Positions 1 through 64,000 of a DNA stretch of 64,000 bases are shown piece after piece. The first letter of the stretch is position 1, and the number at the start of each line of letters is the position of its first letter. This stretch comes from an uncultured Desulfobulbaceae bacterium (GTDB lineage Bacteria; Desulfobacterota; Desulfobulbia; Desulfobulbales; Desulfocapsaceae), in NCBI GenBank assembly GCA_937910875.1, contig CALENA010000189.1, positions 1-64,000 of the forward strand, in the 5' to 3' direction. The position numbers and the translations under genes are program-made. Below the pieces are notes generated by a model that had not been told where the DNA came from, ran no database searches, and saw only the letters and a program-made list of their open reading frames with translations.

Positions 1-407
1 CTGCCTGCGATGCCCACCTCGGGATGTTGTTGTAGAAAGTCGGCAAGTGTTTTAACTGCATGTTTGTGTATAATTGTGTCTGGATTGAGCAGCCAAAAAA
101 AATCTGGGAGATTTGGCGTGGAGATTATTTTCTCAAGGATCTGATTGTTGCCATAGGCAAAGCCGCCATTTTTCTTCAGCGACAGAATGGACGCCCAGGC
201 ACCCCAGTCTTGCTCTTGGATTTGATGTCCAATATGTTCGACAGAGCCATCATTTGAGTTGTTATCTGCAATAATGGCCGAGAGTAAAAGATCCCCATTC
301 TCATTGTTAAATATCGATTCCAGGCAGTTAAGTGTTAGTTCTGCCGTTCTGTAATTAACAATGACGATACAGACTGATAGTTGCTTGTGCGTGTCAGGTT
401 GTTGCAT
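1..407 (-). CDS. family 2 glycosyltransferase, N-terminal part (cut by left edge)
   Basis: Reading the minus strand from an ATG at 407 gives an open frame of 135 codons to the window edge. It begins MQQPDTHKQLSVCIVIVNYR and continues with LNCLESIF, IIADNNSNDGS, NGGFAYGNNQI and FWLLNPDT. These are hallmarks of GT-A fold, family 2 transferases of the rhamnosyltransferase (WbbL-like) group: the VNY strand, the D-N-S-D nucleotide-sugar motif, and the NPD motif in place of a DXD. It probably transfers a sugar to a lipid-linked oligosaccharide at the inner face of the membrane. The start overlaps the end of the upstream ligase gene by 14 bases, which suggests translational coupling. A stop lies three codons upstream in this frame, so the start is well bounded. 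The acceptor sugar cannot be inferred. Confidence 0.85.
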   Translation of the reverse strand, partial: MQQPDTHKQLSVCIVIVNYRTAELTLNCLESIFNNENGDLLLSAIIADNNSNDGSVEHIGHQIQEQDWGAWASILSLKKNGGFAYGNNQILEKIISTPNLPDFFWLLNPDTIIHKHAVKTLADFLQQHPEVGIAG

Positions 408-1734
408 TTCCTTTCATTTGCGTATCATGATTGCTTATGTGCCAGCTGAGGAGTGCCCCTGAGATTACTATATAAATGGGGTTTGTCATCCCATTAATCA
501 GTGAATCTAGCATAAATAAAATGACAACGATGCTCAATGATGCTGGTATCGTTTTGTTGGAGACTGGAATTTCCGCATTCCTTTTGATTGCTCGGAAAAC
601 AAACCAGGGCCCTGCGAGTATAGCTGTCACGAGGGAAGCAATCCCAAGGTATCCTAGGGTGCTGAAGGTGATGAGCCACAAGGCGTCAATCATCTGTATC
701 ATTTGCTGACCAGTTTCTGGATCGATGGGCCAACCTCGGCCGTAACCTCCCCAGCCCAGGAGGGGGCGCTCCAGGGCTTTAATGCTGAACAGATCTTCCT
801 GAAAGAGCCTTATGCCAAAAGAGGCAACGCGATCCGCGTCAAAAAAATGAGATGCTATCATCTCTAAATTGAATGCGCTTATGAGCCCGGTTGAGCGAAG
901 GATAATATATCCAGGAATTGAAAGAAGTAATAAACGCAAAGGAAGCAGCATGCTAAAGGTGTTAAGCATAAAATAACTGCTCACCCCAATGATAAGGGCA
1001 ATCCACCCGCTTGCAGTTTTACAGAGTATTGTGGTTATTGCCAGTCCTGCAACGATAACGGACATGGAAATTCCGTTGATATGAGAGGACTCTTTGCTGC
1101 GCCATAACCAGAAGGCAACAGAGGTTGTTGTAGCCATCCATAAGGCCACCATAATTCCATGTTGCATAAATACGATGGGCCGGAAGCCGCCATATCTTAT
1201 GTGCTGTTCAAAGGAATGTGGAAAAAAACCATAAATCATGTTGGAAAGTTGGGGACTCATCCGTATTTCATAGAGGCATAATGGCATATACAGCAGGCCA
1301 CCAATAACAACTCCCAAGCATAAATCGCGCAGTGTCTCAGTGTTTGTAAAATAGATTCTTCCCGCTAGATAAGGGATCCCCCAGGTGAGAATTTGGGTAA
1401 AGGAAGATGAAAGGCCGTCATAGAGACCCAGTTGGTTTGACATGGATGTGGCAATGGGGCACAAACACCACAGGATCATGGGGAGGTCGTAAAGTCTCCA
1501 ATGGAACGAAGCTGCCTGGCGTTGTCCAGAGAGTCGTCCTGCCAGAAGTAGTCCCACGGCAATGGCAGTGCTTTTTGAATAGATCGGAAGACCCGGCAAG
1601 TCGTAGCCGGTCATGGGTAGAAAGAGCCAACCACCAATAACGGAGAAGAGAACTGCACGGTGAGGTTTGAGTGTGAAGAAGAAGAATATTGAGATGGGGA
1701 TCCACCCGAAAAGCATTAAGGGGATTGTAAGCAT
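394..1734 (-). CDS. O-antigen ligase/polymerase-like membrane protein
   Basis: A 446-residue protein with roughly ten or more hydrophobic segments and a long periplasmic-type loop in the second half, around residues 290-350 (DADRVASFGIRLFQEDLF, LLGWGGYGRGWP). This is the layout of the Wzy/WaaL O-antigen ligase superfamily. Such proteins polymerise or ligate lipid-linked glycans at the periplasmic face. Position inside an exosortase-linked operon, directly after a flippase (15-base gap) and overlapping a glycosyltransferase, supports that role. An AAGGAA ribosome site lies about 7 bases before the ATG. Whether it acts as polymerase (Wzy) or as ligase cannot be decided from sequence alone, so no symbol is given. 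Confidence 0.75.
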   Translation of the reverse strand: MLTIPLMLFGWIPISIFFFFTLKPHRAVLFSVIGGWLFLPMTGYDLPGLPIYSKSTAIAVGLLLAGRLSGQRQAASFHWRLYDLPMILWCLCPIATSMSNQLGLYDGLSSSFTQILTWGIPYLAGRIYFTNTETLRDLCLGVVIGGLLYMPLCLYEIRMSPQLSNMIYGFFPHSFEQHIRYGGFRPIVFMQHGIMVALWMATTTSVAFWLWRSKESSHINGISMSVIVAGLAITTILCKTASGWIALIIGVSSYFMLNTFSMLLPLRLLLLSIPGYIILRSTGLISAFNLEMIASHFFDADRVASFGIRLFQEDLFSIKALERPLLGWGGYGRGWPIDPETGQQMIQMIDALWLITFSTLGYLGIASLVTAILAGPWFVFRAIKRNAEIPVSNKTIPASLSIVVILFMLDSLINGMTNPIYIVISGALLSWHISNHDTQMKGNATT

Positions 1735-1749
1735 TCTGTTTCCTTCTGG

Positions 1750-3111
1750 CTATAGTTGCGAAGAGTATAGATCTGCACCTGGGAGGCCAAGACCGGTCAA
1801 GTGTCTGAAGGAGATGAGGCAGCCTATAACAGCCAGAAGGATAAGCGTTGCATATAAATCTTGTTGTGTGCTTGAAAGCTGCTCTTTTTTGAGCCCGTAT
1901 AGTGTCATGAGATAGGCTGGGACGTCGTTGGTGGTGATAGCGAGTATTGCCCCGAAGTATCCGCCAATTTTGAAAAAAAGAGGCAGGCATATGACCATGT
2001 ATATAAATTTAAGTAAATTGGCCAAGGCGGAAAATTTGGGTTTGCCTATGGCATAAAGGGCCCGGTCGATTGTGCTGTGCAGTAAAAATGGCCATATACC
2101 GAGTGCCAGTAAAGGTAGCATCCATCCAGCCATTTTATATCGGTCATCATACAATGTAATGATGAGTAAATCTCCAAAGCTTGCCATAAGTGCGACAATT
2201 GCGATCAGTGGAAGCAGTAAAAATTTTCTTTTGTCTAAAATATTCCGTCGTAATTCGCAGCGTGTAAGATGTGAGTACTGCGCAATCAGTGGGTAAAGAA
2301 CTTTACTGGATAACTGGGTGGTTATCTGTTTTGGGATTTCTGCAAAGATGATGGCTATATTGTATACGCCAAAGAGGGCAAAGGGGAAAAGTTTGCCTAA
2401 AATAAATTTGTCGGCTTGACTCGCTGAAAACATCATGGCTGTGGAAACGAAAATCCATTTGCCGAAGTTAAACAATTCGCTGGCTGCTGCTTTGTTGAAT
2501 AAGAAACGATTGCGATGTGTTGTGTCGAGAAAATGGCTCCACAATGTCTTGATTGAGCTGGAAATTAGTCCGCCACAGATGAGTGCCCATATGTTCTGGT
2601 ATTGATAGGCAAGCCCAATCATGACGACGAGACCAATGGCTTGGGTCGTTAATTCCATGATGGTTAATTTCCCAAAGCGGAGACTCTTGTTCAGAGTAAA
2701 AATTGATGTAGCATTAAATCCAGCAATGAGGCTACTGAGCCCAATGACGGGAATGATCTTGCTTAAGATGGGTTCTTGGTAGAAGAGTGCCAGGGGGGGG
2801 GCTATCATAAAGGTTAAAAGCCAGATGATGAACCCTCTTATAATTTGTACTGTCCAGGCAGTATTGAGAAAAACAGGGTCTGTGCCGTGTTTGCTCTGGA
2901 TAATTGCGGGGCCTACGCCAACGTCTGAAAAGAGATTGAGCCCGATGATAAAGACCTGTGCCAGGGCCATGACTCCGAAGAGTTCAGGTACCAGGAGCCG
3001 AGTTAAAATCAGATTGCCGGCCAGCCGAGTGAGTTGCGAGAAACCATAGGCCGATATGACGATGGCTGCGCCTTGGTATGCTTTTGTGCCTGACAGGCGT
3101 TTGGTGTCCAC
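1750..3111 (-). CDS. polysaccharide flippase (Wzx/PST family)
   Basis: A 453-residue polytopic protein with about twelve to fourteen predicted membrane segments. The N-terminal region (YGFSQLTRLAGNLILTRLL, then PELFGVMALAQ) matches the first two helices of the polysaccharide transporter branch of the MOP superfamily. These proteins flip undecaprenyl-linked oligosaccharide repeat units across the inner membrane. The frame opens with GTG at 3111, and no strong ribosome site is visible. It lies 34 bases after the WecG-like gene and 15 bases before the ligase-like gene, so it belongs to the same minus-strand transcript. Length is normal for the family (about 430-490 residues). Confidence 0.82.
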   Translation of the reverse strand: MDTKRLSGTKAYQGAAIVISAYGFSQLTRLAGNLILTRLLVPELFGVMALAQVFIIGLNLFSDVGVGPAIIQSKHGTDPVFLNTAWTVQIIRGFIIWLLTFMIAPPLALFYQEPILSKIIPVIGLSSLIAGFNATSIFTLNKSLRFGKLTIMELTTQAIGLVVMIGLAYQYQNIWALICGGLISSSIKTLWSHFLDTTHRNRFLFNKAAASELFNFGKWIFVSTAMMFSASQADKFILGKLFPFALFGVYNIAIIFAEIPKQITTQLSSKVLYPLIAQYSHLTRCELRRNILDKRKFLLLPLIAIVALMASFGDLLIITLYDDRYKMAGWMLPLLALGIWPFLLHSTIDRALYAIGKPKFSALANLLKFIYMVICLPLFFKIGGYFGAILAITTNDVPAYLMTLYGLKKEQLSSTQQDLYATLILLAVIGCLISFRHLTGLGLPGADLYSSQL

Positions 3112-3145
3112 AATAGGTATGAGTCGCCTTGGGTTTGAATGCGGT

Positions 3146-4288
3146 TCAGTGGAGTGAGTTGTGCTTGGGGCCCAGCAGTGTATGAATCTGATGCAGGTTG
3201 TTGTTAATATCCTCGTGGTTGATTGTTCGCCCAGTATGATTTTGGTATTTTTCCAGTATTAACAGCAGGCCCGCGACGGCACCATCTATAAATTCAGTTT
3301 GTTTGTAGCTGAATACTACGTTCTTTTTTGTCGTTGCAAGAGTCATGAGGATCTCTTCCAGCTTGGAATCGTTAGTTCGGCGCAGATTTCTGCCAAAGGA
3401 AACCCGGAATTCTTGTATGTCCTCAGATGATGTAGTTGCTGTGTCGGCAGGACGGATTCTGGTTTGCTTCTCTTGTGACAGGTAGTAGCGCCAGAATGAA
3501 AAACGGGCGATGAGGGTACGGAGAAGAATTAGGCCATCGGAGGCATATCTGACAAAGAGTTGAGGCTCCTGGAGGATACGCCACGCCCATTCCAGACCGA
3601 TTTTTTGTGTGAGCTGAGGAGCTCGACGGACTGTACCTGCGAGAAAATTGATAGTGGCCCCCAAGTGACTGATGATCTTGACCTCAAGTCGATCACGGTT
3701 CCGTTCTATCCATTGTGTACCCTTCTTGGCCCCGAGAGCGACGAGAAGGATATCCGGTTTTGTTTTGTTAATGGCGGCAATAATCGTATCAGTGCTCATT
3801 TCCTCAACAGTGCCGAAGCCTGGATTAAGAGCACCGACAGCATGGAGCCCCCCTTGGTCTTTGTTGATTTGCTTGAGGGCCTGTTCAGCTGCGTCACTTT
3901 CACCGCCAAACAAAAAGATAGAGAGTTTTGTGTCTGCGGTTTTGTCCTGGTGGAGTTCCTGGATCAGGGTTGAGCCGGCAACAGTCTCTGTCATAGGATA
4001 GCCGAGGAGTCTGGCCAGCCACAGGAGTGGCTTGCCGTCCAGGGTCACAATGTCGCTGTTGATGATGGCTGCGCGAAAGGCGGGGTCTTTGAACGACTGG
4101 ACCACCCAGTTGACATTGATGGTGGAAAGGACTGTGTTGTAGGGTAGTTTTGCCTTTTTGTGCAGAAGTTGTTTCGTGCCCTCAAGGGTAAGATTGTCCA
4201 CGGGTAGGCCAAACAGGCACCAGACATCCCGTTGGAGGTCCTGCTTGATCCGATCGTGCTCCGCATTGCAGGCCGGTTCTTTGATCAT
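3146..4288 (-). CDS. WecG/TagA/CpsF glycosyltransferase with STAS-like C-terminal extension
   Basis: Residues about 25-265 match the WecG/TagA/CpsF (GT26) family: FGLPVDNLTLEG, NVNWVVQSFKDPAFRAAI, SDIVTLDGKPLLWLARLLG, FLFGG, LNPGFG, and LLVALGAKKGTQWIERN. These enzymes add the second sugar to an undecaprenyl-diphospho-sugar. The family normally ends near residue 240-260. Here about 100 further residues end in a segment (VSFGRNLRRTNDSKLEEIL to GAVAGLLLILEKYQNHTGR) that resembles a STAS fold, with a helix following an F-IDGAVAGLL stretch. The STAS assignment is inference from pattern only. The gene starts at an ATGA overlap with the upstream sugar transferase, and a GGGGCGG ribosome site precedes it. 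Confidence 0.82.
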   Translation of the reverse strand: MIKEPACNAEHDRIKQDLQRDVWCLFGLPVDNLTLEGTKQLLHKKAKLPYNTVLSTINVNWVVQSFKDPAFRAAIINSDIVTLDGKPLLWLARLLGYPMTETVAGSTLIQELHQDKTADTKLSIFLFGGESDAAEQALKQINKDQGGLHAVGALNPGFGTVEEMSTDTIIAAINKTKPDILLVALGAKKGTQWIERNRDRLEVKIISHLGATINFLAGTVRRAPQLTQKIGLEWAWRILQEPQLFVRYASDGLILLRTLIARFSFWRYYLSQEKQTRIRPADTATTSSEDIQEFRVSFGRNLRRTNDSKLEEILMTLATTKKNVVFSYKQTEFIDGAVAGLLLILEKYQNHTGRTINHEDINNNLHQIHTLLGPKHNSLH

Positions 4289-5697
4289 ACCGCCCCTTTT
4301 GAGAACAAAACCGCCGGTATGGTTTTAAATAGAATTTTCATGTCCAGCCAGAGGGACCAGTGCTCAATATATTCCAGGTCCAACTCAAGCCATTTTGTGA
4401 AAGGAAGATTGCTTCTGCCCGAGATCTGCCAGATACAGGTAAGTCCCGGTTTGACGCTGAAACGTTTGCGCTGGATGCCCTTGTCGAAAAGGTCTACATC
4501 CCGAATGGACATGGGGCGGGGCCCCACCAGACTCATATCACCGGAGATGACATTAAACAGTTGAGGGAGTTCGTCCAGGCTGGTTCTGCGGATGAATTTG
4601 CCTACCCGTGTCACCCGGGGATCATCGGTTATTTTAAAGATCGGGCCTTCTGCTTCGTTGAGGTGTTCAATTTCTTTCAGGCGATCTTCAGCATCATGGT
4701 ACATGGAACGAAATTTGAACATTGGAAAGAGGTGTTTGCGCAGGCCGACCCGTTGCTGGACAAACAGGACTGACCCTGGCGAGTCCAGTCTGATGGCTAT
4801 GGCCGTCAGAGCCATCAGGGGCAGAAACAATGGTGTGGCCAGCAGAATCAGTGAAAGATCAATGATTCGTTTGATGAAAAGTTGGGCATCGTCCTGAGCC
4901 ACCGGCTCCATGGCCAGTAGAGGGGTGTGGCCAACCTGGGTCAAAGTGACTCGGGCGGTCTGGACCCTGAAAAGGTCGGCCATGAAACGGAGTTTGATTC
5001 CCTCTTCTTCACAGGCAAGGGCAATGGGTTCGGCGTCTTGTAGGAGAGAGCGCGGAATGGCAACGATGACCTCGTCAATGACATGATCTTTCAGACAGGC
5101 ACTGATTGTTTCCACCGTACCGATAACAGGTATGCCATTTATGTCGCTACCGACTCGGGTTGGATCCGGGTCTAAATGCCCGACAATGGTGATGCCCCAT
5201 TCACTTTGTTTCAGCAGGTCATGGACGACCTCTTTGGCGCGCTCGCCGGTACCGACAATGAGCAGACGCAGAGCATTGGTATTGTCTCTCGTGGTTTTTT
5301 TGAAATAGGTGAGTGACCAGAGTCGGATAAGAAACAGGCAGATAAATTCGAAGAGGGCAAAGGCCAGGATCACCAAGCGGCTGATGTAGTCAATTTTTAG
5401 AAAAAAGAGAATGCCAAGGAGCAGGCCAAAGGCCAAGCCAAGCGCGCGGAAAATGGCCCAGGCGTATCGCCCTGTTGTCATGTCTCGAGGGCTGTTGTAG
5501 GCACCGCTGTATGACAAGAAGCTGACGATAAACGTCAACTGCAGGGGGACAAGAAAGAGATGTTCGAAGATGTTGATCGGCTTGTCGTTGCGAAAGATAG
5601 TTCCCAGCCATATGGCCAGAAAAAATGCCAAAATGGTCAGGCAGATGTCTAACGTAAAAACGATGCGATCAAGTTCTTTGCTTCTGTTGTCGTACAT
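4285..5697 (-). CDS. undecaprenyl-phosphate sugar phosphotransferase (exopolysaccharide initiating enzyme)
   Basis: This 470-residue protein should transfer a sugar-1-phosphate onto undecaprenyl phosphate, the first membrane step of polysaccharide assembly. Four hydrophobic segments fill residues 1-125. A Rossmann-like domain (LLIVGTGERAKEVVHDL, about residue 145) follows. The catalytic bacterial sugar-transferase domain begins near residue 268 with KRIIDLSLILLATPLFLPL, then VLFVQQRVG, MFKFRSM, RRTSLDELPQLFNV and GDMSLVGPRPM. All conserved blocks are intact, and the length fits the WbaP/EpsE-like polyprenyl glycosylphosphotransferase group. The last four bases are shared with the next gene. 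The sugar (glucose, galactose or other) is not predictable here. Confidence 0.9.
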   Translation of the reverse strand: MYDNRSKELDRIVFTLDICLTILAFFLAIWLGTIFRNDKPINIFEHLFLVPLQLTFIVSFLSYSGAYNSPRDMTTGRYAWAIFRALGLAFGLLLGILFFLKIDYISRLVILAFALFEFICLFLIRLWSLTYFKKTTRDNTNALRLLIVGTGERAKEVVHDLLKQSEWGITIVGHLDPDPTRVGSDINGIPVIGTVETISACLKDHVIDEVIVAIPRSLLQDAEPIALACEEEGIKLRFMADLFRVQTARVTLTQVGHTPLLAMEPVAQDDAQLFIKRIIDLSLILLATPLFLPLMALTAIAIRLDSPGSVLFVQQRVGLRKHLFPMFKFRSMYHDAEDRLKEIEHLNEAEGPIFKITDDPRVTRVGKFIRRTSLDELPQLFNVISGDMSLVGPRPMSIRDVDLFDKGIQRKRFSVKPGLTCIWQISGRSNLPFTKWLELDLEYIEHWSLWLDMKILFKTIPAVLFSKGAV

Positions 5698-5799
5698 GAA
5701 AGAGTGGTTTAGGTGTGTTGCATGGTTAACTTGAAATTCATGACCTTGGGTTTGAGGCTGTCATGTTCTGTCACTCTGTGAGAGAGTGAAAACTGAATC

Positions 5800-6456
5800 T
5801 TATCTGGCGATATTATTTTTTATGAAACCCGTGTAGTGGGGCCAGAATGCCTTGATGAAATCAAGACCGGTCGTTTTGGCCTGATCACGTTCCGTATTGG
5901 AAAAGGGGACTGAGACCCGTACAAAGGCATGCTGCTGATTGTTTTGTCCTAGTTTGTTGAGCAGCGTTGCGATTTTGATTTGGAAAAGGTGGGGTGAGCT
6001 TTTGTGGCCCGCCTGATACCAGTACAAGATCAGCTCTTTTCTTTCTCCAAGGGTTGCGACTAATTCCGCATAATGGAGGGTGTCGTCTCCAATGGTCAGT
6101 TCGTGTATGGTCGGTTTGTCAATGGTCCAGCCCTGGCTTGGAAAACAGACCAGGGGGGAGTGTGCGGCCGTCAGTTTGTCGATGGTGTAATAATGACCGA
6201 TATAGAGGGCTGCCTGTTGTTGTTCTTTGGTGTAATTAGTGAAGACAAAGTCGTCCAGAGCCAGCATTTCGTAAATGCCTTTTTCCAGGGGGACTTCTAT
6301 GCCTGCCCGGTATCCCTCGATGTTTTGCAGGGAATCTTTCAGGGGCAGTCCATTGACGCCGCTGCCCTGGAGCACAGCACTCTTATAGGCAAGAAGGCAG
6401 GTCCCGAGCAGGATCAAGACTAATAAGAGCCACTTGTTATCTTTTTTGTTTCCCAA
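5800..6456 (-). CDS. EpsI-like exosortase-associated protein
   Basis: A 218-residue protein with one N-terminal membrane anchor (KWLLLVLILLGTCLLAYKSA) and an extracytoplasmic domain. It carries VFTNYTKEQQQAALYIGHYY, a CFPSQGW block and the ELILYWYQ strand, which are typical of EpsI domains found beside or fused to exosortases. The cysteine in CFPSQGW is the conserved one. The frame stays open far upstream, but there it reads the exosortase DNA in another frame. The best start is TTG at 6456, preceded at 10 bases by AAGGA and overlapping the exosortase end by 37 bases. EpsI is needed for exopolysaccharide production in some systems, but its biochemistry is not established. Confidence 0.75.
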   Translation of the reverse strand: MGNKKDNKWLLLVLILLGTCLLAYKSAVLQGSGVNGLPLKDSLQNIEGYRAGIEVPLEKGIYEMLALDDFVFTNYTKEQQQAALYIGHYYTIDKLTAAHSPLVCFPSQGWTIDKPTIHELTIGDDTLHYAELVATLGERKELILYWYQAGHKSSPHLFQIKIATLLNKLGQNNQQHAFVRVSVPFSNTERDQAKTTGLDFIKAFWPHYTGFIKNNIAR

Positions 6457-7265
6457 CGTTCCAGAATCCTTTGCAAGAGGAAGAGTATTAACAGGGCGAT
6501 ACCAAAGATGACCAGGCCCATGATGGTGTGTACGGTGCCGGTGGTCCAGTCGAGCCGGAAATAATGAAAGACCAGAACCAGGGTGAGAACGCGAATGACA
6601 TTGACAAGAAAAGCCACCGGAATACTGAGGAGGACCAAGGTGACCTTGGAGAATGTCTTTTGCAGAGTAAAGTAGCCGAAGATCAGGCTCAGGGTAGTAA
6701 TACTGATGATGTATCGCATCCCGCTGCAAGCCTCGATCACCTGGAAGGTCTTGGTTGGGATATGGATAATATTGCCTTCCCTAAAAACGGGTATATTCAG
6801 CAGTTGAATAATGAATCCGCTGGTCTCTGAAACCTTGAGTTGCAGAGGGACGGTAATGGCGGAATAGATCTGGTTGGGGATGGGGATGAGCAGGATCAGC
6901 AGGATGATGGGCATGGCCAGTTTTTTGAGGACATCGAGGCCGAAAAAATAGACCAGGATGCTGAGCAGAGTTGTGATCAGGGCAAGGCTGTTCAGGGAAG
7001 TACTGATCAGCAGGAGACCAGCGAAGTAGATAATGCTTGCCAGGGCTACAAGAGGGGCGCAGAGGGAGATATTGCCTTGTGTGATGGGGAGCTCGTCGCG
7101 TTTGAGCCAGACCATGTAAAAGATAATGGGGATGGTCAGGAAGGCGTGAGAGTACTCTTCCAAGTGGTACCAGAGGATGGACAACTCCCGCAGGGCCGGG
7201 ATGTAAGCGATGACAAACAATCCCAGGGTGAGAGCGAGTGGGATGTGTATGTTTAATTTTTTCAT
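6420..7265 (-). CDS. exosortase (archaeo/exosortase family transpeptidase)
   Basis: A 281-residue protein made almost wholly of membrane helices (about eight). The catalytic triad of the family is visible: Cys180 in EACSGMRY, Arg225 in NVIRV and His246 in VHTIMG. Exosortases cleave PEP-CTERM-like tails from secreted proteins and are usually encoded with exopolysaccharide genes, as here. It is the first gene of the minus-strand operon and overlaps the EpsI-like gene. No obvious Shine-Dalgarno sequence precedes the ATG. No protein with a PEP-CTERM-type tail is encoded in this window, so its substrates must lie elsewhere. The subfamily letter cannot be assigned by eye. Confidence 0.9.
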   Translation of the reverse strand: MKKLNIHIPLALTLGLFVIAYIPALRELSILWYHLEEYSHAFLTIPIIFYMVWLKRDELPITQGNISLCAPLVALASIIYFAGLLLISTSLNSLALITTLLSILVYFFGLDVLKKLAMPIILLILLIPIPNQIYSAITVPLQLKVSETSGFIIQLLNIPVFREGNIIHIPTKTFQVIEACSGMRYIISITTLSLIFGYFTLQKTFSKVTLVLLSIPVAFLVNVIRVLTLVLVFHYFRLDWTTGTVHTIMGLVIFGIALLILFLLQRILERWETKKITSGSY

Positions 7266-7597
7266 AGTGGGACGTGATTTCTGGGTCTTATTGAACTTCT
7301 TTGCTAATTCTTATCATAATTCAGGAGCTTCTGAAAGGTGAATGGTCGAAAAAGATCGCTTGGGTTGCATTTAGTGGTTTCTGAGGAGATGCCTGTTATT
7401 TGGGCTGCGTTGGCAGAAAAAGAAGATTGCGACCTTGATTATCAAATCTCAGGGAATATAATTAAACACAGAAAGAATGGTCTTCCATAAAGAGTGTCCC
7501 GTGGCTCTTCTGGCGGCCAGGTCTTTTGCCGTGTGTGCCTTTGGGTGCTCAGGGGCGATGGCGTTGGCCATGGCCGAAACTCAAACGGAGGAACTGT
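7266..7597. other. 332-bp divergent intergenic region
   Basis: This spacer separates the minus-strand exosortase operon from the plus-strand hibernation-factor gene. It holds the plus-strand promoter listed at 7435-7462 and a long untranslated leader ending in a GGAGG ribosome site. The open frame that continues upstream of 7598 has a biased, shadow-like composition and is not considered coding. I see no convincing promoter for the exosortase operon. Confidence 0.5.
7435..7462 (+). promoter_or_regulatory. sigma-70-type promoter for the hpf/cold-shock gene
   Basis: TTGATT at 7435-7440 and a perfect TATAAT at 7457-7462 are separated by 16 bases. Transcription would start near 7470, about 128 bases before the ATG at 7598, leaving a sizeable leader. 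The call is from consensus only. Confidence 0.6.
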
Positions 7598-8131
7598 ATG
7601 GAATTAAAGGTTGAAGCCCGGAATGTGGAATTGCGAAAAGGCTGGCAGGAAAAGATCGAGGAAGAGAGAGAAAAGTTGGTTCGCCATTATGCCAATTTTG
7701 TCCTTCATCTCCGGGTCTCCATCGAGGGGACGACACATCACAAGGAAGGGGGGTTTGAGGTGAAACTGGTTGCTTCAGTGCCCAGTGATACGGTTGTGGT
7801 TTCACGAAAAGGAGAAAGTGTTCGGCCTCTTCTGGTGGAGGCCTTTGATGTGCTGGCGCTGCAGCTTAAGGAACAGCAGCGCAAAAAAAGAAAGGCCCAG
7901 AAGTTGGGTGGTGCCGTGGTTGATACCAGCAATACGGGAGTGATCCGCAAGCTCTCGCCTTTTGAGTCGTACGGTTTTATCGGTACCCTGGATCAGCGTG
8001 AGATCTATTTTCACGAGAATGCCCTCAAGGATGTGGCCATGGAGCAGCTGGCCGAGGGCGATGAGGTGACCTATGGCGAGACCGTTGGTGATAATGGTCC
8101 GCAGGCCTCCTGGGTGCGTGTTGCCCGGTAG
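7598..8131 (+). CDS. HPF/RaiA-type ribosome hibernation domain fused to a cold-shock domain
   Basis: A 177-residue protein. Residues 1-100 have the S30AE/HPF pattern (MELKVEARNVELRKGWQEKI, then FVLHLRVSIEG, FEVKLVASVPSDTVVVSRKGESV, LLVEAFDVLALQLK), the fold that binds the 30S subunit in idle ribosomes. A basic linker (KKRKAQK) leads to a cold-shock domain at about residues 115-177: GVIRKLSPFESYGFIGT, then REIYFHENAL and GDEVTYGE. The domain keeps the RNP1-like G-F-I and RNP2-like Y-F-H nucleic-acid-binding aromatics. The start is set by GGAGG seven bases before the ATG. It stands alone between a promoter and a terminator. A role in stress or stationary-phase ribosome handling is inferred from the domains. 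Confidence 0.85.
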   Translation: MELKVEARNVELRKGWQEKIEEEREKLVRHYANFVLHLRVSIEGTTHHKEGGFEVKLVASVPSDTVVVSRKGESVRPLLVEAFDVLALQLKEQQRKKRKAQKLGGAVVDTSNTGVIRKLSPFESYGFIGTLDQREIYFHENALKDVAMEQLAEGDEVTYGETVGDNGPQASWVRVAR

Positions 8132-8161
8132 CCGTTTCGGTCGTTGTTGATCGTTTATTAT

Positions 8162-8213
8162 AAAAAGGGCCCGATTTGGCGTAGTGCTGAGTCGGGCCCT
8201 TTTTTGTTTTTTT
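8162..8213 (+). terminator. intrinsic terminator after the hpf/cold-shock gene
   Basis: A perfect 13-bp stem pairs 8162-8174 with 8192-8204, its core being GGGCCCGA against TCGGGCCC. A T-rich run continues to 8213. It sits 30 bases after the stop and can also work in reverse because of the A-run on the other arm. Confidence 0.9.
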
Positions 8214-8269
8214 GTCGTTCTTTGTTCTCCTTGCCATGAGGTCTGGCCAATGGTACATTTTCAGCCTTG

Positions 8270-8300
8270 TTGACCTTTTTGTTTATCCATTTGATATGAT
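8270..8300 (+). promoter_or_regulatory. candidate promoter for nadA-polA
   Basis: TTGACC at 8270-8275 is followed by GATATG at 17 bases or TATGAT at 19 bases. Either would start transcription just upstream of the nadA ribosome site (AGGGAG, 8303-8308). The -10 choice is ambiguous, so the call is tentative. Confidence 0.45.
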
Positions 8301-8315
8301 TCAGGGAGTCAGATT

Positions 8316-9416
8316 ATGACCTTGCAGCAGCAGGACCTTGGGGCTGAGTATTTCCGCCTCGAGCGCGATCAGATCATGGCCAGGATTGCGGCCCGTAAAG
8401 AGGAGTTGGCTGACCGTCTTCTTATCCTCTGCCATCATTACCAGCAGCAGGATCTGTTTCAGTTTGCCGATCTGACCGGGGACTCGCTCAAGCTCTCTCG
8501 CGAGGCCGCAGCCATACAGGATCGGGAGTTCATTGTCTTCTGCGGCGTCCATTTCATGGCCGAGGCGGCCGATATCCTGGCCCAGCCGCACCAGAAGGTG
8601 ATCTTGCCGCATCTGGATGCCGGTTGTCCCATGGCCGATATGGCCTCGGTCGGCGCCGTGGTCCGGGCCTATCGTGATCTGCTGACGGCGCAGGTGGTGG
8701 CCGATGAGGCCGCCCTGGTGCCGGCGACCTATGTCAATTCCTCTGCCGCGATCAAGGCCTTTGTCGGTGAACGGGGTGGCTCGGTCTGCACCTCATCCAA
8801 TGCCGAAAAGATCCTTGCCTGGGCCCTGGGTCGGGGCGAGAAGGTCTTTTTCTTTCCTGATCAGCACCTGGGCCGGAACTCGGCCATGGCCCTGGGTATC
8901 CCAGAGGACGAGATCCTCCTCTGGCGTCGCGGCGAACTCCTGGGCGGCAATAGTGTGGCGGACCTGCGCCGGGCCAGAATCCTGCTCTGGGACGGGTATT
9001 GTGAAGTGCACATGAAGTTTCTACCCGATCAGGTCAGGCGCTGGCGGCTTGAAGAGCCGGATGTCCGGATCATTGTCCATCCCGAATGCGCGCATGATGT
9101 CCTGAAACTGGCCGATGAATATGGCTCCACCGAGGCGATCATCAAGGCGGTCAGCCAGTCGCCTGTGGGCAGCAAGTGGGCCGTGGGCACCGAGGTCAAT
9201 CTTGTAGAACGTCTCCATCGCACCTATCGGGACAGGCAGGTCCATCTCCTGTCCTCTTCGGCCTGTGAGTGCACGACCATGGATTGCAACCAGCCGGTCA
9301 ATCTCCTCTGGGTCCTTGATAACCTGGCCGCCGGGCGGGTGGTCAACCAGATTACGGTCGAGCCGGAAATCGCCCGGCAGGCTGCCAAATCTCTCGAGCA
9401 GATGCTCGCCATCTGA
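8316..9416 (+). CDS. nadA: quinolinate synthase
   Basis: NadA condenses iminoaspartate with dihydroxyacetone phosphate to quinolinate for NAD synthesis, using an oxygen-sensitive [4Fe-4S] cluster. The 366-residue protein shows the family blocks ILCHHYQQQDLFQFADLTGDS, FCGVHFMAEAADIL, YVNSSAAIKA, VCTSSNA, FFPDQHLG and HPEC. Likely cluster ligands are Cys158 (CTSSNA), Cys258 (HPEC) and Cys319 (ECTTM). It is on the long side (many NadA are 300-350 residues). An AGGGAG ribosome site lies seven bases before the ATG. polA follows after 13 bases, so the two may share a transcript. nadB and nadC are not in the window. Confidence 0.93.
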   Translation: MTLQQQDLGAEYFRLERDQIMARIAARKEELADRLLILCHHYQQQDLFQFADLTGDSLKLSREAAAIQDREFIVFCGVHFMAEAADILAQPHQKVILPHLDAGCPMADMASVGAVVRAYRDLLTAQVVADEAALVPATYVNSSAAIKAFVGERGGSVCTSSNAEKILAWALGRGEKVFFFPDQHLGRNSAMALGIPEDEILLWRRGELLGGNSVADLRRARILLWDGYCEVHMKFLPDQVRRWRLEEPDVRIIVHPECAHDVLKLADEYGSTEAIIKAVSQSPVGSKWAVGTEVNLVERLHRTYRDRQVHLLSSSACECTTMDCNQPVNLLWVLDNLAAGRVVNQITVEPEIARQAAKSLEQMLAI

Positions 9417-9429
9417 GGCGGAACCACCC

Positions 9430-12171
9430 ATGAAAGAAGTCTATCTGATTGATGGAAACGCCTACATCTACCGGGCCTATCACGCCATCCGGCCGCTGAT
9501 CAACAGCCATGGCCTGGCCACCCACGCCATCTTTGGTTTTGCCTCCATCCTGCGCCGCATTCTGCGCGAGAAAGCGCCCAGCTACCTGGCCGTGGCCTTT
9601 GACAGTCGCGGCCCGGTCTTCCGGCATCAGCTCTATCCTGAGTATAAGGCCAATCGTCCGCCCATGCCTGAGGATCTGGTCTGTCAGATTCCCTTTATCA
9701 GGGAGCTGGTGGCGGCCCATGGCATTCTGACCCTGGAAGAGGTCGGGCTTGAGGCCGATGATCTCCTGGCCGCGGCCGCTAAATGTCTGGCGGCCCAGGG
9801 ATATCGGGTGGTGATCGTCTCCGGTGACAAAGACCTGGCCCAGTTGGTCAGTGATCAGGTCTCGGTCTGGGAGCCCATGCGTGATGTCCAGCTTGATGTG
9901 GCAGGGGTGGGCGCCAAATACGGGGTCAGTCCGGACCAGCTTCTCGACTATTTCGCCCTGATCGGTGACAGCTCGGATAATGTTCCCGGGGTCCCGGGGA
10001 TTGGTCCCAAGACCGCGGCCCGGCTGATCAGTGAGCACGGCAGCCTCGAAGAGGTGTACGAGCAGCTCTCGGCCATGAAAAAATCCAAGCTCAAGGAGTC
10101 GCTTGGGGACAACCGGGAGAAGGCCTTTCTCTCCCGTGACCTGATTCGCCTGAAAAACGATTGTGCGGTCCCTGAGGCCCTGGCCAGCTATGTTCTGCCG
10201 CAGCCGGATGAGGACCGCTTGCAGGCCCTGTATCGGGAGCTTGAGTTCAACAGTCTGGTCACTGACCAGGTGGCCCGCGACATTCAAGATGCGGCCAGGC
10301 CGGTGCCCACGGCCGGGTTTGTCCTGGTGCAGAGCGAAGAGCAGTTGGCGGAGCTTCTTGTGGCGGCAGGTCAGGCAGAGCTGCTGGTCCTGGATACCGA
10401 GACCACTTCCCTGGATACCAGTCGGGCCCAGCTGGTCGGGATCTCGTTGTGTGTTGATCTGGATCGGGCCTGGTATATCCCTCTGGGCCATGTTGTGGCG
10501 GAGGGCCGGTCCGATGAGGCGGGAGCGCCGGTGCAGGCGAAGATGTCGAATGAGTCGGCTGTCCTGCAGCCAGGCCAGCTGCCCCGGGATCTGGTGATGG
10601 CCAGGTTGCGGCCTCTCCTTGAATCACCGGCCCTGGCCAAGCTTGGCCATAATATCAAGTATGATTATCTTGTCCTGCGGGCCACGACCGGGATTTGTCT
10701 GGCCGGTCCGCTCTATGACACCATGGTGGCCAGCCATCTCATCGATCCCCTGGCCCGTTCGCGTAAACTCGATGACCTCTGTTTTGAACAGGGACTGAGA
10801 CTCACCGCTTTTACTGAGGTGGTGGATGATCCCAAGGAAGATGGCTGTTTTGCCCGCGTTCCCCTGGAGATGGCCCGGGACTACAGCTGTGAGGATGTTT
10901 ATGGTGCCCTTGTCCTGTGGCGGGCCTTTGCCCCTCGTCTGGATGAGTTGGGCCTGACTCGTCTCTTCTACGAGGTCGAGACCCCGGTCCTGACGATTCT
11001 GGCCGAGATGGAACACCTCGGAATCACGGTCTCACCCGAGATCCTGGCCGAGCTGGCCGAGGAGTTCCAGGCCAGGCTCAAGATCCTGGAACAGGAGATC
11101 TATCTTCTGGCTGGCCATGAGTTCAATATCCAGTCGCCCAAGCAGCTGGGAGTCATTCTCTTTGATGAGCTTGGCCTCCCCCATGGCAAAAAGATCAAGA
11201 CTGGCTATTCCACTAATGCCGCCGTCCTGGAAAAACTGGCCCCCAAACATGAACTGCCGGCCCGGATCATCGCCTATCGCAATATGGCCAAACTCCTCTC
11301 GACCTATGTCGAGAAACTGCCTGGCCTGATTGATCCGATTTCGGGCCGGGTTCATACCTCGTTCAACCAGACCGTCACCGCTACTGGCCGCCTGTCGTCG
11401 AGCAACCCCAACCTCCAGAACATCCCCATTCGCAGCGAGGATGGAGGTCGTATCCGTCAGGCCTTTGTCCCTGGTGATGGGTTGATCTTCCTGTCCGCTG
11501 ATTATTCCCAGATCGATCTCCGGGTCCTGGCCCATTATTCCCGGGACGCGGCCCTGCTGAAGGCCTTTCGTGACAATGAAGATGTCCATAGCCGGACTGC
11601 GGCCGAGCTCTTCAATGTCTCACCTCTCCTGATCACCTCGGAGATGCGGCGGGTGGCCAAGAGTATCAATTTCGGCATTGTCTACGGGATGAGCAGTTTT
11701 GGTCTGGCAGGTCAGCTCAATATCGGCCGGAATGAGGCGCAGCGTTTTATTGACCGCTATTTTCAGCTCTACAGCGGGGTCAAGACCTTTATGGAAGAGA
11801 TCGTGGCCCAGGCCCGCAGAGACGGCTATGTGACCACCCTGCTGGGTCGGCGACGGCCCCTGCTTGATATTGCAGGCAAGAACAGAAACCAGCGCGAGTT
11901 TGCTGAGCGGATGGCGATCAATACTCCGATCCAGGGGACGGCTGCCGATATTATCAAGCTGGCCATGATCCGGGTGGATGAGCGTTTGACAACAGAGGGG
12001 CTGAGCGGTCGTCTGCTCCTGCAGATCCATGACGAGCTGGTCCTGGAATTGCCCGAGGCCGAGCTGGCCCGGACGCGTGAGGTGGTGGTCCAGGCCATGG
12101 AGCATGCCCTGGAACTGGCCGTGCCACTGGTGGTCAACTGCGAAGTGGGGACGAGTCTTGCCAAAGGGTGA
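9430..12171 (+). CDS. polA: DNA polymerase I
   Basis: A 913-residue three-domain Pol I for Okazaki-fragment processing and repair. The 5'-nuclease domain starts at residue 1 (IDGNAYIYRAYHAIRPL) and keeps the acidic blocks EADDLL and SGDKDLAQLV and the helix-hairpin-helix DNVPGVPGIGPKTA. The 3'-5' exonuclease domain looks active: DTETTSLD near residue 322, HNIKYDYLVL, and DYSCED. Polymerase motifs A (ADYSQIDLR, about residue 691), B (RRVAKSINFGIVYG) and C (QIHDELVLE, about residue 867) are intact. The open frame extends further upstream inside nadA, but the ATG at 9430 matches the conserved N-terminus and follows GAGG. Confidence 0.95.
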   Translation: MKEVYLIDGNAYIYRAYHAIRPLINSHGLATHAIFGFASILRRILREKAPSYLAVAFDSRGPVFRHQLYPEYKANRPPMPEDLVCQIPFIRELVAAHGILTLEEVGLEADDLLAAAAKCLAAQGYRVVIVSGDKDLAQLVSDQVSVWEPMRDVQLDVAGVGAKYGVSPDQLLDYFALIGDSSDNVPGVPGIGPKTAARLISEHGSLEEVYEQLSAMKKSKLKESLGDNREKAFLSRDLIRLKNDCAVPEALASYVLPQPDEDRLQALYRELEFNSLVTDQVARDIQDAARPVPTAGFVLVQSEEQLAELLVAAGQAELLVLDTETTSLDTSRAQLVGISLCVDLDRAWYIPLGHVVAEGRSDEAGAPVQAKMSNESAVLQPGQLPRDLVMARLRPLLESPALAKLGHNIKYDYLVLRATTGICLAGPLYDTMVASHLIDPLARSRKLDDLCFEQGLRLTAFTEVVDDPKEDGCFARVPLEMARDYSCEDVYGALVLWRAFAPRLDELGLTRLFYEVETPVLTILAEMEHLGITVSPEILAELAEEFQARLKILEQEIYLLAGHEFNIQSPKQLGVILFDELGLPHGKKIKTGYSTNAAVLEKLAPKHELPARIIAYRNMAKLLSTYVEKLPGLIDPISGRVHTSFNQTVTATGRLSSSNPNLQNIPIRSEDGGRIRQAFVPGDGLIFLSADYSQIDLRVLAHYSRDAALLKAFRDNEDVHSRTAAELFNVSPLLITSEMRRVAKSINFGIVYGMSSFGLAGQLNIGRNEAQRFIDRYFQLYSGVKTFMEEIVAQARRDGYVTTLLGRRRPLLDIAGKNRNQREFAERMAINTPIQGTAADIIKLAMIRVDERLTTEGLSGRLLLQIHDELVLELPEAELARTREVVVQAMEHALELAVPLVVNCEVGTSLAKG

Positions 12172-12279
12172 GAGAGGGGCTTGCGGGAGGAGTTGAAGCA
12201 GGATTTGGCTGGTGTTGATGCCAACGTTGTCTGTTTTTTGAGCTTTTACAATATAGATTTACTGTGGTGAGCTTGGCCC

Positions 12280-12386
12280 GGTGGGAGCAGGAAGGTCCCT
12301 GACCGGCTACGCTCCGCCCGAAACATGAACGACGTTCCGCCGCCCATGTTTCAGATACGCCGGTCAGGGACCTTCCTGCTCCCACC
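12280..12386. repeat. 107-bp nested palindrome
   Basis: Two perfect 28-base arms face each other (12280-12307 and 12359-12386; the left arm starts GGTGGGAGCAGGAAGG). Inside lies a second inverted pair, GAAACATG (12320-12327) and CATGTTTC (12345-12352), around the small palindrome AACGACGTT. There is no T-run, so it is not a simple terminator. The structure resembles REP/BIME or MITE-type palindromic units. No second copy is seen in this window. Confidence 0.75.
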
Positions 12387-12456
12387 TCTTCCCATTCCTG
12401 CTCTGGGGAATAGATTTTGGTTGGACCGCTAGTGAATAAGTGACTCACCAACAAGC

Positions 12457-12493
12457 AATCCCGCCCTGCTGTCTCGTTCAGCAGGGCGGGATT
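12457..12493 (-). terminator. GC-rich hairpin after gltA (probable bidirectional terminator)
   Basis: A 15-bp perfect stem pairs 12457-12471 with 12479-12493 around a 7-base loop, and it lies 28 bases beyond the gltA stop. The T-run is weak on either side (ATTTGTCTTT on plus), so termination is likely but not certain. The position between convergent polA and gltA suits a shared terminator. Confidence 0.65.
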
Positions 12494-12520
12494 TGTCTTT
12501 CAGATGGAAGCTGGCAGGTC

Positions 12521-13816
12521 TCAGTCGCGTTCGTGCAGCGGCACAAAGGGGCGCAGCACCGGACCGGTATAGATCTGACGTGGTCGGCCGATCTTGGTGT
12601 CCGGGTCCAGGGTCATTTCGTGCCAATGGGACATCCAGCCGGGCAGGCGGCCCAGGGCAAACATGACCGTGAACATGTTGGTTGGGATGCCCATGGCCCG
12701 GTAGATGATACCGCTGTAGAAGTCAACATTGGGGTAGAGATTGCGGCTGACAAAGTAGTCATCGTTTCGGGCGATATCTTCCAGTTCCAGGGCGATATCC
12801 AGCAGCGGATCTTTGAAGTTGAGGGCGGCCAGGGTCTGATGGCAGGCCTTCTTGATGATTGCCGCCCGCGGGTCAAAGGTCTTGTAAACCCGATGGCCAA
12901 AGCCTGAGAGGCGGAAGGGGTCCTTGGGGTCTTTAGCCTTGGCAATGTACTTGTCAAAATCGTTGTTGTCGCGGTGGATGGCCTCGAGCATCTCAATGAC
13001 GGCCTGATTGGCCCCGCCGTGCAGGGGGCCCCACAGGGCGCTGACTCCGGCCGAGATGGAGGCATAAATATTGACCCCGGCGCTACCCACCATGCGGACC
13101 GTGGAGGTGGAGCAGTTCTGCTCGTGGTCGGCGTGGAGGATCAGGAGCTTGTTCAGGGTGGCCACCACCTCTGGCTGGACCACGTAAGGGATCACGGGTC
13201 GATCGAACATCATGTTGAGGAAGTTACCGCAGTAAGAGAGGTCGGCCCGCGGATAGATCAGCGGGTGACCGATGGATTTCTTGTAGGAAAAGGCGGCAAT
13301 GGTCCGGATCTTGGACATCAGTCGGGCGGCGGTGGAGATGAAGGCCTCGTAGGGGTCGGGCTGGACGGTCATCTCCGGGTAGTAGTTGCACAGGACATTG
13401 ACCATGGTCGACAGGATCGACATAGGTGAGGCATTGGGGGGAAAGTGATCAAAGAAATGGATCATATCCTCGTGCAGAAGGGCGTAGCGGGCCAGGAGTT
13501 CACGGAAGTCGTTGAGTTCCTGACGGGTGGGCAGCTCGCCGTGCAGGAGCAGATAGGCCACCTCGACAAAGGAGCAGCGTTCGGCCAACTCCTCAATGGC
13601 ATAGCCTCGATAGTTGAGTATTCCCTCCTTGCCATCGAGAAAGGTGATGTCGCTGCGGCAGGAGCCGGTGTTCATGTAGCCGGAGTCAATGGTGATATGG
13701 CCGCTGTCTTTGAGCAGGGAACGGATGTCGATTGCTTTTTCCCCTTCACTGCCCTCAATGATAGGCAGGGAGTAGGTGGTGTCGTCAATGATGAGTGTTG
13801 CGTTTTTTTCTGCCAT
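12521..13816 (-). CDS. gltA: citrate synthase (type II)
   Basis: A 431-residue citrate synthase that condenses acetyl-CoA and oxaloacetate. Diagnostic blocks are GYMNTGSCRSDITFLDGKEGIL, YRGYAIEELAE, VAYLLLHGELPT, the substrate-binding HADHEQNCSTSTVRMVGS, the catalytic-histidine motif WGPLHGGANQAV and GFGHRVYKTFDPRA. The N-terminal beta-domain and size fit the hexameric Gram-negative type. The open frame extends about 106 codons further, but that part is out of character. The ATG at 13816 with AGGA eight bases upstream gives the family start (MAEKNATLIIDD). A 2-methylcitrate synthase is less likely because no prp genes are near. The enzyme could serve biosynthesis or oxidative carbon flow. Confidence 0.92.
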   Translation of the reverse strand: MAEKNATLIIDDTTYSLPIIEGSEGEKAIDIRSLLKDSGHITIDSGYMNTGSCRSDITFLDGKEGILNYRGYAIEELAERCSFVEVAYLLLHGELPTRQELNDFRELLARYALLHEDMIHFFDHFPPNASPMSILSTMVNVLCNYYPEMTVQPDPYEAFISTAARLMSKIRTIAAFSYKKSIGHPLIYPRADLSYCGNFLNMMFDRPVIPYVVQPEVVATLNKLLILHADHEQNCSTSTVRMVGSAGVNIYASISAGVSALWGPLHGGANQAVIEMLEAIHRDNNDFDKYIAKAKDPKDPFRLSGFGHRVYKTFDPRAAIIKKACHQTLAALNFKDPLLDIALELEDIARNDDYFVSRNLYPNVDFYSGIIYRAMGIPTNMFTVMFALGRLPGWMSHWHEMTLDPDTKIGRPRQIYTGPVLRPFVPLHERD

Positions 13817-14240
13817 GGTGAATTCCTGTGCTGACGGTGACGGGAGAGCTGTCTTCCCGGTGTGCAGGTTTTGGTTATTCCGGCGTTCTGTGGTGCAGAA
13901 GGAAGTGATGCGCAGTGTGCTGAAATACTGTACACTGCTTGCCTGCTGCCGGAGGGATACAAGATGGCCCGGAGGCGGATGGCCTGTCTCCTGGCACCAC
14001 GGCTTGGAGTCAGGAGGTAAGGAGCGCGGATGGTGTCTACCGCTTGAGCCGGCCTTGAGTGGGCTTTTTAATTCAAGATGGCAATATACCTGCTTTGCTG
14101 GAAGAAAGCAAGTCAGCGGCAAAACTGGAACCAAATTTGACCTGTGACTCTGGCTTGCTAACTGATTAAAAACAAATAATATCTACCTCAGGTAGTCTTG
14201 GTGAAGGCCGGAGGTGGATTGTCACTGAGAAGCTGAATTT
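13817..14240. other. 424-bp divergent region between gltA and thiE
   Basis: No gene is supported. A TTGACC box occurs at 14137-14142, but no good -10 follows at 16-18 bases. The region was examined for a TPP (thi-box) riboswitch before thiE. Only an isolated CTGAGA is present, without the conserved CCTGAT and AATGCC parts, so none is called. Confidence 0.45.
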
Positions 14241-14960
14241 ATGAAACAGATGCCTTGTTGTCTGGCACCGGTGAGTACCCTGTATCTCCGTCGTCTGGCC
14301 CAGTTTGAAGAAGAAGTCACCCTCTACCCGGTCAGTTGTGAAAAACTGGCCGCCGGTCGAAGTGATCGGGCGTGGCTGGATGATGTCTTGAGTGGTGGCG
14401 CCAGAATTGTCCAGCTGCGGGACAAGGAGAGCTCGGATCGTAAGCTCCTGGAAAAGGCCAGGTATTTTCGGGAAAAAACCCGTGAGGCCGGGGCCCTGTT
14501 CCTGGTCAATGATCGGCTTGATATTGCCCTCTTGTCGGCGGCCGATGGCCTGCATGTGGGCCAGGACGATCTGCCTCCGGCGGAAATTCGTATCCTGGCC
14601 CCGGATCTCTTGATTGGTCAATCCTGTAATACCCTTGATCAGGTCAAGGCCTTGGGCCGGGCCGTGGCGCGCAGTGAATCGCCGGTTTCCTATTTCAATA
14701 TTGGACCACTCTATCCCACGGGCACGAAAGAGGGGCTCAAGACCTTTCTCGGGCCGCAGGCCGTGGCCGAGTTTTCTCGGGCCTGCTCTCTTCCCTTTAC
14801 GGTGATGGGCGGGATCAAGCTTGAGCATGTGGCGGAGTTGTGCGGTGTAGGGGCCAGGAGGATTGCCGTGGTCACGGCGATCAGCCAGGCGAAAAATATG
14901 GCCGCGGAAACCCGCCGCTGGATTGAAGCGATTCAGACGGCCCGTTCGGAGGCGGTGTGA
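14241..14960 (+). CDS. thiE: thiamine phosphate synthase
   Basis: A 239-residue TIM-barrel enzyme that joins HMP diphosphate and thiazole phosphate to thiamine phosphate. It shows RIVQLRDKE, LFLVNDRLDIALLSAADGLHVGQDDLP, YFNIGPLYPTGTKEG and FTVMGGI, which are the pyrophosphate- and HMP-binding loops of ThiE/TenI-family proteins. The acidic and basic residues of the ThiE core are kept, so thiE is preferred over the isomerase TenI. About 25 extra N-terminal residues precede the first strand. The stop overlaps the ATG of the next gene by one base, suggesting coupling. No thiC, thiD or thiG is nearby. Confidence 0.87.
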   Translation: MKQMPCCLAPVSTLYLRRLAQFEEEVTLYPVSCEKLAAGRSDRAWLDDVLSGGARIVQLRDKESSDRKLLEKARYFREKTREAGALFLVNDRLDIALLSAADGLHVGQDDLPPAEIRILAPDLLIGQSCNTLDQVKALGRAVARSESPVSYFNIGPLYPTGTKEGLKTFLGPQAVAEFSRACSLPFTVMGGIKLEHVAELCGVGARRIAVVTAISQAKNMAAETRRWIEAIQTARSEAV

Positions 14961-15658
14961 TGCTGCAGGAACAGGAAATCGTCGCAGAGCAGGAGGAGAT
15001 TGCTCTGTTTATCCGTTATGGCGTGGCCGAGACTGAACAGTTGCAGGCCCTGGCCCTTCTGGAGCGTTACGGCCATGATTTTCTGGGGTTGACGCTCCTT
15101 AGATTTTATTATACCAGCCTGCCCGATGTCCATGACGAGTCCCTGAACCGTATCGTCCTGATGACCCAGCACAATGGTCTCTTTCTCTTTGCCCTGTCCA
15201 GCCGTACCCACGACTATCTCTGTCTGGCCGACTCCCGGCAGCAGGCGGTCTGGCTGGGCGAGTTTGCAGCAGGTCTTGATGATCCGGCACTCCTGACCTC
15301 TCTTGGTTTTGCGGATGCCGAGGCCTTCCGCGCTTTTTGTTCCGATTTGAAGGCCTGTCCTGAGTACCAGCCGATCAGTTCAGCTGATTCCGGTCTCTGC
15401 CCATCCTGCTTTGTCCCGGTTGGAGAGATTCATCGTCTGGGCTGTCCAGTGGAGGTCTGTCCCTGGTGTGATGCCCAGTTTAATTATTGTTCCTGCCGTT
15501 ATGAGCATCTGGGCGTCGAGGAGATTGACAGCGAGTCTCAGCTTGAGCAGCTGGAACAGATCCTCAACGACAAGGGGCGCGTTCCCTTTGCTCGAGAACA
15601 CGCCCCATCTTTCCCCGTCGCTGTTCAATCCGATGAAGATTCGGATCTGGCGGACTGA
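14960..15658 (+). CDS. uncharacterised protein with C-terminal zinc-ribbon-like cysteines
   Basis: A 232-residue soluble protein that I cannot assign to a family. Residues 1-135 are mostly helical and acidic (QEQEIVAEQEEIALFIRYG, ALLERYGHDFLGLTLLRFYY). Residues about 148-182 hold paired cysteines: CPSC, then a lone Cys followed by CPWCDAQFNYCSCRYE, suggesting a rubredoxin-like or zinc-ribbon knuckle. The C-terminal tail is acidic. The ATG at 14960 is chosen over an in-frame GTG three bases earlier because GGAGG is seven bases upstream. It shares a base with the thiE stop, so it is probably co-transcribed. A link to thiamine metabolism is not implied by the sequence. Confidence 0.75.
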   Translation: MLQEQEIVAEQEEIALFIRYGVAETEQLQALALLERYGHDFLGLTLLRFYYTSLPDVHDESLNRIVLMTQHNGLFLFALSSRTHDYLCLADSRQQAVWLGEFAAGLDDPALLTSLGFADAEAFRAFCSDLKACPEYQPISSADSGLCPSCFVPVGEIHRLGCPVEVCPWCDAQFNYCSCRYEHLGVEEIDSESQLEQLEQILNDKGRVPFAREHAPSFPVAVQSDEDSDLAD

Positions 15659-15685
15659 TCGAGTTTTTTCTTGCAGGTTGACCTG

Positions 15686-16621
15686 TTACTTGCGCCCGTC
15701 AATAGATTTTAAATAACGGAACAGATCCGAGTCTGAGGACAGGACCAGTGAGGTATTGCTGCCGATCATGGTCCTGTAGCTTTCCAGGGTCTTGATAAAG
15801 GCGTAGAAGTCAGGGTCCAGTCCGTAGGCCTGGCCGTAAATCCTGGTGGCCTCGGCATCGGCCTGGCCCATGATCGTTACGGCCTCGCGTTTGGCTGAGG
15901 ATGTGATTTCCTTAAGTTCCCGATCGACCTTACCCAGGATCTCGGCCTTTTGTCCTTCGCCGGTGGAACGTTTTTCGGCCGCGATTCGTTTACGCTCGGA
16001 GATCATCCGGTCATAGACCTTGAGCCGCACCGACTCGATGTAGTTGACCCGTTTGAACATGACATCGATCAGCTCGATCCCGTACTGCGGGGTTACCTTG
16101 GCTGCGGTGGCAAGGATATGAGCGGTGATCTGGTCCCGTCCCTGTTGCGGGGAAGCGCCTGGATTGCGATTGGTCGAGGTCATGGTATCCATGGACCAGT
16201 CTGAACTGCGGATAATTTCAGTCAGGTCATTTTTGTTGACCATGTCGCGGACCGTTCCATCGATGATGTCATCGAGCAGGGACTGGGCCCGAGACTCGGT
16301 CTTGACCGCCTGCATGTATTTGAGTGCGTCGGAGATTCGCCAGCGGGCGGTGACATCAAGATAGACATAGGTCTTGTCATTGGTGGGAATTTGATTGGGG
16401 TCTCCATCCCAGATCTGGATTTTCTTTTCAAAAAGGTTGACCGTCTGAACAAAGGGGACCTTGAGGTGCAGACCGGCATCGGTGATCGGTCTCCCGACCG
16501 GGGCCCCGAACTGGGTGATCATGGCCTGCTTCCCCTCAGTAAGGATGAAGAAACCATCGTAGATGACGATGGCTGCCAGCACGACCAGGCCGACGAGGAA
16601 AAATTGCAGTGTTTTTTTCAT
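15686..16621 (-). CDS. hflC: HflC, FtsH-protease modulator subunit
   Basis: A 311-residue SPFH/prohibitin-family protein. One N-terminal membrane segment (FFLVGLVVLAAIVIYDGFFIL) is followed by the band-7 domain (GKQAMITQFGAPVGRPITDAGLHLKVPFVQTV) and a long charged helix rich in A, E and K. It ends with the QADAEATRIYGQAYGLDPDFYAF block typical of HflC. With HflK it forms a large periplasm-facing cage around FtsH and modulates proteolysis of membrane proteins. It follows hflK after 18 bases in the same operon. The downstream end faces the unknown cysteine protein, 27 bases apart, tail to tail. Confidence 0.93.
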   Translation of the reverse strand: MKKTLQFFLVGLVVLAAIVIYDGFFILTEGKQAMITQFGAPVGRPITDAGLHLKVPFVQTVNLFEKKIQIWDGDPNQIPTNDKTYVYLDVTARWRISDALKYMQAVKTESRAQSLLDDIIDGTVRDMVNKNDLTEIIRSSDWSMDTMTSTNRNPGASPQQGRDQITAHILATAAKVTPQYGIELIDVMFKRVNYIESVRLKVYDRMISERKRIAAEKRSTGEGQKAEILGKVDRELKEITSSAKREAVTIMGQADAEATRIYGQAYGLDPDFYAFIKTLESYRTMIGSNTSLVLSSDSDLFRYLKSIDGRK

Positions 16622-16639
16622 GGTGAGATTCCTTGGCTG

Positions 16640-17737
16640 TTATTTGCCGGCAGCGGCTTTTGTTCCGGTGAGATTCAGCAGGGGCAGAGGTGAACTCTGG
16701 CCCTCGTCCATGATATAGATAGACTGGACTGAGGGCAGGATTTCCTGCATGGTTTCCACGTACATACGCTGGCGAGTCACTTTTGTGTAATTCTTGTACT
16801 CCTTGAGGATATCTTTGAAGCGTTCGGTCTCGCCCTTGGCGTCATTGATCCGGCTGACTGAATACCCGTGTGACTCTTCGACCATCTGCAAGGCGCTACC
16901 CCGGGCCTTGGGGATCACCCGGTTATAGGTCTCTTCGGCCTCGTTGACCAGCCGTTTCATGTCCTGATCGGCCTCGTTGACCTCGTTGAAGGCCGGCTTG
17001 ACCTGATCGGGCGGGTTGATATCCTGGAACTGGACTGTGCCGACGGAGATGCCGGATTCGAGCATGTTGAGCTGTGTCTGGATCTCGTTCTTGACGCCGG
17101 CGGCCAGGACATCACGGTTGCTGAGGACGTAGTCAAAATCCATGTTGCCGACGATTCGGCGGGTCACACTCTCGGAGACATCACGCACGGCCTGCCGCAC
17201 ATCCTTGACCTTGAAGAGAAAGTTCTGTGGGTCCATGACCCGGTACTGGACGATCCATGCAACATTGATGACGTTCTTGTCGGCCGTGAGCATCAGGGAT
17301 TCCATGTCATAGCCGCGTCGGTCAAAGGTGGTCTGCTGGCCAGGGGAGCGGCTGCGGAAGCCGAATTCTTCCTTGCGGATCTCTTCTACGTCGACCTTGT
17401 GCAGGACATCGATGAAGGGGATCTTGAAATGGAGGCCGGCCTGGACCGTCTGGCTGTACTCACCCAGGCGCAGGATCACCCCGACTTCACTGGGGGCGAT
17501 CTTGAAAAACGAGGCATAAACTGCCTGAAGCAGGATGACAAACAGGATGATCGAGAAAATCTTCCCCAGTCCCGCCATGGGATTGGGCGGCCCATTCTGT
17601 TCGGGGGTTCCCCCGGACTTGCTTTTTTTCGGTCCGGAAAAATAATCCTGGATCTTGCTGATCAGTTGGGCCACCATTTCTTCGGGTGACTGGGGGCGTT
17701 TCTTCTGACCCCACGGTGGTTGTTGGTCGTTGGGCAT
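16640..17737 (-). CDS. hflK: HflK, FtsH-protease modulator subunit
   Basis: A 365-residue partner of HflC. The cytoplasmic N-terminus is proline- and glycine-rich (NDQQPPWGQKKRPQSPEEM), then one membrane helix at about residues 57-77 (IFSIILFVILLQAVYASFF), then a band-7 domain starting APSEVGVILRLGEYSQTVQAGLH. The helical C-terminal part includes AEETYNRVIPKARGSALQM and the QRMYVETMQEIL block specific to HflK. An in-frame ATG lies 15 codons upstream, but the start at 17737 has AGGAG at a good distance and matches the family N-terminus (M-x-N-x-x-PPWG). It is the first gene of hflKC. Confidence 0.93.
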   Translation of the reverse strand: MPNDQQPPWGQKKRPQSPEEMVAQLISKIQDYFSGPKKSKSGGTPEQNGPPNPMAGLGKIFSIILFVILLQAVYASFFKIAPSEVGVILRLGEYSQTVQAGLHFKIPFIDVLHKVDVEEIRKEEFGFRSRSPGQQTTFDRRGYDMESLMLTADKNVINVAWIVQYRVMDPQNFLFKVKDVRQAVRDVSESVTRRIVGNMDFDYVLSNRDVLAAGVKNEIQTQLNMLESGISVGTVQFQDINPPDQVKPAFNEVNEADQDMKRLVNEAEETYNRVIPKARGSALQMVEESHGYSVSRINDAKGETERFKDILKEYKNYTKVTRQRMYVETMQEILPSVQSIYIMDEGQSSPLPLLNLTGTKAAAGK

Positions 17738-18057
17738 GAGGGTATTCTCCTGGGTTATTGACAGTCGGCCTGGAAATGGCAAGTGCCGGTTACGTTTATT
17801 GGAGTGTTCGTGTTCTGGGCGCTGGGCTGATCGGCTGCCGAATCACAGCTGAATTAACACAGATAAGTCTTTGTAAAGGGATTACAAGCGTTGCGGGAAC
17901 GATTTCTCACGATGGATGAACTGGCTTCAGGGGTGATGGCGATCAGCATAGATAGAATAAATCTTACCGGCAGTCTTCCGGATTGTAAAGGAAAAGCGAA
18001 ATGGTGTCCGCCAGGAAGAGGGCAGGGTGGTGGTAGACCTGAAGGTATTGGGGCGGG
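17738..18057. other. 320-bp spacer between rhomboid gene and hflK
   Basis: This minus-strand spacer should hold the hflK promoter. I see no gene, no strong hairpin with a T-run and no convincing -35/-10 pair. The short frame covering about 17927-18115 has no protein-like character. Confidence 0.4.
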
Positions 18058-18975
18058 TTATTGATAGGTCGCGGCCTTCAGGGCCGCGTGCCAGCTGCTG
18101 ACCACCAGGGTGCATGTCAGTGTAAAGAGCAGGGCCTGGAACCAGAAGGAATGTTTGAGGAGGCTGAGTGGCTTCCGGTCAAGAAACCAGCCGGCCATGA
18201 GTCCGACTATCAGGCCGGCCAGGTGGGCCCCGAAGTCCGTATTTTCTCCCGAGCTGCCGAGCATGGCCAAAAGGGCTGCACCTGACATCAGGGGGATGAG
18301 GAGGTGCTGGCCTGTTCGTTGTTGTCGTTGTTTGTGGCCCATGGATGAGAGCATGCCGATGATCCCGAAGACGGCGGTGGAAAAGCCGACAAAATGGTGT
18401 CCGGGGCCGTGCCAGAGGACATTGAGCAGATTTCCGCAGACACCGACCAGCAGCAGGGCAAAGAGTCCTAGCCCGTTGCCGGTCAGCCGGCACAAGGCAT
18501 GGATGAGCACAGCCCCGATCAGGCAGTTTCCCAGGAGGTGGACGGCATCGGCATGCAGGGTCAGGGGAGTGAGCAGTCGCCACCACTGGCCCTGGTTGAG
18601 GATAGCGTTTGAGTCTCCGCTGCCGGCGAGAAACCAGATTGATGAGCCATCCCAGGGGCCGGTGATGGACGAGAAGAGCATCAGGCCACCGATGAGCAGC
18701 AGGGTTGGAGGTTGGAGCAGAGGGGTAAAATCTTCGTCTGGCTGGATGGGTGGCGGTGGCCAGTTCCGGTTTTCCTGGTCATAGGTGACCAGTTCATACA
18801 GTGCTGCCTCCCGCAGTCTGTCTGGAACCAGAATCTGCAAACCATCATTGGTCTGTTCGATTCGGTGCGGAATCTTGACCGCCTGGAGGACCAGGGTGCA
18901 GGTGGTGACCCTCGCCTCATCCCGGCTGTTGAGGATGACCTGGTCGTGGGCAGATTCTTGAGTGTGCGGGTCCAT
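18058..18975 (-). CDS. rhomboid family intramembrane serine protease
   Basis: A 305-residue protein. A soluble N-terminal region (residues 1-85, with TCTLVLQAVKIPHRIEQ and LYELVTYDQENRNWP) precedes six or so membrane helices. The catalytic dyad is visible as Ser199 in GFSTAVFG and His251 in FGAHLAG. The supporting HADAVHLLGN block, whose histidine and asparagine form the oxyanion hole, is also present. Rhomboids cut single-pass membrane proteins within the lipid bilayer. The frame is open further upstream, but ATG at 18975 is the more natural start. Neither start has a clear ribosome site, so the N-terminus is uncertain. The substrate is unknown. Confidence 0.85.
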   Translation of the reverse strand: MDPHTQESAHDQVILNSRDEARVTTCTLVLQAVKIPHRIEQTNDGLQILVPDRLREAALYELVTYDQENRNWPPPPIQPDEDFTPLLQPPTLLLIGGLMLFSSITGPWDGSSIWFLAGSGDSNAILNQGQWWRLLTPLTLHADAVHLLGNCLIGAVLIHALCRLTGNGLGLFALLLVGVCGNLLNVLWHGPGHHFVGFSTAVFGIIGMLSSMGHKQRQQRTGQHLLIPLMSGAALLAMLGSSGENTDFGAHLAGLIVGLMAGWFLDRKPLSLLKHSFWFQALLFTLTCTLVVSSWHAALKAATYQ

Positions 18976-19252
18976 GGCCGGAAGGGGAGTGGGTGGAAGA
19001 TTTTTGTCAGGTTTATGATATGGTAGCCACCAGGACGTGCTTTGGCAATGGCAACATGGGAACTCTTGGGGGCGGGCGCGAAACGGACATGGATACATGT
19101 GCCAGGAGCGGAAGTGGGACGGTTTATAGGCGGATGAAGGGGCGGGGTGGAATTGTCAGCTGTCTGAGGTGTGTGTGACGGAGAATACGTCAGTTGGGAG
19201 GTTGGAGAAGTGCGAGAGGAAATTGTCTTCTGTCTTGCTGAAATGCGGGCAC
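18976..19252. other. spacer between tRNA-Leu terminator and rhomboid gene
   Basis: No gene or strong structure is seen. It would carry the rhomboid promoter on the minus strand. The alternative upstream starts of the rhomboid frame fall in this region. Confidence 0.35.
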
Positions 19253-19285
19253 AAAAAAAGGGTTACAGTCAGTTGACTGCAACCC
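19253..19285 (-). terminator. intrinsic terminator after tRNA-Leu
   Basis: On the minus strand GGGTTGCAGTCA pairs with GACTGTAACCC, followed by seven T. It lies 8 bases after the CCA end of the tRNA, an ideal position. Confidence 0.9.
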
Positions 19286-19293
19286 TGAATTAT

Positions 19294-19380
19294 TGGTGCC
19301 GAAGGCGAGACTCGAACTCGCACAAGGATACCCTCACTAGACCCTGAACCTAGCGCGTCTACCAATTCCGCCACTTCGGC
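19294..19380 (-). tRNA. tRNA-Leu (anticodon CAG)
   Basis: An 87-base class II tRNA. The acceptor GCCGAAG pairs with CTTCGGC, the D-loop contains GGCGGAATTGGTAGA, the anticodon loop is TTCAGGG with CAG in the centre, and there is a long variable arm. The T-arm is GAGTTCGAGTCTC, and the CCA tail is encoded. A promoter lies just upstream and a terminator just downstream, so it is an independent transcription unit. Confidence 0.96.
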
Positions 19381-19391
19381 ATAACGATGGC

Positions 19392-19420
19392 AATATGCCT
19401 TTGCAGCGGACTTTTGTCAA
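19392..19420 (-). promoter_or_regulatory. promoter of tRNA-Leu
   Basis: On the minus strand a perfect TTGACA (19420-19415) and CATATT (19397-19392) are spaced by 17 bases. The predicted start is a few bases before the tRNA 5' end at 19380. It is back to back with the candidate ribF promoter. Confidence 0.75.
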
Positions 19421-19434
19421 GGCTTTCTTGGTGG

Positions 19435-19463
19435 TGGATAGAAAAAAGAACTTCGAGTATAAT
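19435..19463 (+). promoter_or_regulatory. candidate promoter of ribF (nearly leaderless)
   Basis: TGGATA at 19435-19440 and a perfect TATAAT at 19458-19463 have a 17-base spacer. The expected start, near 19470, is only about two bases before the ribF ATG at 19472, and no ribosome site is visible. The -35 matches only four of six positions. Confidence 0.5.
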
Positions 19464-19471
19464 GGCTGATT

Positions 19472-20443
19472 ATGGAAATATATAGAGAGCTGGAGGCAAT
19501 CCAGCAACCATTTACGCAGGCTTGCGTAACCATAGGCAATTTTGACGGTGTTCACATTGGACATCAGCTCCTTTTTGCCGAAGTGGTTCAGAAGGCCTAT
19601 CGCTGCGGCGGCACCAGTGTGGCCATCACCTTTGATCCCCACCCCCTGCAGGTCCTGCGTCCCAACGGAATCAAATTGATCTCCACCTGTGAACAGAAAA
19701 CCGAACTGATTGGCTATGCAGGGATTGATGCCCTGGTGATTGTTCCTTTCAGCATGAAGTTTGCCACCACCACGGCCGATCATTTTGTGGACGAGGTTCT
19801 GATCCGGCGTGTCGGGGTTCAGGAACTGGTGGTCGGCTATGATTATGCCTTTGGCAAGGGACGGGTTGGGAACATCGATTTTCTCAAAAGGCAGGGCGTT
19901 GAAAAGGGCTTTGGCGTCACCGTGATTGATGCCCATTATGAGGACGGGATGCTGGCCAGCTCCACCAAGGTCCGTGAGTTGGTGACTGAGGGACGAATGG
20001 CGGATGCCAAGAAACTGCTTGGGCGTTATTATCAGATCCGGGGTGTGGTGGCGCTGGGCAAGCAGCGTGGCGGGCGTGAGATCGGGTTTCCCACGGCCAA
20101 TCTCTATGTGGACGAGGAGGACCTGGTGCCCAAGATCGGGGTCTATGTGGCCCAGGTGATCTGCGATGGCAAGTGTTATGGCGGGGTGCTGAATGTCGGC
20201 TACAACCCGACCTTTGATGACAGACGACTGGTGGCCGAAGTTCATATATTTGATTTTAATCAAGATATTTATGGAAAACCCATTAAGGTCAATCTCCTGC
20301 GTTATTTGCGTGGTGAGCAGAAATTTGCTGGAATCAGTGAACTCGCAGCCCAGATCGCCCGTGACGTGATTCAGGCCCGAGAGATTCTGACCCAGCAGCA
20401 GCAGGAGCTTATGCTGTCCTGCGAGGAAAAATTTAATCGCTGA
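19472..20443 (+). CDS. ribF: bifunctional riboflavin kinase / FAD synthetase
   Basis: A 323-residue enzyme making FMN from riboflavin and then FAD. The N-terminal nucleotidyltransferase domain (residues about 15-180) has VTIGNFDGVHIGHQLLF, TFDPHP, and SSTKVRELVTEGRMADAKKLLGRYY. The C-terminal kinase domain (about 185-310) has GFPTANLYV, GVYVA, GVLNVGYNPTF and VEVH-like AEVHIFDFNQDIYG. Length is typical. It has no Shine-Dalgarno sequence but sits right behind a TATAAT box. With ribE, ribBA and ribH about 3 kb downstream, the region supplies flavins, which are in high demand for FAD enzymes such as AprA and QmoAB. Confidence 0.95.
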   Translation: MEIYRELEAIQQPFTQACVTIGNFDGVHIGHQLLFAEVVQKAYRCGGTSVAITFDPHPLQVLRPNGIKLISTCEQKTELIGYAGIDALVIVPFSMKFATTTADHFVDEVLIRRVGVQELVVGYDYAFGKGRVGNIDFLKRQGVEKGFGVTVIDAHYEDGMLASSTKVRELVTEGRMADAKKLLGRYYQIRGVVALGKQRGGREIGFPTANLYVDEEDLVPKIGVYVAQVICDGKCYGGVLNVGYNPTFDDRRLVAEVHIFDFNQDIYGKPIKVNLLRYLRGEQKFAGISELAAQIARDVIQAREILTQQQQELMLSCEEKFNR

Positions 20444-20485
20444 GCCTGAGGGGCAGCTGCTGAAAAGCCTGCGGGGATTTTCTCC

Positions 20486-20513
20486 TTGCATGTGGGCCCA
20501 AGGTGTCTATAGT
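20486..20513 (+). promoter_or_regulatory. candidate promoter of the TPR gene
   Basis: TTGCAT (20486-20491) and TATAGT (20508-20513) are spaced by 16 bases, about 140 bases before the ATG at 20652. The -10 is good and the -35 is weak. Confidence 0.4.
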
Positions 20514-20651
20514 GTAGCCCATCTTGGATAATTGCCCTTTTGCGGTCTGCTCCGTTTTGTCTGTCTATTTGTATGAATGGCGGGCTGGGCGAGCGTTTTC
20601 GGCCCATTATGGTCTTTTTTTGACCCCCCTATTTGTTGAGGATTTTGCGTT

Positions 20652-21281
20652 ATGTCTGAAACGTTGCAAGAAGATATGGATGCGGTGATCGCTGAGCTTG
20701 AAAAGAAATGTGAGCAGCATCCAGACAGTGTTATGGCTCATCATCATGTGGCCCTGGTCTATCTCAAGGCCGGACGGATCGGCGATGCCATGAAGAGCCT
20801 CGAGCGGGTGCTCGAGATCGACCCGAGCAGCGCCGAGAGCATGATTAATCTCGGGGCCATTTATTTTGGTCGCGGTGATCTGGCCCGGGCGCAGGACCTC
20901 AATGAGGCCGCGGTCAAGGCCATGCCCCAGGCGGCCCAGGGGCACGCGAACCTCGGTCTGATCTGGCAGCAGAAAAACGAGTTGGACAAGGCCATTGCCG
21001 CCTATGAGAAGGCGCTCCAGCATAACCCGAAACTGGTGACGGTCTGGGTGAATCTGACCTCTGTCCTGACCATGAAGGGGGAGGATGAACGGGCCCTGAA
21101 GGCGGCAAAAAAGGCGATTGAACTCGAGCCGGATAATAATCTGGCCCGGAATAATCTGGCCGTGGCTCTCTATTTTATTGGCGACTATCAGGCCTCCAAA
21201 ATCGAAATGGACAAGGCCCGCGAGCTTGGTTATTCGGTTTCCCCTGAATTTGAAGCCCGACTTGAAGAGAAGCTTGCTTGA
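20652..21281 (+). CDS. tetratricopeptide repeat protein
   Basis: A 209-residue soluble protein composed mostly of TPR units. MAHHHVALVYLKAGRIGDAMKSLERVLEIDP, AESMINLGAIYFGRGDLARAQDLNEAAVKAMP, and similar units near residues 95-128 and 130-160 show the W/L-G-Y-A-F-A-P spacing. Such proteins act as scaffolds for protein contacts, and the partner here is unknown. It has no signal peptide and no extra catalytic domain. It has its own candidate promoter and is followed by a terminator, so it is probably a single-gene unit. Confidence 0.85.
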   Translation: MSETLQEDMDAVIAELEKKCEQHPDSVMAHHHVALVYLKAGRIGDAMKSLERVLEIDPSSAESMINLGAIYFGRGDLARAQDLNEAAVKAMPQAAQGHANLGLIWQQKNELDKAIAAYEKALQHNPKLVTVWVNLTSVLTMKGEDERALKAAKKAIELEPDNNLARNNLAVALYFIGDYQASKIEMDKARELGYSVSPEFEARLEEKLA

Positions 21282-21297
21282 GTGATGGCGTCTGAGT

Positions 21298-21337
21298 AAT
21301 TCCGATCTGTGTTGTCGTGCGCTATCGGAATTTTTTC
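21298..21337 (+). terminator. intrinsic terminator after the TPR gene
   Basis: AATTCCGAT (21298-21306) pairs with ATCGGAATT (21324-21332), followed by a T-run to 21336. It lies 17 bases after the stop. Confidence 0.8.
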
Positions 21338-21450
21338 TGAGCCATTCCACCAATTCTTGCAAGTCTCTCTAGAAAGAGACGGGATGGGTTCTGTTGCTGT
21401 CCTGCTTGTCCTGATGGACAGACCCAGGATCTGAGACCTGCAGTGATCGT

Positions 21451-22584
21451 ATGAAAAAAACAAAAATTACCTCTCCACCCTGGTGTCCCTTCTGCGGTCA
21501 GAAGGTGAGTCGGGCCAGTGATGCCATTGAGCGGAAGCTTTCCGAGTTTAAGGTCGGACGCTGCCAGTGTGGCGCGGTGTATAGCAGTGATCCCACCGGT
21601 CATAATATCGGTGCGGCCATGGTTGAGACACTGGTCTTGGCCTGTGACAATAACTGGGATCTGGCCTGGGATCTGATGCCAGAGGATGATTATCTCACCG
21701 GTCGTGTCGAGGACTATGATGAGATCACCCATCAGGTGATCAACACCAGGAATATCGATGGACGACCCGTGCGTGGGGTCCTTTATTTTGTCCGTCTGCA
21801 CAAGGCTGTGGTCGAAATTTCCAGGCGGGTCAAAGACAAGAAGGAGCTTTTGGCAACAGCGGCCAATCAGGGGGTTGATCAGTCTGTGCCTGCAGTGGAA
21901 CCTGCCCCTGTCCCTGGCCATACTCGTCTGCGGGCCAGTAAAAAGATTGTCCGGGAGTTGGTGGATGCAGGCGATGTTGGTGGTCTGGTCCGTCTCTGTC
22001 TGGATGACAAAAAGACCCTGCGTCTGACCCAGCGTCTTCTGTACGACCCCGACGATGCCAAACGCTGGCGGCTGGCCGCGCTTCTGGGTCAGGTCTGTGC
22101 CCGGGTGGCCACCCGGGATCCGGGCCAGGTCTCCGAGTTACTGCACCGCCTATTTGAGGCCTGCTCTGATTCAGCGGCCACGCCTTGGGGGATGATCGAG
22201 GTCCTGGGTGAGATTATCAGTGGGCGTACGGATATCTTTGGCGCCTTTACCCGGCATCTGCTTAATTATATGGGTGATGCCTCGACTCAGGCCCAGGTGG
22301 TCTGGGCCCTGGCTCTGATTGCAGGTCGGCGGCCGGACCTGATTCGTCAGACCCCGTTTTATAACCTGTTTCATTTTCTGCAGCATCCTGATCCGCAGAT
22401 GCGTGGCCTGGTGGCCTTGCTTCTGGGCAGGATTAAGGCCACGGAAACCACCATGCAACTGCTGGAGTTGACCGGTGACGAGGCCGAGTTTGTGCTTTGG
22501 CAGGCAGGGGTTCCTGCAACTGTGACTGTCGGCCAGACGGCCCGTGAGGCCCTGGCTCTGATTCGTGAAGGAGAAATAGAATGA
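21451..22584 (+). CDS. zinc-ribbon plus HEAT-repeat protein (DVU0298-like)
   Basis: A 377-residue protein. Residues 9-50 contain a zinc-ribbon-like pattern: CPFCGQKV, then CQCGAVYSSDPTGHNIG. A middle region (60-130) shows DLAWDLMPEDDYL and RPVRGVLYFVRLHKAVVEI. From about residue 165, HEAT-like helical repeats follow (VRELVDAGDVGGLVRLCLDD, DPDDAKRWRLAALLGQVCAR, WGMIEVLGEIISG, VVWALALIAGRRPDL, HPDPQMRGLVALLLGRI). The repeat part resembles the DVU0298 family of sulfate reducers as I remember it, without a search. The stop overlaps the next TPR gene (ATGA). A scaffold or regulatory role is possible, but no function is known. Confidence 0.75.
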   Translation: MKKTKITSPPWCPFCGQKVSRASDAIERKLSEFKVGRCQCGAVYSSDPTGHNIGAAMVETLVLACDNNWDLAWDLMPEDDYLTGRVEDYDEITHQVINTRNIDGRPVRGVLYFVRLHKAVVEISRRVKDKKELLATAANQGVDQSVPAVEPAPVPGHTRLRASKKIVRELVDAGDVGGLVRLCLDDKKTLRLTQRLLYDPDDAKRWRLAALLGQVCARVATRDPGQVSELLHRLFEACSDSAATPWGMIEVLGEIISGRTDIFGAFTRHLLNYMGDASTQAQVVWALALIAGRRPDLIRQTPFYNLFHFLQHPDPQMRGLVALLLGRIKATETTMQLLELTGDEAEFVLWQAGVPATVTVGQTAREALALIREGEIE

Positions 22585-23183
22585 GTAAGACTGTGATCCA
22601 GCCTATTGGTGATATTGCCCCGGTTGAAGGGAAGGAGAAAAAACGTTCCTCTGACCCGGCCCAGGCCGAGTACGATGATGGCAAAGAGTTTTTGAAAAAC
22701 AAGGAATTTGGCCAGGCGGCCCTGGCCTTTCACAACGCCCTGCTGGCCTTTGAAGAAAAGTCCAACGAGAATGGCGTGGCCAATGCGTCGAACCAGCTGG
22801 CCCTGCTCTGTCTTGGCCGTGAAGATTACGTCAAGGCCCTGGAACATCTGCGTCGGTCCTTTGGGATCTGTGAGCGCAAGGATGATCCCATGAGTATGAA
22901 TCTGCTCTCAAAACAGATGGTGATCGCGCATCGCGGACTGAGACAGACTCAGGAGGCAATCAGGATCTGTCTGGATCTGGTGCAGGGCTATAATATGGAT
23001 AATAATCCGCACGAGACCGTGCAGATGCTGGAGCTGATGGCCGAGATCTATCTGGATGGCGGTGAACGGGCCAAGGCCGCAGATACCTATCGCACCATTG
23101 CCTCCATCCATGCAAATTACAAGCACAGGAGCATTGCCGCAGGTTTTATCAGTAAGGCTGAGGCCTTGGAGGCTTCCGCCTGA
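22581..23183 (+). CDS. tetratricopeptide repeat protein
   Basis: A 200-residue soluble protein with about three or four TPR units after a low-complexity lysine-rich start (GKEKKRSSDPAQAEYDDGKEFL). Examples are KEFGQAALAFHNALLAFEEK, ALLCLGREDYVKALEHLRRS and MLELMAEIYLDGGERAKAADTYRTI. It overlaps the upstream zinc-ribbon/HEAT gene by four bases, so the two are translationally coupled and may form a complex. ribE follows after 20 bases. No enzymatic motif is visible. Confidence 0.82.
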   Translation: MSKTVIQPIGDIAPVEGKEKKRSSDPAQAEYDDGKEFLKNKEFGQAALAFHNALLAFEEKSNENGVANASNQLALLCLGREDYVKALEHLRRSFGICERKDDPMSMNLLSKQMVIAHRGLRQTQEAIRICLDLVQGYNMDNNPHETVQMLELMAEIYLDGGERAKAADTYRTIASIHANYKHRSIAAGFISKAEALEASA

Positions 23184-23203
23184 GAGGGGCGGAAATTGCG
23201 GCC

Positions 23204-23866
23204 ATGTTTACCGGGATTGTTGCAGGTGTTGGCACGCTGCTTCGGAAGCGGGCTACGGGGGGCGGCCTGACCTTTGAATTGGAATCAGCCTTTGAGCTGA
23301 CCGATCCTCAGGAGGGCGAGTCCATTGCTATTAATGGCGTCTGTCTGACCGCCTATCATATAAACGGCCGCAGATTCAGCGTTGATGTGTCTCCTGAGAG
23401 CCTGTCCCGCACCACCCTGGGCGAGCTGGTCGTGGGGGGGCGGGTCAATATGGAACGGGCCCTGCGCCTTGCTGACCGCCTGGGAGGCCACATTGTCTCT
23501 GGTCATGTGGATTGTGTGGCCCAGGTCCGGGAGCGCAAGGCCCTTGGCGATTATACCCTGTTCGAGTTTTCCTTTCCGCCCGAGTTTGACCGCTATGTTA
23601 TTGAAAAAGGCTCAGTGACCATCAGCGGTGTCAGCCTGACCGTGAACAGTTGTGTCTCCGGCCGCTTCTCGGTCTCGATTATCCCCCATACCCTGCAGGT
23701 CACCACCCTGGGTGAGCTTACGAGTGGTCATCGGGTGAATATCGAGGTCGATATTATCGGCAAGTATGTGGAAAAGCTTCTCTCTGTGGAGCCAGGCCAG
23801 AGCACGGCCGCAGGCGGCAAGAGGGGCATTAATCCGGCCTTTCTGGCCGAGAACGGATTTTTCTAA
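23204..23866 (+). CDS. ribE: riboflavin synthase (alpha subunit)
   Basis: A 220-residue protein made of two similar lumazine-binding barrels, as in all riboflavin synthases. The first opens MFTGIVAGVGTL and contains GESIAINGVCLTA, VDVSPESLSRTTLG and GGHIVSGHVD. The second repeats the set as GSVTISGVSLTVN and VSIIPHTLQVTTLG. The enzyme dismutates two lumazine molecules to riboflavin. It is followed by ribBA and ribH, but no ribD (deaminase/reductase) is present in the cluster, so that gene must lie elsewhere. Confidence 0.95.
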   Translation: MFTGIVAGVGTLLRKRATGGGLTFELESAFELTDPQEGESIAINGVCLTAYHINGRRFSVDVSPESLSRTTLGELVVGGRVNMERALRLADRLGGHIVSGHVDCVAQVRERKALGDYTLFEFSFPPEFDRYVIEKGSVTISGVSLTVNSCVSGRFSVSIIPHTLQVTTLGELTSGHRVNIEVDIIGKYVEKLLSVEPGQSTAAGGKRGINPAFLAENGFF

Positions 23867-23874
23867 CCAGCATG

Positions 23875-23995
23875 GCTGGCCCTGATTGGCCAGCTGCAAG
23901 CAACCATGAACGTTCATAACTTCGGCATGGCCAGTGATGGTCTCCGGTGAACTTTCATATCAATCGGGACCCTGAAGAGCGGCCCGGTTTTTTTG
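23875..23995 (+). terminator. hairpins and candidate terminator/attenuator between ribE and ribBA
   Basis: A perfect hairpin GCTGGCC/GGCCAGC occupies 23875-23894. A second stem, CGGG-A-CC with GGCCCG (23965-23986, bulged A), is followed by seven T. The second looks like an intrinsic terminator that would partly separate ribE from ribBA-ribH. The FMN riboswitch consensus is not present. Confidence 0.55.
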
Positions 23996-24021
23996 TTAAT
24001 TTTTCTTGATTGGATAGAGCG

Positions 24022-25236
24022 ATGGCGGTCAGCACAATAGAAGAGGCGATAGACGATATCAAAGCCGGTAAGATGGTCATTCTGGTCGATGATGAAGATC
24101 GGGAAAATGAGGGCGATCTGTATATGGCCGCCGAATTTGTGACACCTGAGGCCATTAATTTCATGGCCCGCTACGGCCGGGGTCTGATCTGTCTGACCCT
24201 GAGTCCGGATCTGGTGGATCAGCTGGAACTGCCCATGATGGTCAACGACAACAAGTCGCCTTTCGGGACCGGGTTCACCATCAGTATTGAGGCCCGCACC
24301 GGTGTCTCGACCGGAATATCAGCGGCGGATCGGGCCCGGACCATTGAGGCGGCGGTGGCCGTGGATGCCAAACCCTATGATATCATCAGCCCCGGGCACA
24401 TCTTTCCTCTGCGCGCCCGTGAGGGTGGGGTTCTGGTCCGTCTGGGGCAGACCGAGGGATCGGTTGATCTCTCACGGCTGGCCGGGCTGCGCACGGCCGG
24501 GGTGATCTGTGAGATCATGAAGGACGATGGGACCATGGCCCGGATGCCGGATCTTGAGATATTTGCCGTCGAACACGATCTCAAGATTGTAACCATAGCT
24601 GATCTTGTGGCCTATCGTCTGCGCCAGGACCTTCTGGTGCACCGGGCGGCCGAGGCCCGCCTTCCCACCACCCATGCCGGTGATTTCCGGGCTATTGCCT
24701 ATACCAACGATGTCGACTCCCATGAGCATGTTGCCCTGGTCAAGGGAGTGATTGATCCGGAAAAACCGGTCCTGGTCCGGGTGCATTCCGAGTGTCTGAC
24801 CGGCGATGTCTTTGGTTCGGCCCGATGCGACTGTGGTTCTCAGCTGCACGCGGCCATGCAGATGATTGATCAGGAGGGCAGTGGCGTGGTCCTTTATATG
24901 CGCCAGGAAGGCCGGGGGATTGGTCTGGTCAACAAGCTCAAGGCCTATCGTCTTCAGGACGAAGAGGGGATGGACACGGTGGAGGCCAATATCCATCTTG
25001 GCTTCAAGCCAGATCTTCGTGATTACGGAATCGGTGCTCAGATCCTGCGCGATCTCGGTGTGCGGAGCATGAGTCTGTTGACCAATAATCCAAAAAAGAT
25101 TATCGGACTGGAAGGGTATGGTCTCAAGGTGGTGAACCGCTTCCCCATCGAGATGGAGGCCGGTTCCGAAAACAAAGATTATCTGCAGTGCAAGCGTGAC
25201 CGGATGGGTCATTTGATCGAGGTTGATGATCAATAA
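24022..25236 (+). CDS. ribBA: bifunctional DHBP synthase / GTP cyclohydrolase II
   Basis: A 404-residue fusion of two riboflavin-pathway enzymes. The N-terminal half (to about residue 205) is 3,4-dihydroxy-2-butanone-4-phosphate synthase, with [17 protein letters not shown], the loop [13 protein letters not shown] and [14 protein letters not shown]. The C-terminal half is GTP cyclohydrolase II with the zinc-ligand block [18 protein letters not shown], then [11 protein letters not shown] and [15 protein letters not shown]. Both active sites appear intact. A TTG four codons upstream is in frame, but the ATG at 24022 gives the family start. The ribosome site is weak. Confidence 0.95.
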
Positions 25237-25343
25237 GGTGAGGGCAGGTGGGCCAGTGATGGTCCCGGGAAGATAGCGTTCAGGAATGTGACGACATTGT
25301 CATGATGGGCAATGTGAATTGTCTCAGTGCAAAGGTGAGGGGA

Positions 25344-25811
25344 ATGGCAAATTTTATTGAAGGAAATCTGAAGGCAGACGGCAAAAAGTTTGCGATTGTG
25401 GTGGCCCGTTTCAACTCGTTTATCTGCGAGAAGCTTCTGGATGGAGCCATGGACACCCTGCTCCGTTCCGGTGCTCAGGGGCAGGATATCGATGTGGTTC
25501 GGGTCCCGGGTGCCTTTGAGATTCCGTTGATCACCAAGCAGTTGGCCGCCTCCCAGAAGTATGACGCGGTGATCTGCCTGGGCGCGGTCATCCGGGGGGC
25601 TACGCCGCATTTTGATGTGGTGGTCAATGAGGTCTCCAAGGGAACGGCCCAGGTCGGACTGGAAACCGGTGTTCCGGTCCTGTTCGGAGTGCTGACCACC
25701 GAGAATATAGAGCAGGCCATTGAGCGTTCCGGCACCAAGGCCGGGAACAAGGGCGCAGATGTGGCCATGGCCGCCATTGAAATGGCCAACCTGGTTGCGC
25801 TGTTGAAGTAA
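25344..25811 (+). CDS. ribH: lumazine synthase
   Basis: A 155-residue protein that condenses the RibBA and RibD products to 6,7-dimethyl-8-ribityllumazine. It shows [35 protein letters not shown] (with the catalytic histidine in the PHF stretch), [15 protein letters not shown] and NKGADVA. The open frame extends 14 codons upstream, but the ATG at 25344 follows AGGTGAGG and matches the usual length. Its TAA stop is also the left copy of the TAA flanking the 69-bp palindromic element. Confidence 0.94.
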
Positions 25812-25880
25812 GGGCCTGTGAATAAATAACTTGGCTGAAATTATGCTTAGATTTGGGCCAGGTTATCTATTTACAGGCCC
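25812..25880. mobile_element. 69-bp palindromic element, copy A (MITE-like)
   Basis: The ends are GGGCCTGTGAATAAATAAC and its near complement at the right, finishing TTTACAGGCCC, with imperfect inverted arms of about 24 bases. TAA flanks both sides (25809-25811 and 25881-25883) in direct orientation, as a 3-bp target duplication would. A near-identical copy lies inverted at 36540-36608, also 69 bp and also between TAA triplets. No coding capacity. It was inserted exactly behind the ribH stop codon. Confidence 0.75.
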
Positions 25881-25981
25881 TAAGGGTTGTTACTGGCTTG
25901 GCAGGTCAGGTGGCTGGTTTTTGCGGGCCCTGTTCTGTCGGCCGTGGATCTTTTTAAAGTATCACGTCTGGACGAAGAATT

Positions 25982-26422
25982 ATGGGAATACGGCGGCGGG
26001 CCCGGGAAACGGCCCTGCAGTTTCTGTTTCAGGAAGACATGGCCGCGGCTGCGGGTCTGGTTTCAGGTGATACGCTCAGCGATCGTTTCGAACGATTCTG
26101 CGCCCTCTATGAAGTGGCCCGCAAGGCCCATCCCTATGCCCTTGAAGTCATTCAGGGGGTGATGGACAACCAGGTCCGCATCGATGGTCTTATTTCGGCC
26201 AGCGGCAGTCACTGGCGGGTCGAACGGTTGACCATGGTTGATCGAAACCTGCTGCGGGTGGCCGTGTATGAGATGGCTGTCCGTAATGATGTGCCGGCAC
26301 AGGTAGCCATCAACGAGGCCATCGAGATTGCCAGGCGCTTTGGCACGGAAGAGTCGCCGGCCTTTGTCAATGGTGTCCTTGATGCCGTGAAGGCGGCCCT
26401 TCCTCTTCCCAGGACCAGCTGA
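25982..26422 (+). CDS. nusB: transcription antitermination factor NusB
   Basis: A 146-residue all-helical protein. RRRARETALQFLFQEDM at the N-terminus, HWRVERLTMVDRNLLRVAVYEM in the middle and VPAQVAINEAIEIARRFGTEESPAFVNGVLD near the end are the NusB signatures. With NusE (S10, encoded at 55207) it binds boxA RNA and supports rRNA transcription. It follows ribH, as in many bacteria, but here the 69-bp element separates the two. ftsK starts one base after its stop. Confidence 0.95.
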   Translation: MGIRRRARETALQFLFQEDMAAAAGLVSGDTLSDRFERFCALYEVARKAHPYALEVIQGVMDNQVRIDGLISASGSHWRVERLTMVDRNLLRVAVYEMAVRNDVPAQVAINEAIEIARRFGTEESPAFVNGVLDAVKAALPLPRTS

Positions 26423-26423
26423 G

Positions 26424-28553
26424 ATGGCAGGACGGCAACCGACACCACCACGACCGGCCCTGAAGCAGGAGGCGTTCGCGGTCTTCGGAGTTTTTGTCGC
26501 CCTCTATATCTTGTTGAGCCTTGTCGGGGCAGATTTTGCCGCAGGAAACTGGGGTGGACGTGTGGGTCAACTGCTGGCCCAGGTGATTTTCGGTTTTACC
26601 GGACGCGGCGCCTATCTGCTGGCCGCTCTGCTCCTTTTTCTTTCCCTGCTCTTCTTCAGCCCCAGGATGTCCTTTGAGCGGCTGCCCCAAATCACGGCCG
26701 GACTCACCGGCGCAGGTATTGCTGCCTGTGGTCTGCTTTCTGCCTCGTCGCTCCAGGCCTGGGGCAGTCTTGACAGTGGTGGTTTTCTGGGCCGGACTGT
26801 TTTTGTTCTGGCCAGTCAATTGATCGGCGGGCCTGGCACGGTTCTCTTTCTTGTCCTCCTCCTTTTGATTTCACTGATGCTTGCCGTGCGTTTCTCGCCC
26901 TATGGTCTGGTGAGTGGCCTGTGGATCTGTTGTGCTCGGCTGCTCGCATGGAGTGGTCGTCGCTTGCAGAGAAAGAGGGAGAGTGTGGTTTCGTCTCCTC
27001 GTCCTCCGATAAAAAAGCAGGACCCCGTAATGGCGGACAAGGTGACGGAAAAGGCCTCTGCTGAGGCAATGCCGCTGCTCAAGGAGCCGGTTCAGGCCAG
27101 GCAACTGCCCCTGGGCGATGAGGTATTTGCCCTGCAGCCCGTGGCCCGTGGCGACTGGCGCCTGCCCTCCCTCTCCTTTCTCGATCGTCCGGATGTTGAT
27201 CAGCGACAGGTGGACAAGGAGATTTATTACCAGGTTTCCAAGCAGCTTGAGCAGAAACTCAAGAATTTCGGGGTGACTGGCCGGGTGGTGGGAATCTCGC
27301 CCGGGCCCGTGGTGACCACCTATGAGTACGCACCGGCGGCCGGCGTCAAGATCAACAAGATTGTTGGCCTGGCCGATGATCTGGCCCTGGGGCTCAAGGC
27401 GCAGTCGGTTCGGGTCGTGGGTTCGGTACCGGGGAAGGCGGCTTTGGGTATCGAGATCCCCAACCCCCATCGGCAGATTGTCTATATCCGTGATCTGCTG
27501 GTTGGTGAGGAGTATCGGGAGAACAAAAGCAAGCTCACCATTGCCCTTGGCCTGGACGTGGTCGGCAGTCCGGTGGTGGCCAATCTGGCCAAGATGCCTC
27601 ACCTGCTCATTGCCGGGGCCACCGGTTCGGGCAAGAGTGTGGCCATTAATACCATTATCGCCTCTCTCCTCTATAACGCGACTCCTGCCGAAGTGCGGCT
27701 TTTGATGATTGATCCCAAGCGGATCGAGTTGTCCGGTTACGAGGGAATTCCGCATCTCCTTCATCCGGTGGTGGTTGAGCCTCGTCTGGCCGCCCGTGCC
27801 CTGCACTGGGCCGTCCGGGAAATGGAGCGCCGTTACCTGCTCCTGGAGGAGGCCCGGGTCAAGAGTTTTGATTCCTATAACGAGACGGCAGAGGAAAAAC
27901 TTCCCTATATCGTCATCATTGTAGATGAGCTGGCCGACCTGATGATGGTTGCCTCCAAAGATGTGGAGACGGCCATTGCCCGCCTGGCTCAGATGGCCCG
28001 GGCCGCAGGTATGCACCTGATCCTCGCCACCCAGCGGCCTTCCGTGGATGTCTTGACCGGCCTGATCAAGGCCAATTTCCCCACCAGGATTTCGTTCAAG
28101 GTCGCCTCCAAGATCGATTCGCGGACCATCCTGGATGGTTCCGGGGCCGAGCATCTTCTGGGAAATGGGGATATGCTCTTCATGCCGCCGGGCAGTGTCG
28201 GGTTGCAGCGGATTCATGGGGCCTACATCTCTGAGGCCGAGACGGAACGGATTGTCCATTTCCTGAAAGAGCAGGGAGGCGAGGCCTATGATGAGTCAGT
28301 CATGGCCGAAGTTGAGGCGGAGCAGGTCGCCTCTGACAGTGGTTCGGGCATTGATCAGGACGAGTTTTATGATGAGGCCGTGGCCCTGGTCACCGAGTCG
28401 GGTCAGGCCTCTATTTCCATGGTTCAGCGACGGCTCAGAGTTGGCTATAATCGGGCGGCACGGATGATTGAAGAGATGGAACGTCAGGGGATAGTGGGAC
28501 CGGCTGATGGTGCCAAGCCGCGCGAGATATTGGTCCGTACCTCTTATGAGTAA
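26424..28553 (+). CDS. ftsK: DNA translocase FtsK
   Basis: A 709-residue FtsK/SpoIIIE protein. Four membrane helices lie in residues 15-175, followed by a short basic and low-complexity linker. The RecA-like motor contains Walker A (GATGSGKSVAINT, about residue 398) and Walker B (IVIIVDELADLMM, about residue 500). The C-terminal winged-helix gamma domain (residues about 645-705, TESGQASISMVQRRLRVGYNRAARMIEEME) reads KOPS-type DNA sequences. It coordinates chromosome segregation with division. The linker is much shorter than in the 1300-residue enterobacterial form, as in most phyla. Its start is one base after the nusB stop, suggesting coupling. Confidence 0.95.
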   Translation: MAGRQPTPPRPALKQEAFAVFGVFVALYILLSLVGADFAAGNWGGRVGQLLAQVIFGFTGRGAYLLAALLLFLSLLFFSPRMSFERLPQITAGLTGAGIAACGLLSASSLQAWGSLDSGGFLGRTVFVLASQLIGGPGTVLFLVLLLLISLMLAVRFSPYGLVSGLWICCARLLAWSGRRLQRKRESVVSSPRPPIKKQDPVMADKVTEKASAEAMPLLKEPVQARQLPLGDEVFALQPVARGDWRLPSLSFLDRPDVDQRQVDKEIYYQVSKQLEQKLKNFGVTGRVVGISPGPVVTTYEYAPAAGVKINKIVGLADDLALGLKAQSVRVVGSVPGKAALGIEIPNPHRQIVYIRDLLVGEEYRENKSKLTIALGLDVVGSPVVANLAKMPHLLIAGATGSGKSVAINTIIASLLYNATPAEVRLLMIDPKRIELSGYEGIPHLLHPVVVEPRLAARALHWAVREMERRYLLLEEARVKSFDSYNETAEEKLPYIVIIVDELADLMMVASKDVETAIARLAQMARAAGMHLILATQRPSVDVLTGLIKANFPTRISFKVASKIDSRTILDGSGAEHLLGNGDMLFMPPGSVGLQRIHGAYISEAETERIVHFLKEQGGEAYDESVMAEVEAEQVASDSGSGIDQDEFYDEAVALVTESGQASISMVQRRLRVGYNRAARMIEEMERQGIVGPADGAKPREILVRTSYE

Positions 28554-28580
28554 GTCCTGGTTGGGCGCGAATTAAATTTC

Positions 28581-28609
28581 TTGACAATTGCAGGGCAACA
28601 AATTATAAG
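28581..28609 (+). promoter_or_regulatory. strong sigma-70-type promoter of aprBA
   Basis: Perfect TTGACA (28581-28586), a 17-base spacer and TATAAG (28604-28609). Transcription would begin near 28616, leaving a leader of about 200 bases before aprB. I see no named riboswitch in the leader. This fits the high expression expected of APS reductase. Confidence 0.8.
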
Positions 28610-28816
28610 ATTAACTTTGTTGAAAATGAGTGACTGTTCATTTATTGAATGGCGAAGCCACTAACAGAAAAAATCAATAGATATAGCTAGTTGCTTAATA
28701 GTTGTCCGGTCGTTCACATCCCAGTTCATGGGGCTGAAAGTCCGGGGGAAAAGAGGTAAAGTTGGCCCAGTCGGTTCTGGGTCGCAAAAGTAAAAATAAA
28801 CCGAGGAGGTAGTTTA

Positions 28817-29233
28817 ATGCCAAGTTACGTAGATCCTTCCAAGTGCGACGGTTGTAAGGGTGGCGACAAAACAGCGTGCATGTACATTTGTCCCAACGAC
28901 CTGATGGTGCTTAACAAAGAAGAGATGAAGGCCTACAATCAGGAGCCCGATGCTTGCTGGGAGTGTTACTCCTGTGTCAAGATCTGTCCCCAGGGTGCCA
29001 TCTTTGTTCGTGGATACGATGACTTCGTACCCATGGGCGGTCAGGTTCATCCCATGCGCAGTGCTGATTCCATCATGTGGACCGTTAAGTTCCGTAATGG
29101 CAACATGAAGCGCTTCAAGTTCCCCGTCCGGACCACTGCTGAGGGTGCTGCTAATGCCTATAAGGGTCAGAAGGGTGCCAGTCTTGATGACGAGTGTCTG
29201 CTGCTCGAAGGTGCGCTCCCGACCCCGAAGTGA
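28817..29233 (+). CDS. aprB: adenylylsulfate reductase, beta subunit
   Basis: A 138-residue iron-sulfur subunit of dissimilatory APS reductase, which carries electrons to the FAD of AprA. The first cluster site contains CDGCKGGDKTACMYICP and the second CWECYSCVKICP, giving eight cysteines for two [4Fe-4S] clusters. The unusual spacing of the first site is diagnostic of AprB. The C-terminal tail (LKFPVRTT-like KRFKFPVRTTAEG) wraps AprA in known structures. The ribosome site GAGGAGGT is excellent. aprA follows after 65 bases. It is cytoplasmic. Confidence 0.96.
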   Translation: MPSYVDPSKCDGCKGGDKTACMYICPNDLMVLNKEEMKAYNQEPDACWECYSCVKICPQGAIFVRGYDDFVPMGGQVHPMRSADSIMWTVKFRNGNMKRFKFPVRTTAEGAANAYKGQKGASLDDECLLLEGALPTPK

Positions 29234-29298
29234 TTCTTTTTTGACGAGTTCAGAGGAATTATAAGTCAAATCTTTTATTATCAGTAAGGAGATTTAAT

Positions 29299-31317
29299 AT
29301 GGCATTACCAAATAAACCCAAAGGTGAAATCAACGCCGTTGTGAATCCTGAGATCGTCGAGCACGATGTCGATGTTCTCATCGTCGGTGGTGGTATGGCA
29401 GCTTGCGGCTGTGCATTCGAGATCAAGAAGTGGGCCGGCGACGACCTGAAGATCACCCTCGTTGACAAGGCTTCCATGGAGCGCTCTGGTGCTGTTGCCC
29501 AGGGTCTGTCAGCCATCAATACCTACATCGGTGAGAACCCGATCGAGAACTACGTAAAGATGGTTCGTAATGACCTGATGGGCGTTGTTCGTGAGGATCT
29601 GATCTATGACTGTGGACGTCACGTAGATGAGTCTGTCAAGCTGTTCGAAGAGTGGGGCCTGCCCATCTGGAAGAAAGACGCTGACGGCGAGACCCTTGAC
29701 GGCGCCAAGCCTGCCCCGACCCTGCGTGAGGGTGGTACCCCGGTACGTACCGGTAAATGGCAGATCATGATCAACGGTGAGTCCTACAAGTGCATCGTGG
29801 CCGAGCCTGCCAAGGCTGCTCTTGGTGAAGAGAACTGCCTTGAGCGTATCTTCATCGTCAAGATGCTCCTCGACAAAAACAAGGCCAACCAGATTGCCGG
29901 TGCCGTTGGTTTCTCCACCCGTGAGAACAAGGTACACGTATTCCGCTGCAAGACCGCTCTGGTCGCCTGTGGTGGTGCTGTAAACATCTTCCGTCCCCGG
30001 TCTACCGGTGAGGGTAAGGGCCGCGCCTGGTATCCCGTATGGAATGCCGGTTCCACCTACACCATGTGTGCTCAGGTTGGTGCTACTCTGACCATGATGG
30101 AAAACCGTTTCACCCCCGCCCGTTTTAAAGATGGTTACGGTCCGGTTGGTGCATGGTTTCTTCTCTTCAAGGCCAAAGTACAGAACGGTCTTGGTGAGTT
30201 CTATGCCAACAGCGACGCAGTAAAGGAAGAGCTTGAGAAGTTCATGCCGTATGGCGCCTCTGCCGTTACCCCCACCTGTCTGCGGAATCACCTGATGCTC
30301 AACGAGCTCAAGGCTGGTCGCGGTCCCATCTACATGGCGACCGATGTTGCCCTGAACAAGTTCCTGGAAGATCGTCGTGCCGCCGGTATGGACGAGAAGT
30401 CAGTGAAGAAGTTCTGGAAGCACCTTGAGTCTGAGGCCTGGGAAGATTTCCTCGACATGTCTGTTGGACAGGCTGGTCTCTGGGCCGGTGCCAACATCGA
30501 GCCTGAGAAAGTCGGTTCCGAGATTATGCCCACCGAGCCCTACATGCTGGGTTCTCACTCCGGTTGTTGTGGTATCTGGACCTCCGGTCCGGAAGAGTCC
30601 TGGGTTCCCGATGTCGCCAATGAGTCCCGTGCCCATAAGTACAAATGGGGCTACAACCGCATGACCACTGTTGATGGTCTGTTCACCGCTGGTGATGGTG
30701 TTGGTGCCTCCGGTCACAAGTTCTCCTCTGGTGCCCATGCCGAGGGCCGTATTGTTGCCAAGCAGATGGTCAAGTTCTGTCGTGACAATGCCTCTTTCAA
30801 GCCCGAGCTCAAGCAGAGCTCTCAGGAGCTGGCCGATGAGATCTACGCACCGGTTAGACTGTATCATGAGCATGTCGGTGCCTCTACCGCTGCTGATGTG
30901 AATCCCAACTACTGCAAGCCCGCCGGTATCATGATGCGTCTCATGAAGGCTACCGACGAGTATGGTGGTGGTGTTGCAACCTATTACATGACCAGTGGCA
31001 AGCTGCTGGGCATCTGCCTGGATCTTCTTCGGATGCTCCGTGAAGATGCTGCGAAGATGGCTGCAGGTGATCTGCATGAGCTTCTTCGTGCCTGGGAGAA
31101 CTATCACCGTATCTGGTGTGTTGAGACCCATATCCGTCACATCGAGTTCCGTCAGGAATCCCGTTACCCGGGTTTCTACTATCGTTCGGATTTCCCGAAA
31201 GTTGATGACGAAAACTGGAAGTGTTTTGTTAACTCCACCTTCAATCCTGAGACTCAGGACTGGCTGTGTGAGAAGGTCGAGTGTATCAACATTGTTGAGA
31301 CCGATCCTTGGCTGTAA
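29299..31317 (+). CDS. aprA: adenylylsulfate reductase, alpha subunit
   Basis: A 672-residue FAD subunit that reduces APS to sulfite and AMP in the cytoplasm. The Rossmann-type FAD site (DVLIVGGGMAACGCAFEI) is at residues 27-45. Fumarate-reductase-like blocks include RSGAVAQGLSAINTYIG, NRFTPARFKDGYGPVGAWFL, HSGCCGIWTSG, TTVDGLFTAGDGVGASGHKFSSG and the C-terminal EFRQESRYPGFYYRSDFP. Length and all segments fit canonical AprA of sulfate reducers. Its codon use looks more strongly biased than that of its neighbours (many CTG, AAG, ATC and GGT codons), consistent with very high expression. AAGGAG precedes the ATG. A terminator follows at once. Confidence 0.97.
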   Translation: MALPNKPKGEINAVVNPEIVEHDVDVLIVGGGMAACGCAFEIKKWAGDDLKITLVDKASMERSGAVAQGLSAINTYIGENPIENYVKMVRNDLMGVVREDLIYDCGRHVDESVKLFEEWGLPIWKKDADGETLDGAKPAPTLREGGTPVRTGKWQIMINGESYKCIVAEPAKAALGEENCLERIFIVKMLLDKNKANQIAGAVGFSTRENKVHVFRCKTALVACGGAVNIFRPRSTGEGKGRAWYPVWNAGSTYTMCAQVGATLTMMENRFTPARFKDGYGPVGAWFLLFKAKVQNGLGEFYANSDAVKEELEKFMPYGASAVTPTCLRNHLMLNELKAGRGPIYMATDVALNKFLEDRRAAGMDEKSVKKFWKHLESEAWEDFLDMSVGQAGLWAGANIEPEKVGSEIMPTEPYMLGSHSGCCGIWTSGPEESWVPDVANESRAHKYKWGYNRMTTVDGLFTAGDGVGASGHKFSSGAHAEGRIVAKQMVKFCRDNASFKPELKQSSQELADEIYAPVRLYHEHVGASTAADVNPNYCKPAGIMMRLMKATDEYGGGVATYYMTSGKLLGICLDLLRMLREDAAKMAAGDLHELLRAWENYHRIWCVETHIRHIEFRQESRYPGFYYRSDFPKVDDENWKCFVNSTFNPETQDWLCEKVECINIVETDPWL

Positions 31318-31352
31318 ACAACCAGTCTCTGGTTGTTTGATGTAGCTGTATG

Positions 31353-31387
31353 AATCTCCAGGAGTCAACTGACTCCTGGAGATTTTT
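31353..31387 (+). terminator. intrinsic terminator after aprA
   Basis: A perfect 14-bp stem (31353-31366 with 31371-31384, loop AACT) is followed by a run of T. It lies 36 bases after the aprA stop. It implies that aprBA can be transcribed separately from qmoABC, or that read-through sets their ratio. Confidence 0.88.
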
Positions 31388-31404
31388 CTGTATTCAGAGT
31401 AAGG

Positions 31405-31455
31405 TTGTGGCTCAGCCCGGGGAACGGTCCATCCCTTTTTCGGCCTGAGCCACAA
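31405..31455. repeat. inverted repeat upstream of qmoA
   Basis: TTGTGGCTCAG (31405-31415) and its exact complement CTGAGCCACAA (31445-31455) flank a 29-base spacer, 134 bases before qmoA. It may be an operator, part of the qmo leader or a decayed element. Function is unknown. Confidence 0.55.
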
Positions 31456-31588
31456 AGTGGAGCGTCTCTTGGCGTTTCTGTTGTGGATTGTTGGATGGTA
31501 ATTGAAGTCTCTGGAATGACAGGCGCTCCCCCTTGGAGGTGGGAGTGGGAGGCCTCAAAGATAAATAAGAGAGCAATGGAGGAAAGAC

Positions 31589-32848
31589 ATGACTGACGAG
31601 CAAGGCACCACTGGTGCAATTTTGGTCGTAGGCGGGGGTATCAGCGGGTTGACTGCTGCGCTTGAAGCCGCCGAAGTCGGAAATGATGTTTTTTTGGTCG
31701 AAAAGAACGCCTATATGGGCGGTCGTGTGTCACAGTTGAATCAGTATTTTCCCAAGCTGTGTCCGCCAAGCTGTGGACTTGAAATCAATTTTAAACGGAT
31801 CAAGGATAATCGTCGTATCCGGACCTATACCATGACCACGGTCAAATCCGTGAGTGGAGGACCGGGCAACTATCAGGTAACCCTGGAGACCGCCCCCCGC
31901 TATGTCAACAGCAATTGCACTGCCTGTGGCGATTGTGCAGCGGCCTGTCCAGACGAGATTGATAACGAGTTCAACTTCGGGATGAACAAGTCAAAGGCCG
32001 CCTATCTTCCCCATGAGATGGCCTTTCCCCGCCGCTTTGTGATCAACAAGGCCGGTCTGTCCGCAGACGGTGCGGCAGCGGTCAAGGCGGCCTGTAAGTA
32101 TGATGCCGTTGATCTTGACATGCAGACCGAGACCCGCACCATTGAGGTGGCTTCCATCATTTATGCCACCGGTTGGACTCCCTATGATCCGACCAAGATG
32201 GACAACCTCAAGTTTGGCCAGTCCAACGCCATTGTCACCAACATGATGATCGAGCGCATGGCCGCTCCGGGTGGACCGACAGACGGTGCCATTCTTCGTC
32301 CGGGTGACAATAAAGAGCCCGAGTCCTTTGCCTTTGTTCAGTGCGCCGGCTCACGTGATGAGAATCATCTTGAGTACTGCTCTTACATCTGCTGCATGGC
32401 CACTTTCAAGCAGATGACCTATATTCGCGAGCGTTATCCTGAGGCCAAGATTTATGTCTTCTACATTGACCTGCGGACCCCTGGCAAGTATGAGAAATTC
32501 CGAGAGAAGCTGATGGGTGATGCCAACTCCACCTTTATCAAGGGAAAGGTTGCTGACATCATTGTTGAGGCCGACGGCGGTGTGACCGTGGTTGCGGAGA
32601 ATGCCGTGACCGGTGACAAGATTCATCAGAAGGTCGATATGGCCATCCTGGCCACTGGAATGCAGCCCACACAGGCCATTGCCCCTGTTAATGGCGGTCA
32701 GGAGATGGACAGCAACGGTTTTGTTGTCTCGAATCGCGCCACGGGGATTTTGTCCGCCGGTTGTGCCTGTAAGGCCGCCGATGTCGTCACCAGCAATCAG
32801 TCTGCTACTGCAGCTGCCTTAAAGGCAATTCAGGTTACCAGGAGGTAA
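31589..32848 (+). CDS. qmoA: QmoA, quinone-interacting membrane-bound oxidoreductase complex subunit A
   Basis: A 419-residue soluble flavoprotein related to HdrA. The N-terminal FAD site is AILVVGGGISGLTAALEAAE, followed by YMGGRVSQLNQYFPKLCPPSCGLE. A ferredoxin-like cluster motif CTACGDCAAACPDE sits near residue 110. Further on are FVQCAGSRDENHLEYCSYICCM and the C-terminal FAD-contact block GILSAGCACKAADVVTSN. Together with QmoB and QmoC it is thought to pass menaquinol electrons to AprBA. GGAGGAAA is a strong ribosome site. qmoB starts seven bases downstream. Confidence 0.95.
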   Translation: MTDEQGTTGAILVVGGGISGLTAALEAAEVGNDVFLVEKNAYMGGRVSQLNQYFPKLCPPSCGLEINFKRIKDNRRIRTYTMTTVKSVSGGPGNYQVTLETAPRYVNSNCTACGDCAAACPDEIDNEFNFGMNKSKAAYLPHEMAFPRRFVINKAGLSADGAAAVKAACKYDAVDLDMQTETRTIEVASIIYATGWTPYDPTKMDNLKFGQSNAIVTNMMIERMAAPGGPTDGAILRPGDNKEPESFAFVQCAGSRDENHLEYCSYICCMATFKQMTYIRERYPEAKIYVFYIDLRTPGKYEKFREKLMGDANSTFIKGKVADIIVEADGGVTVVAENAVTGDKIHQKVDMAILATGMQPTQAIAPVNGGQEMDSNGFVVSNRATGILSAGCACKAADVVTSNQSATAAALKAIQVTRR

Positions 32849-32855
32849 GAAATCA

Positions 32856-35117
32856 ATGGATAAGAAAATTTGCGCCTATATCTGTACAGGGTGCGGTATC
32901 GGAGAAGCCCTGAATATTGAAGAGCTGTCCGGGATCGTCTCTGGTGAGATGAAAACTGAATGTAAGGACCATTCCTGCCTCTGTGGTTCTGAGGGACGGG
33001 CCTTTCTTGAGGCTGACAAGGCCGCCGGGATCAATACATTTGTCGTCTGCGCCTGCTCTCCGCGGGTCATGCAGACAGAGTTTGATCTGGGCGATGACAC
33101 CATCACCGTTCGCGCCAATCTGCGCGAGCAGGTCATCTGGTCTGCCGGCCAGGCTGAGGAGGGATCGGAAGATTCCCACCAGGAATGGTTGAATGAAACG
33201 GCCGGAGACTACGTCCGCATGGCCTGTGCCCGTGCCAAGAAGACTGATCTGCCTGAGCCCTATCTGCTGGAGACCCTGCACAAGGAGATTCTGGTCATGG
33301 GTGGTGGTCTTGCAGGCATGACTGCAGCCCGCGAGGCCTCTTTGGCCGGCAGCAAGGTCACCATCGTCGAGCGCGCAGCCCAGTTGGGTGGTAAGGCCCT
33401 GGGCTGGACCAAGCAGTTTCCGACTAAGGCCCCCTATGCCGAGCTTGAAGCGCCCACCATCGGTGCATTGATTGCCGAGGTTGAGGCGGATGCCAATATC
33501 ACCGTGGTCCTGAATACCGAGGTGGCCCGGATTGGTGGAGCTCCCGGAAACTTCGGGGCTACCTTCAAGCCTGCCGGGACCAAGTCTGAATGGGATGCCC
33601 CGGCTAAGGTGGGCGTGGATGAGCAGGATCGGATCTCCAAAGGTGAGATGGAAGATCCCAATGCCGGCCTGAAACCCTATGCCAAGAACAATGGTGATGC
33701 CCAGAAATTTGGTGCCGTTGTCCTGGCCACCGGTTGGGTTCCGGCCGATGTCTCTGGCTACGAGCATCTGGGGTATACCGACAATGATCGGGTCGTGACC
33801 AACGCCGAATTTGAGAAGATGGCCAAGGATGGCAAGCTGTCCGGCATGAACTCAGTGGCCTTTGTCATGAGCCCTGGTGGAGAAGAGCACGATCAGGATT
33901 TCCCCTACGCCAACTCCGTGACCTCCATGGTCGCGCTTAAGCAGGCCAAATATGTCCGTGAGAACAACGCGGATGCCAAGGCCTATATCCTGTACCAGCA
34001 CATGCGGACTCCGGGCAACATGGAGATGTTCTATAAGGGTGTGCAGCAGGATGACGGGATTTTCATGACCAAGGCCGCGGTCACCTCAGTGACTCCCAGT
34101 GGGAACGGCTGTACTGTTGTTGCCAAGAATACCCTTCTTGGTGAAGACCTGAGTCTGGACGTTGATCTTGTGGTCCTGGCTGCTGGTATGGAGCCGACCA
34201 CCAAGCATGAGAATTCCATTAATCTTGCCTACCGTCAGGGCCCGGCCTTCCTTGATCTGGATCTCTTTGACGGCTATGCCGACTCTCACTTCATCTGCTT
34301 TCCCTATGAGACCCGCCGGACAGGTGTTTACACCTGTGGTGGTGTGCGTAAGGCCATGAACATGGAAGAGAGTATGGAGGATGCCACCGGCGCCGCCCTC
34401 AAGGCGATTCAGTGTATCGAGTCTGCTGATCGCGGGGTCTCTGTTCATCCTCGTTCCGGCGACAAGACCTTCCCTGAATTCTTCATGCAGCGTTGCACTC
34501 AGTGTAAGCGTTGTACAGAGGAGTGCCCCTTCGGTGCCCTTGATGATGACGACAAAGGTACGCCGCTGCCCAATCCGACCCGCTGCCGTCGTTGCGGTAC
34601 CTGTATGGGTGCCTGCCCTGAGCGGATCATCGGATTCAAGGACTACAATGTTGATCTGATCGGCTCCATGATCAAGGCCATTGAGGTCCCTGAGGACGAT
34701 GAGGACAAGCTGCGGATTCTTGTTCTGGTCTGTGAGAATGATGCCTATCCGGCCCTTGATATGGCGGGTATGCGCAAACACAAGATCAGCCATATGCTGC
34801 GTTTTATTCCGGTTCGTTGTCTTGGTTCGGTCAACATGGCCTGGATTCGTGATGCCCTGTCTGCCGGCCTTGACGGTGCCATGCTCATCGGTTGTAAGTA
34901 TGGTGACGATTATCAGTGCCACTTTGTCAAGGGTTCTGAGATTGCCAACAAACGGATGGAAAATATCGGTGATAGTCTCTCTACCTTGGGTCTTGAGCCC
35001 GAACGTGTCCGTTCTGAGCAGGTGGCGATTACTGATTACGATAAACTTCCGCAGTTACTCAACGACTTTGTTGATGAAATTGTTGAGCTTGGTCCTAATC
35101 CATTCAAGGGCTTCTAG
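32856..35117 (+). CDS. qmoB: QmoB, quinone-interacting membrane-bound oxidoreductase complex subunit B
   Basis: A 753-residue HdrA-like flavoprotein with extra modules. A short N-terminal cysteine region (CAYICTGCGIGEAL, then CSPRVMQTEF) comes first. A FAD domain follows (ILVMGGGLAGMTAAREASLAGS, about residue 146). Two ferredoxin-type [4Fe-4S] motifs appear near residues 548-590 (CTQCKRCTEECP, CRRCGTCMGACPE). The C-terminal 140 residues resemble MvhD/FlpD (VRCLGSVNMAWIRDALSAGLDGAMLIGCKYGDDYQCHF), the module that hands electrons between hydrogenase and heterodisulfide reductase in methanogens. It is predicted to be soluble and bound to QmoC. Confidence 0.95.
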   Translation: MDKKICAYICTGCGIGEALNIEELSGIVSGEMKTECKDHSCLCGSEGRAFLEADKAAGINTFVVCACSPRVMQTEFDLGDDTITVRANLREQVIWSAGQAEEGSEDSHQEWLNETAGDYVRMACARAKKTDLPEPYLLETLHKEILVMGGGLAGMTAAREASLAGSKVTIVERAAQLGGKALGWTKQFPTKAPYAELEAPTIGALIAEVEADANITVVLNTEVARIGGAPGNFGATFKPAGTKSEWDAPAKVGVDEQDRISKGEMEDPNAGLKPYAKNNGDAQKFGAVVLATGWVPADVSGYEHLGYTDNDRVVTNAEFEKMAKDGKLSGMNSVAFVMSPGGEEHDQDFPYANSVTSMVALKQAKYVRENNADAKAYILYQHMRTPGNMEMFYKGVQQDDGIFMTKAAVTSVTPSGNGCTVVAKNTLLGEDLSLDVDLVVLAAGMEPTTKHENSINLAYRQGPAFLDLDLFDGYADSHFICFPYETRRTGVYTCGGVRKAMNMEESMEDATGAALKAIQCIESADRGVSVHPRSGDKTFPEFFMQRCTQCKRCTEECPFGALDDDDKGTPLPNPTRCRRCGTCMGACPERIIGFKDYNVDLIGSMIKAIEVPEDDEDKLRILVLVCENDAYPALDMAGMRKHKISHMLRFIPVRCLGSVNMAWIRDALSAGLDGAMLIGCKYGDDYQCHFVKGSEIANKRMENIGDSLSTLGLEPERVRSEQVAITDYDKLPQLLNDFVDEIVELGPNPFKGF

Positions 35118-35135
35118 TCCTGTTTGAGCACGATC

Positions 35136-35175
35136 TACCGGTGTTCAGGCTTGCAAAAGAGCCTGAACACCGGTA
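35136..35175 (+). promoter_or_regulatory. strong hairpin between qmoB and qmoC
   Basis: A perfect 16-bp stem (35136-35151 with 35160-35175) encloses an 8-base loop TGCAAAAG. No T-run follows, so it is unlikely to be an efficient terminator. It may protect the 3' end of a processed qmoAB message or be an RNase III site that adjusts the subunit ratio. The role is inferred from position only. Confidence 0.65.
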
Positions 35176-35257
35176 ACATGCTGTCAAGCGCACAGGGTGT
35201 TATTCGTATGCGATGCCGAAATTCGGTATTGGATCAATGAACAGGAGGAGAAGAGAA

Positions 35258-36457
35258 ATGAATGTTCAACCCGATTTAGATTTTATCAAATACCTGAAAG
35301 GGGCGGGTGGTGATACGCTGAAGAAGTGCTATCAGTGTGCCACCTGTTCTGTTGTCTGTCCGTTGTCCACCGATGACAAGCCCTTCCCGCGGAAGGAGAT
35401 GATCTGGGCCCAGTGGGGGCTGAAAGAGAAGCTGGTTGCCGATCCTGATGTCTTTCTCTGTCATCAATGTGGTGACTGCACCGCCTACTGCCCTCGTGGT
35501 GCCAAACCAGGCGATGTCCTGGGGGCCATTCGTGCCTATTCCTATACCCATTACGGTTGGCCCGGTGGCCTGGCCAAGCTGGCCTCCAGCGCCAAGGGGC
35601 TGCCCATGCTGATCGCCCTCCCGGCCCTGGTTATTTTTGTCCTCTGGGTGATTTCCGGTGGCATGACCATTCCCTCGCCTGAGACCTTCAGCCATTACGG
35701 CTATCAGCAATTTTTTGGTCATTGGGACTTTCATTGGCTCTCTAAAAATGTCTTCTTTATTGATATCATGATGTTGCCTGCGGCAGGTCTGGCCGTATTT
35801 GCCGCCTATCGTGGTGTCTCGACCATGTGGAAGGCTATGGCGGCCAATGCAGGGATGGAATCGGCCTTCAGGCCCTCTGTCCTTCAGTTTGTCAAAGAGT
35901 TCCTCTGGCCTTCCGTGCTGGAAATTGTCCAGCATGATCGCTTCAGGGAGTGCAAGACCAATATTGATCGGGTCAAGGGCCATCTGCCTCTGATGCTCTC
36001 TTTCATGGGTCTGTTTACTGTTACCGTCTGGTCGGCCCTGGCCAATGATGTCTTTGGTCTCTGGATTCCGGCCCTGCATGGTCCCATGTCTGTCTGGAAT
36101 CCCATTAAGATCCTGGCCAATGTTTCTGCCGTGGCCTTGATTGTCGGTGTTGGTATCCTCTGGAGCAATCGGGCCAAGGCCGAGGCCGATGCCGGAGCGA
36201 CCGGTACTTTTTATGACTGGTTCCTGATCTGGGAGATCATGGCCGTTGGTGTGACCGGTCTTCTGGCCGAGATTGCCCGCTGGTCCGGTCTTGCCGCTCC
36301 TGGTTATATCATGTACTTCCTGCATCTTGTTTCGATCATGATGCTGTTCCTGTACATGCCCTATACCAAGTTTGCCCATCTGGTCTACCGTACCTTTGCC
36401 ATGGCCTTTGAACGCTATCGTGACAGTGCCTACGGCAAGAATCCTCTTGATCAGTGA
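35258..36457 (+). CDS. qmoC: QmoC, quinone-interacting membrane-bound oxidoreductase complex subunit C
   Basis: A 399-residue membrane subunit. The first 110 residues are HdrC-like with two [4Fe-4S] motifs (CYQCATCSVVCP and CHQCGDCTAYCPRG). The rest holds about six membrane helices of the HdrE/NarI cytochrome b type, with histidines such as those in FGHWDFHW, ALHGP and MYFLHLVSIMML as candidate haem ligands. It is the menaquinol-oxidising anchor of the Qmo complex. The frame is open upstream, but AGGAGGAG before the ATG at 35258 fixes the start. It is separated from qmoB by 140 bases with a hairpin and is followed by a terminator. Confidence 0.95.
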   Translation: MNVQPDLDFIKYLKGAGGDTLKKCYQCATCSVVCPLSTDDKPFPRKEMIWAQWGLKEKLVADPDVFLCHQCGDCTAYCPRGAKPGDVLGAIRAYSYTHYGWPGGLAKLASSAKGLPMLIALPALVIFVLWVISGGMTIPSPETFSHYGYQQFFGHWDFHWLSKNVFFIDIMMLPAAGLAVFAAYRGVSTMWKAMAANAGMESAFRPSVLQFVKEFLWPSVLEIVQHDRFRECKTNIDRVKGHLPLMLSFMGLFTVTVWSALANDVFGLWIPALHGPMSVWNPIKILANVSAVALIVGVGILWSNRAKAEADAGATGTFYDWFLIWEIMAVGVTGLLAEIARWSGLAAPGYIMYFLHLVSIMMLFLYMPYTKFAHLVYRTFAMAFERYRDSAYGKNPLDQ

Positions 36458-36488
36458 GTCTGTTCTGATCAGTTGACCACGTCTTGAT

Positions 36489-36524
36489 AAAAGGCTGCGA
36501 TTGTTGATCGCAGCCTTTTTTTTT
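36489..36524 (+). terminator. intrinsic terminator after qmoC
   Basis: AAAAGGCTGCGAT (36489-36501) pairs perfectly with ATCGCAGCCTTTT (36507-36519), followed by a long T-run. It lies 32 bases after the stop and ends the qmo operon. Confidence 0.93.
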
Positions 36525-36539
36525 GCCTGTCAGTGGTAA

Positions 36540-36608
36540 GGGCCTGTCAATAAATAACCTGGCCCAAATCTAAGCGTAATGTCAGCCAAGTTATTTTCTT
36601 ACAGGTCC
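36540..36608. mobile_element. 69-bp palindromic element, copy B (MITE-like)
   Basis: Starts GGGCCTGTCAATAAATAAC and ends TCTTACAGGTCC, flanked by TAA on both sides (36537-36539 and 36609-36611). Its reverse complement matches copy A (25812-25880) with only scattered differences, including the non-palindromic core around TTAGATTTGGGCC. Same length, opposite orientation. It lies between the qmoC terminator and the tRNA-tuf operon. Confidence 0.75.
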
Positions 36609-36689
36609 TAAGGGGCAGACCCATAAGACCGAGGCCCGGGAGTGGTTAACTCCTGCTGAAAGAAATGTGGCGAATGATATAAAAAAATA

Positions 36690-36718
36690 TTGCCTTGTTC
36701 TGTCAGAGCATGTATGTT
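36690..36718 (+). promoter_or_regulatory. candidate promoter of the tRNA-tuf operon
   Basis: TTGCCT (36690-36695), a 17-base spacer and TATGTT (36713-36718) preceded by TG. Transcription would start about eight bases before tRNA-Thr. Each hexamer matches four of six positions. Confidence 0.45.
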
Positions 36719-36732
36719 TGTAGTCTTTGCAA

Positions 36733-36808
36733 GCTGGCGTAGCTCAATTGGCAGAGCAGCTGATTTGTAATCAGCAGGTTGCGGGTTCGAGTCCCATCGC
36801 CAGCTCCA
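36733..36808 (+). tRNA. tRNA-Thr (anticodon TGT)
   Basis: A 76-base cloverleaf. Acceptor GCTGGCG pairs with CGCCAGC, the anticodon stem GCTGA/TCAGC encloses TTTGTAA with TGT, the T-arm is GCGGGTTCGAGTCCCAT, and CCA is encoded. It is the first of four tRNAs before tuf, the same order as thrU-tyrU-glyT-thrT-tufB in E. coli. Confidence 0.97.
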
Positions 36809-36884
36809 GGGACAAAAAGTTTTTGTAATCCATATAAAAGAATGGTATGTGGTGGCCACCTGTTTCAGGACTGGTTCAAAGCAT

Positions 36885-36969
36885 GGAGGGGTTCCCGAGT
36901 GGTCAAAGGGAACAGACTGTAAATCTGTCGGCAGCGCCTTCGGAGGTTCAAATCCTCCCCCCTCCACCA
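36885..36969 (+). tRNA. tRNA-Tyr (anticodon GTA)
   Basis: An 85-base class II tRNA. Acceptor GGAGGGG pairs with CCCCTCC, the anticodon loop CTGTAAA carries GTA, there is a long variable arm (TCGGCAGCGCCTTCGG), the T-arm is GGAGGTTCAAATCCTCC, and CCA is encoded. Confidence 0.97.
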
Positions 36970-37000
36970 TCCTTTTTTTACATAGCAAGACGGATCGCAT

Positions 37001-37076
37001 GCGGGAATAGCTCAATTGGTAGAGCATCAGCCTTCCAAGCTGAGGGTTGCGAGTTCGAGTCTCGTTTCCCGCTCCA
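37001..37076 (+). tRNA. tRNA-Gly (anticodon TCC)
   Basis: A 76-base cloverleaf. Acceptor GCGGGAA pairs with TTCCCGC, the anticodon loop CTTCCAA carries TCC, the T-arm is GCGAGTTCGAGTCTCGT, and CCA is encoded. Confidence 0.97.
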
Positions 37077-37110
37077 GCAACGAATGTATTTTTTGTGTGT
37101 TTATAGCGGT

Positions 37111-37186
<76 letters not shown>

Positions 37187-37235
37187 GTAGAGAGCAGTAG
37201 CGAATTATTTTCAATGGCCAGAGGAGACGACGATC

Positions 37236-38426
37236 ATGGCAAAAGAGAAATTCAGCAGAACTAAACCGCATGTCAATGTTGGTACCGTTGGTCATATCGA
37301 TCATGGAAAGACCACCTTGACCGCAGCCATCACCCGGGTCCTGTCTACCAGAGGCCAGGCCAAGTTCACTGACTTCAGTGACATTGACAAGGCCCCGGAA
37401 GAGAAGGAGCGTGGAATCACCATTGCCACTGCCCATGTCGAGTATGAGACCACCGGTCGTCATTACGCCCATGTCGACTGCCCCGGTCATGCTGACTATA
37501 TCAAGAACATGATCACCGGTGCCGCCCAGATGGATGGTGCGATCCTGGTGGTTGGAGCCGATGACGGCCCCATGCCCCAGACCCGCGAGCATATCCTGCT
37601 TGCCCGTCAGGTCGGTGTCCCCTATATCGTGGTCTTCCTGAACAAGTGTGACATGGTTGACGACGAAGAGCTGATCGAGCTTGTGGAGATGGAGCTGCGT
37701 GAGCTGCTTGACAAGTACGAGTTCCCCGGTGACGATACCCCGATCATTCGTGGTTCAGCCCTCAAGGCCCTTGAGAACCCCGAGGATGAGGCATCTGCCA
37801 AGTGTATCTGGGAATTGATGGACGCCATTGATTCCTATATCCCTGAGCCGGAGCGTGACGTCAACAAGCCATTTCTGATGCCGGTTGAGGACGTGTTCTC
37901 TATCTCAGGACGTGGAACAGTGGCCACTGGCCGGATCGAGCGCGGTGTGGTTCATGTGGGTGACGAGGTTGAAGTGGTTGGTGTTCGCACCACTCAGAAG
38001 ACCACGGTCACCGGTGTTGAGATGTTCCGCAAGCTTCTTGACGAGGGTCAGGCTGGTGATAACGTCGGCATCCTGCTCCGTGGTCTGAAGCGTGATGACA
38101 TCGAGCGTGGCCAGGTCCTTGCCGCACCCAAGTCAATTACCCCGCACACCAAGTTCAAGGCCGAGTGCTATATCCTGAGCAAGGATGAGGGTGGACGTCA
38201 TACCCCGTTCTTCAACGGCTATCGTCCCCAGTTTTACTTCCGGACCACAGATGTGACCGGGATTGTCAGTCTGCCCGAGGGCGTTGAGATGGTCATGCCC
38301 GGCGACAACGTTGCCGTCGAGGCCGAACTGATTACTCCGATCGCCATGGAAGTCGGTCTGCGTTTTGCCATCCGCGAGGGTGGTCGTACCGTTGGCGCCG
38401 GTGTTATCAGCGAAATCATCGCCTAA
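37236..38426 (+). CDS. tuf: elongation factor Tu (copy 1)
   Basis: A 396-residue GTPase that delivers aminoacyl-tRNA to the ribosome. G motifs are [10 protein letters not shown] (P-loop, residues 19-28), RGIT in switch I, DCPGHADY and NKCDMVD. Domains II and III are complete ([13 protein letters not shown] to [14 protein letters not shown]). It belongs to the tRNA-tuf-rpmG-secE-nusG string. It differs from copy 2 (54007) only in the last residue (Ala here, Glu there) and a few final bases, as read by eye. An AGAGGAGA ribosome site lies upstream. Confidence 0.98.
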
Positions 38427-38441
38427 TTTTATCAATATCTG

Positions 38442-38485
38442 CAAGTCACCCATGGCCGACAGCGGTCATGGGTGACTTGTTTATT
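38442..38485 (+). terminator. hairpin between tuf copy 1 and rpmG (possible attenuator)
   Basis: CAAGTCACCCATGGCC pairs with GGTCATGGGTGACTTG (one G-T pair, 6-base loop), followed by TTTATTT. It is 16 bases after the tuf stop. The interrupted T-run suggests partial termination, which would lower rpmG-secE-nusG relative to tuf. Confidence 0.65.
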
Positions 38486-38498
38486 TGGATCTGAGTCA

Positions 38499-38648
38499 AT
38501 GAGAGATATCATTACCCTTGCGTGTGGTTCCTGTAAACGTCGTAATTACACGACCACCAAAAACAAGAGAAATACGCCCAACAAGCTTGAGCTGAAGAAA
38601 TATTGTCCTTTTTGCCGGTCTCATACCCCGCACAAAGAGACCAAATAG
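38499..38648 (+). CDS. rpmG: 50S ribosomal protein L33
   Basis: A 49-residue protein beginning [20 protein letters not shown] and ending [12 protein letters not shown]. The pairs CGSC and CPFC form the zinc knuckle of the C+ type of L33. The [17 protein letters not shown] stretch is diagnostic. It lies between tuf and tRNA-Trp, five bases before the tRNA, as in several bacterial lineages. The ribosome site is weak (GGATCTGAG region). Confidence 0.95.
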
Positions 38649-38653
38649 AGCGC

Positions 38654-38730
38654 AGGCCAGTAGCTCTAATTGGTAGAGCGCCGGACTCCAAATCCGGATG
38701 CTGGGGGTTCGAGTCCCTCCTGGCCTGCCA
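38654..38730 (+). tRNA. tRNA-Trp (anticodon CCA)
   Basis: A 77-base cloverleaf. Acceptor AGGCCAG pairs with CTGGCCT, the anticodon stem CCGGA/TCCGG encloses CTCCAAA with CCA, the T-arm is GGGGGTTCGAGTCCCTC, and a 3' GCCA end is encoded. It is embedded between rpmG and secE. Confidence 0.96.
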
Positions 38731-38766
38731 TTGATTTTCTGGAATAGAGTTTGATCTGTTTTTCGC

Positions 38767-38772
38767 TATAAT
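38767..38772 (+). promoter_or_regulatory. TATAAT box before secE
   Basis: A perfect -10 hexamer 28 bases upstream of the secE ATG. No recognisable -35 is found at 16-18 bases, so a promoter here is only a possibility. Confidence 0.3.
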
Positions 38773-38799
38773 TGCGAAACAGTGAGGCGGGTGGAGAAG

Positions 38800-39045
38800 A
38801 TGGCAGCACAAGACAAAAACAAAAAGAGCGACAAATCAGTCGGGCAGCCTTCGAAGTTTGCGCCGGCTCAGATCAGTCAGTTCATGACCGAGGTCAAGGC
38901 GGAGTTCTTCAAGGTCGTCTGGCCTGACCGGAAGGTAACTCTTGGTTTGACCGGGATCGTTGTTGTGTTTGCTGTTGTAGCCGCTCTTTATCTTGGGGCG
39001 GTGGATCTGGTGCTTGGTAAACTGGTCTCTCTGGTCCTGCGCTGA
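38800..39045 (+). CDS. secE: preprotein translocase subunit SecE
   Basis: An 81-residue single-span SecE. A basic, polar N-terminus (AAQDKNKKSDKSVGQPSKF) is followed by the conserved amphipathic helix FMTEVKAEFFKVVWPDRKV and one membrane helix (TGIVVVFAVVAALYLGAVDLVL). It clamps SecY in the translocon. The ATG at 38800 has GGTGGAG just upstream. A GTG six codons earlier is possible but has no ribosome site. It sits immediately before nusG, as in nearly all bacteria. Confidence 0.93.
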   Translation: MAAQDKNKKSDKSVGQPSKFAPAQISQFMTEVKAEFFKVVWPDRKVTLGLTGIVVVFAVVAALYLGAVDLVLGKLVSLVLR

Positions 39046-39125
39046 TCCAGTATGCTCTATTCCTGTCGTTTCAGAGAGTCATTGAATATGACTTTAATCA
39101 ACCTTTAAGCAACGGAACCTGACCC

Positions 39126-39659
39126 ATGGCGAGACATTGGTACATATTGCAGGTCCATTCCGGTTTTGAGGATAAGGTCAAGGCAACGCTTGAAGACAGA
39201 ATCAAGAAGGACCATCTTGAAGAGTCCTTTGGTGAAATTCTGGTCCCCACTGAGCAGGTCGTGGAGATGATCAAGGGTACGAAAAAGACCTCGTCCCGCA
39301 AGTTTTTTCCCGGCTATATGTTGATCTCCATGGAGCTAAACGATAATACCTGGCACACCGTACATGAGAATATGCCGCGGGTGATCGGATTTGTCGGTGA
39401 TGATACGAATCCCATGCCTCTGCCTGATTCTGATGCCGCCAAGATTATTGGCCGGATTCAGGACGGTGCCGAGACGCCGAAGCCCAAGGTGATCTTTGAA
39501 GTGGGCGAGGCTGTGCGGGTCATTGATGGTCCTTTTGCCAATTTCCAGGGGGTTGTGGATGAGGTCTTTCCCGAGAAGGGGAGGGTGCGAGTCCTGGTCT
39601 CGATCTTTGGTCGGGATACACCGGTTGAGCTTGAGTATATTCAGGTCTCCAACGGGTAA
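39126..39659 (+). CDS. nusG: transcription elongation/termination factor NusG
   Basis: A 177-residue protein with an NGN domain ([21 protein letters not shown], then [20 protein letters not shown]) and a C-terminal KOW domain ([37 protein letters not shown]). It binds RNA polymerase behind the active centre and links it to Rho or to ribosomal S10. Sequence and length are canonical. rplK follows after 100 bases. Confidence 0.97.
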
Positions 39660-39759
39660 GATACAAACGGATCTTTTCAGGCGCTCAATGTCCTGAAGGG
39701 AATGAGATAAATTGCAGGCAGGCTGGAGTATCGGCCTTACAGGATGGTAGGAGTAAGTC

Positions 39760-40185
39760 ATGGCCAAGAAAATTGAGGCTTATATCAAATTGCAGATCCC
39801 GGCTGGTAAAGCCAATCCCTCGCCCCCGGTTGGGCCTGCTCTGGGACAGCGCGGTGTCAATATCATGGAGTTCTGCAAGGCCTTTAATGCCAAAACGCAG
39901 AGCATGGGTGACACCATTGTACCGGTCGTTATTACTGTCTACAAGGACAGGTCTTTTACCTTTATCACCAAGACCCCGCCGGCATCGGTTCTGCTCATGA
40001 AGGCCGCTGGTTTGAAGAAGGGTTCTTCTAATCCCCGTCTTGAGCGCGTGGCCGAGCTCGGTCGTGACAAGATTCGTGAGATTGCTGAGATCAAGATGCC
40101 GGATCTCAATGCCTATGACATTGAAACCGCCATGCGTATTGTTGAAGGGACTGCCCGCAGCGCCGGAATTACCGTCGTTGATTAA
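39760..40185 (+). CDS. rplK: 50S ribosomal protein L11
   Basis: A 141-residue protein of the GTPase-associated centre. The N-terminal domain has [21 protein letters not shown], the thiostrepton-site loop. The C-terminal RNA-binding domain has [17 protein letters not shown] and a helix ending [11 protein letters not shown]. Full length, with AGGAG upstream. First gene of rplKAJL. Confidence 0.97.
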
Positions 40186-40260
40186 CCAATAATTGAATGA
40201 CTACTGTCGGTGGCCGACGGGGGAGACCTCGAGTGCCGACTGTGTAGGAGGTATTGAAGT

Positions 40261-40965
40261 ATGCCGAAACATGGAAAGAATTATCGCAACAAGATCGCTG
40301 ATGTCGACCGCAGTGTCCTGCTGACCCTGGAAGAGGGCGTCAGACAGGTTCTGGCCGCATCGTACGCCAAGTTTGATGAGACTATTGATATTGCAATTAA
40401 GCTGGGTGTTGATCCCCGTCATGCCGATCAGATGATCCGTTCATCTGTGGTCCTGCCCCATGGGACTGGCAAGGTGACCCGCGTCCTGGTCTTTGCCAAG
40501 GGCGAGAAAGAGGCTGAAGCCCGCGAGGCTGGTGCTGATTTTGTCGGTTCCGACGAACTGGTAGCAAAAATTCAGGGCGGTTGGCTTGAATTTGACAAGA
40601 CCGTGGCAACCCCTGATATGATGGGTGTGGTTGGTCGGATTGGCCGGATCCTCGGACCTCGTAATCTGATGCCCAATGCCAAGCTTGGCACGGTTACCTT
40701 TGATCTTGCCAATGTCATCAGGGACATCAAGGGCGGCAAGGTCGATTTCCGGGTCGACAAGGCAGGAATTATCCATGCAGGGATTGGTAAGGTCTCGTTT
40801 GGCGAGGCCAAGGTCCTTGAGAATGCCACTGCATTTATTGAAAAAATCATTCAGTTGAAACCTTCCACCAGCAAAGGGATTTACCTCCGTGCTCTCACTG
40901 TGTCTTCGACCATGAGTGCAGGCTTTAAGGTTGATCCGCTGGATGCGCGGGCGCTGATTAAATAA
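40261..40965 (+). CDS. rplA: 50S ribosomal protein L1
   Basis: A 234-residue protein of the mobile L1 stalk near the E site. MPKHGKNYR, VVLPHGTGK, LGPRNLMPNAKLGTVT and GKVDFRVDKAGIIHAGIGKVSF are the family blocks. In other bacteria L1 also represses its own L11-L1 message. The ribosome site AGGAGGT is strong. The N-terminus is compact and the C-terminus normal. Confidence 0.97.
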   Translation: MPKHGKNYRNKIADVDRSVLLTLEEGVRQVLAASYAKFDETIDIAIKLGVDPRHADQMIRSSVVLPHGTGKVTRVLVFAKGEKEAEAREAGADFVGSDELVAKIQGGWLEFDKTVATPDMMGVVGRIGRILGPRNLMPNAKLGTVTFDLANVIRDIKGGKVDFRVDKAGIIHAGIGKVSFGEAKVLENATAFIEKIIQLKPSTSKGIYLRALTVSSTMSAGFKVDPLDARALIK

Positions 40966-40984
40966 TAAAAGGAATGGGTGCTGT

Positions 40985-41110
40985 CCGTTAGTCCGGGATG
41001 ACCGGCTGCGGGCGGTAATAGTCTGAGACAGCAGGTACATCTCGTTTAATTACCCCATGGAGTTTACAGGGTAACCTGCCGAGGCTGAAGAGAGCTCTTT
41101 TGCAACTTGA
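40985..41110 (+). ncRNA. L10 leader (ribosomal protein autoregulatory structure)
   Basis: Between rplA and rplJ the RNA contains GTCTGAGACAGCAGGTAC (about 41020-41038) and GTAACCTGCCGAGG (41071-41084). The two pair through GCAGGTAC/GTAACCTGC, and the CTGCCGAGG tail is a hallmark of the L10 leader that binds L10-(L12)4 and controls rplJL translation. Boundaries are approximate. Recognition is by motif and position. Confidence 0.72.
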
Positions 41111-41170
41111 GTTGTCACAACTGCTGTTTTTGATTGAACGTTAACATCAACTTTTGAAAGGGGGAGTACT

Positions 41171-41698
41171 TTGAACCGTGATGAAAAATCAACAATAGTC
41201 TCCGAGCTGAATGCATCGTTTGGCCGCGCCAAATTTACGGTGGTGACTGACTATTGTGGATTGAAGGTTTCAGAGATTGAGCAGTTGCGCCGTGAGCTGC
41301 GCGAGTGTGATTCTGAATTCCGTATTGCCAAAAATACCTTTCTCAAAAGAGCAGTGAGTGACACCACCAGTGAGTTGCTTGTAGATGATTTTACCGGCAC
41401 GACCGCTGTGGTGATGGCCTATACTGATCCTGTCGCACCGGCAAAGGTTTTGACTAAATTTGCTGAGGGAAGTGACAAGTTCACCATACGCTCCGCTGCT
41501 CTTGAGGGTGGCAGAATATCCACTGATGAATTGCTTGCACTGTCTAAACTACCGTCCAAGGAAGTCTTGCTCGGTCAGTTTCTTTCTGTCCTCAACGGTG
41601 TTCCCACCGGTCTGGTTCAGGTTCTCTCGGCTGTACCGAGAACCTTTCTCTATGGCCTGCGGGCAATTGAAGAGCAGAAGGAACAGGCAGACAACTAG
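41171..41698 (+). CDS. rplJ: 50S ribosomal protein L10
   Basis: A 175-residue base of the L7/L12 stalk. KSTIVSELNASFGRAKFTVVTDYCGLKVSEIEQLRRELR and FRIAKNTFLKRA are the rRNA-binding parts, and the C-terminal helix (FLYGLRAIEEQKEQA) holds L12 dimers. The start is TTG at 41171 behind AGGGGGAG, with no alternative ATG that would keep the conserved N-terminus. It is preceded by an L10-type leader. Confidence 0.95.
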   Translation: MNRDEKSTIVSELNASFGRAKFTVVTDYCGLKVSEIEQLRRELRECDSEFRIAKNTFLKRAVSDTTSELLVDDFTGTTAVVMAYTDPVAPAKVLTKFAEGSDKFTIRSAALEGGRISTDELLALSKLPSKEVLLGQFLSVLNGVPTGLVQVLSAVPRTFLYGLRAIEEQKEQADN

Positions 41699-41786
41699 CA
41701 GGTGTCTGGCGAGCGGCTCTCTCGGGTCTGTTTCGCTTAGGTGTTGTTGAAATCATTTTATAATTATAACCAAGAGGTAGAGTATA

Positions 41787-42167
41787 ATGTCTGTTTCTAA
41801 AGAAGATGTAATCGATTTTATTGCCAATATGTCCGTTCTTGAGCTCTCTCAGATGATCAAGGAGCTTGAAGAGAAATTTGGTGTTTCTGCCGCTGCCCCC
41901 GCAGCCGTTGCCGTAGCTGGTGCTGCTGATGTTGCTGCCGGTCCTGCTGCTGAGCAGACTGAATTTGATGCCATTTTGACCGCTGCTGGTGACCAGAAGA
42001 TCAAGGTCATCAAGGAAGTCCGCGCCATCACCGGTCTTGGTCTGAAAGAGGCCAAGGATCTGGTTGAGGGTGCCCCCCAGCCGCTCAAGGAAGGCGTCAC
42101 AAAAGACGAAGCCGAAGATATCAAGAAGAAGATCGAAGAGGTCGGTGGTTCTGTTGAAGTAAAGTAA
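41787..42167 (+). CDS. rplL: 50S ribosomal protein L7/L12
   Basis: A 126-residue stalk protein. The N-terminal dimerisation helices ([26 protein letters not shown]) are followed by an alanine-rich hinge at about residues 35-55 ([18 protein letters not shown]). The C-terminal factor-binding domain is [20 protein letters not shown] and [11 protein letters not shown]. Present on the ribosome in several copies, it is expected to be the most highly translated gene of this operon. Confidence 0.97.
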
Positions 42168-42585
42168 CAGCCCCTCTTGATTGTCATCCGTCCAGGACGG
42201 ATGACCACGCTTGAAGCAACACGCTACCGGCCTGGCCGTGTAGCGTGTTGCGCTTCAGGCTTTTGGTATTTCCTGCGTTTAAAGTTCTTTTCTTTTCAGT
42301 ATGTTACCCGAACGGCCTTTTGCCGCTCGGGTGAGATTGTTTACAAACAGGTCGTCAGGTATGACTCATCAGCGTGTCCAGTTCAGCCCTATTGGGCCGT
42401 TGATTTTGCGCACGGCGTGTTGGTTCATTGATTCTTTCTTGAATCGATTGCCTCATTTCCTTTGTCTTTCCAGGTGGTCCGGCCAGGATGTACGTTTTCT
42501 GTGCTGTGTGCTGCCGTCCAATCGGCTGTTGCTTGACAGCTGATCCTGTCAACATTGCCCTTAAGGTTACTTCTCGAGGATGAAT
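42168..42585. other. 418-bp rplL-rpoB spacer with three hairpins
   Basis: No gene. Hairpin 1 is GTCATCCGTC/GACGGATGAC (42183-42205). Hairpin 2 is large: a perfect AACACGCTAC/GTAGCGTGTT core extended by GCTTGAAGC/GCTTCAGGC with a 2-base bulge (42209-42260), then TTTT. Hairpin 3 is ACCCGA-CGGC/GCCG-TCGGGT (42306-42332). In E. coli the equivalent spacer holds a partial terminator and an RNase III site, and a similar role is inferred here. Confidence 0.6.
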
Positions 42586-46665
<4,080 letters not shown>

Positions 46666-46752
46666 GCCGGCTGCTGCATGGTGAAGTCTGGGAGAACAGC
46701 GATATGCCTCTATACTACAACGCTATAATGTCTAGCTGGGAGAATTGATTCC

Positions 46753-50802
<4,050 letters not shown>

Positions 50803-50837
50803 AAGAATCAATCCGTCTTCCCGTAAGAGTTTTTCTC

Positions 50838-50870
50838 TTGACAGGCCAGAGGAATTTGGATACATATACT
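50838..50870 (+). promoter_or_regulatory. candidate promoter of the rpsL-rpsG-fusA-tuf (str) operon
   Basis: A perfect TTGACA (50838-50843) lies 36 bases after rpoC. At 17 bases comes TACATA (50861-50866), which runs into TATACT (50865-50870). The -35 is strong and the -10 is imperfect. A promoter here would start the str operon about 90 bases before rpsL. Confidence 0.55.
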
Positions 50871-50960
50871 TTCTTTCGTGCCGGGTGTCAGAGGTGATAT
50901 CAGGCGCCTCGATTTTTGAGTCGTTCGTTTTAAGATAATCGAAGAGGAGCAGTAAACAGG

Positions 50961-51332
50961 ATGCCTACAATTAATCAGCTCGTTCGCCAGGGCAGAAAAA
51001 AGATGGTCAAGAAGACCAATACACCCGCATTGAAGGGGTCGCCTCAAAAGCGTGGTGTTTGTGTCAGGGTATATACCACAACACCGAAGAAACCGAACTC
51101 GGCTTTGCGTAAGGTGGCCAGGGTCAGATTGACCAACGGCATTGAGGTAACCTCATATATTCCGGGTATTGGTCATAACCTGCAGGAGCATTCAGTTGTT
51201 CTGATCAGGGGTGGTCGTGTCAAGGATCTTCCTGGTGTTCGATATCATGTTATCCGCGGTACTCTTGATACCCTAGGCGTATCCAACAGGTCTCAAGGTC
51301 GCTCCAAATACGGCGCTAAGCGGCCGAAATAA
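50961..51332 (+). CDS. rpsL: 30S ribosomal protein S12
   Basis: A 123-residue decoding-centre protein. [59 protein letters not shown] and the basic tail are canonical. Both lysines associated with streptomycin sensitivity (in PKKPNS and RVKDLPG) are present, so the sequence reads as the sensitive type. It heads the str operon. Confidence 0.97.
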
Positions 51333-51364
51333 CATTTGTTGATAAGTAGGGAAAGAGGAATACC

Positions 51365-51838
51365 ATGCCGCGCAAAAAATTTACAGACAGACGACATACA
51401 GAACCGGATTCTCGCTTTAACTCGCTGCTGGTGACCAAGTTCACCAACGGTATTATGGAGCAGGGCAAGAAAAGTATCGCCCAGCGTATCTTTTACGATG
51501 CAATGGATATTGTCGCTGACAAGATCAAGGATAACGACCCCCTGACCGTCTTTGAGGAGGCCATGGAAAAGGTTCGTCCTCGGGTTGAGGTGAAGTCTCG
51601 CCGTGTCGGCGGTGCCACTTATCAGGTGCCCATGGAGGTTCGTCAGAGCCGCCGTAACGCCCTGGCCATTCGCTGGTTAATCTCCTTTGCCAAGTCTCGT
51701 TCAGGTCGCTCCATGTCTGAAAAGCTGGCCGCCGAAGTAATGGATGCCTATAATAATCGTGGTGCAGCGGTCAAGAAGCGTGATGACACGCATCGTATGG
51801 CCGACGCCAATAAGGCCTTTGCCCATTATCGCTGGTAG
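51365..51838 (+). CDS. rpsG: 30S ribosomal protein S7
   Basis: A 157-residue head protein that nucleates 30S head assembly. [42 protein letters not shown] and [17 protein letters not shown] are the family blocks. The short C-terminal tail ends [18 protein letters not shown] precedes the ATG, and fusA follows after 65 bases. Confidence 0.97.
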
Positions 51839-51903
51839 CATTCAGTAAATTTTGAAGTTGTTGGTGGGTGTTCCGCAGGGACTGCTGAGTCAACGGTGAG
51901 CTG

Positions 51904-53982
<2,079 letters not shown>

Positions 53983-54006
53983 GCCCAGCATCCGAGAGGT
54001 ACGATC

Positions 54007-55197
54007 ATGGCAAAAGAGAAATTCAGCAGAACTAAACCGCATGTCAATGTTGGTACCGTTGGTCATATCGATCATGGAAAGACCACCTTGACCGCAGCCA
54101 TCACCCGGGTCCTGTCTACCAGAGGCCAGGCCAAGTTCACTGACTTCAGTGACATTGACAAGGCCCCGGAAGAGAAGGAGCGTGGAATCACCATTGCCAC
54201 TGCCCATGTCGAGTATGAGACCACCGGTCGTCATTACGCCCATGTCGACTGCCCCGGTCATGCTGACTATATCAAGAACATGATCACCGGTGCCGCCCAG
54301 ATGGATGGTGCGATCCTGGTGGTTGGAGCCGATGACGGCCCCATGCCCCAGACCCGCGAGCATATCCTGCTTGCCCGTCAGGTCGGTGTCCCCTATATCG
54401 TGGTCTTCCTGAACAAGTGTGACATGGTTGACGACGAAGAGCTGATCGAGCTTGTGGAGATGGAGCTGCGTGAGCTGCTTGACAAGTACGAGTTCCCCGG
54501 TGACGATACCCCGATCATTCGTGGTTCAGCCCTCAAGGCCCTTGAGAACCCCGAGGATGAGGCATCTGCCAAGTGTATCTGGGAATTGATGGACGCCATT
54601 GATTCCTATATCCCTGAGCCGGAGCGTGACGTCAACAAGCCATTTCTGATGCCGGTTGAGGACGTGTTCTCTATCTCAGGACGTGGAACAGTGGCCACTG
54701 GCCGGATCGAGCGCGGTGTGGTTCATGTGGGTGACGAGGTTGAAGTGGTTGGTGTTCGCACCACTCAGAAGACCACGGTCACCGGTGTTGAGATGTTCCG
54801 CAAGCTTCTTGACGAGGGTCAGGCTGGTGATAACGTCGGCATCCTGCTCCGTGGTCTGAAGCGTGATGACATCGAGCGTGGCCAGGTCCTTGCCGCACCC
54901 AAGTCAATTACCCCGCACACCAAGTTCAAGGCCGAGTGCTATATCCTGAGCAAGGATGAGGGTGGACGTCATACCCCGTTCTTCAACGGCTATCGTCCCC
55001 AGTTTTACTTCCGGACCACAGATGTGACCGGGATTGTCAGTCTGCCCGAGGGCGTTGAGATGGTCATGCCCGGCGACAACGTTGCCGTCGAGGCCGAACT
55101 GATTACTCCGATCGCCATGGAAGTCGGTCTGCGTTTTGCCATCCGCGAGGGTGGTCGTACCGTCGGCGCTGGTGTTATCAGCGAAATCATTGAATAA
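54007..55197 (+). CDS. tuf: elongation factor Tu (copy 2)
   Basis: A 396-residue protein identical to copy 1 except for the terminal residue (Glu instead of Ala). The DNA matches from about six bases upstream of the ATG to position 55163. After that only scattered final bases differ (first difference 55164 against 38393). Such near-perfect identity at 16.8 kb distance points to continuing gene conversion. This copy is in the classic str-operon place, after fusA and ten bases before rpsJ. Confidence 0.98.
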
Positions 55198-55206
55198 GGC
55201 TATAAA

Positions 55207-55521
55207 ATGATACCAACAGATAAGATTAGAATTCGTTTGAAGGCTTATGATCATAAGTTGCTTGATCAGTCCACTTCCGAGATTGTCGAGACGGCCAGAC
55301 GTACAGGTGCTGCGGTTGCCGGACCGATTCCACTGCCGACATCTATTAACAAGTACTGTGTACTGCGTTCGCCGCATGTCGACAAGAAATCTCGTGAGCA
55401 CTTTGAAATGCGCACTCACCGCCGACTTCTTGATATTCTTGAGCCCACTCAGCAGACCATTGACATGTTGATGAAGCTCGAACTTTCTGCTGGCGTGGCT
55501 GTCGAGATTAAACTGCCGTAG
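55207..55521 (+). CDS. rpsJ: 30S ribosomal protein S10 (NusE)
   Basis: A 104-residue protein. [25 protein letters not shown] and [15 protein letters not shown] are family blocks. The extended loop inserts into the 30S head. Free S10 acts as NusE with NusB (25982). It is only ten bases after tuf copy 2, so the str and S10 operons are probably continuous here. A short AAGG site precedes the ATG. Confidence 0.96.
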
Positions 55522-55563
55522 AAATACGAGCAGCTGAAGAAAACCAATTGAACGGATAGAGTT

Positions 55564-56193
55564 ATGCCAAAGACAATGGGTATATTAGGAAAAAAGATCG
55601 GAATGACCCGTATCTATACAGAGCTGGGTTTTGCGGTACCGGTAACGGTGATCGAGGCTGGCCCCTGTACTGTGCTTCAGGTCAAGTCTGAGGCCACTGA
55701 TGGATATAATGCCATTCAGGTGGGCCTGGGCGAGAAAAAGGCCTCGCGGGTCAGCAAGCCTGCAGCGGGGCATGCCGCCAAGGCCGGAAAGGCTGGATTT
55801 TATCATATCCAGGAATTTCGTGTCGCTGATCCTGCACAGTATCAGATTGGACAGACCGTAGGTCTTGATGGTTTGGTTCAGGCAGGCGATGTGATCGATG
55901 TCCAGGGAACCTCTAAGGGTCGCGGATTTCAGGGTGTTATCAAGCGCCATGGTTTCAGCGGCGGCGGTGCCGGTCATGGTTCGAACTTTCACCGTGCACC
56001 GGGTTCCATCGGCTGCAGTGCCTGGCCTTCCCGTGTTATCAAGGGAAAGAAGATGCCCGGCCGCATGGGGAATGACATCGTGACTAAAAAGAATGTACTG
56101 GTTATGGATGTGCGGTCCGAAGATAATTTGATCCTGGTGAAGGGATCGGTTCCCGGTGCCAAGCAAGGTCTGTTAAAGATCTTCAGCAAGTAA
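55564..56193 (+). CDS. rplC: 50S ribosomal protein L3
   Basis: A 209-residue protein near the peptidyl-transferase centre. GILGKKIGMTRIYTE, VTVIEAGPCTVLQVK, SKGRGFQGVIKRHGFSGGGAGHGS and FHRAPGSIGCSAWPSRVIKGKKMPGRMG are diagnostic. In the region where many bacteria have a methylated glutamine, the sequence here reads GSNFHRAPGS. Confidence 0.96.
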   Translation: MPKTMGILGKKIGMTRIYTELGFAVPVTVIEAGPCTVLQVKSEATDGYNAIQVGLGEKKASRVSKPAAGHAAKAGKAGFYHIQEFRVADPAQYQIGQTVGLDGLVQAGDVIDVQGTSKGRGFQGVIKRHGFSGGGAGHGSNFHRAPGSIGCSAWPSRVIKGKKMPGRMGNDIVTKKNVLVMDVRSEDNLILVKGSVPGAKQGLLKIFSK

Positions 56194-56234
56194 TTCATAT
56201 CCGGGGCACCCCCAGGTCAGTCAAGGAGTAGAGA

Positions 56235-56858
56235 ATGTCAACAGTTAGCGTACTCAATATAAAGAATGAAAAAGTGGGCGAGATCGATCTCAATGAGAAG
56301 ATCTTTGATCTCGATGTCAAGGAGTATCTGCTCCATGACGTGGTCCGCTATCAGCGTGCCGCACGTCGTGGTGGTAATGCCTGTACCAAGACGCGAGTCG
56401 AGGTGCGTGGCGGCGGCGCAAAGCCCTGGCGGCAGAAGGGGACCGGACGCGCGCGTGCCGGTACCAGGACCTCTCCCCTGTGGCGTGGTGGTGGTGTAAC
56501 CTTTGGGCCCAAACCCCGTGATTATACCTTCAAATTGAACCGTAAGGTCAAGAAGCTTGCCTTGGCCATGGCCGTCAGTGCCCGTTTTCAGGAAGGCAAT
56601 CTTATGGTGCTTGATGCGTTCAATATGGATGCCATCAAGACCAAGGACTTCATGGGGATCATGAAGAACCTGGAGATTGAAAACTGCCTCCTGGTCACTC
56701 CGCCCGACAATGAGATTGTTGCCAAATCTGCGCGCAACGTGAATGGCGTCAAGGTGATGACCACCGACGGCCTGAATGTCTACGATATCCTTTTGCACAA
56801 GAAACTGATCCTGGTTCAGCCGGTGATTGAAAGTCTTGAAGAGAGGTTGCTGGTATGA
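56235..56858 (+). CDS. rplD: 50S ribosomal protein L4
   Basis: A 207-residue protein with a globular domain and a long tunnel loop (TRVEVRGGGAKPWRQKGTGRARAGTRTSPLWRGGG) that forms part of the peptide exit tunnel constriction. In enterobacteria L4 also represses the S10 operon; no such leader was identified here. Its stop overlaps the rplW start by four bases. Confidence 0.96.
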   Translation: MSTVSVLNIKNEKVGEIDLNEKIFDLDVKEYLLHDVVRYQRAARRGGNACTKTRVEVRGGGAKPWRQKGTGRARAGTRTSPLWRGGGVTFGPKPRDYTFKLNRKVKKLALAMAVSARFQEGNLMVLDAFNMDAIKTKDFMGIMKNLEIENCLLVTPPDNEIVAKSARNVNGVKVMTTDGLNVYDILLHKKLILVQPVIESLEERLLV

Positions 56859-57142
56859 AAAATTTATTCAGTGTACTCCGTGGCCCCTGTTTGACCGAGA
56901 AGGCCTCTTTTCAGCAGGAACAAGATGGAAAGATCGTGTTCAAGGTGAATCCGGATGCCAATAAAATTGAAATCAAACGCGCCGTTGAGCAGATGTTTCC
57001 TGTCAAGGTGAAGAGTGTGCAGACTGCGACCCTTCATGGCAAGAACAAGCGTGTCGGTAAGCATACCGGATTTACCGGTAACTGGAAAAAAGCCTACGTG
57101 ACCTTGTCGGAAGGCGAGATCAATTTTGCCGATGAGCTGTAA
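56855..57142 (+). CDS. rplW: 50S ribosomal protein L23
   Basis: A 95-residue protein at the tunnel exit that docks trigger factor and SRP. VLRGPCLTEKASF, VFKVNPDANKIEIKRAVEQMFPVKVKSVQT and GNWKKAYVTLSEG are family blocks. The ATG shares ATGA with the rplD stop, giving tight coupling. Confidence 0.95.
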   Translation: MKNLFSVLRGPCLTEKASFQQEQDGKIVFKVNPDANKIEIKRAVEQMFPVKVKSVQTATLHGKNKRVGKHTGFTGNWKKAYVTLSEGEINFADEL

Positions 57143-57233
57143 TTTTCTGCCCAGAGACTGTGACTCCCTGGAGGAGCCGGAACGTGCAGCAGAGCATCTC
57201 TCACAACCAATCTGATGGAGCGATCGGGAAATC

Positions 57234-58055
57234 ATGACGATAAAGACTTATAAACCAACATCTGCCGGTAAACGGCATCATGTCTCAATACTCAATCCGA
57301 CCCTCTCCACTGATGGTCCGGAAAAGAGTCTCTGTGTCAGCCTCTCCAAAAGCGGCGGCAGAAACAACTATGGCCGGATCACCTCCCGTCATATCGGCGG
57401 CGGACACAAGCGCAAGTATCGGATCATCGATTTCAAGCGCAACAAGGTCGATATCCTGGCCCGGGTCCAGTCCATTGAGTACGACCCGAACCGTTCGGCC
57501 AACATTGCCCTGTTGATGTATGTCGATGGCGAGAAAACTTATATTCTTGCCCCTGAGGGCATCTCTGTCGGCGATACAATCGTTGCCGGTGACAATGTTG
57601 ATATTCAGCCAGGCAATTGTCTGCCGCTGGTCAACATCCCCTTGGGTACCATTATCCATAACATCGAGATGAAGATCGGCAAGGGTGCCCAGATGGTCCG
57701 GAGCGCTGGCGTATCTGCGCAGCTCATGGCCAAAGAAGGGACCTATGTCCAGGTTCGGTTGCCCTCAGGCGAGGTACGCAAGTTTCACAAGCTCTGTCGC
57801 GCCTGCATCGGTCAGGTGGGAAATCGTGAGCATGAGAGCCAGAAACTGGGCAAGGCAGGCCGCACCCGCTGGATGGGCAAACGTCCGCATGTCCGTGGTG
57901 TTGCCATGAATCCCGTCGATCATCCCATGGGTGGAGGTGAAGGCAAGAGTTCCGGTGGTCGTCATCCATGTACTCCCTGGGGCTATCCGACCAAGGGCTA
58001 CAAGACCCGCACCAACAAGTCTTCCGACAAGTATATTGTCAAGAAGAGATCATAA
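57234..58055 (+). CDS. rplB: 50S ribosomal protein L2
   Basis: A 273-residue protein essential for subunit association and the peptidyl-transferase centre. [51 protein letters not shown] and the C-terminal [20 protein letters not shown] are canonical, including the conserved histidine in DHPMGGG. The start is 91 bases after rplW. Confidence 0.97.
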
Positions 58056-58068
58056 CGAGGAGTAAGGC

Positions 58069-58347
58069 ATGTCACGCTCAGTAAAAAAGGGCCCTTTTGT
58101 AGACGAACATCTGATCAAAAAGGTGGATACCGCCGTTGAAATCGGATCTCGCAAGGTGATTAAAACGTGGTCTCGTCGTTCAGACATTATTCCGCAGATG
58201 GTCGGTTTGACCTTTGCGGTGCATAACGGCAAGAAGTTTATCCCCGTTTTTGTCTCCGAGAACATGGTTGGCCACAAGCTTGGTGAGTTTTCGCCGACCA
58301 GGACCTACTATGGTCATGCAACCGACAGAAAGGGCAAAAAGAAATAA
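58069..58347 (+). CDS. rpsS: 30S ribosomal protein S19
   Basis: A 92-residue head protein. [57 protein letters not shown] and PTRTYYGH are the standard blocks. It forms a pair with S13 near the A-site finger. CGAGGAGTAAGG precedes the ATG, 13 bases after rplB. Confidence 0.97.
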
Positions 58348-58393
58348 GGTCAATCGTATTTAGCGTCCCGGCAAGTCCGACGAGGAGTATAAC

Positions 58394-58726
58394 ATGGAAG
58401 CTCGAGCCATTGGGAGACAGATTCGTATCTCTCCGCAGAAGGCCAGACTGGTTGCAGATGTAATCAGAGGAATGGAAGTAGGTCAGGCATTGAACACCCT
58501 CAGGTATATGCCGAAAAAGGGTGCTCTGATTATTCGCAAGGTTGTAGAGTCTGCAGTTGCCAACGCAACCCAGGCCGATCAGACTGATGTGGACAATCTG
58601 TTTGTTAAAAAGATTTTTGTTGATGATGGACCATCCTTGAAGCGGATTCGCCCTCGAGCAATGGGGCGCGCCACCCGGGTGATCAAGCGTACGAGTCATA
58701 TTACCGTAGTCCTTGATGAACAATAG
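58394..58726 (+). CDS. rplV: 50S ribosomal protein L22
   Basis: A 110-residue protein whose beta-hairpin lines the exit tunnel. [52 protein letters not shown] and the hairpin region [27 protein letters not shown] are canonical. No deletion in the macrolide-associated loop is seen. Confidence 0.96.
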
Positions 58727-58806
58727 TTCTTTACAAGGACGTTGCGAGCGAGTATGAATCTCACTTTTTTGATTTTATGAATAACGTATGATGCTGGAGG
58801 ATCGTT

Positions 58807-59454
58807 TTGGGGCAGAAAGTTAATCCGTTAGGTTTTAGACTTAACATCACCCGGACATGGGATTCGGTCTGGTATGCAGACAAAAATTATTCCGAGTTTC
58901 TGATTGAAGATCAGAAGATCCGGAAATTCTTGAAGAAACGGCTTTCTCATGCCTCGCTCTCCAAGATTGTCATTGAGCGTACTGGTGAAAAGGTTCGGAT
59001 CAAGCTGTTTACGGCGCGACCCGGAATCATCATTGGCAAGAAGGGTTCTGAGATTGAAGCCCTGAAGGCTGATCTGGAAAAATTCATCAAGCGCAGCGTC
59101 CTTCTGGATATCCAGGAAGTCCGCCGTCCTGAGGCCGATGCTCAGCTTCTGGCTGAGAATATTGCCGGTCAACTGGTGCGTCGAGTCGCTTTTCGTCGGG
59201 TAATGAAAAAGGCCGTCAGTTCAGCCTTGCGTTTCGGGGTCCAGGGGATTAAAATATCCTGTTCAGGCCGCCTTGGTGGTGCTGAAATGTCACGTTGTGA
59301 ATGGGTACGTGAAGGCCGTGTGCCTCTTCATACCCTGAGAGCGGATGTTGATTATGCCCTGGCAGAGGCTTTGACGACCTACGGACTGATTGGTGTCAAG
59401 GTTTGGATCTTTAAGGGTGAAGTGCTCAGCGACAAAGATCAGGCTGTAATCTGA
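58807..59454 (+). CDS. rpsC: 30S ribosomal protein S3
   Basis: A 215-residue protein at the mRNA entry channel. It starts [19 protein letters not shown]. The KH domain has [19 protein letters not shown]. The C-terminal domain has [20 protein letters not shown] and [21 protein letters not shown]. The start codon is TTG at 58807 behind GGAGG. No ATG could replace it without losing the conserved N-terminus. Confidence 0.96.
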
Positions 59455-59509
59455 TTGCAGTCCTTCCTGCTTCCCCTGAATTATCCTTTTTTTATAAAGG
59501 GAGTTTGAA

Positions 59510-59926
59510 ATGTTAAGTCCCAAGAAAGTTAAACATAGAAAAGTATTTGTAGGGAAGATGCGGGGAGTTGCCCAGCGCGGCTCCAGTATCGCCTTTGGTG
59601 ATTATGCTCTCAAGGCGATTGAGGGCGGTAAGCTCTCTGCCCAGCAGATTGAGGCAGCGCGTATTGCTATTAATAGAAAGATCAAGCGTGGTGGTCAGGT
59701 CTGGATTCGGGTTTTCCCGGATAAGCCTCTCACCAAGAAAGCAGCTGAAACCCGTATGGGTAAGGGTAAAGGTGCACCCGACTCATGGGTTGCTCCAGTG
59801 AGACCTGGTCGTATTATCTACGAGTTGACAGGTGTTGACGAGGCAGTTGCTATCCGGGCGCTGAGTCTTGCCGGTAATAAATTTCCTTTTGCCTGCAAGG
59901 TCATCTCCAGGAGGAATTCAATATGA
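59510..59926 (+). CDS. rplP: 50S ribosomal protein L16
   Basis: A 138-residue protein at the A-site side of the large subunit. [60 protein letters not shown] and [22 protein letters not shown]-like segments are diagnostic. Its stop overlaps rpmC by four bases. Confidence 0.96.
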
Positions 59927-60114
59927 AAATGAATGAGTTGCAGAAGCTGTCCACTGAGGATCTGGTTAAGAAGGAAAGAGAATTGCGTGAAGAGATGGGG
60001 AAGATTTCATTTCAGCACAAGATTCGGCCTCTGGAAAACACAGCCCGCATTGGTCAGATCCGTAGGGATATCGCCAGGATTTGCACCCTGCGCAATCAGA
60101 AAGACGTGCAATAA
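59923..60114 (+). CDS. rpmC: 50S ribosomal protein L29
   Basis: A 63-residue two-helix protein near the tunnel exit: [29 protein letters not shown] followed by [19 protein letters not shown]. It begins within the rplP stop (ATGA) with AGGAGG in the rplP end, so the two are coupled. Confidence 0.95.
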
Positions 60115-60181
60115 CAGTGGCTGGTGCCCTTGAAATGAGGGTGCTTGAATCCACAAGATTCTATCTTGCGTTGAACTAATT

Positions 60182-60445
60182 ATGAGTGAATTAAAAAAAG
60201 TTAGAAAAACACGGACAGGTTCTGTTGTCAGCAACAGAATGGAAAAAAGCATAGTTGTCCAGGTTGAAAGGAAGGTCCGCCATAAGTTATATGGAAAATT
60301 TATCAAACGGACCGTTAAGTATGTTGCCGATGACCCTGATAATCAGTGTCAGATTGGTGACCTTGTCCTGATTGAAGAGTGTCGGCCATTGAGCAAGCGG
60401 AAACGCTGGCGGCTTCGTTCCATCCTGGAAACACCAGCTGTATAA
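60182..60445 (+). CDS. rpsQ: 30S ribosomal protein S17
   Basis: An 87-residue OB-fold protein. [64 protein letters not shown] and a short tail match the family. It contacts 16S helix 11. The spacer to rpmC is 67 bases, and no strong ribosome site is visible, which is unusual in this operon. Confidence 0.95.
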
Positions 60446-60512
60446 TCTAAAAATTTAAGTGACTGTGGCCGCCATTCGGCGTGCTGCAACTGATTTTTGA
60501 TCAGGTGACAAA

Positions 60513-60881
60513 ATGATACAGAGTGAAACAGTTCTGAATGTAGCCGACAATTCCGGTGGCCGGAAGGTTTTGTGTATCCGGGTCTTGGGCGGTTCGAGAA
60601 AACGGTATGCCACCATTGGTGACGTGATCGTGGTGGCGGTAAAAGATGCCATTCCCCACGCCAAGGTCAAGAAAGGTGATGTAATGAAGGCGGTTGTCGT
60701 CCGTACGGCCAAAGAACGTCGGCGGATGGATGATACCTGGATAAAGTTTGATGAGAATGCTGCAGTGCTTCTCGGCAGCAACGGTGAACCCGTGGGCACG
60801 CGTATTTTCGGACCTGTGGCCAGGGAACTCAGGACTCAGGGATTTATGAAGATTATATCATTGGCCCCTGAAGTACTGTAA
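60513..60881 (+). CDS. rplN: 50S ribosomal protein L14
   Basis: A 122-residue protein at the subunit interface. [58 protein letters not shown] and [13 protein letters not shown] are canonical. It is also the docking site of the silencing factor RsfS in other bacteria. Confidence 0.97.
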
Positions 60882-60932
60882 TAGATTGACTGAAGTGTTT
60901 TGACGCCCTCAGTTTGAGAAAAGGTAACGGAT

Positions 60933-61268
60933 ATGGCACAGGGTAGAACATACCTGAAGAAGAATGATCAGGTGGAAGTAATCGCAGGCAAGGACAAAGG
61001 CCGGGTCGGCAAGGTGTTGAAGGTGCTGGCCCAGGATAATCAGGCCATTGTTGAGCGGGTCAACATGATCAAGCGACACATGAAAGCGACTGAAATGAAT
61101 AAGCAGGGCCAGATTGTAGAGAAGGAGGCACCGATTCATGTCTCGAATCTTCAGCTGATTTGTCCTGAGTGTACCAAGACCGGTCGTGTCGGCAAGAAGA
61201 TATTGGATGACGGGACCAAGGTCCGTTTTTGCAAGAGCTGCGGTGAATCCATCGAAGCTCAGAAATAG
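60933..61268 (+). CDS. rplX: 50S ribosomal protein L24
   Basis: A 111-residue assembly-initiator protein. A KOW motif ([24 protein letters not shown]) is followed by [34 protein letters not shown]. The C-terminal part has [14 protein letters not shown] and CKSCGE, a cysteine-pair ending found in L24 of many bacteria. AAGGTAA precedes the ATG. Confidence 0.96.
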
Positions 61269-61300
61269 GACAAAGTACAGGCTTACGCCAGGAGTTATAA

Positions 61301-61840
61301 ATGGGTGCGCTGAAAGATTTTTATTTGAAGGAATGTGTTCCGGCTCTGATTGAAGAGTTTGGCTACACTAATATCATGCAGGTTCCAAAGATTGAGAAGA
61401 TTGTTCTCAACATGGGCCTGGGTGAAGCTGTTCAGAATCCTAAGATTATTGAGGGTGCTGCGGAAGAATTGACCAAGATTGCCGGCCAGAAGGCCGTAGT
61501 AACTCGGGCCAAGAAATCCATCGCCGGCTTTAAATTACGTGAGGGTATGCCTATCGGCTGTCGGGTAACCCTTCGTCATGATTATATGTTTAATTTTATG
61601 AGTAAGCTTGTGAATATTGCTCTGCCCCGTGTCCGCGACTTTCGCGGCTTATCTCCCAAGATGTTTGACGGGCGTGGCAATTTTTCACTGGGGATTACTG
61701 AGCATATTATCTTCCCTGAGATCGATTATGATAAAATCGACAAGATCAAGGGGTTGAATATCTCAATTGTGACCACGGCCAAAACAAATGATGAAGGCCG
61801 GGCCCTGCTTCGACTGCTGGGAATCCCCTTCAAAAAATAA
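61301..61840 (+). CDS. rplE: 50S ribosomal protein L5
   Basis: A 179-residue 5S rRNA-binding protein. [59 protein letters not shown] and [33 protein letters not shown] are diagnostic. AGGAG precedes the ATG at an appropriate distance. Confidence 0.97.
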
Positions 61841-61893
61841 ATGTATTAAGAGCGTTCAAGCTCTGATCAATCTGACAGGAATTGGAGGTTGTT

Positions 61894-62079
61894 TTGGCGA
61901 AGAAATCGTTGATAGCAAAAGCTGCCCGTAAGCCAAAGTTTGAAGTGCGAAAGTATAACCGTTGTCCGCTCTGTGGGCGGTCACGGGCTTTTATCAGAAA
62001 ATTTGGGGTCTGCAGAATTTGCTTCAGAAACCTGGCCCTGCGTGGTGAAGTTACCGGCGTGACCAAGTCAAGCTGGTAA
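61894..62079 (+). CDS. rpsN: 30S ribosomal protein S14, zinc-binding type
   Basis: A 61-residue short S14 ([22 protein letters not shown]) with CPLC and CRIC forming a zinc site. The long, zinc-free form is about 100 residues, so this is the C+ type. TTG at 61894 is the start: GGAGG is five bases upstream, and the protein then begins MAKKS as in homologues. A longer frame from 61882 is less likely. Confidence 0.95.
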
Positions 62080-62149
62080 ACTGATCCGGTGCGCTCCTTG
62101 AGATACTGTGGTTTTTGTGAATGTTAAGAAATAGAGAAGGAGTCTCGCT

Positions 62150-62548
62150 ATGTCAATGAGCGATCCCCTGGCTGACATGCTGACCAGGATTAGAAATGCG
62201 AGCATGGTTAAGTTTCCGACGGTGCAGATGCCTAAGTCCAATGTAAAGGTTAATCTTGCCAAGACCTTGAAGCAGGAGGGATATATCTCCGGCTATCATG
62301 TCTCAGATGAAGGTCCTCAGGGCCAACTGATCATTGATCTCAAATATGGCCCTCATAATGAGGCGGTCATTACCGGAATCAAGCGGGTCAGCAAGCCTGG
62401 TCTGCGGAAATATGTCGGGGTAAATGATGTTCCCCGCGTTCTGAATGGGCTTGGAGTGGCGATCATTTCAACCTCCATCGGTATTATTACCGATCGTGAG
62501 GCACGGGCCAAGAATATTGGTGGAGAGATACTCTGCGAAGTGTGGTAA
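62150..62548 (+). CDS. rpsH: 30S ribosomal protein S8
   Basis: A 132-residue 16S-binding protein. [56 protein letters not shown] and the C-terminal [31 protein letters not shown] are canonical. In E. coli S8 represses the spc operon. AAGGAG precedes the first ATG (62150); an ATG two codons later is possible. Confidence 0.97.
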
Positions 62549-62574
62549 CACTCGCGGATCAGTGGAGGTAATAT

Positions 62575-63117
62575 ATGTCTCGAATTGGAAAAGAGCCCAT
62601 CCCGATCCCCAAGGGCGTCAAGGTCACCATCAGTGGCCAGCAGGTTAATGTCAAGGGCGGGAAGGGTTCCCTTGACAGAATAGTACGCGATGAAATCGAG
62701 ATTTTGCTTCAGGATGATGTCGTTCTGGTCAATACCCGTGATGATTCGCAGAAAACAAATGCTTTCAGAGGGTTATTCCGCAGTCTGATCAATAATATGA
62801 TTATTGGTGTAGACCAGGGATTCCAGAAGAAGTTGCTGATCGAAGGTGTCGGGTATAAGGCCAATGTCAGTGGCTCAACGCTTACCCTCAATGTAGGTTA
62901 TTCCAATCCGGTCGAGTTTAACGTACCGAAGGGGATTTCAGCCATCATGACGGGGAATACCGCGATCACCCTTGAATCCATTGATAAGGAACTTCTTGGT
63001 CTGACCGCAGCACGGATTCGCAGTGTACGGAAACCTGAGCCTTACAAGGGCAAGGGAATTCGGTATGAGAATGAGTATGTCGCCCGTAAGGTCGGTAAGT
63101 CTGGCGGTAAAAAATAA
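62575..63117 (+). CDS. rplF: 50S ribosomal protein L6
   Basis: A 180-residue protein with two similar domains. SRIGKEPIPIPKGVKVTISGQQVNVKGGKGSL and RGLFRSLINNMIIGVDQGFQKKLLIEGVGYKANVSG belong to the first. The C-terminal RKPEPYKGKGIRYENEYVARKVGKSGGKK is diagnostic. GGAGG lies upstream. It sits close to the sarcin-ricin loop in the ribosome. Confidence 0.97.
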   Translation: MSRIGKEPIPIPKGVKVTISGQQVNVKGGKGSLDRIVRDEIEILLQDDVVLVNTRDDSQKTNAFRGLFRSLINNMIIGVDQGFQKKLLIEGVGYKANVSGSTLTLNVGYSNPVEFNVPKGISAIMTGNTAITLESIDKELLGLTAARIRSVRKPEPYKGKGIRYENEYVARKVGKSGGKK

Positions 63118-63174
63118 TATTGTCACGCGTCCTCATGCGGGGATTGCTTGACGTTTGCACAATGGTACACTGAG

Positions 63175-63540
63175 ATGGCAAAGACAAATCCAAAGAAATT
63201 GGCCAGAGCACGGCGGGTCCTGCGTATTCGCAAAAAGATCAGCGGCACTACGGCCTGTCCTCGTCTTCGGGTCTTTAAGAGTAATAAGCATATTTATGCC
63301 CAGATCGTTGATGACTCCTGCGGTTGCACCCTGGCCTGTATGTCGACCGTTGACAAGGGGTACGAACCTGTAGCCGATGCCGACAAAAAGGGTCAGGCCG
63401 AAAAGGTCGGTGAATTGATCGCTGCCCGCGCCAAGGCCGCTGGAATCAGCAAGGTGGTCTTTGATCGTGGTGGTTGCATCTATCATGGCCGGGTCAAGGC
63501 CCTGTCGGATGGTGCCCGTAAAGGTGGGCTTGAATTCTAA
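63175..63540 (+). CDS. rplR: 50S ribosomal protein L18
   Basis: A 121-residue 5S rRNA-binding protein. [46 protein letters not shown] and [28 protein letters not shown] are the family ends. The ATG at 63175 gives the expected N-terminus, although only a poor ribosome site precedes it. A TTG nine codons earlier is in frame and has GGGG upstream, so the start is slightly uncertain. Confidence 0.94.
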
Positions 63541-63565
63541 TATCAGTTGAAGGAGGGGGTGTCCC

Positions 63566-64000
63566 TTGTCAGATTTTAAACGTCCCAAGAGTGAGAATAC
63601 CGAAGAACTGATAGAGAAGATTGTCTTTATCAACCGTGTCGCAAAGGTTGTCAAAGGTGGTCGCCGTTTCAGTTTCAGCGCCATTGTTGTTGTCGGAGAC
63701 GGCAAAGGAAAGGTCGGTTATGGATTGGGTAAGGCCAATCAGGTTCCTGACGCTATCCGTAAGGGTGTTGATAAGGCCAAGAAAGATATGTTTCGCGTCT
63801 CTCTGACCGATATCTCCATTCCTCATCAGATCACCGGACATTATGGTGCAGGCAAAGTGTTATTGAAGCCGGCCTCTGAAGGTACCGGTGTGATAGCGGG
63901 TGGTCCTGTCCGGGCGGTCCTTGAGGCAGCTGGTGTCCATAATATTCTGACCAAGTGTCTGGGATCGAATAATCCGCACAATATGGTCAAAGCGACTCTT
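63566..64000 (+). CDS. rpsE: 30S ribosomal protein S5, cut by right edge
   Basis: 145 codons are visible to the window end. The start is TTG at 63566 behind [65 protein letters not shown] is the S5 double-stranded-RNA-binding-like domain, and the second domain follows with [32 protein letters not shown]. Only the last few residues are missing. Next in order would be rpmD and rplO. Confidence 0.95.

Follow-up and report, generated by a model that had tools for sequence, protein, structure and literature searches.

The window analysed here, i.e. a stretch of 64,000 nucleotides from contig CALENA010000189.1 of an uncultured Desulfobulbaceae bacterium, carries in its first part a gene for a protein with an N-terminal HPF/RaiA domain and a C-terminal cold-shock domain (CSD), together with a set of expression signals (table 1). 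An initial annotation had credited the gene with its own promoter, a long leader and a terminator, and all three are indeed present, the leader being about 130 nt long; what had escaped that annotation is that the leader itself is a covarying RNA structure. Downstream of the gene, at positions 8316-12171, lie two genes that we take, by sequence recognition, to be nadA and polA. Matches to nadA were found in 35 and matches to polA in 48 of the 80 loci fetched from relatives, i.e. the neighbourhood is conserved despite the terminator. On the other side (394-7265, minus strand) lies a divergently oriented cluster of an exopolysaccharide type, in which exosortase-like, sugar transferase, WecG-like, flippase and ligase-like open reading frames were named by eye; three of them were compared with the relatives' loci and gave no match at E 1e-8.

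Table 1. Positions of the features of the HPFcold gene and its flanks in the window.
Feature	Position	Strand	Basis or remark
Promoter (TTGATT, 16 nt, TATAAT)	7435..7462	+	10/12 consensus bases
Structured leader RNA (covariance model R1)	7517..7600	+	52.8 bits, E 1.8e-12 in own genome; not an independent score, the window being one of the 44 rows behind R1
Hairpin P2 (GUGCC-UUUG-GGUGC core)	7533..7550	+	position from alignment A3
Hairpin P3 (5 pairs, AUGGC-GUUG-GCCAU)	7558..7571	+	read from the sequence and A3
Shine-Dalgarno sequence (GGAGG)	7587..7591	+	read from the sequence
HPFcold protein, lineage A	7598..8131	+	177 aa ORF, uninterrupted
HPF/RaiA (S30AE) domain	7607..7888	+	Pfam PF02482, residues 4-97
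Cold-shock domain (CSD), OB fold	7934..8119	+	Pfam PF00313, residues 113-174
Intrinsic terminator (20 pairs, then T run)	8162..8204	+	

Both domains are recognized by Pfam above the gathering cut-offs, Ribosomal_S30AE (PF02482) with 33.9 bits (E 5.4e-8, cut-off 23.7) and CSD (PF00313) with 39.8 bits (E 4.2e-10, cut-off 27). An AlphaFold2 model computed with 69 homologues as input (mean pLDDT 83.1) displays a beta-alpha-beta-beta-beta-alpha topology at residues 2-103 and five strands at residues 112-175, connected by a short linker (104-109) that is the sole low-confidence stretch; the pTM of 0.53 leaves the mutual placement of the two domains unpredicted. When compared with solved structures using VIA-align 2, residues 1-102 match RaiA (8rd8_D; Z 15.1, rmsd 1.7, 101 aligned) and residues 109-176 match CspA (1mjc; Z 12.2, rmsd 1.3, 66 aligned), and Foldseek agrees with this result for both halves of the model. 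The combination of an HPF/RaiA domain and a CspA-like domain in one protein is thus confirmed, and the C-terminal part is a real OB fold. Pfam gives CSD and S30AE alone, with no match to Ribosom_S30AE_C (PF16321), which places the protein outside HPFlong; the CSD stands where HPFlong has its dimerization domain, as had been suggested. The 100S-forming HPFlong (PF02482 plus PF16321) is similar in consisting of an HPF domain and a C-terminal module, but that module is PF16321 rather than an OB fold. No NCBIfam model reached its cut-off with the protein: TIGR00741 (HPF/YfiA equivalog) gave 19.4 bits against a cut-off of 40.9, and the CspA/CspE/CspC models gave 15.8-21.7 bits against cut-offs of 120-137, so that it does not qualify as a free Csp either.

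The HPF domain has diverged considerably, with 8-21% identity to the solved HPF/RaiA chains in the VIA-align 2 results. In an alignment of 81 rows, comprising the window and the 80 fetched orthologous loci, residues E6, N9, K14, W16, R39, K91 and K96 of this domain are nevertheless invariant, and so are Y125, F127, F138 and H139 of the CSD, with position 137 being Y or F. The possibility that a frameshift in this strain has fused two genes can be rejected, since all 80 loci carry the fusion, which is conserved across an order; 79 of them end at a stop codon after 176-184 aa, and the remaining one (L102) is cut by the end of its contig.

The domain combination is not new, having been described under the name HPFcold by Stuart et al. 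(Nat Commun, 1 June 2026, PMC13392368), who reported cryo-EM structures (PDB 9T0Z, 9TZE) of the 183 aa representative from Coxiella burnetii, CBU_0020. According to the available text of that paper, the sigma-54-modulation (HPF) domain of CBU_0020 sits in the tRNA cleft of the 30S subunit, and its CSD lies in the mRNA exit channel, with the anti-Shine-Dalgarno sequence ACCUC from the 3' end of 16S rRNA wound around it and with uS7 and bS21 holding it in place. The same text reports HPFcold from the proteobacterial classes and other phyla, with Thermodesulfobacteriota among the tree labels, and refers to Chan et al. (bioRxiv 2025.11.04.686544) for a pan-genome study of hibernation factors in which HPFcold figures as a fusion product. 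Among PDB sequences, a phmmer search with the window protein found one full-length match, precisely this protein (9t0z_9 / 9tze; residues 3-173, E 9e-11), and the family profile recovered it over residues 3-174 with E 4.2e-17, far better than the best HPF without a CSD (9sda_9, E 0.098). The structure 9T0Z is not among the results of the fold search, for which the underlying copy of the PDB ends in April 2026. The window protein and CBU_0020 have little sequence in common; they share the two Pfam domains and their order, the length class, an alignment over the full length and CSD columns that are absent from free Csps. They differ in the CSD motifs, which are YGFI, YFHE and W172 in the window protein and FGFI, YFNA and an arginine at the last of these sites in the Coxiella protein.

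The window protein thus belongs to the published HPFcold kind. What looks new beyond the printed record is the near-universal presence of its lineage (lineage A, see below) in Desulfobulbales, the lack of the CSD in five genera and the covarying leader RNA. Neither HPFcold in Desulfobulbales nor the leader was the subject of any paper found in our literature search, which did not extend to bioRxiv; the survey by Chan et al., as cited in the available text of PMC13392368, may already cover the split into lineages or the losses of the CSD.

The nearest named relatives belong to the Desulfobulbales (Candidatus Desulfatifera sulfidica, 88%; Desulfocapsa, Desulfofustis, Desulfopila and Desulfobulbus), and we infer from them the name of the order as well as that of the family of the window (f1), Desulfocapsaceae. 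Full-length HPFcold is encoded by at least 167 of the order's 193 genomes, as judged by profile A2 at E below 1e-60, a threshold stronger than every HPF-only match observed. A renewed search of the remaining 26 genomes revealed nine with the HPF part alone, 15 with CSD-type matches only (one of them a fragment at a contig edge), one (G121) with both an interrupted copy and an intact but diverged one, and one with nothing. PF02482 by itself matches only 151 of the 193 genomes, and most of the 42 genomes without such a match at E <= 0.001 do carry HPFcold according to A2; the Pfam profile therefore misses members. HPFlong is almost absent from the order, its C-terminal domain PF16321 being found in a single genome. 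In the genome of the source organism itself (92.1% complete) the window protein is the only PF02482 match and PF16321 is lacking, while four CSD matches were obtained, including two strong ones to free Csps of 68-69 aa and one below the cut-off. In a broader sample of the phylum (297 genomes), matches at E <= 1e-15 were obtained in 39, of which 11, the own genome among them, are labelled as belonging to the own or the same order. Across an entire order of environmental sulfur bacteria, HPFcold, whose structure came first from one intracellular pathogen, thus appears to serve as the standard hibernation factor in place of HPFlong.

Translation of the 30 loci with the strongest PF02482 scores uncovered a second kind of HPFcold, here called lineage B, which accounts for 27 of them and is characterized by a length of about 183-190 aa and the motif YFHRNS; the other three comprise a B-like HPF domain without a CSD (L034), a PF16321 protein (L008) and a locus without a match (L009). 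A tree of CSD sequences, built by a quick method from 75 columns, with 23 of 43 inner branches left open and a long end branch for the Coxiella sequence, separates 15 free Csps from every HPFcold CSD by a branch with 100% support, and another branch with the same support separates lineage B and the Coxiella CSD from lineage A, to which the window protein belongs. The difference from free Csps is apparent in individual alignment columns, too. All 15 free Csps compared have Trp at column 118 and Phe at column 119, in contrast to K/R and L/V/I, respectively, in most of the HPFcold rows aligned here; lineage A, lineage B and the Coxiella protein are alike in having no Trp at 118 and L/V/I at 119. 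Columns 137-138 read Y/F-F in HPFcold CSDs versus F-V in free Csps, and E161 and Q169, present in most HPFcold rows, likewise set these apart from the 15 free Csps. W172 is confined to lineage A (40/40 in a thinned set), and F127 is lost in most lineage B rows. The RNA-facing core of the CSD (YGF, YFH) is conserved in lineage A. The earlier view that the aromatic RNA-binding motifs are kept is therefore correct for Y125, F127, F138 and H139, but not for the Trp and Phe columns 118 and 119, which are replaced in most rows.

In nine of the 193 genomes, representing five genera (one each in families f1, f4, f5, f12 and f14), the lineage-A protein stops after the HPF domain, and no open reading frame for a CSD was found in the fetched loci of these genomes. 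The CSD is thus not indispensable. It may be viewed as a detachable module, and its absence from five genera offers a natural experiment on what it adds to the protein. A separate ORF of 77 aa in another genome (G258:C459:14219-14431) matches the CSD part of HPFcold at 60 bits, a score above the roughly 45 bits that the free Csps encountered here reach at most, and may be an HPFcold CSD that was freed or split.

We consider it likely that the gene specifies an HPFcold-type factor for the hibernation of 70S ribosomes, with a CSD that caps the 3' end of 16S rRNA and a leader that acts as a cis-acting element. The two-domain protein probably keeps idle ribosomes parked while covering the end at which mRNA docks. 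By analogy with the Coxiella relative, the HPF domain would occupy the tRNA cleft of the 30S subunit and block both tRNA and mRNA, and the CSD would fill the mRNA exit channel, with the anti-Shine-Dalgarno sequence of the 16S rRNA 3' end wrapped around it; a single protein could in this way both silence the ribosome and protect its 3' end from RNases, without the formation of 100S dimers. The canonical target (CCTCC) is present in the 16S rRNA 3' end, GGATCACCTCCTTT, at three 16S loci of two relatives, the assembly of the source organism itself having given no 16S match.

The initial annotation had envisaged a different role for the CSD, namely the tethering of mRNA or free single-stranded RNA to idle ribosomes. 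CSDs in general do bind single-stranded RNA, as is known for the family, and the core aromatic residues are kept. However, the CSD of the only solved member binds the anti-Shine-Dalgarno sequence and fills the mRNA exit channel (9T0Z, as described in the available text of PMC13392368), the residues typical of free Csps at 118 and 119 are replaced, and the genome already encodes two free CspA-like proteins. Capture of mRNA or other single-stranded RNA instead of 16S rRNA thus seems quite unlikely to us, and in the light of the Coxiella structure the lineage-A CSD most likely caps the 16S rRNA 3' end. Still less probable is that the protein has ceased to be a hibernation factor, its diverged HPF domain and CSD now serving as a free RNA-binding regulator. 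The TIGR00741 score below the cut-off and the low identity to solved HPF/RaiA chains might be read in this sense, but the HPF domain retains its seven invariant residues in all 81 rows, the protein is near-universal in the order, and the genome offers no other PF02482 match and no HPFlong (with the proviso that PF02482 can miss members).

The upstream regions of the orthologues share several signals. TATAAT occurs 60-230 nt upstream of the gene in 35 of 50 loci (L038-L088 plus the window), compared with a mean of 3.5 and a maximum of 8 in 50 Markov re-draws, and in only six of 28 among L089-L117; the promoter rows displayed have CTTGATTATCA...GGAATATAAT or close variants in common. A Shine-Dalgarno-like word precedes the ATG in all 78 leaders tested. 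A sigma-54 promoter (TGGCMC-N5-TTGC) was sought in 78 upstream regions of 220 nt and found in none.

Between promoter and Shine-Dalgarno sequence, comparative analysis supports a structured RNA with two hairpins in the relatives. RNAalifold applied to 44 leaders (alignment A3, rows chosen by eye from the 81) predicts 11 pairs, 10 of them with compensatory changes. Hairpin P2 exhibits changes on both sides in five of its six outer pairs, with 86.6% of cells paired across the 44 rows, and hairpin P3 in all seven pairs, with 95.7% of cells paired; the P3 of the window itself is short and out of register in A3. For a structure of 14 pairs, 91.3% of cells can pair, as opposed to at most 51.1% when slid, and 133 double-change cells were observed versus 35.7 in shuffles. 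The loci left out of A3 are L040, L043, L044, L057, L058, L067, L073, L084 and L089-L117; when the eight below L089 were scored against R1, the covariance model built from the 44 rows, five reached 30.7-46.7 bits and three 20.5-25.1 bits. With 51 rows taken without picking by eye (those of L038-L088 with room, plus the window), RNAalifold keeps P3, with seven pairs, all of them double-changed, and 95.4% of cells paired, whereas P2 was not found in this set; the 29 rows of L089-L117 yielded no consensus structure. Control stretches from the same loci (positions -240 to -155 of the same genes, the 85 nt before nadA in 18 and 28 rows, and the first 90 coding nt) yielded no pairs. Folding of single sequences over positions -92 to -12 gave a mean z of -1.74 (n=80), with 30 of 80 below -2 and the window at -2.95, which is weaker evidence than the covariation; the best structure of the window leader folded alone differs from the consensus.

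Searching the 193 whole genomes with R1 returned 45 matches at E <= 3.2e-5, not all of them independent because some genomes supplied rows of the model. Every one of the 45 directly precedes HPFcold and has its orientation, and 44 extend to the start codon, the one from G101 stopping 38 nt short; the best match elsewhere (E 9.9e-4) is at about chance level for 193 genomes. Within f1, 44 of 52 genomes have a strong match. The others comprise G149 and G169, which lack HPFcold, G165 and G176, which have the CSD-less form, G042, G109 and G160, whose weak matches extend to the start codon, and G180 without a match. Outside f1, a single genome (G127) of 141 matches at E <= 3.2e-5, so that the R1 type of leader is an element at the level of the family; other families have hairpins of their own before the gene, as judged by eye.

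Known RNA families do not account for this leader. Searched against Rfam 15, positions 7250-7700 of the window gave chance matches below the gathering thresholds only, and ten loci compared with Rfam at gathering gave no match in the leader. The raiA motif RNA, or ModT (RF03072), is likewise a structured RNA that often lies near a hibernation-factor gene; as described in the available text of PMC11706538, it has eight paired regions and pseudoknots and occurs in Bacillota and Actinomycetota. It is larger than the window leader and does not match it even at E <= 5. The cspA thermoregulator (RF01766) resembles the leader in being long, structured and attached to a CSD gene, but gives no match to the HPFcold leader. 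An RF01766 match of 92.1 bits was encountered in a Desulfobulbaceae relative (L048:9958-10379), on the other strand and some 5 kb from the leader. A leader RNA goes unmentioned for the Coxiella HPFcold in the available text of PMC13392368.

The leader is most likely a cis-acting element that tunes the translation or stability of the mRNA, conceivably during slow growth or stress, and as such a concrete candidate for a regulatory element of ribosome hibernation outside model species. A clear on/off switch by sequestration of the Shine-Dalgarno sequence is not indicated, since the probability that this sequence is unpaired exceeds 0.5 in 23 of 44 leaders (0.55 in the window). One conceivable mechanism is repression by CsrA bridging ANGGA sites, as reported for hibernation genes of E. 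coli, which are said to be under CsrA control (PMC10746276). A.GGA precedes the Shine-Dalgarno sequence in 26 of 44 leaders against 10.9 expected (a statistic that ignores kinship), and CsrA is matched in 33 of 60 genomes of the family. We nevertheless regard this as unlikely, for CsrA gave no match in the own genome or in the other genome of the genus, both of which carry the leader, nor in further leader-bearing genomes (e.g. G128 and G147), although drafts may miss it.

It is likewise doubtful that HPFcold of lineage A regulates itself as ribosomal proteins do, its CSD having the two hairpins of its own leader as a second target beside the 16S rRNA 3' end; if true, synthesis of the hibernation factor would track the number of uncapped ribosomes. 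A hint in favour of this is that the f1 genomes with a CSD-less protein (G165 and G176) are also without the leader at this gene, but the CSD-less L124 from another family keeps the hairpin typical of its family, as judged by eye. Mimicry of the anti-Shine-Dalgarno sequence in the leader was considered and rejected, as neither ACCTC nor CCTCC occurs in any of the 44 leaders; the lack of ACCTC is a further hint against autogenous binding by the CSD. Finally, operators in general can take the form of inverted repeats located downstream of a promoter, but a DNA site for a repressor is a most improbable explanation here, given that the half-site sequence is not conserved while the pairs covary, that the hairpin loops differ in length, and that the repeats precede the Shine-Dalgarno sequence, away from the promoter.

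The close relatives L040, L043 and L044 have an extra hairpin between P3 and the Shine-Dalgarno sequence, within the 50 nt before the HPFcold start codon, and the near-complete genome G042 displays two weak R1 matches in tandem before the gene (G042:C1:2172881-2173091).
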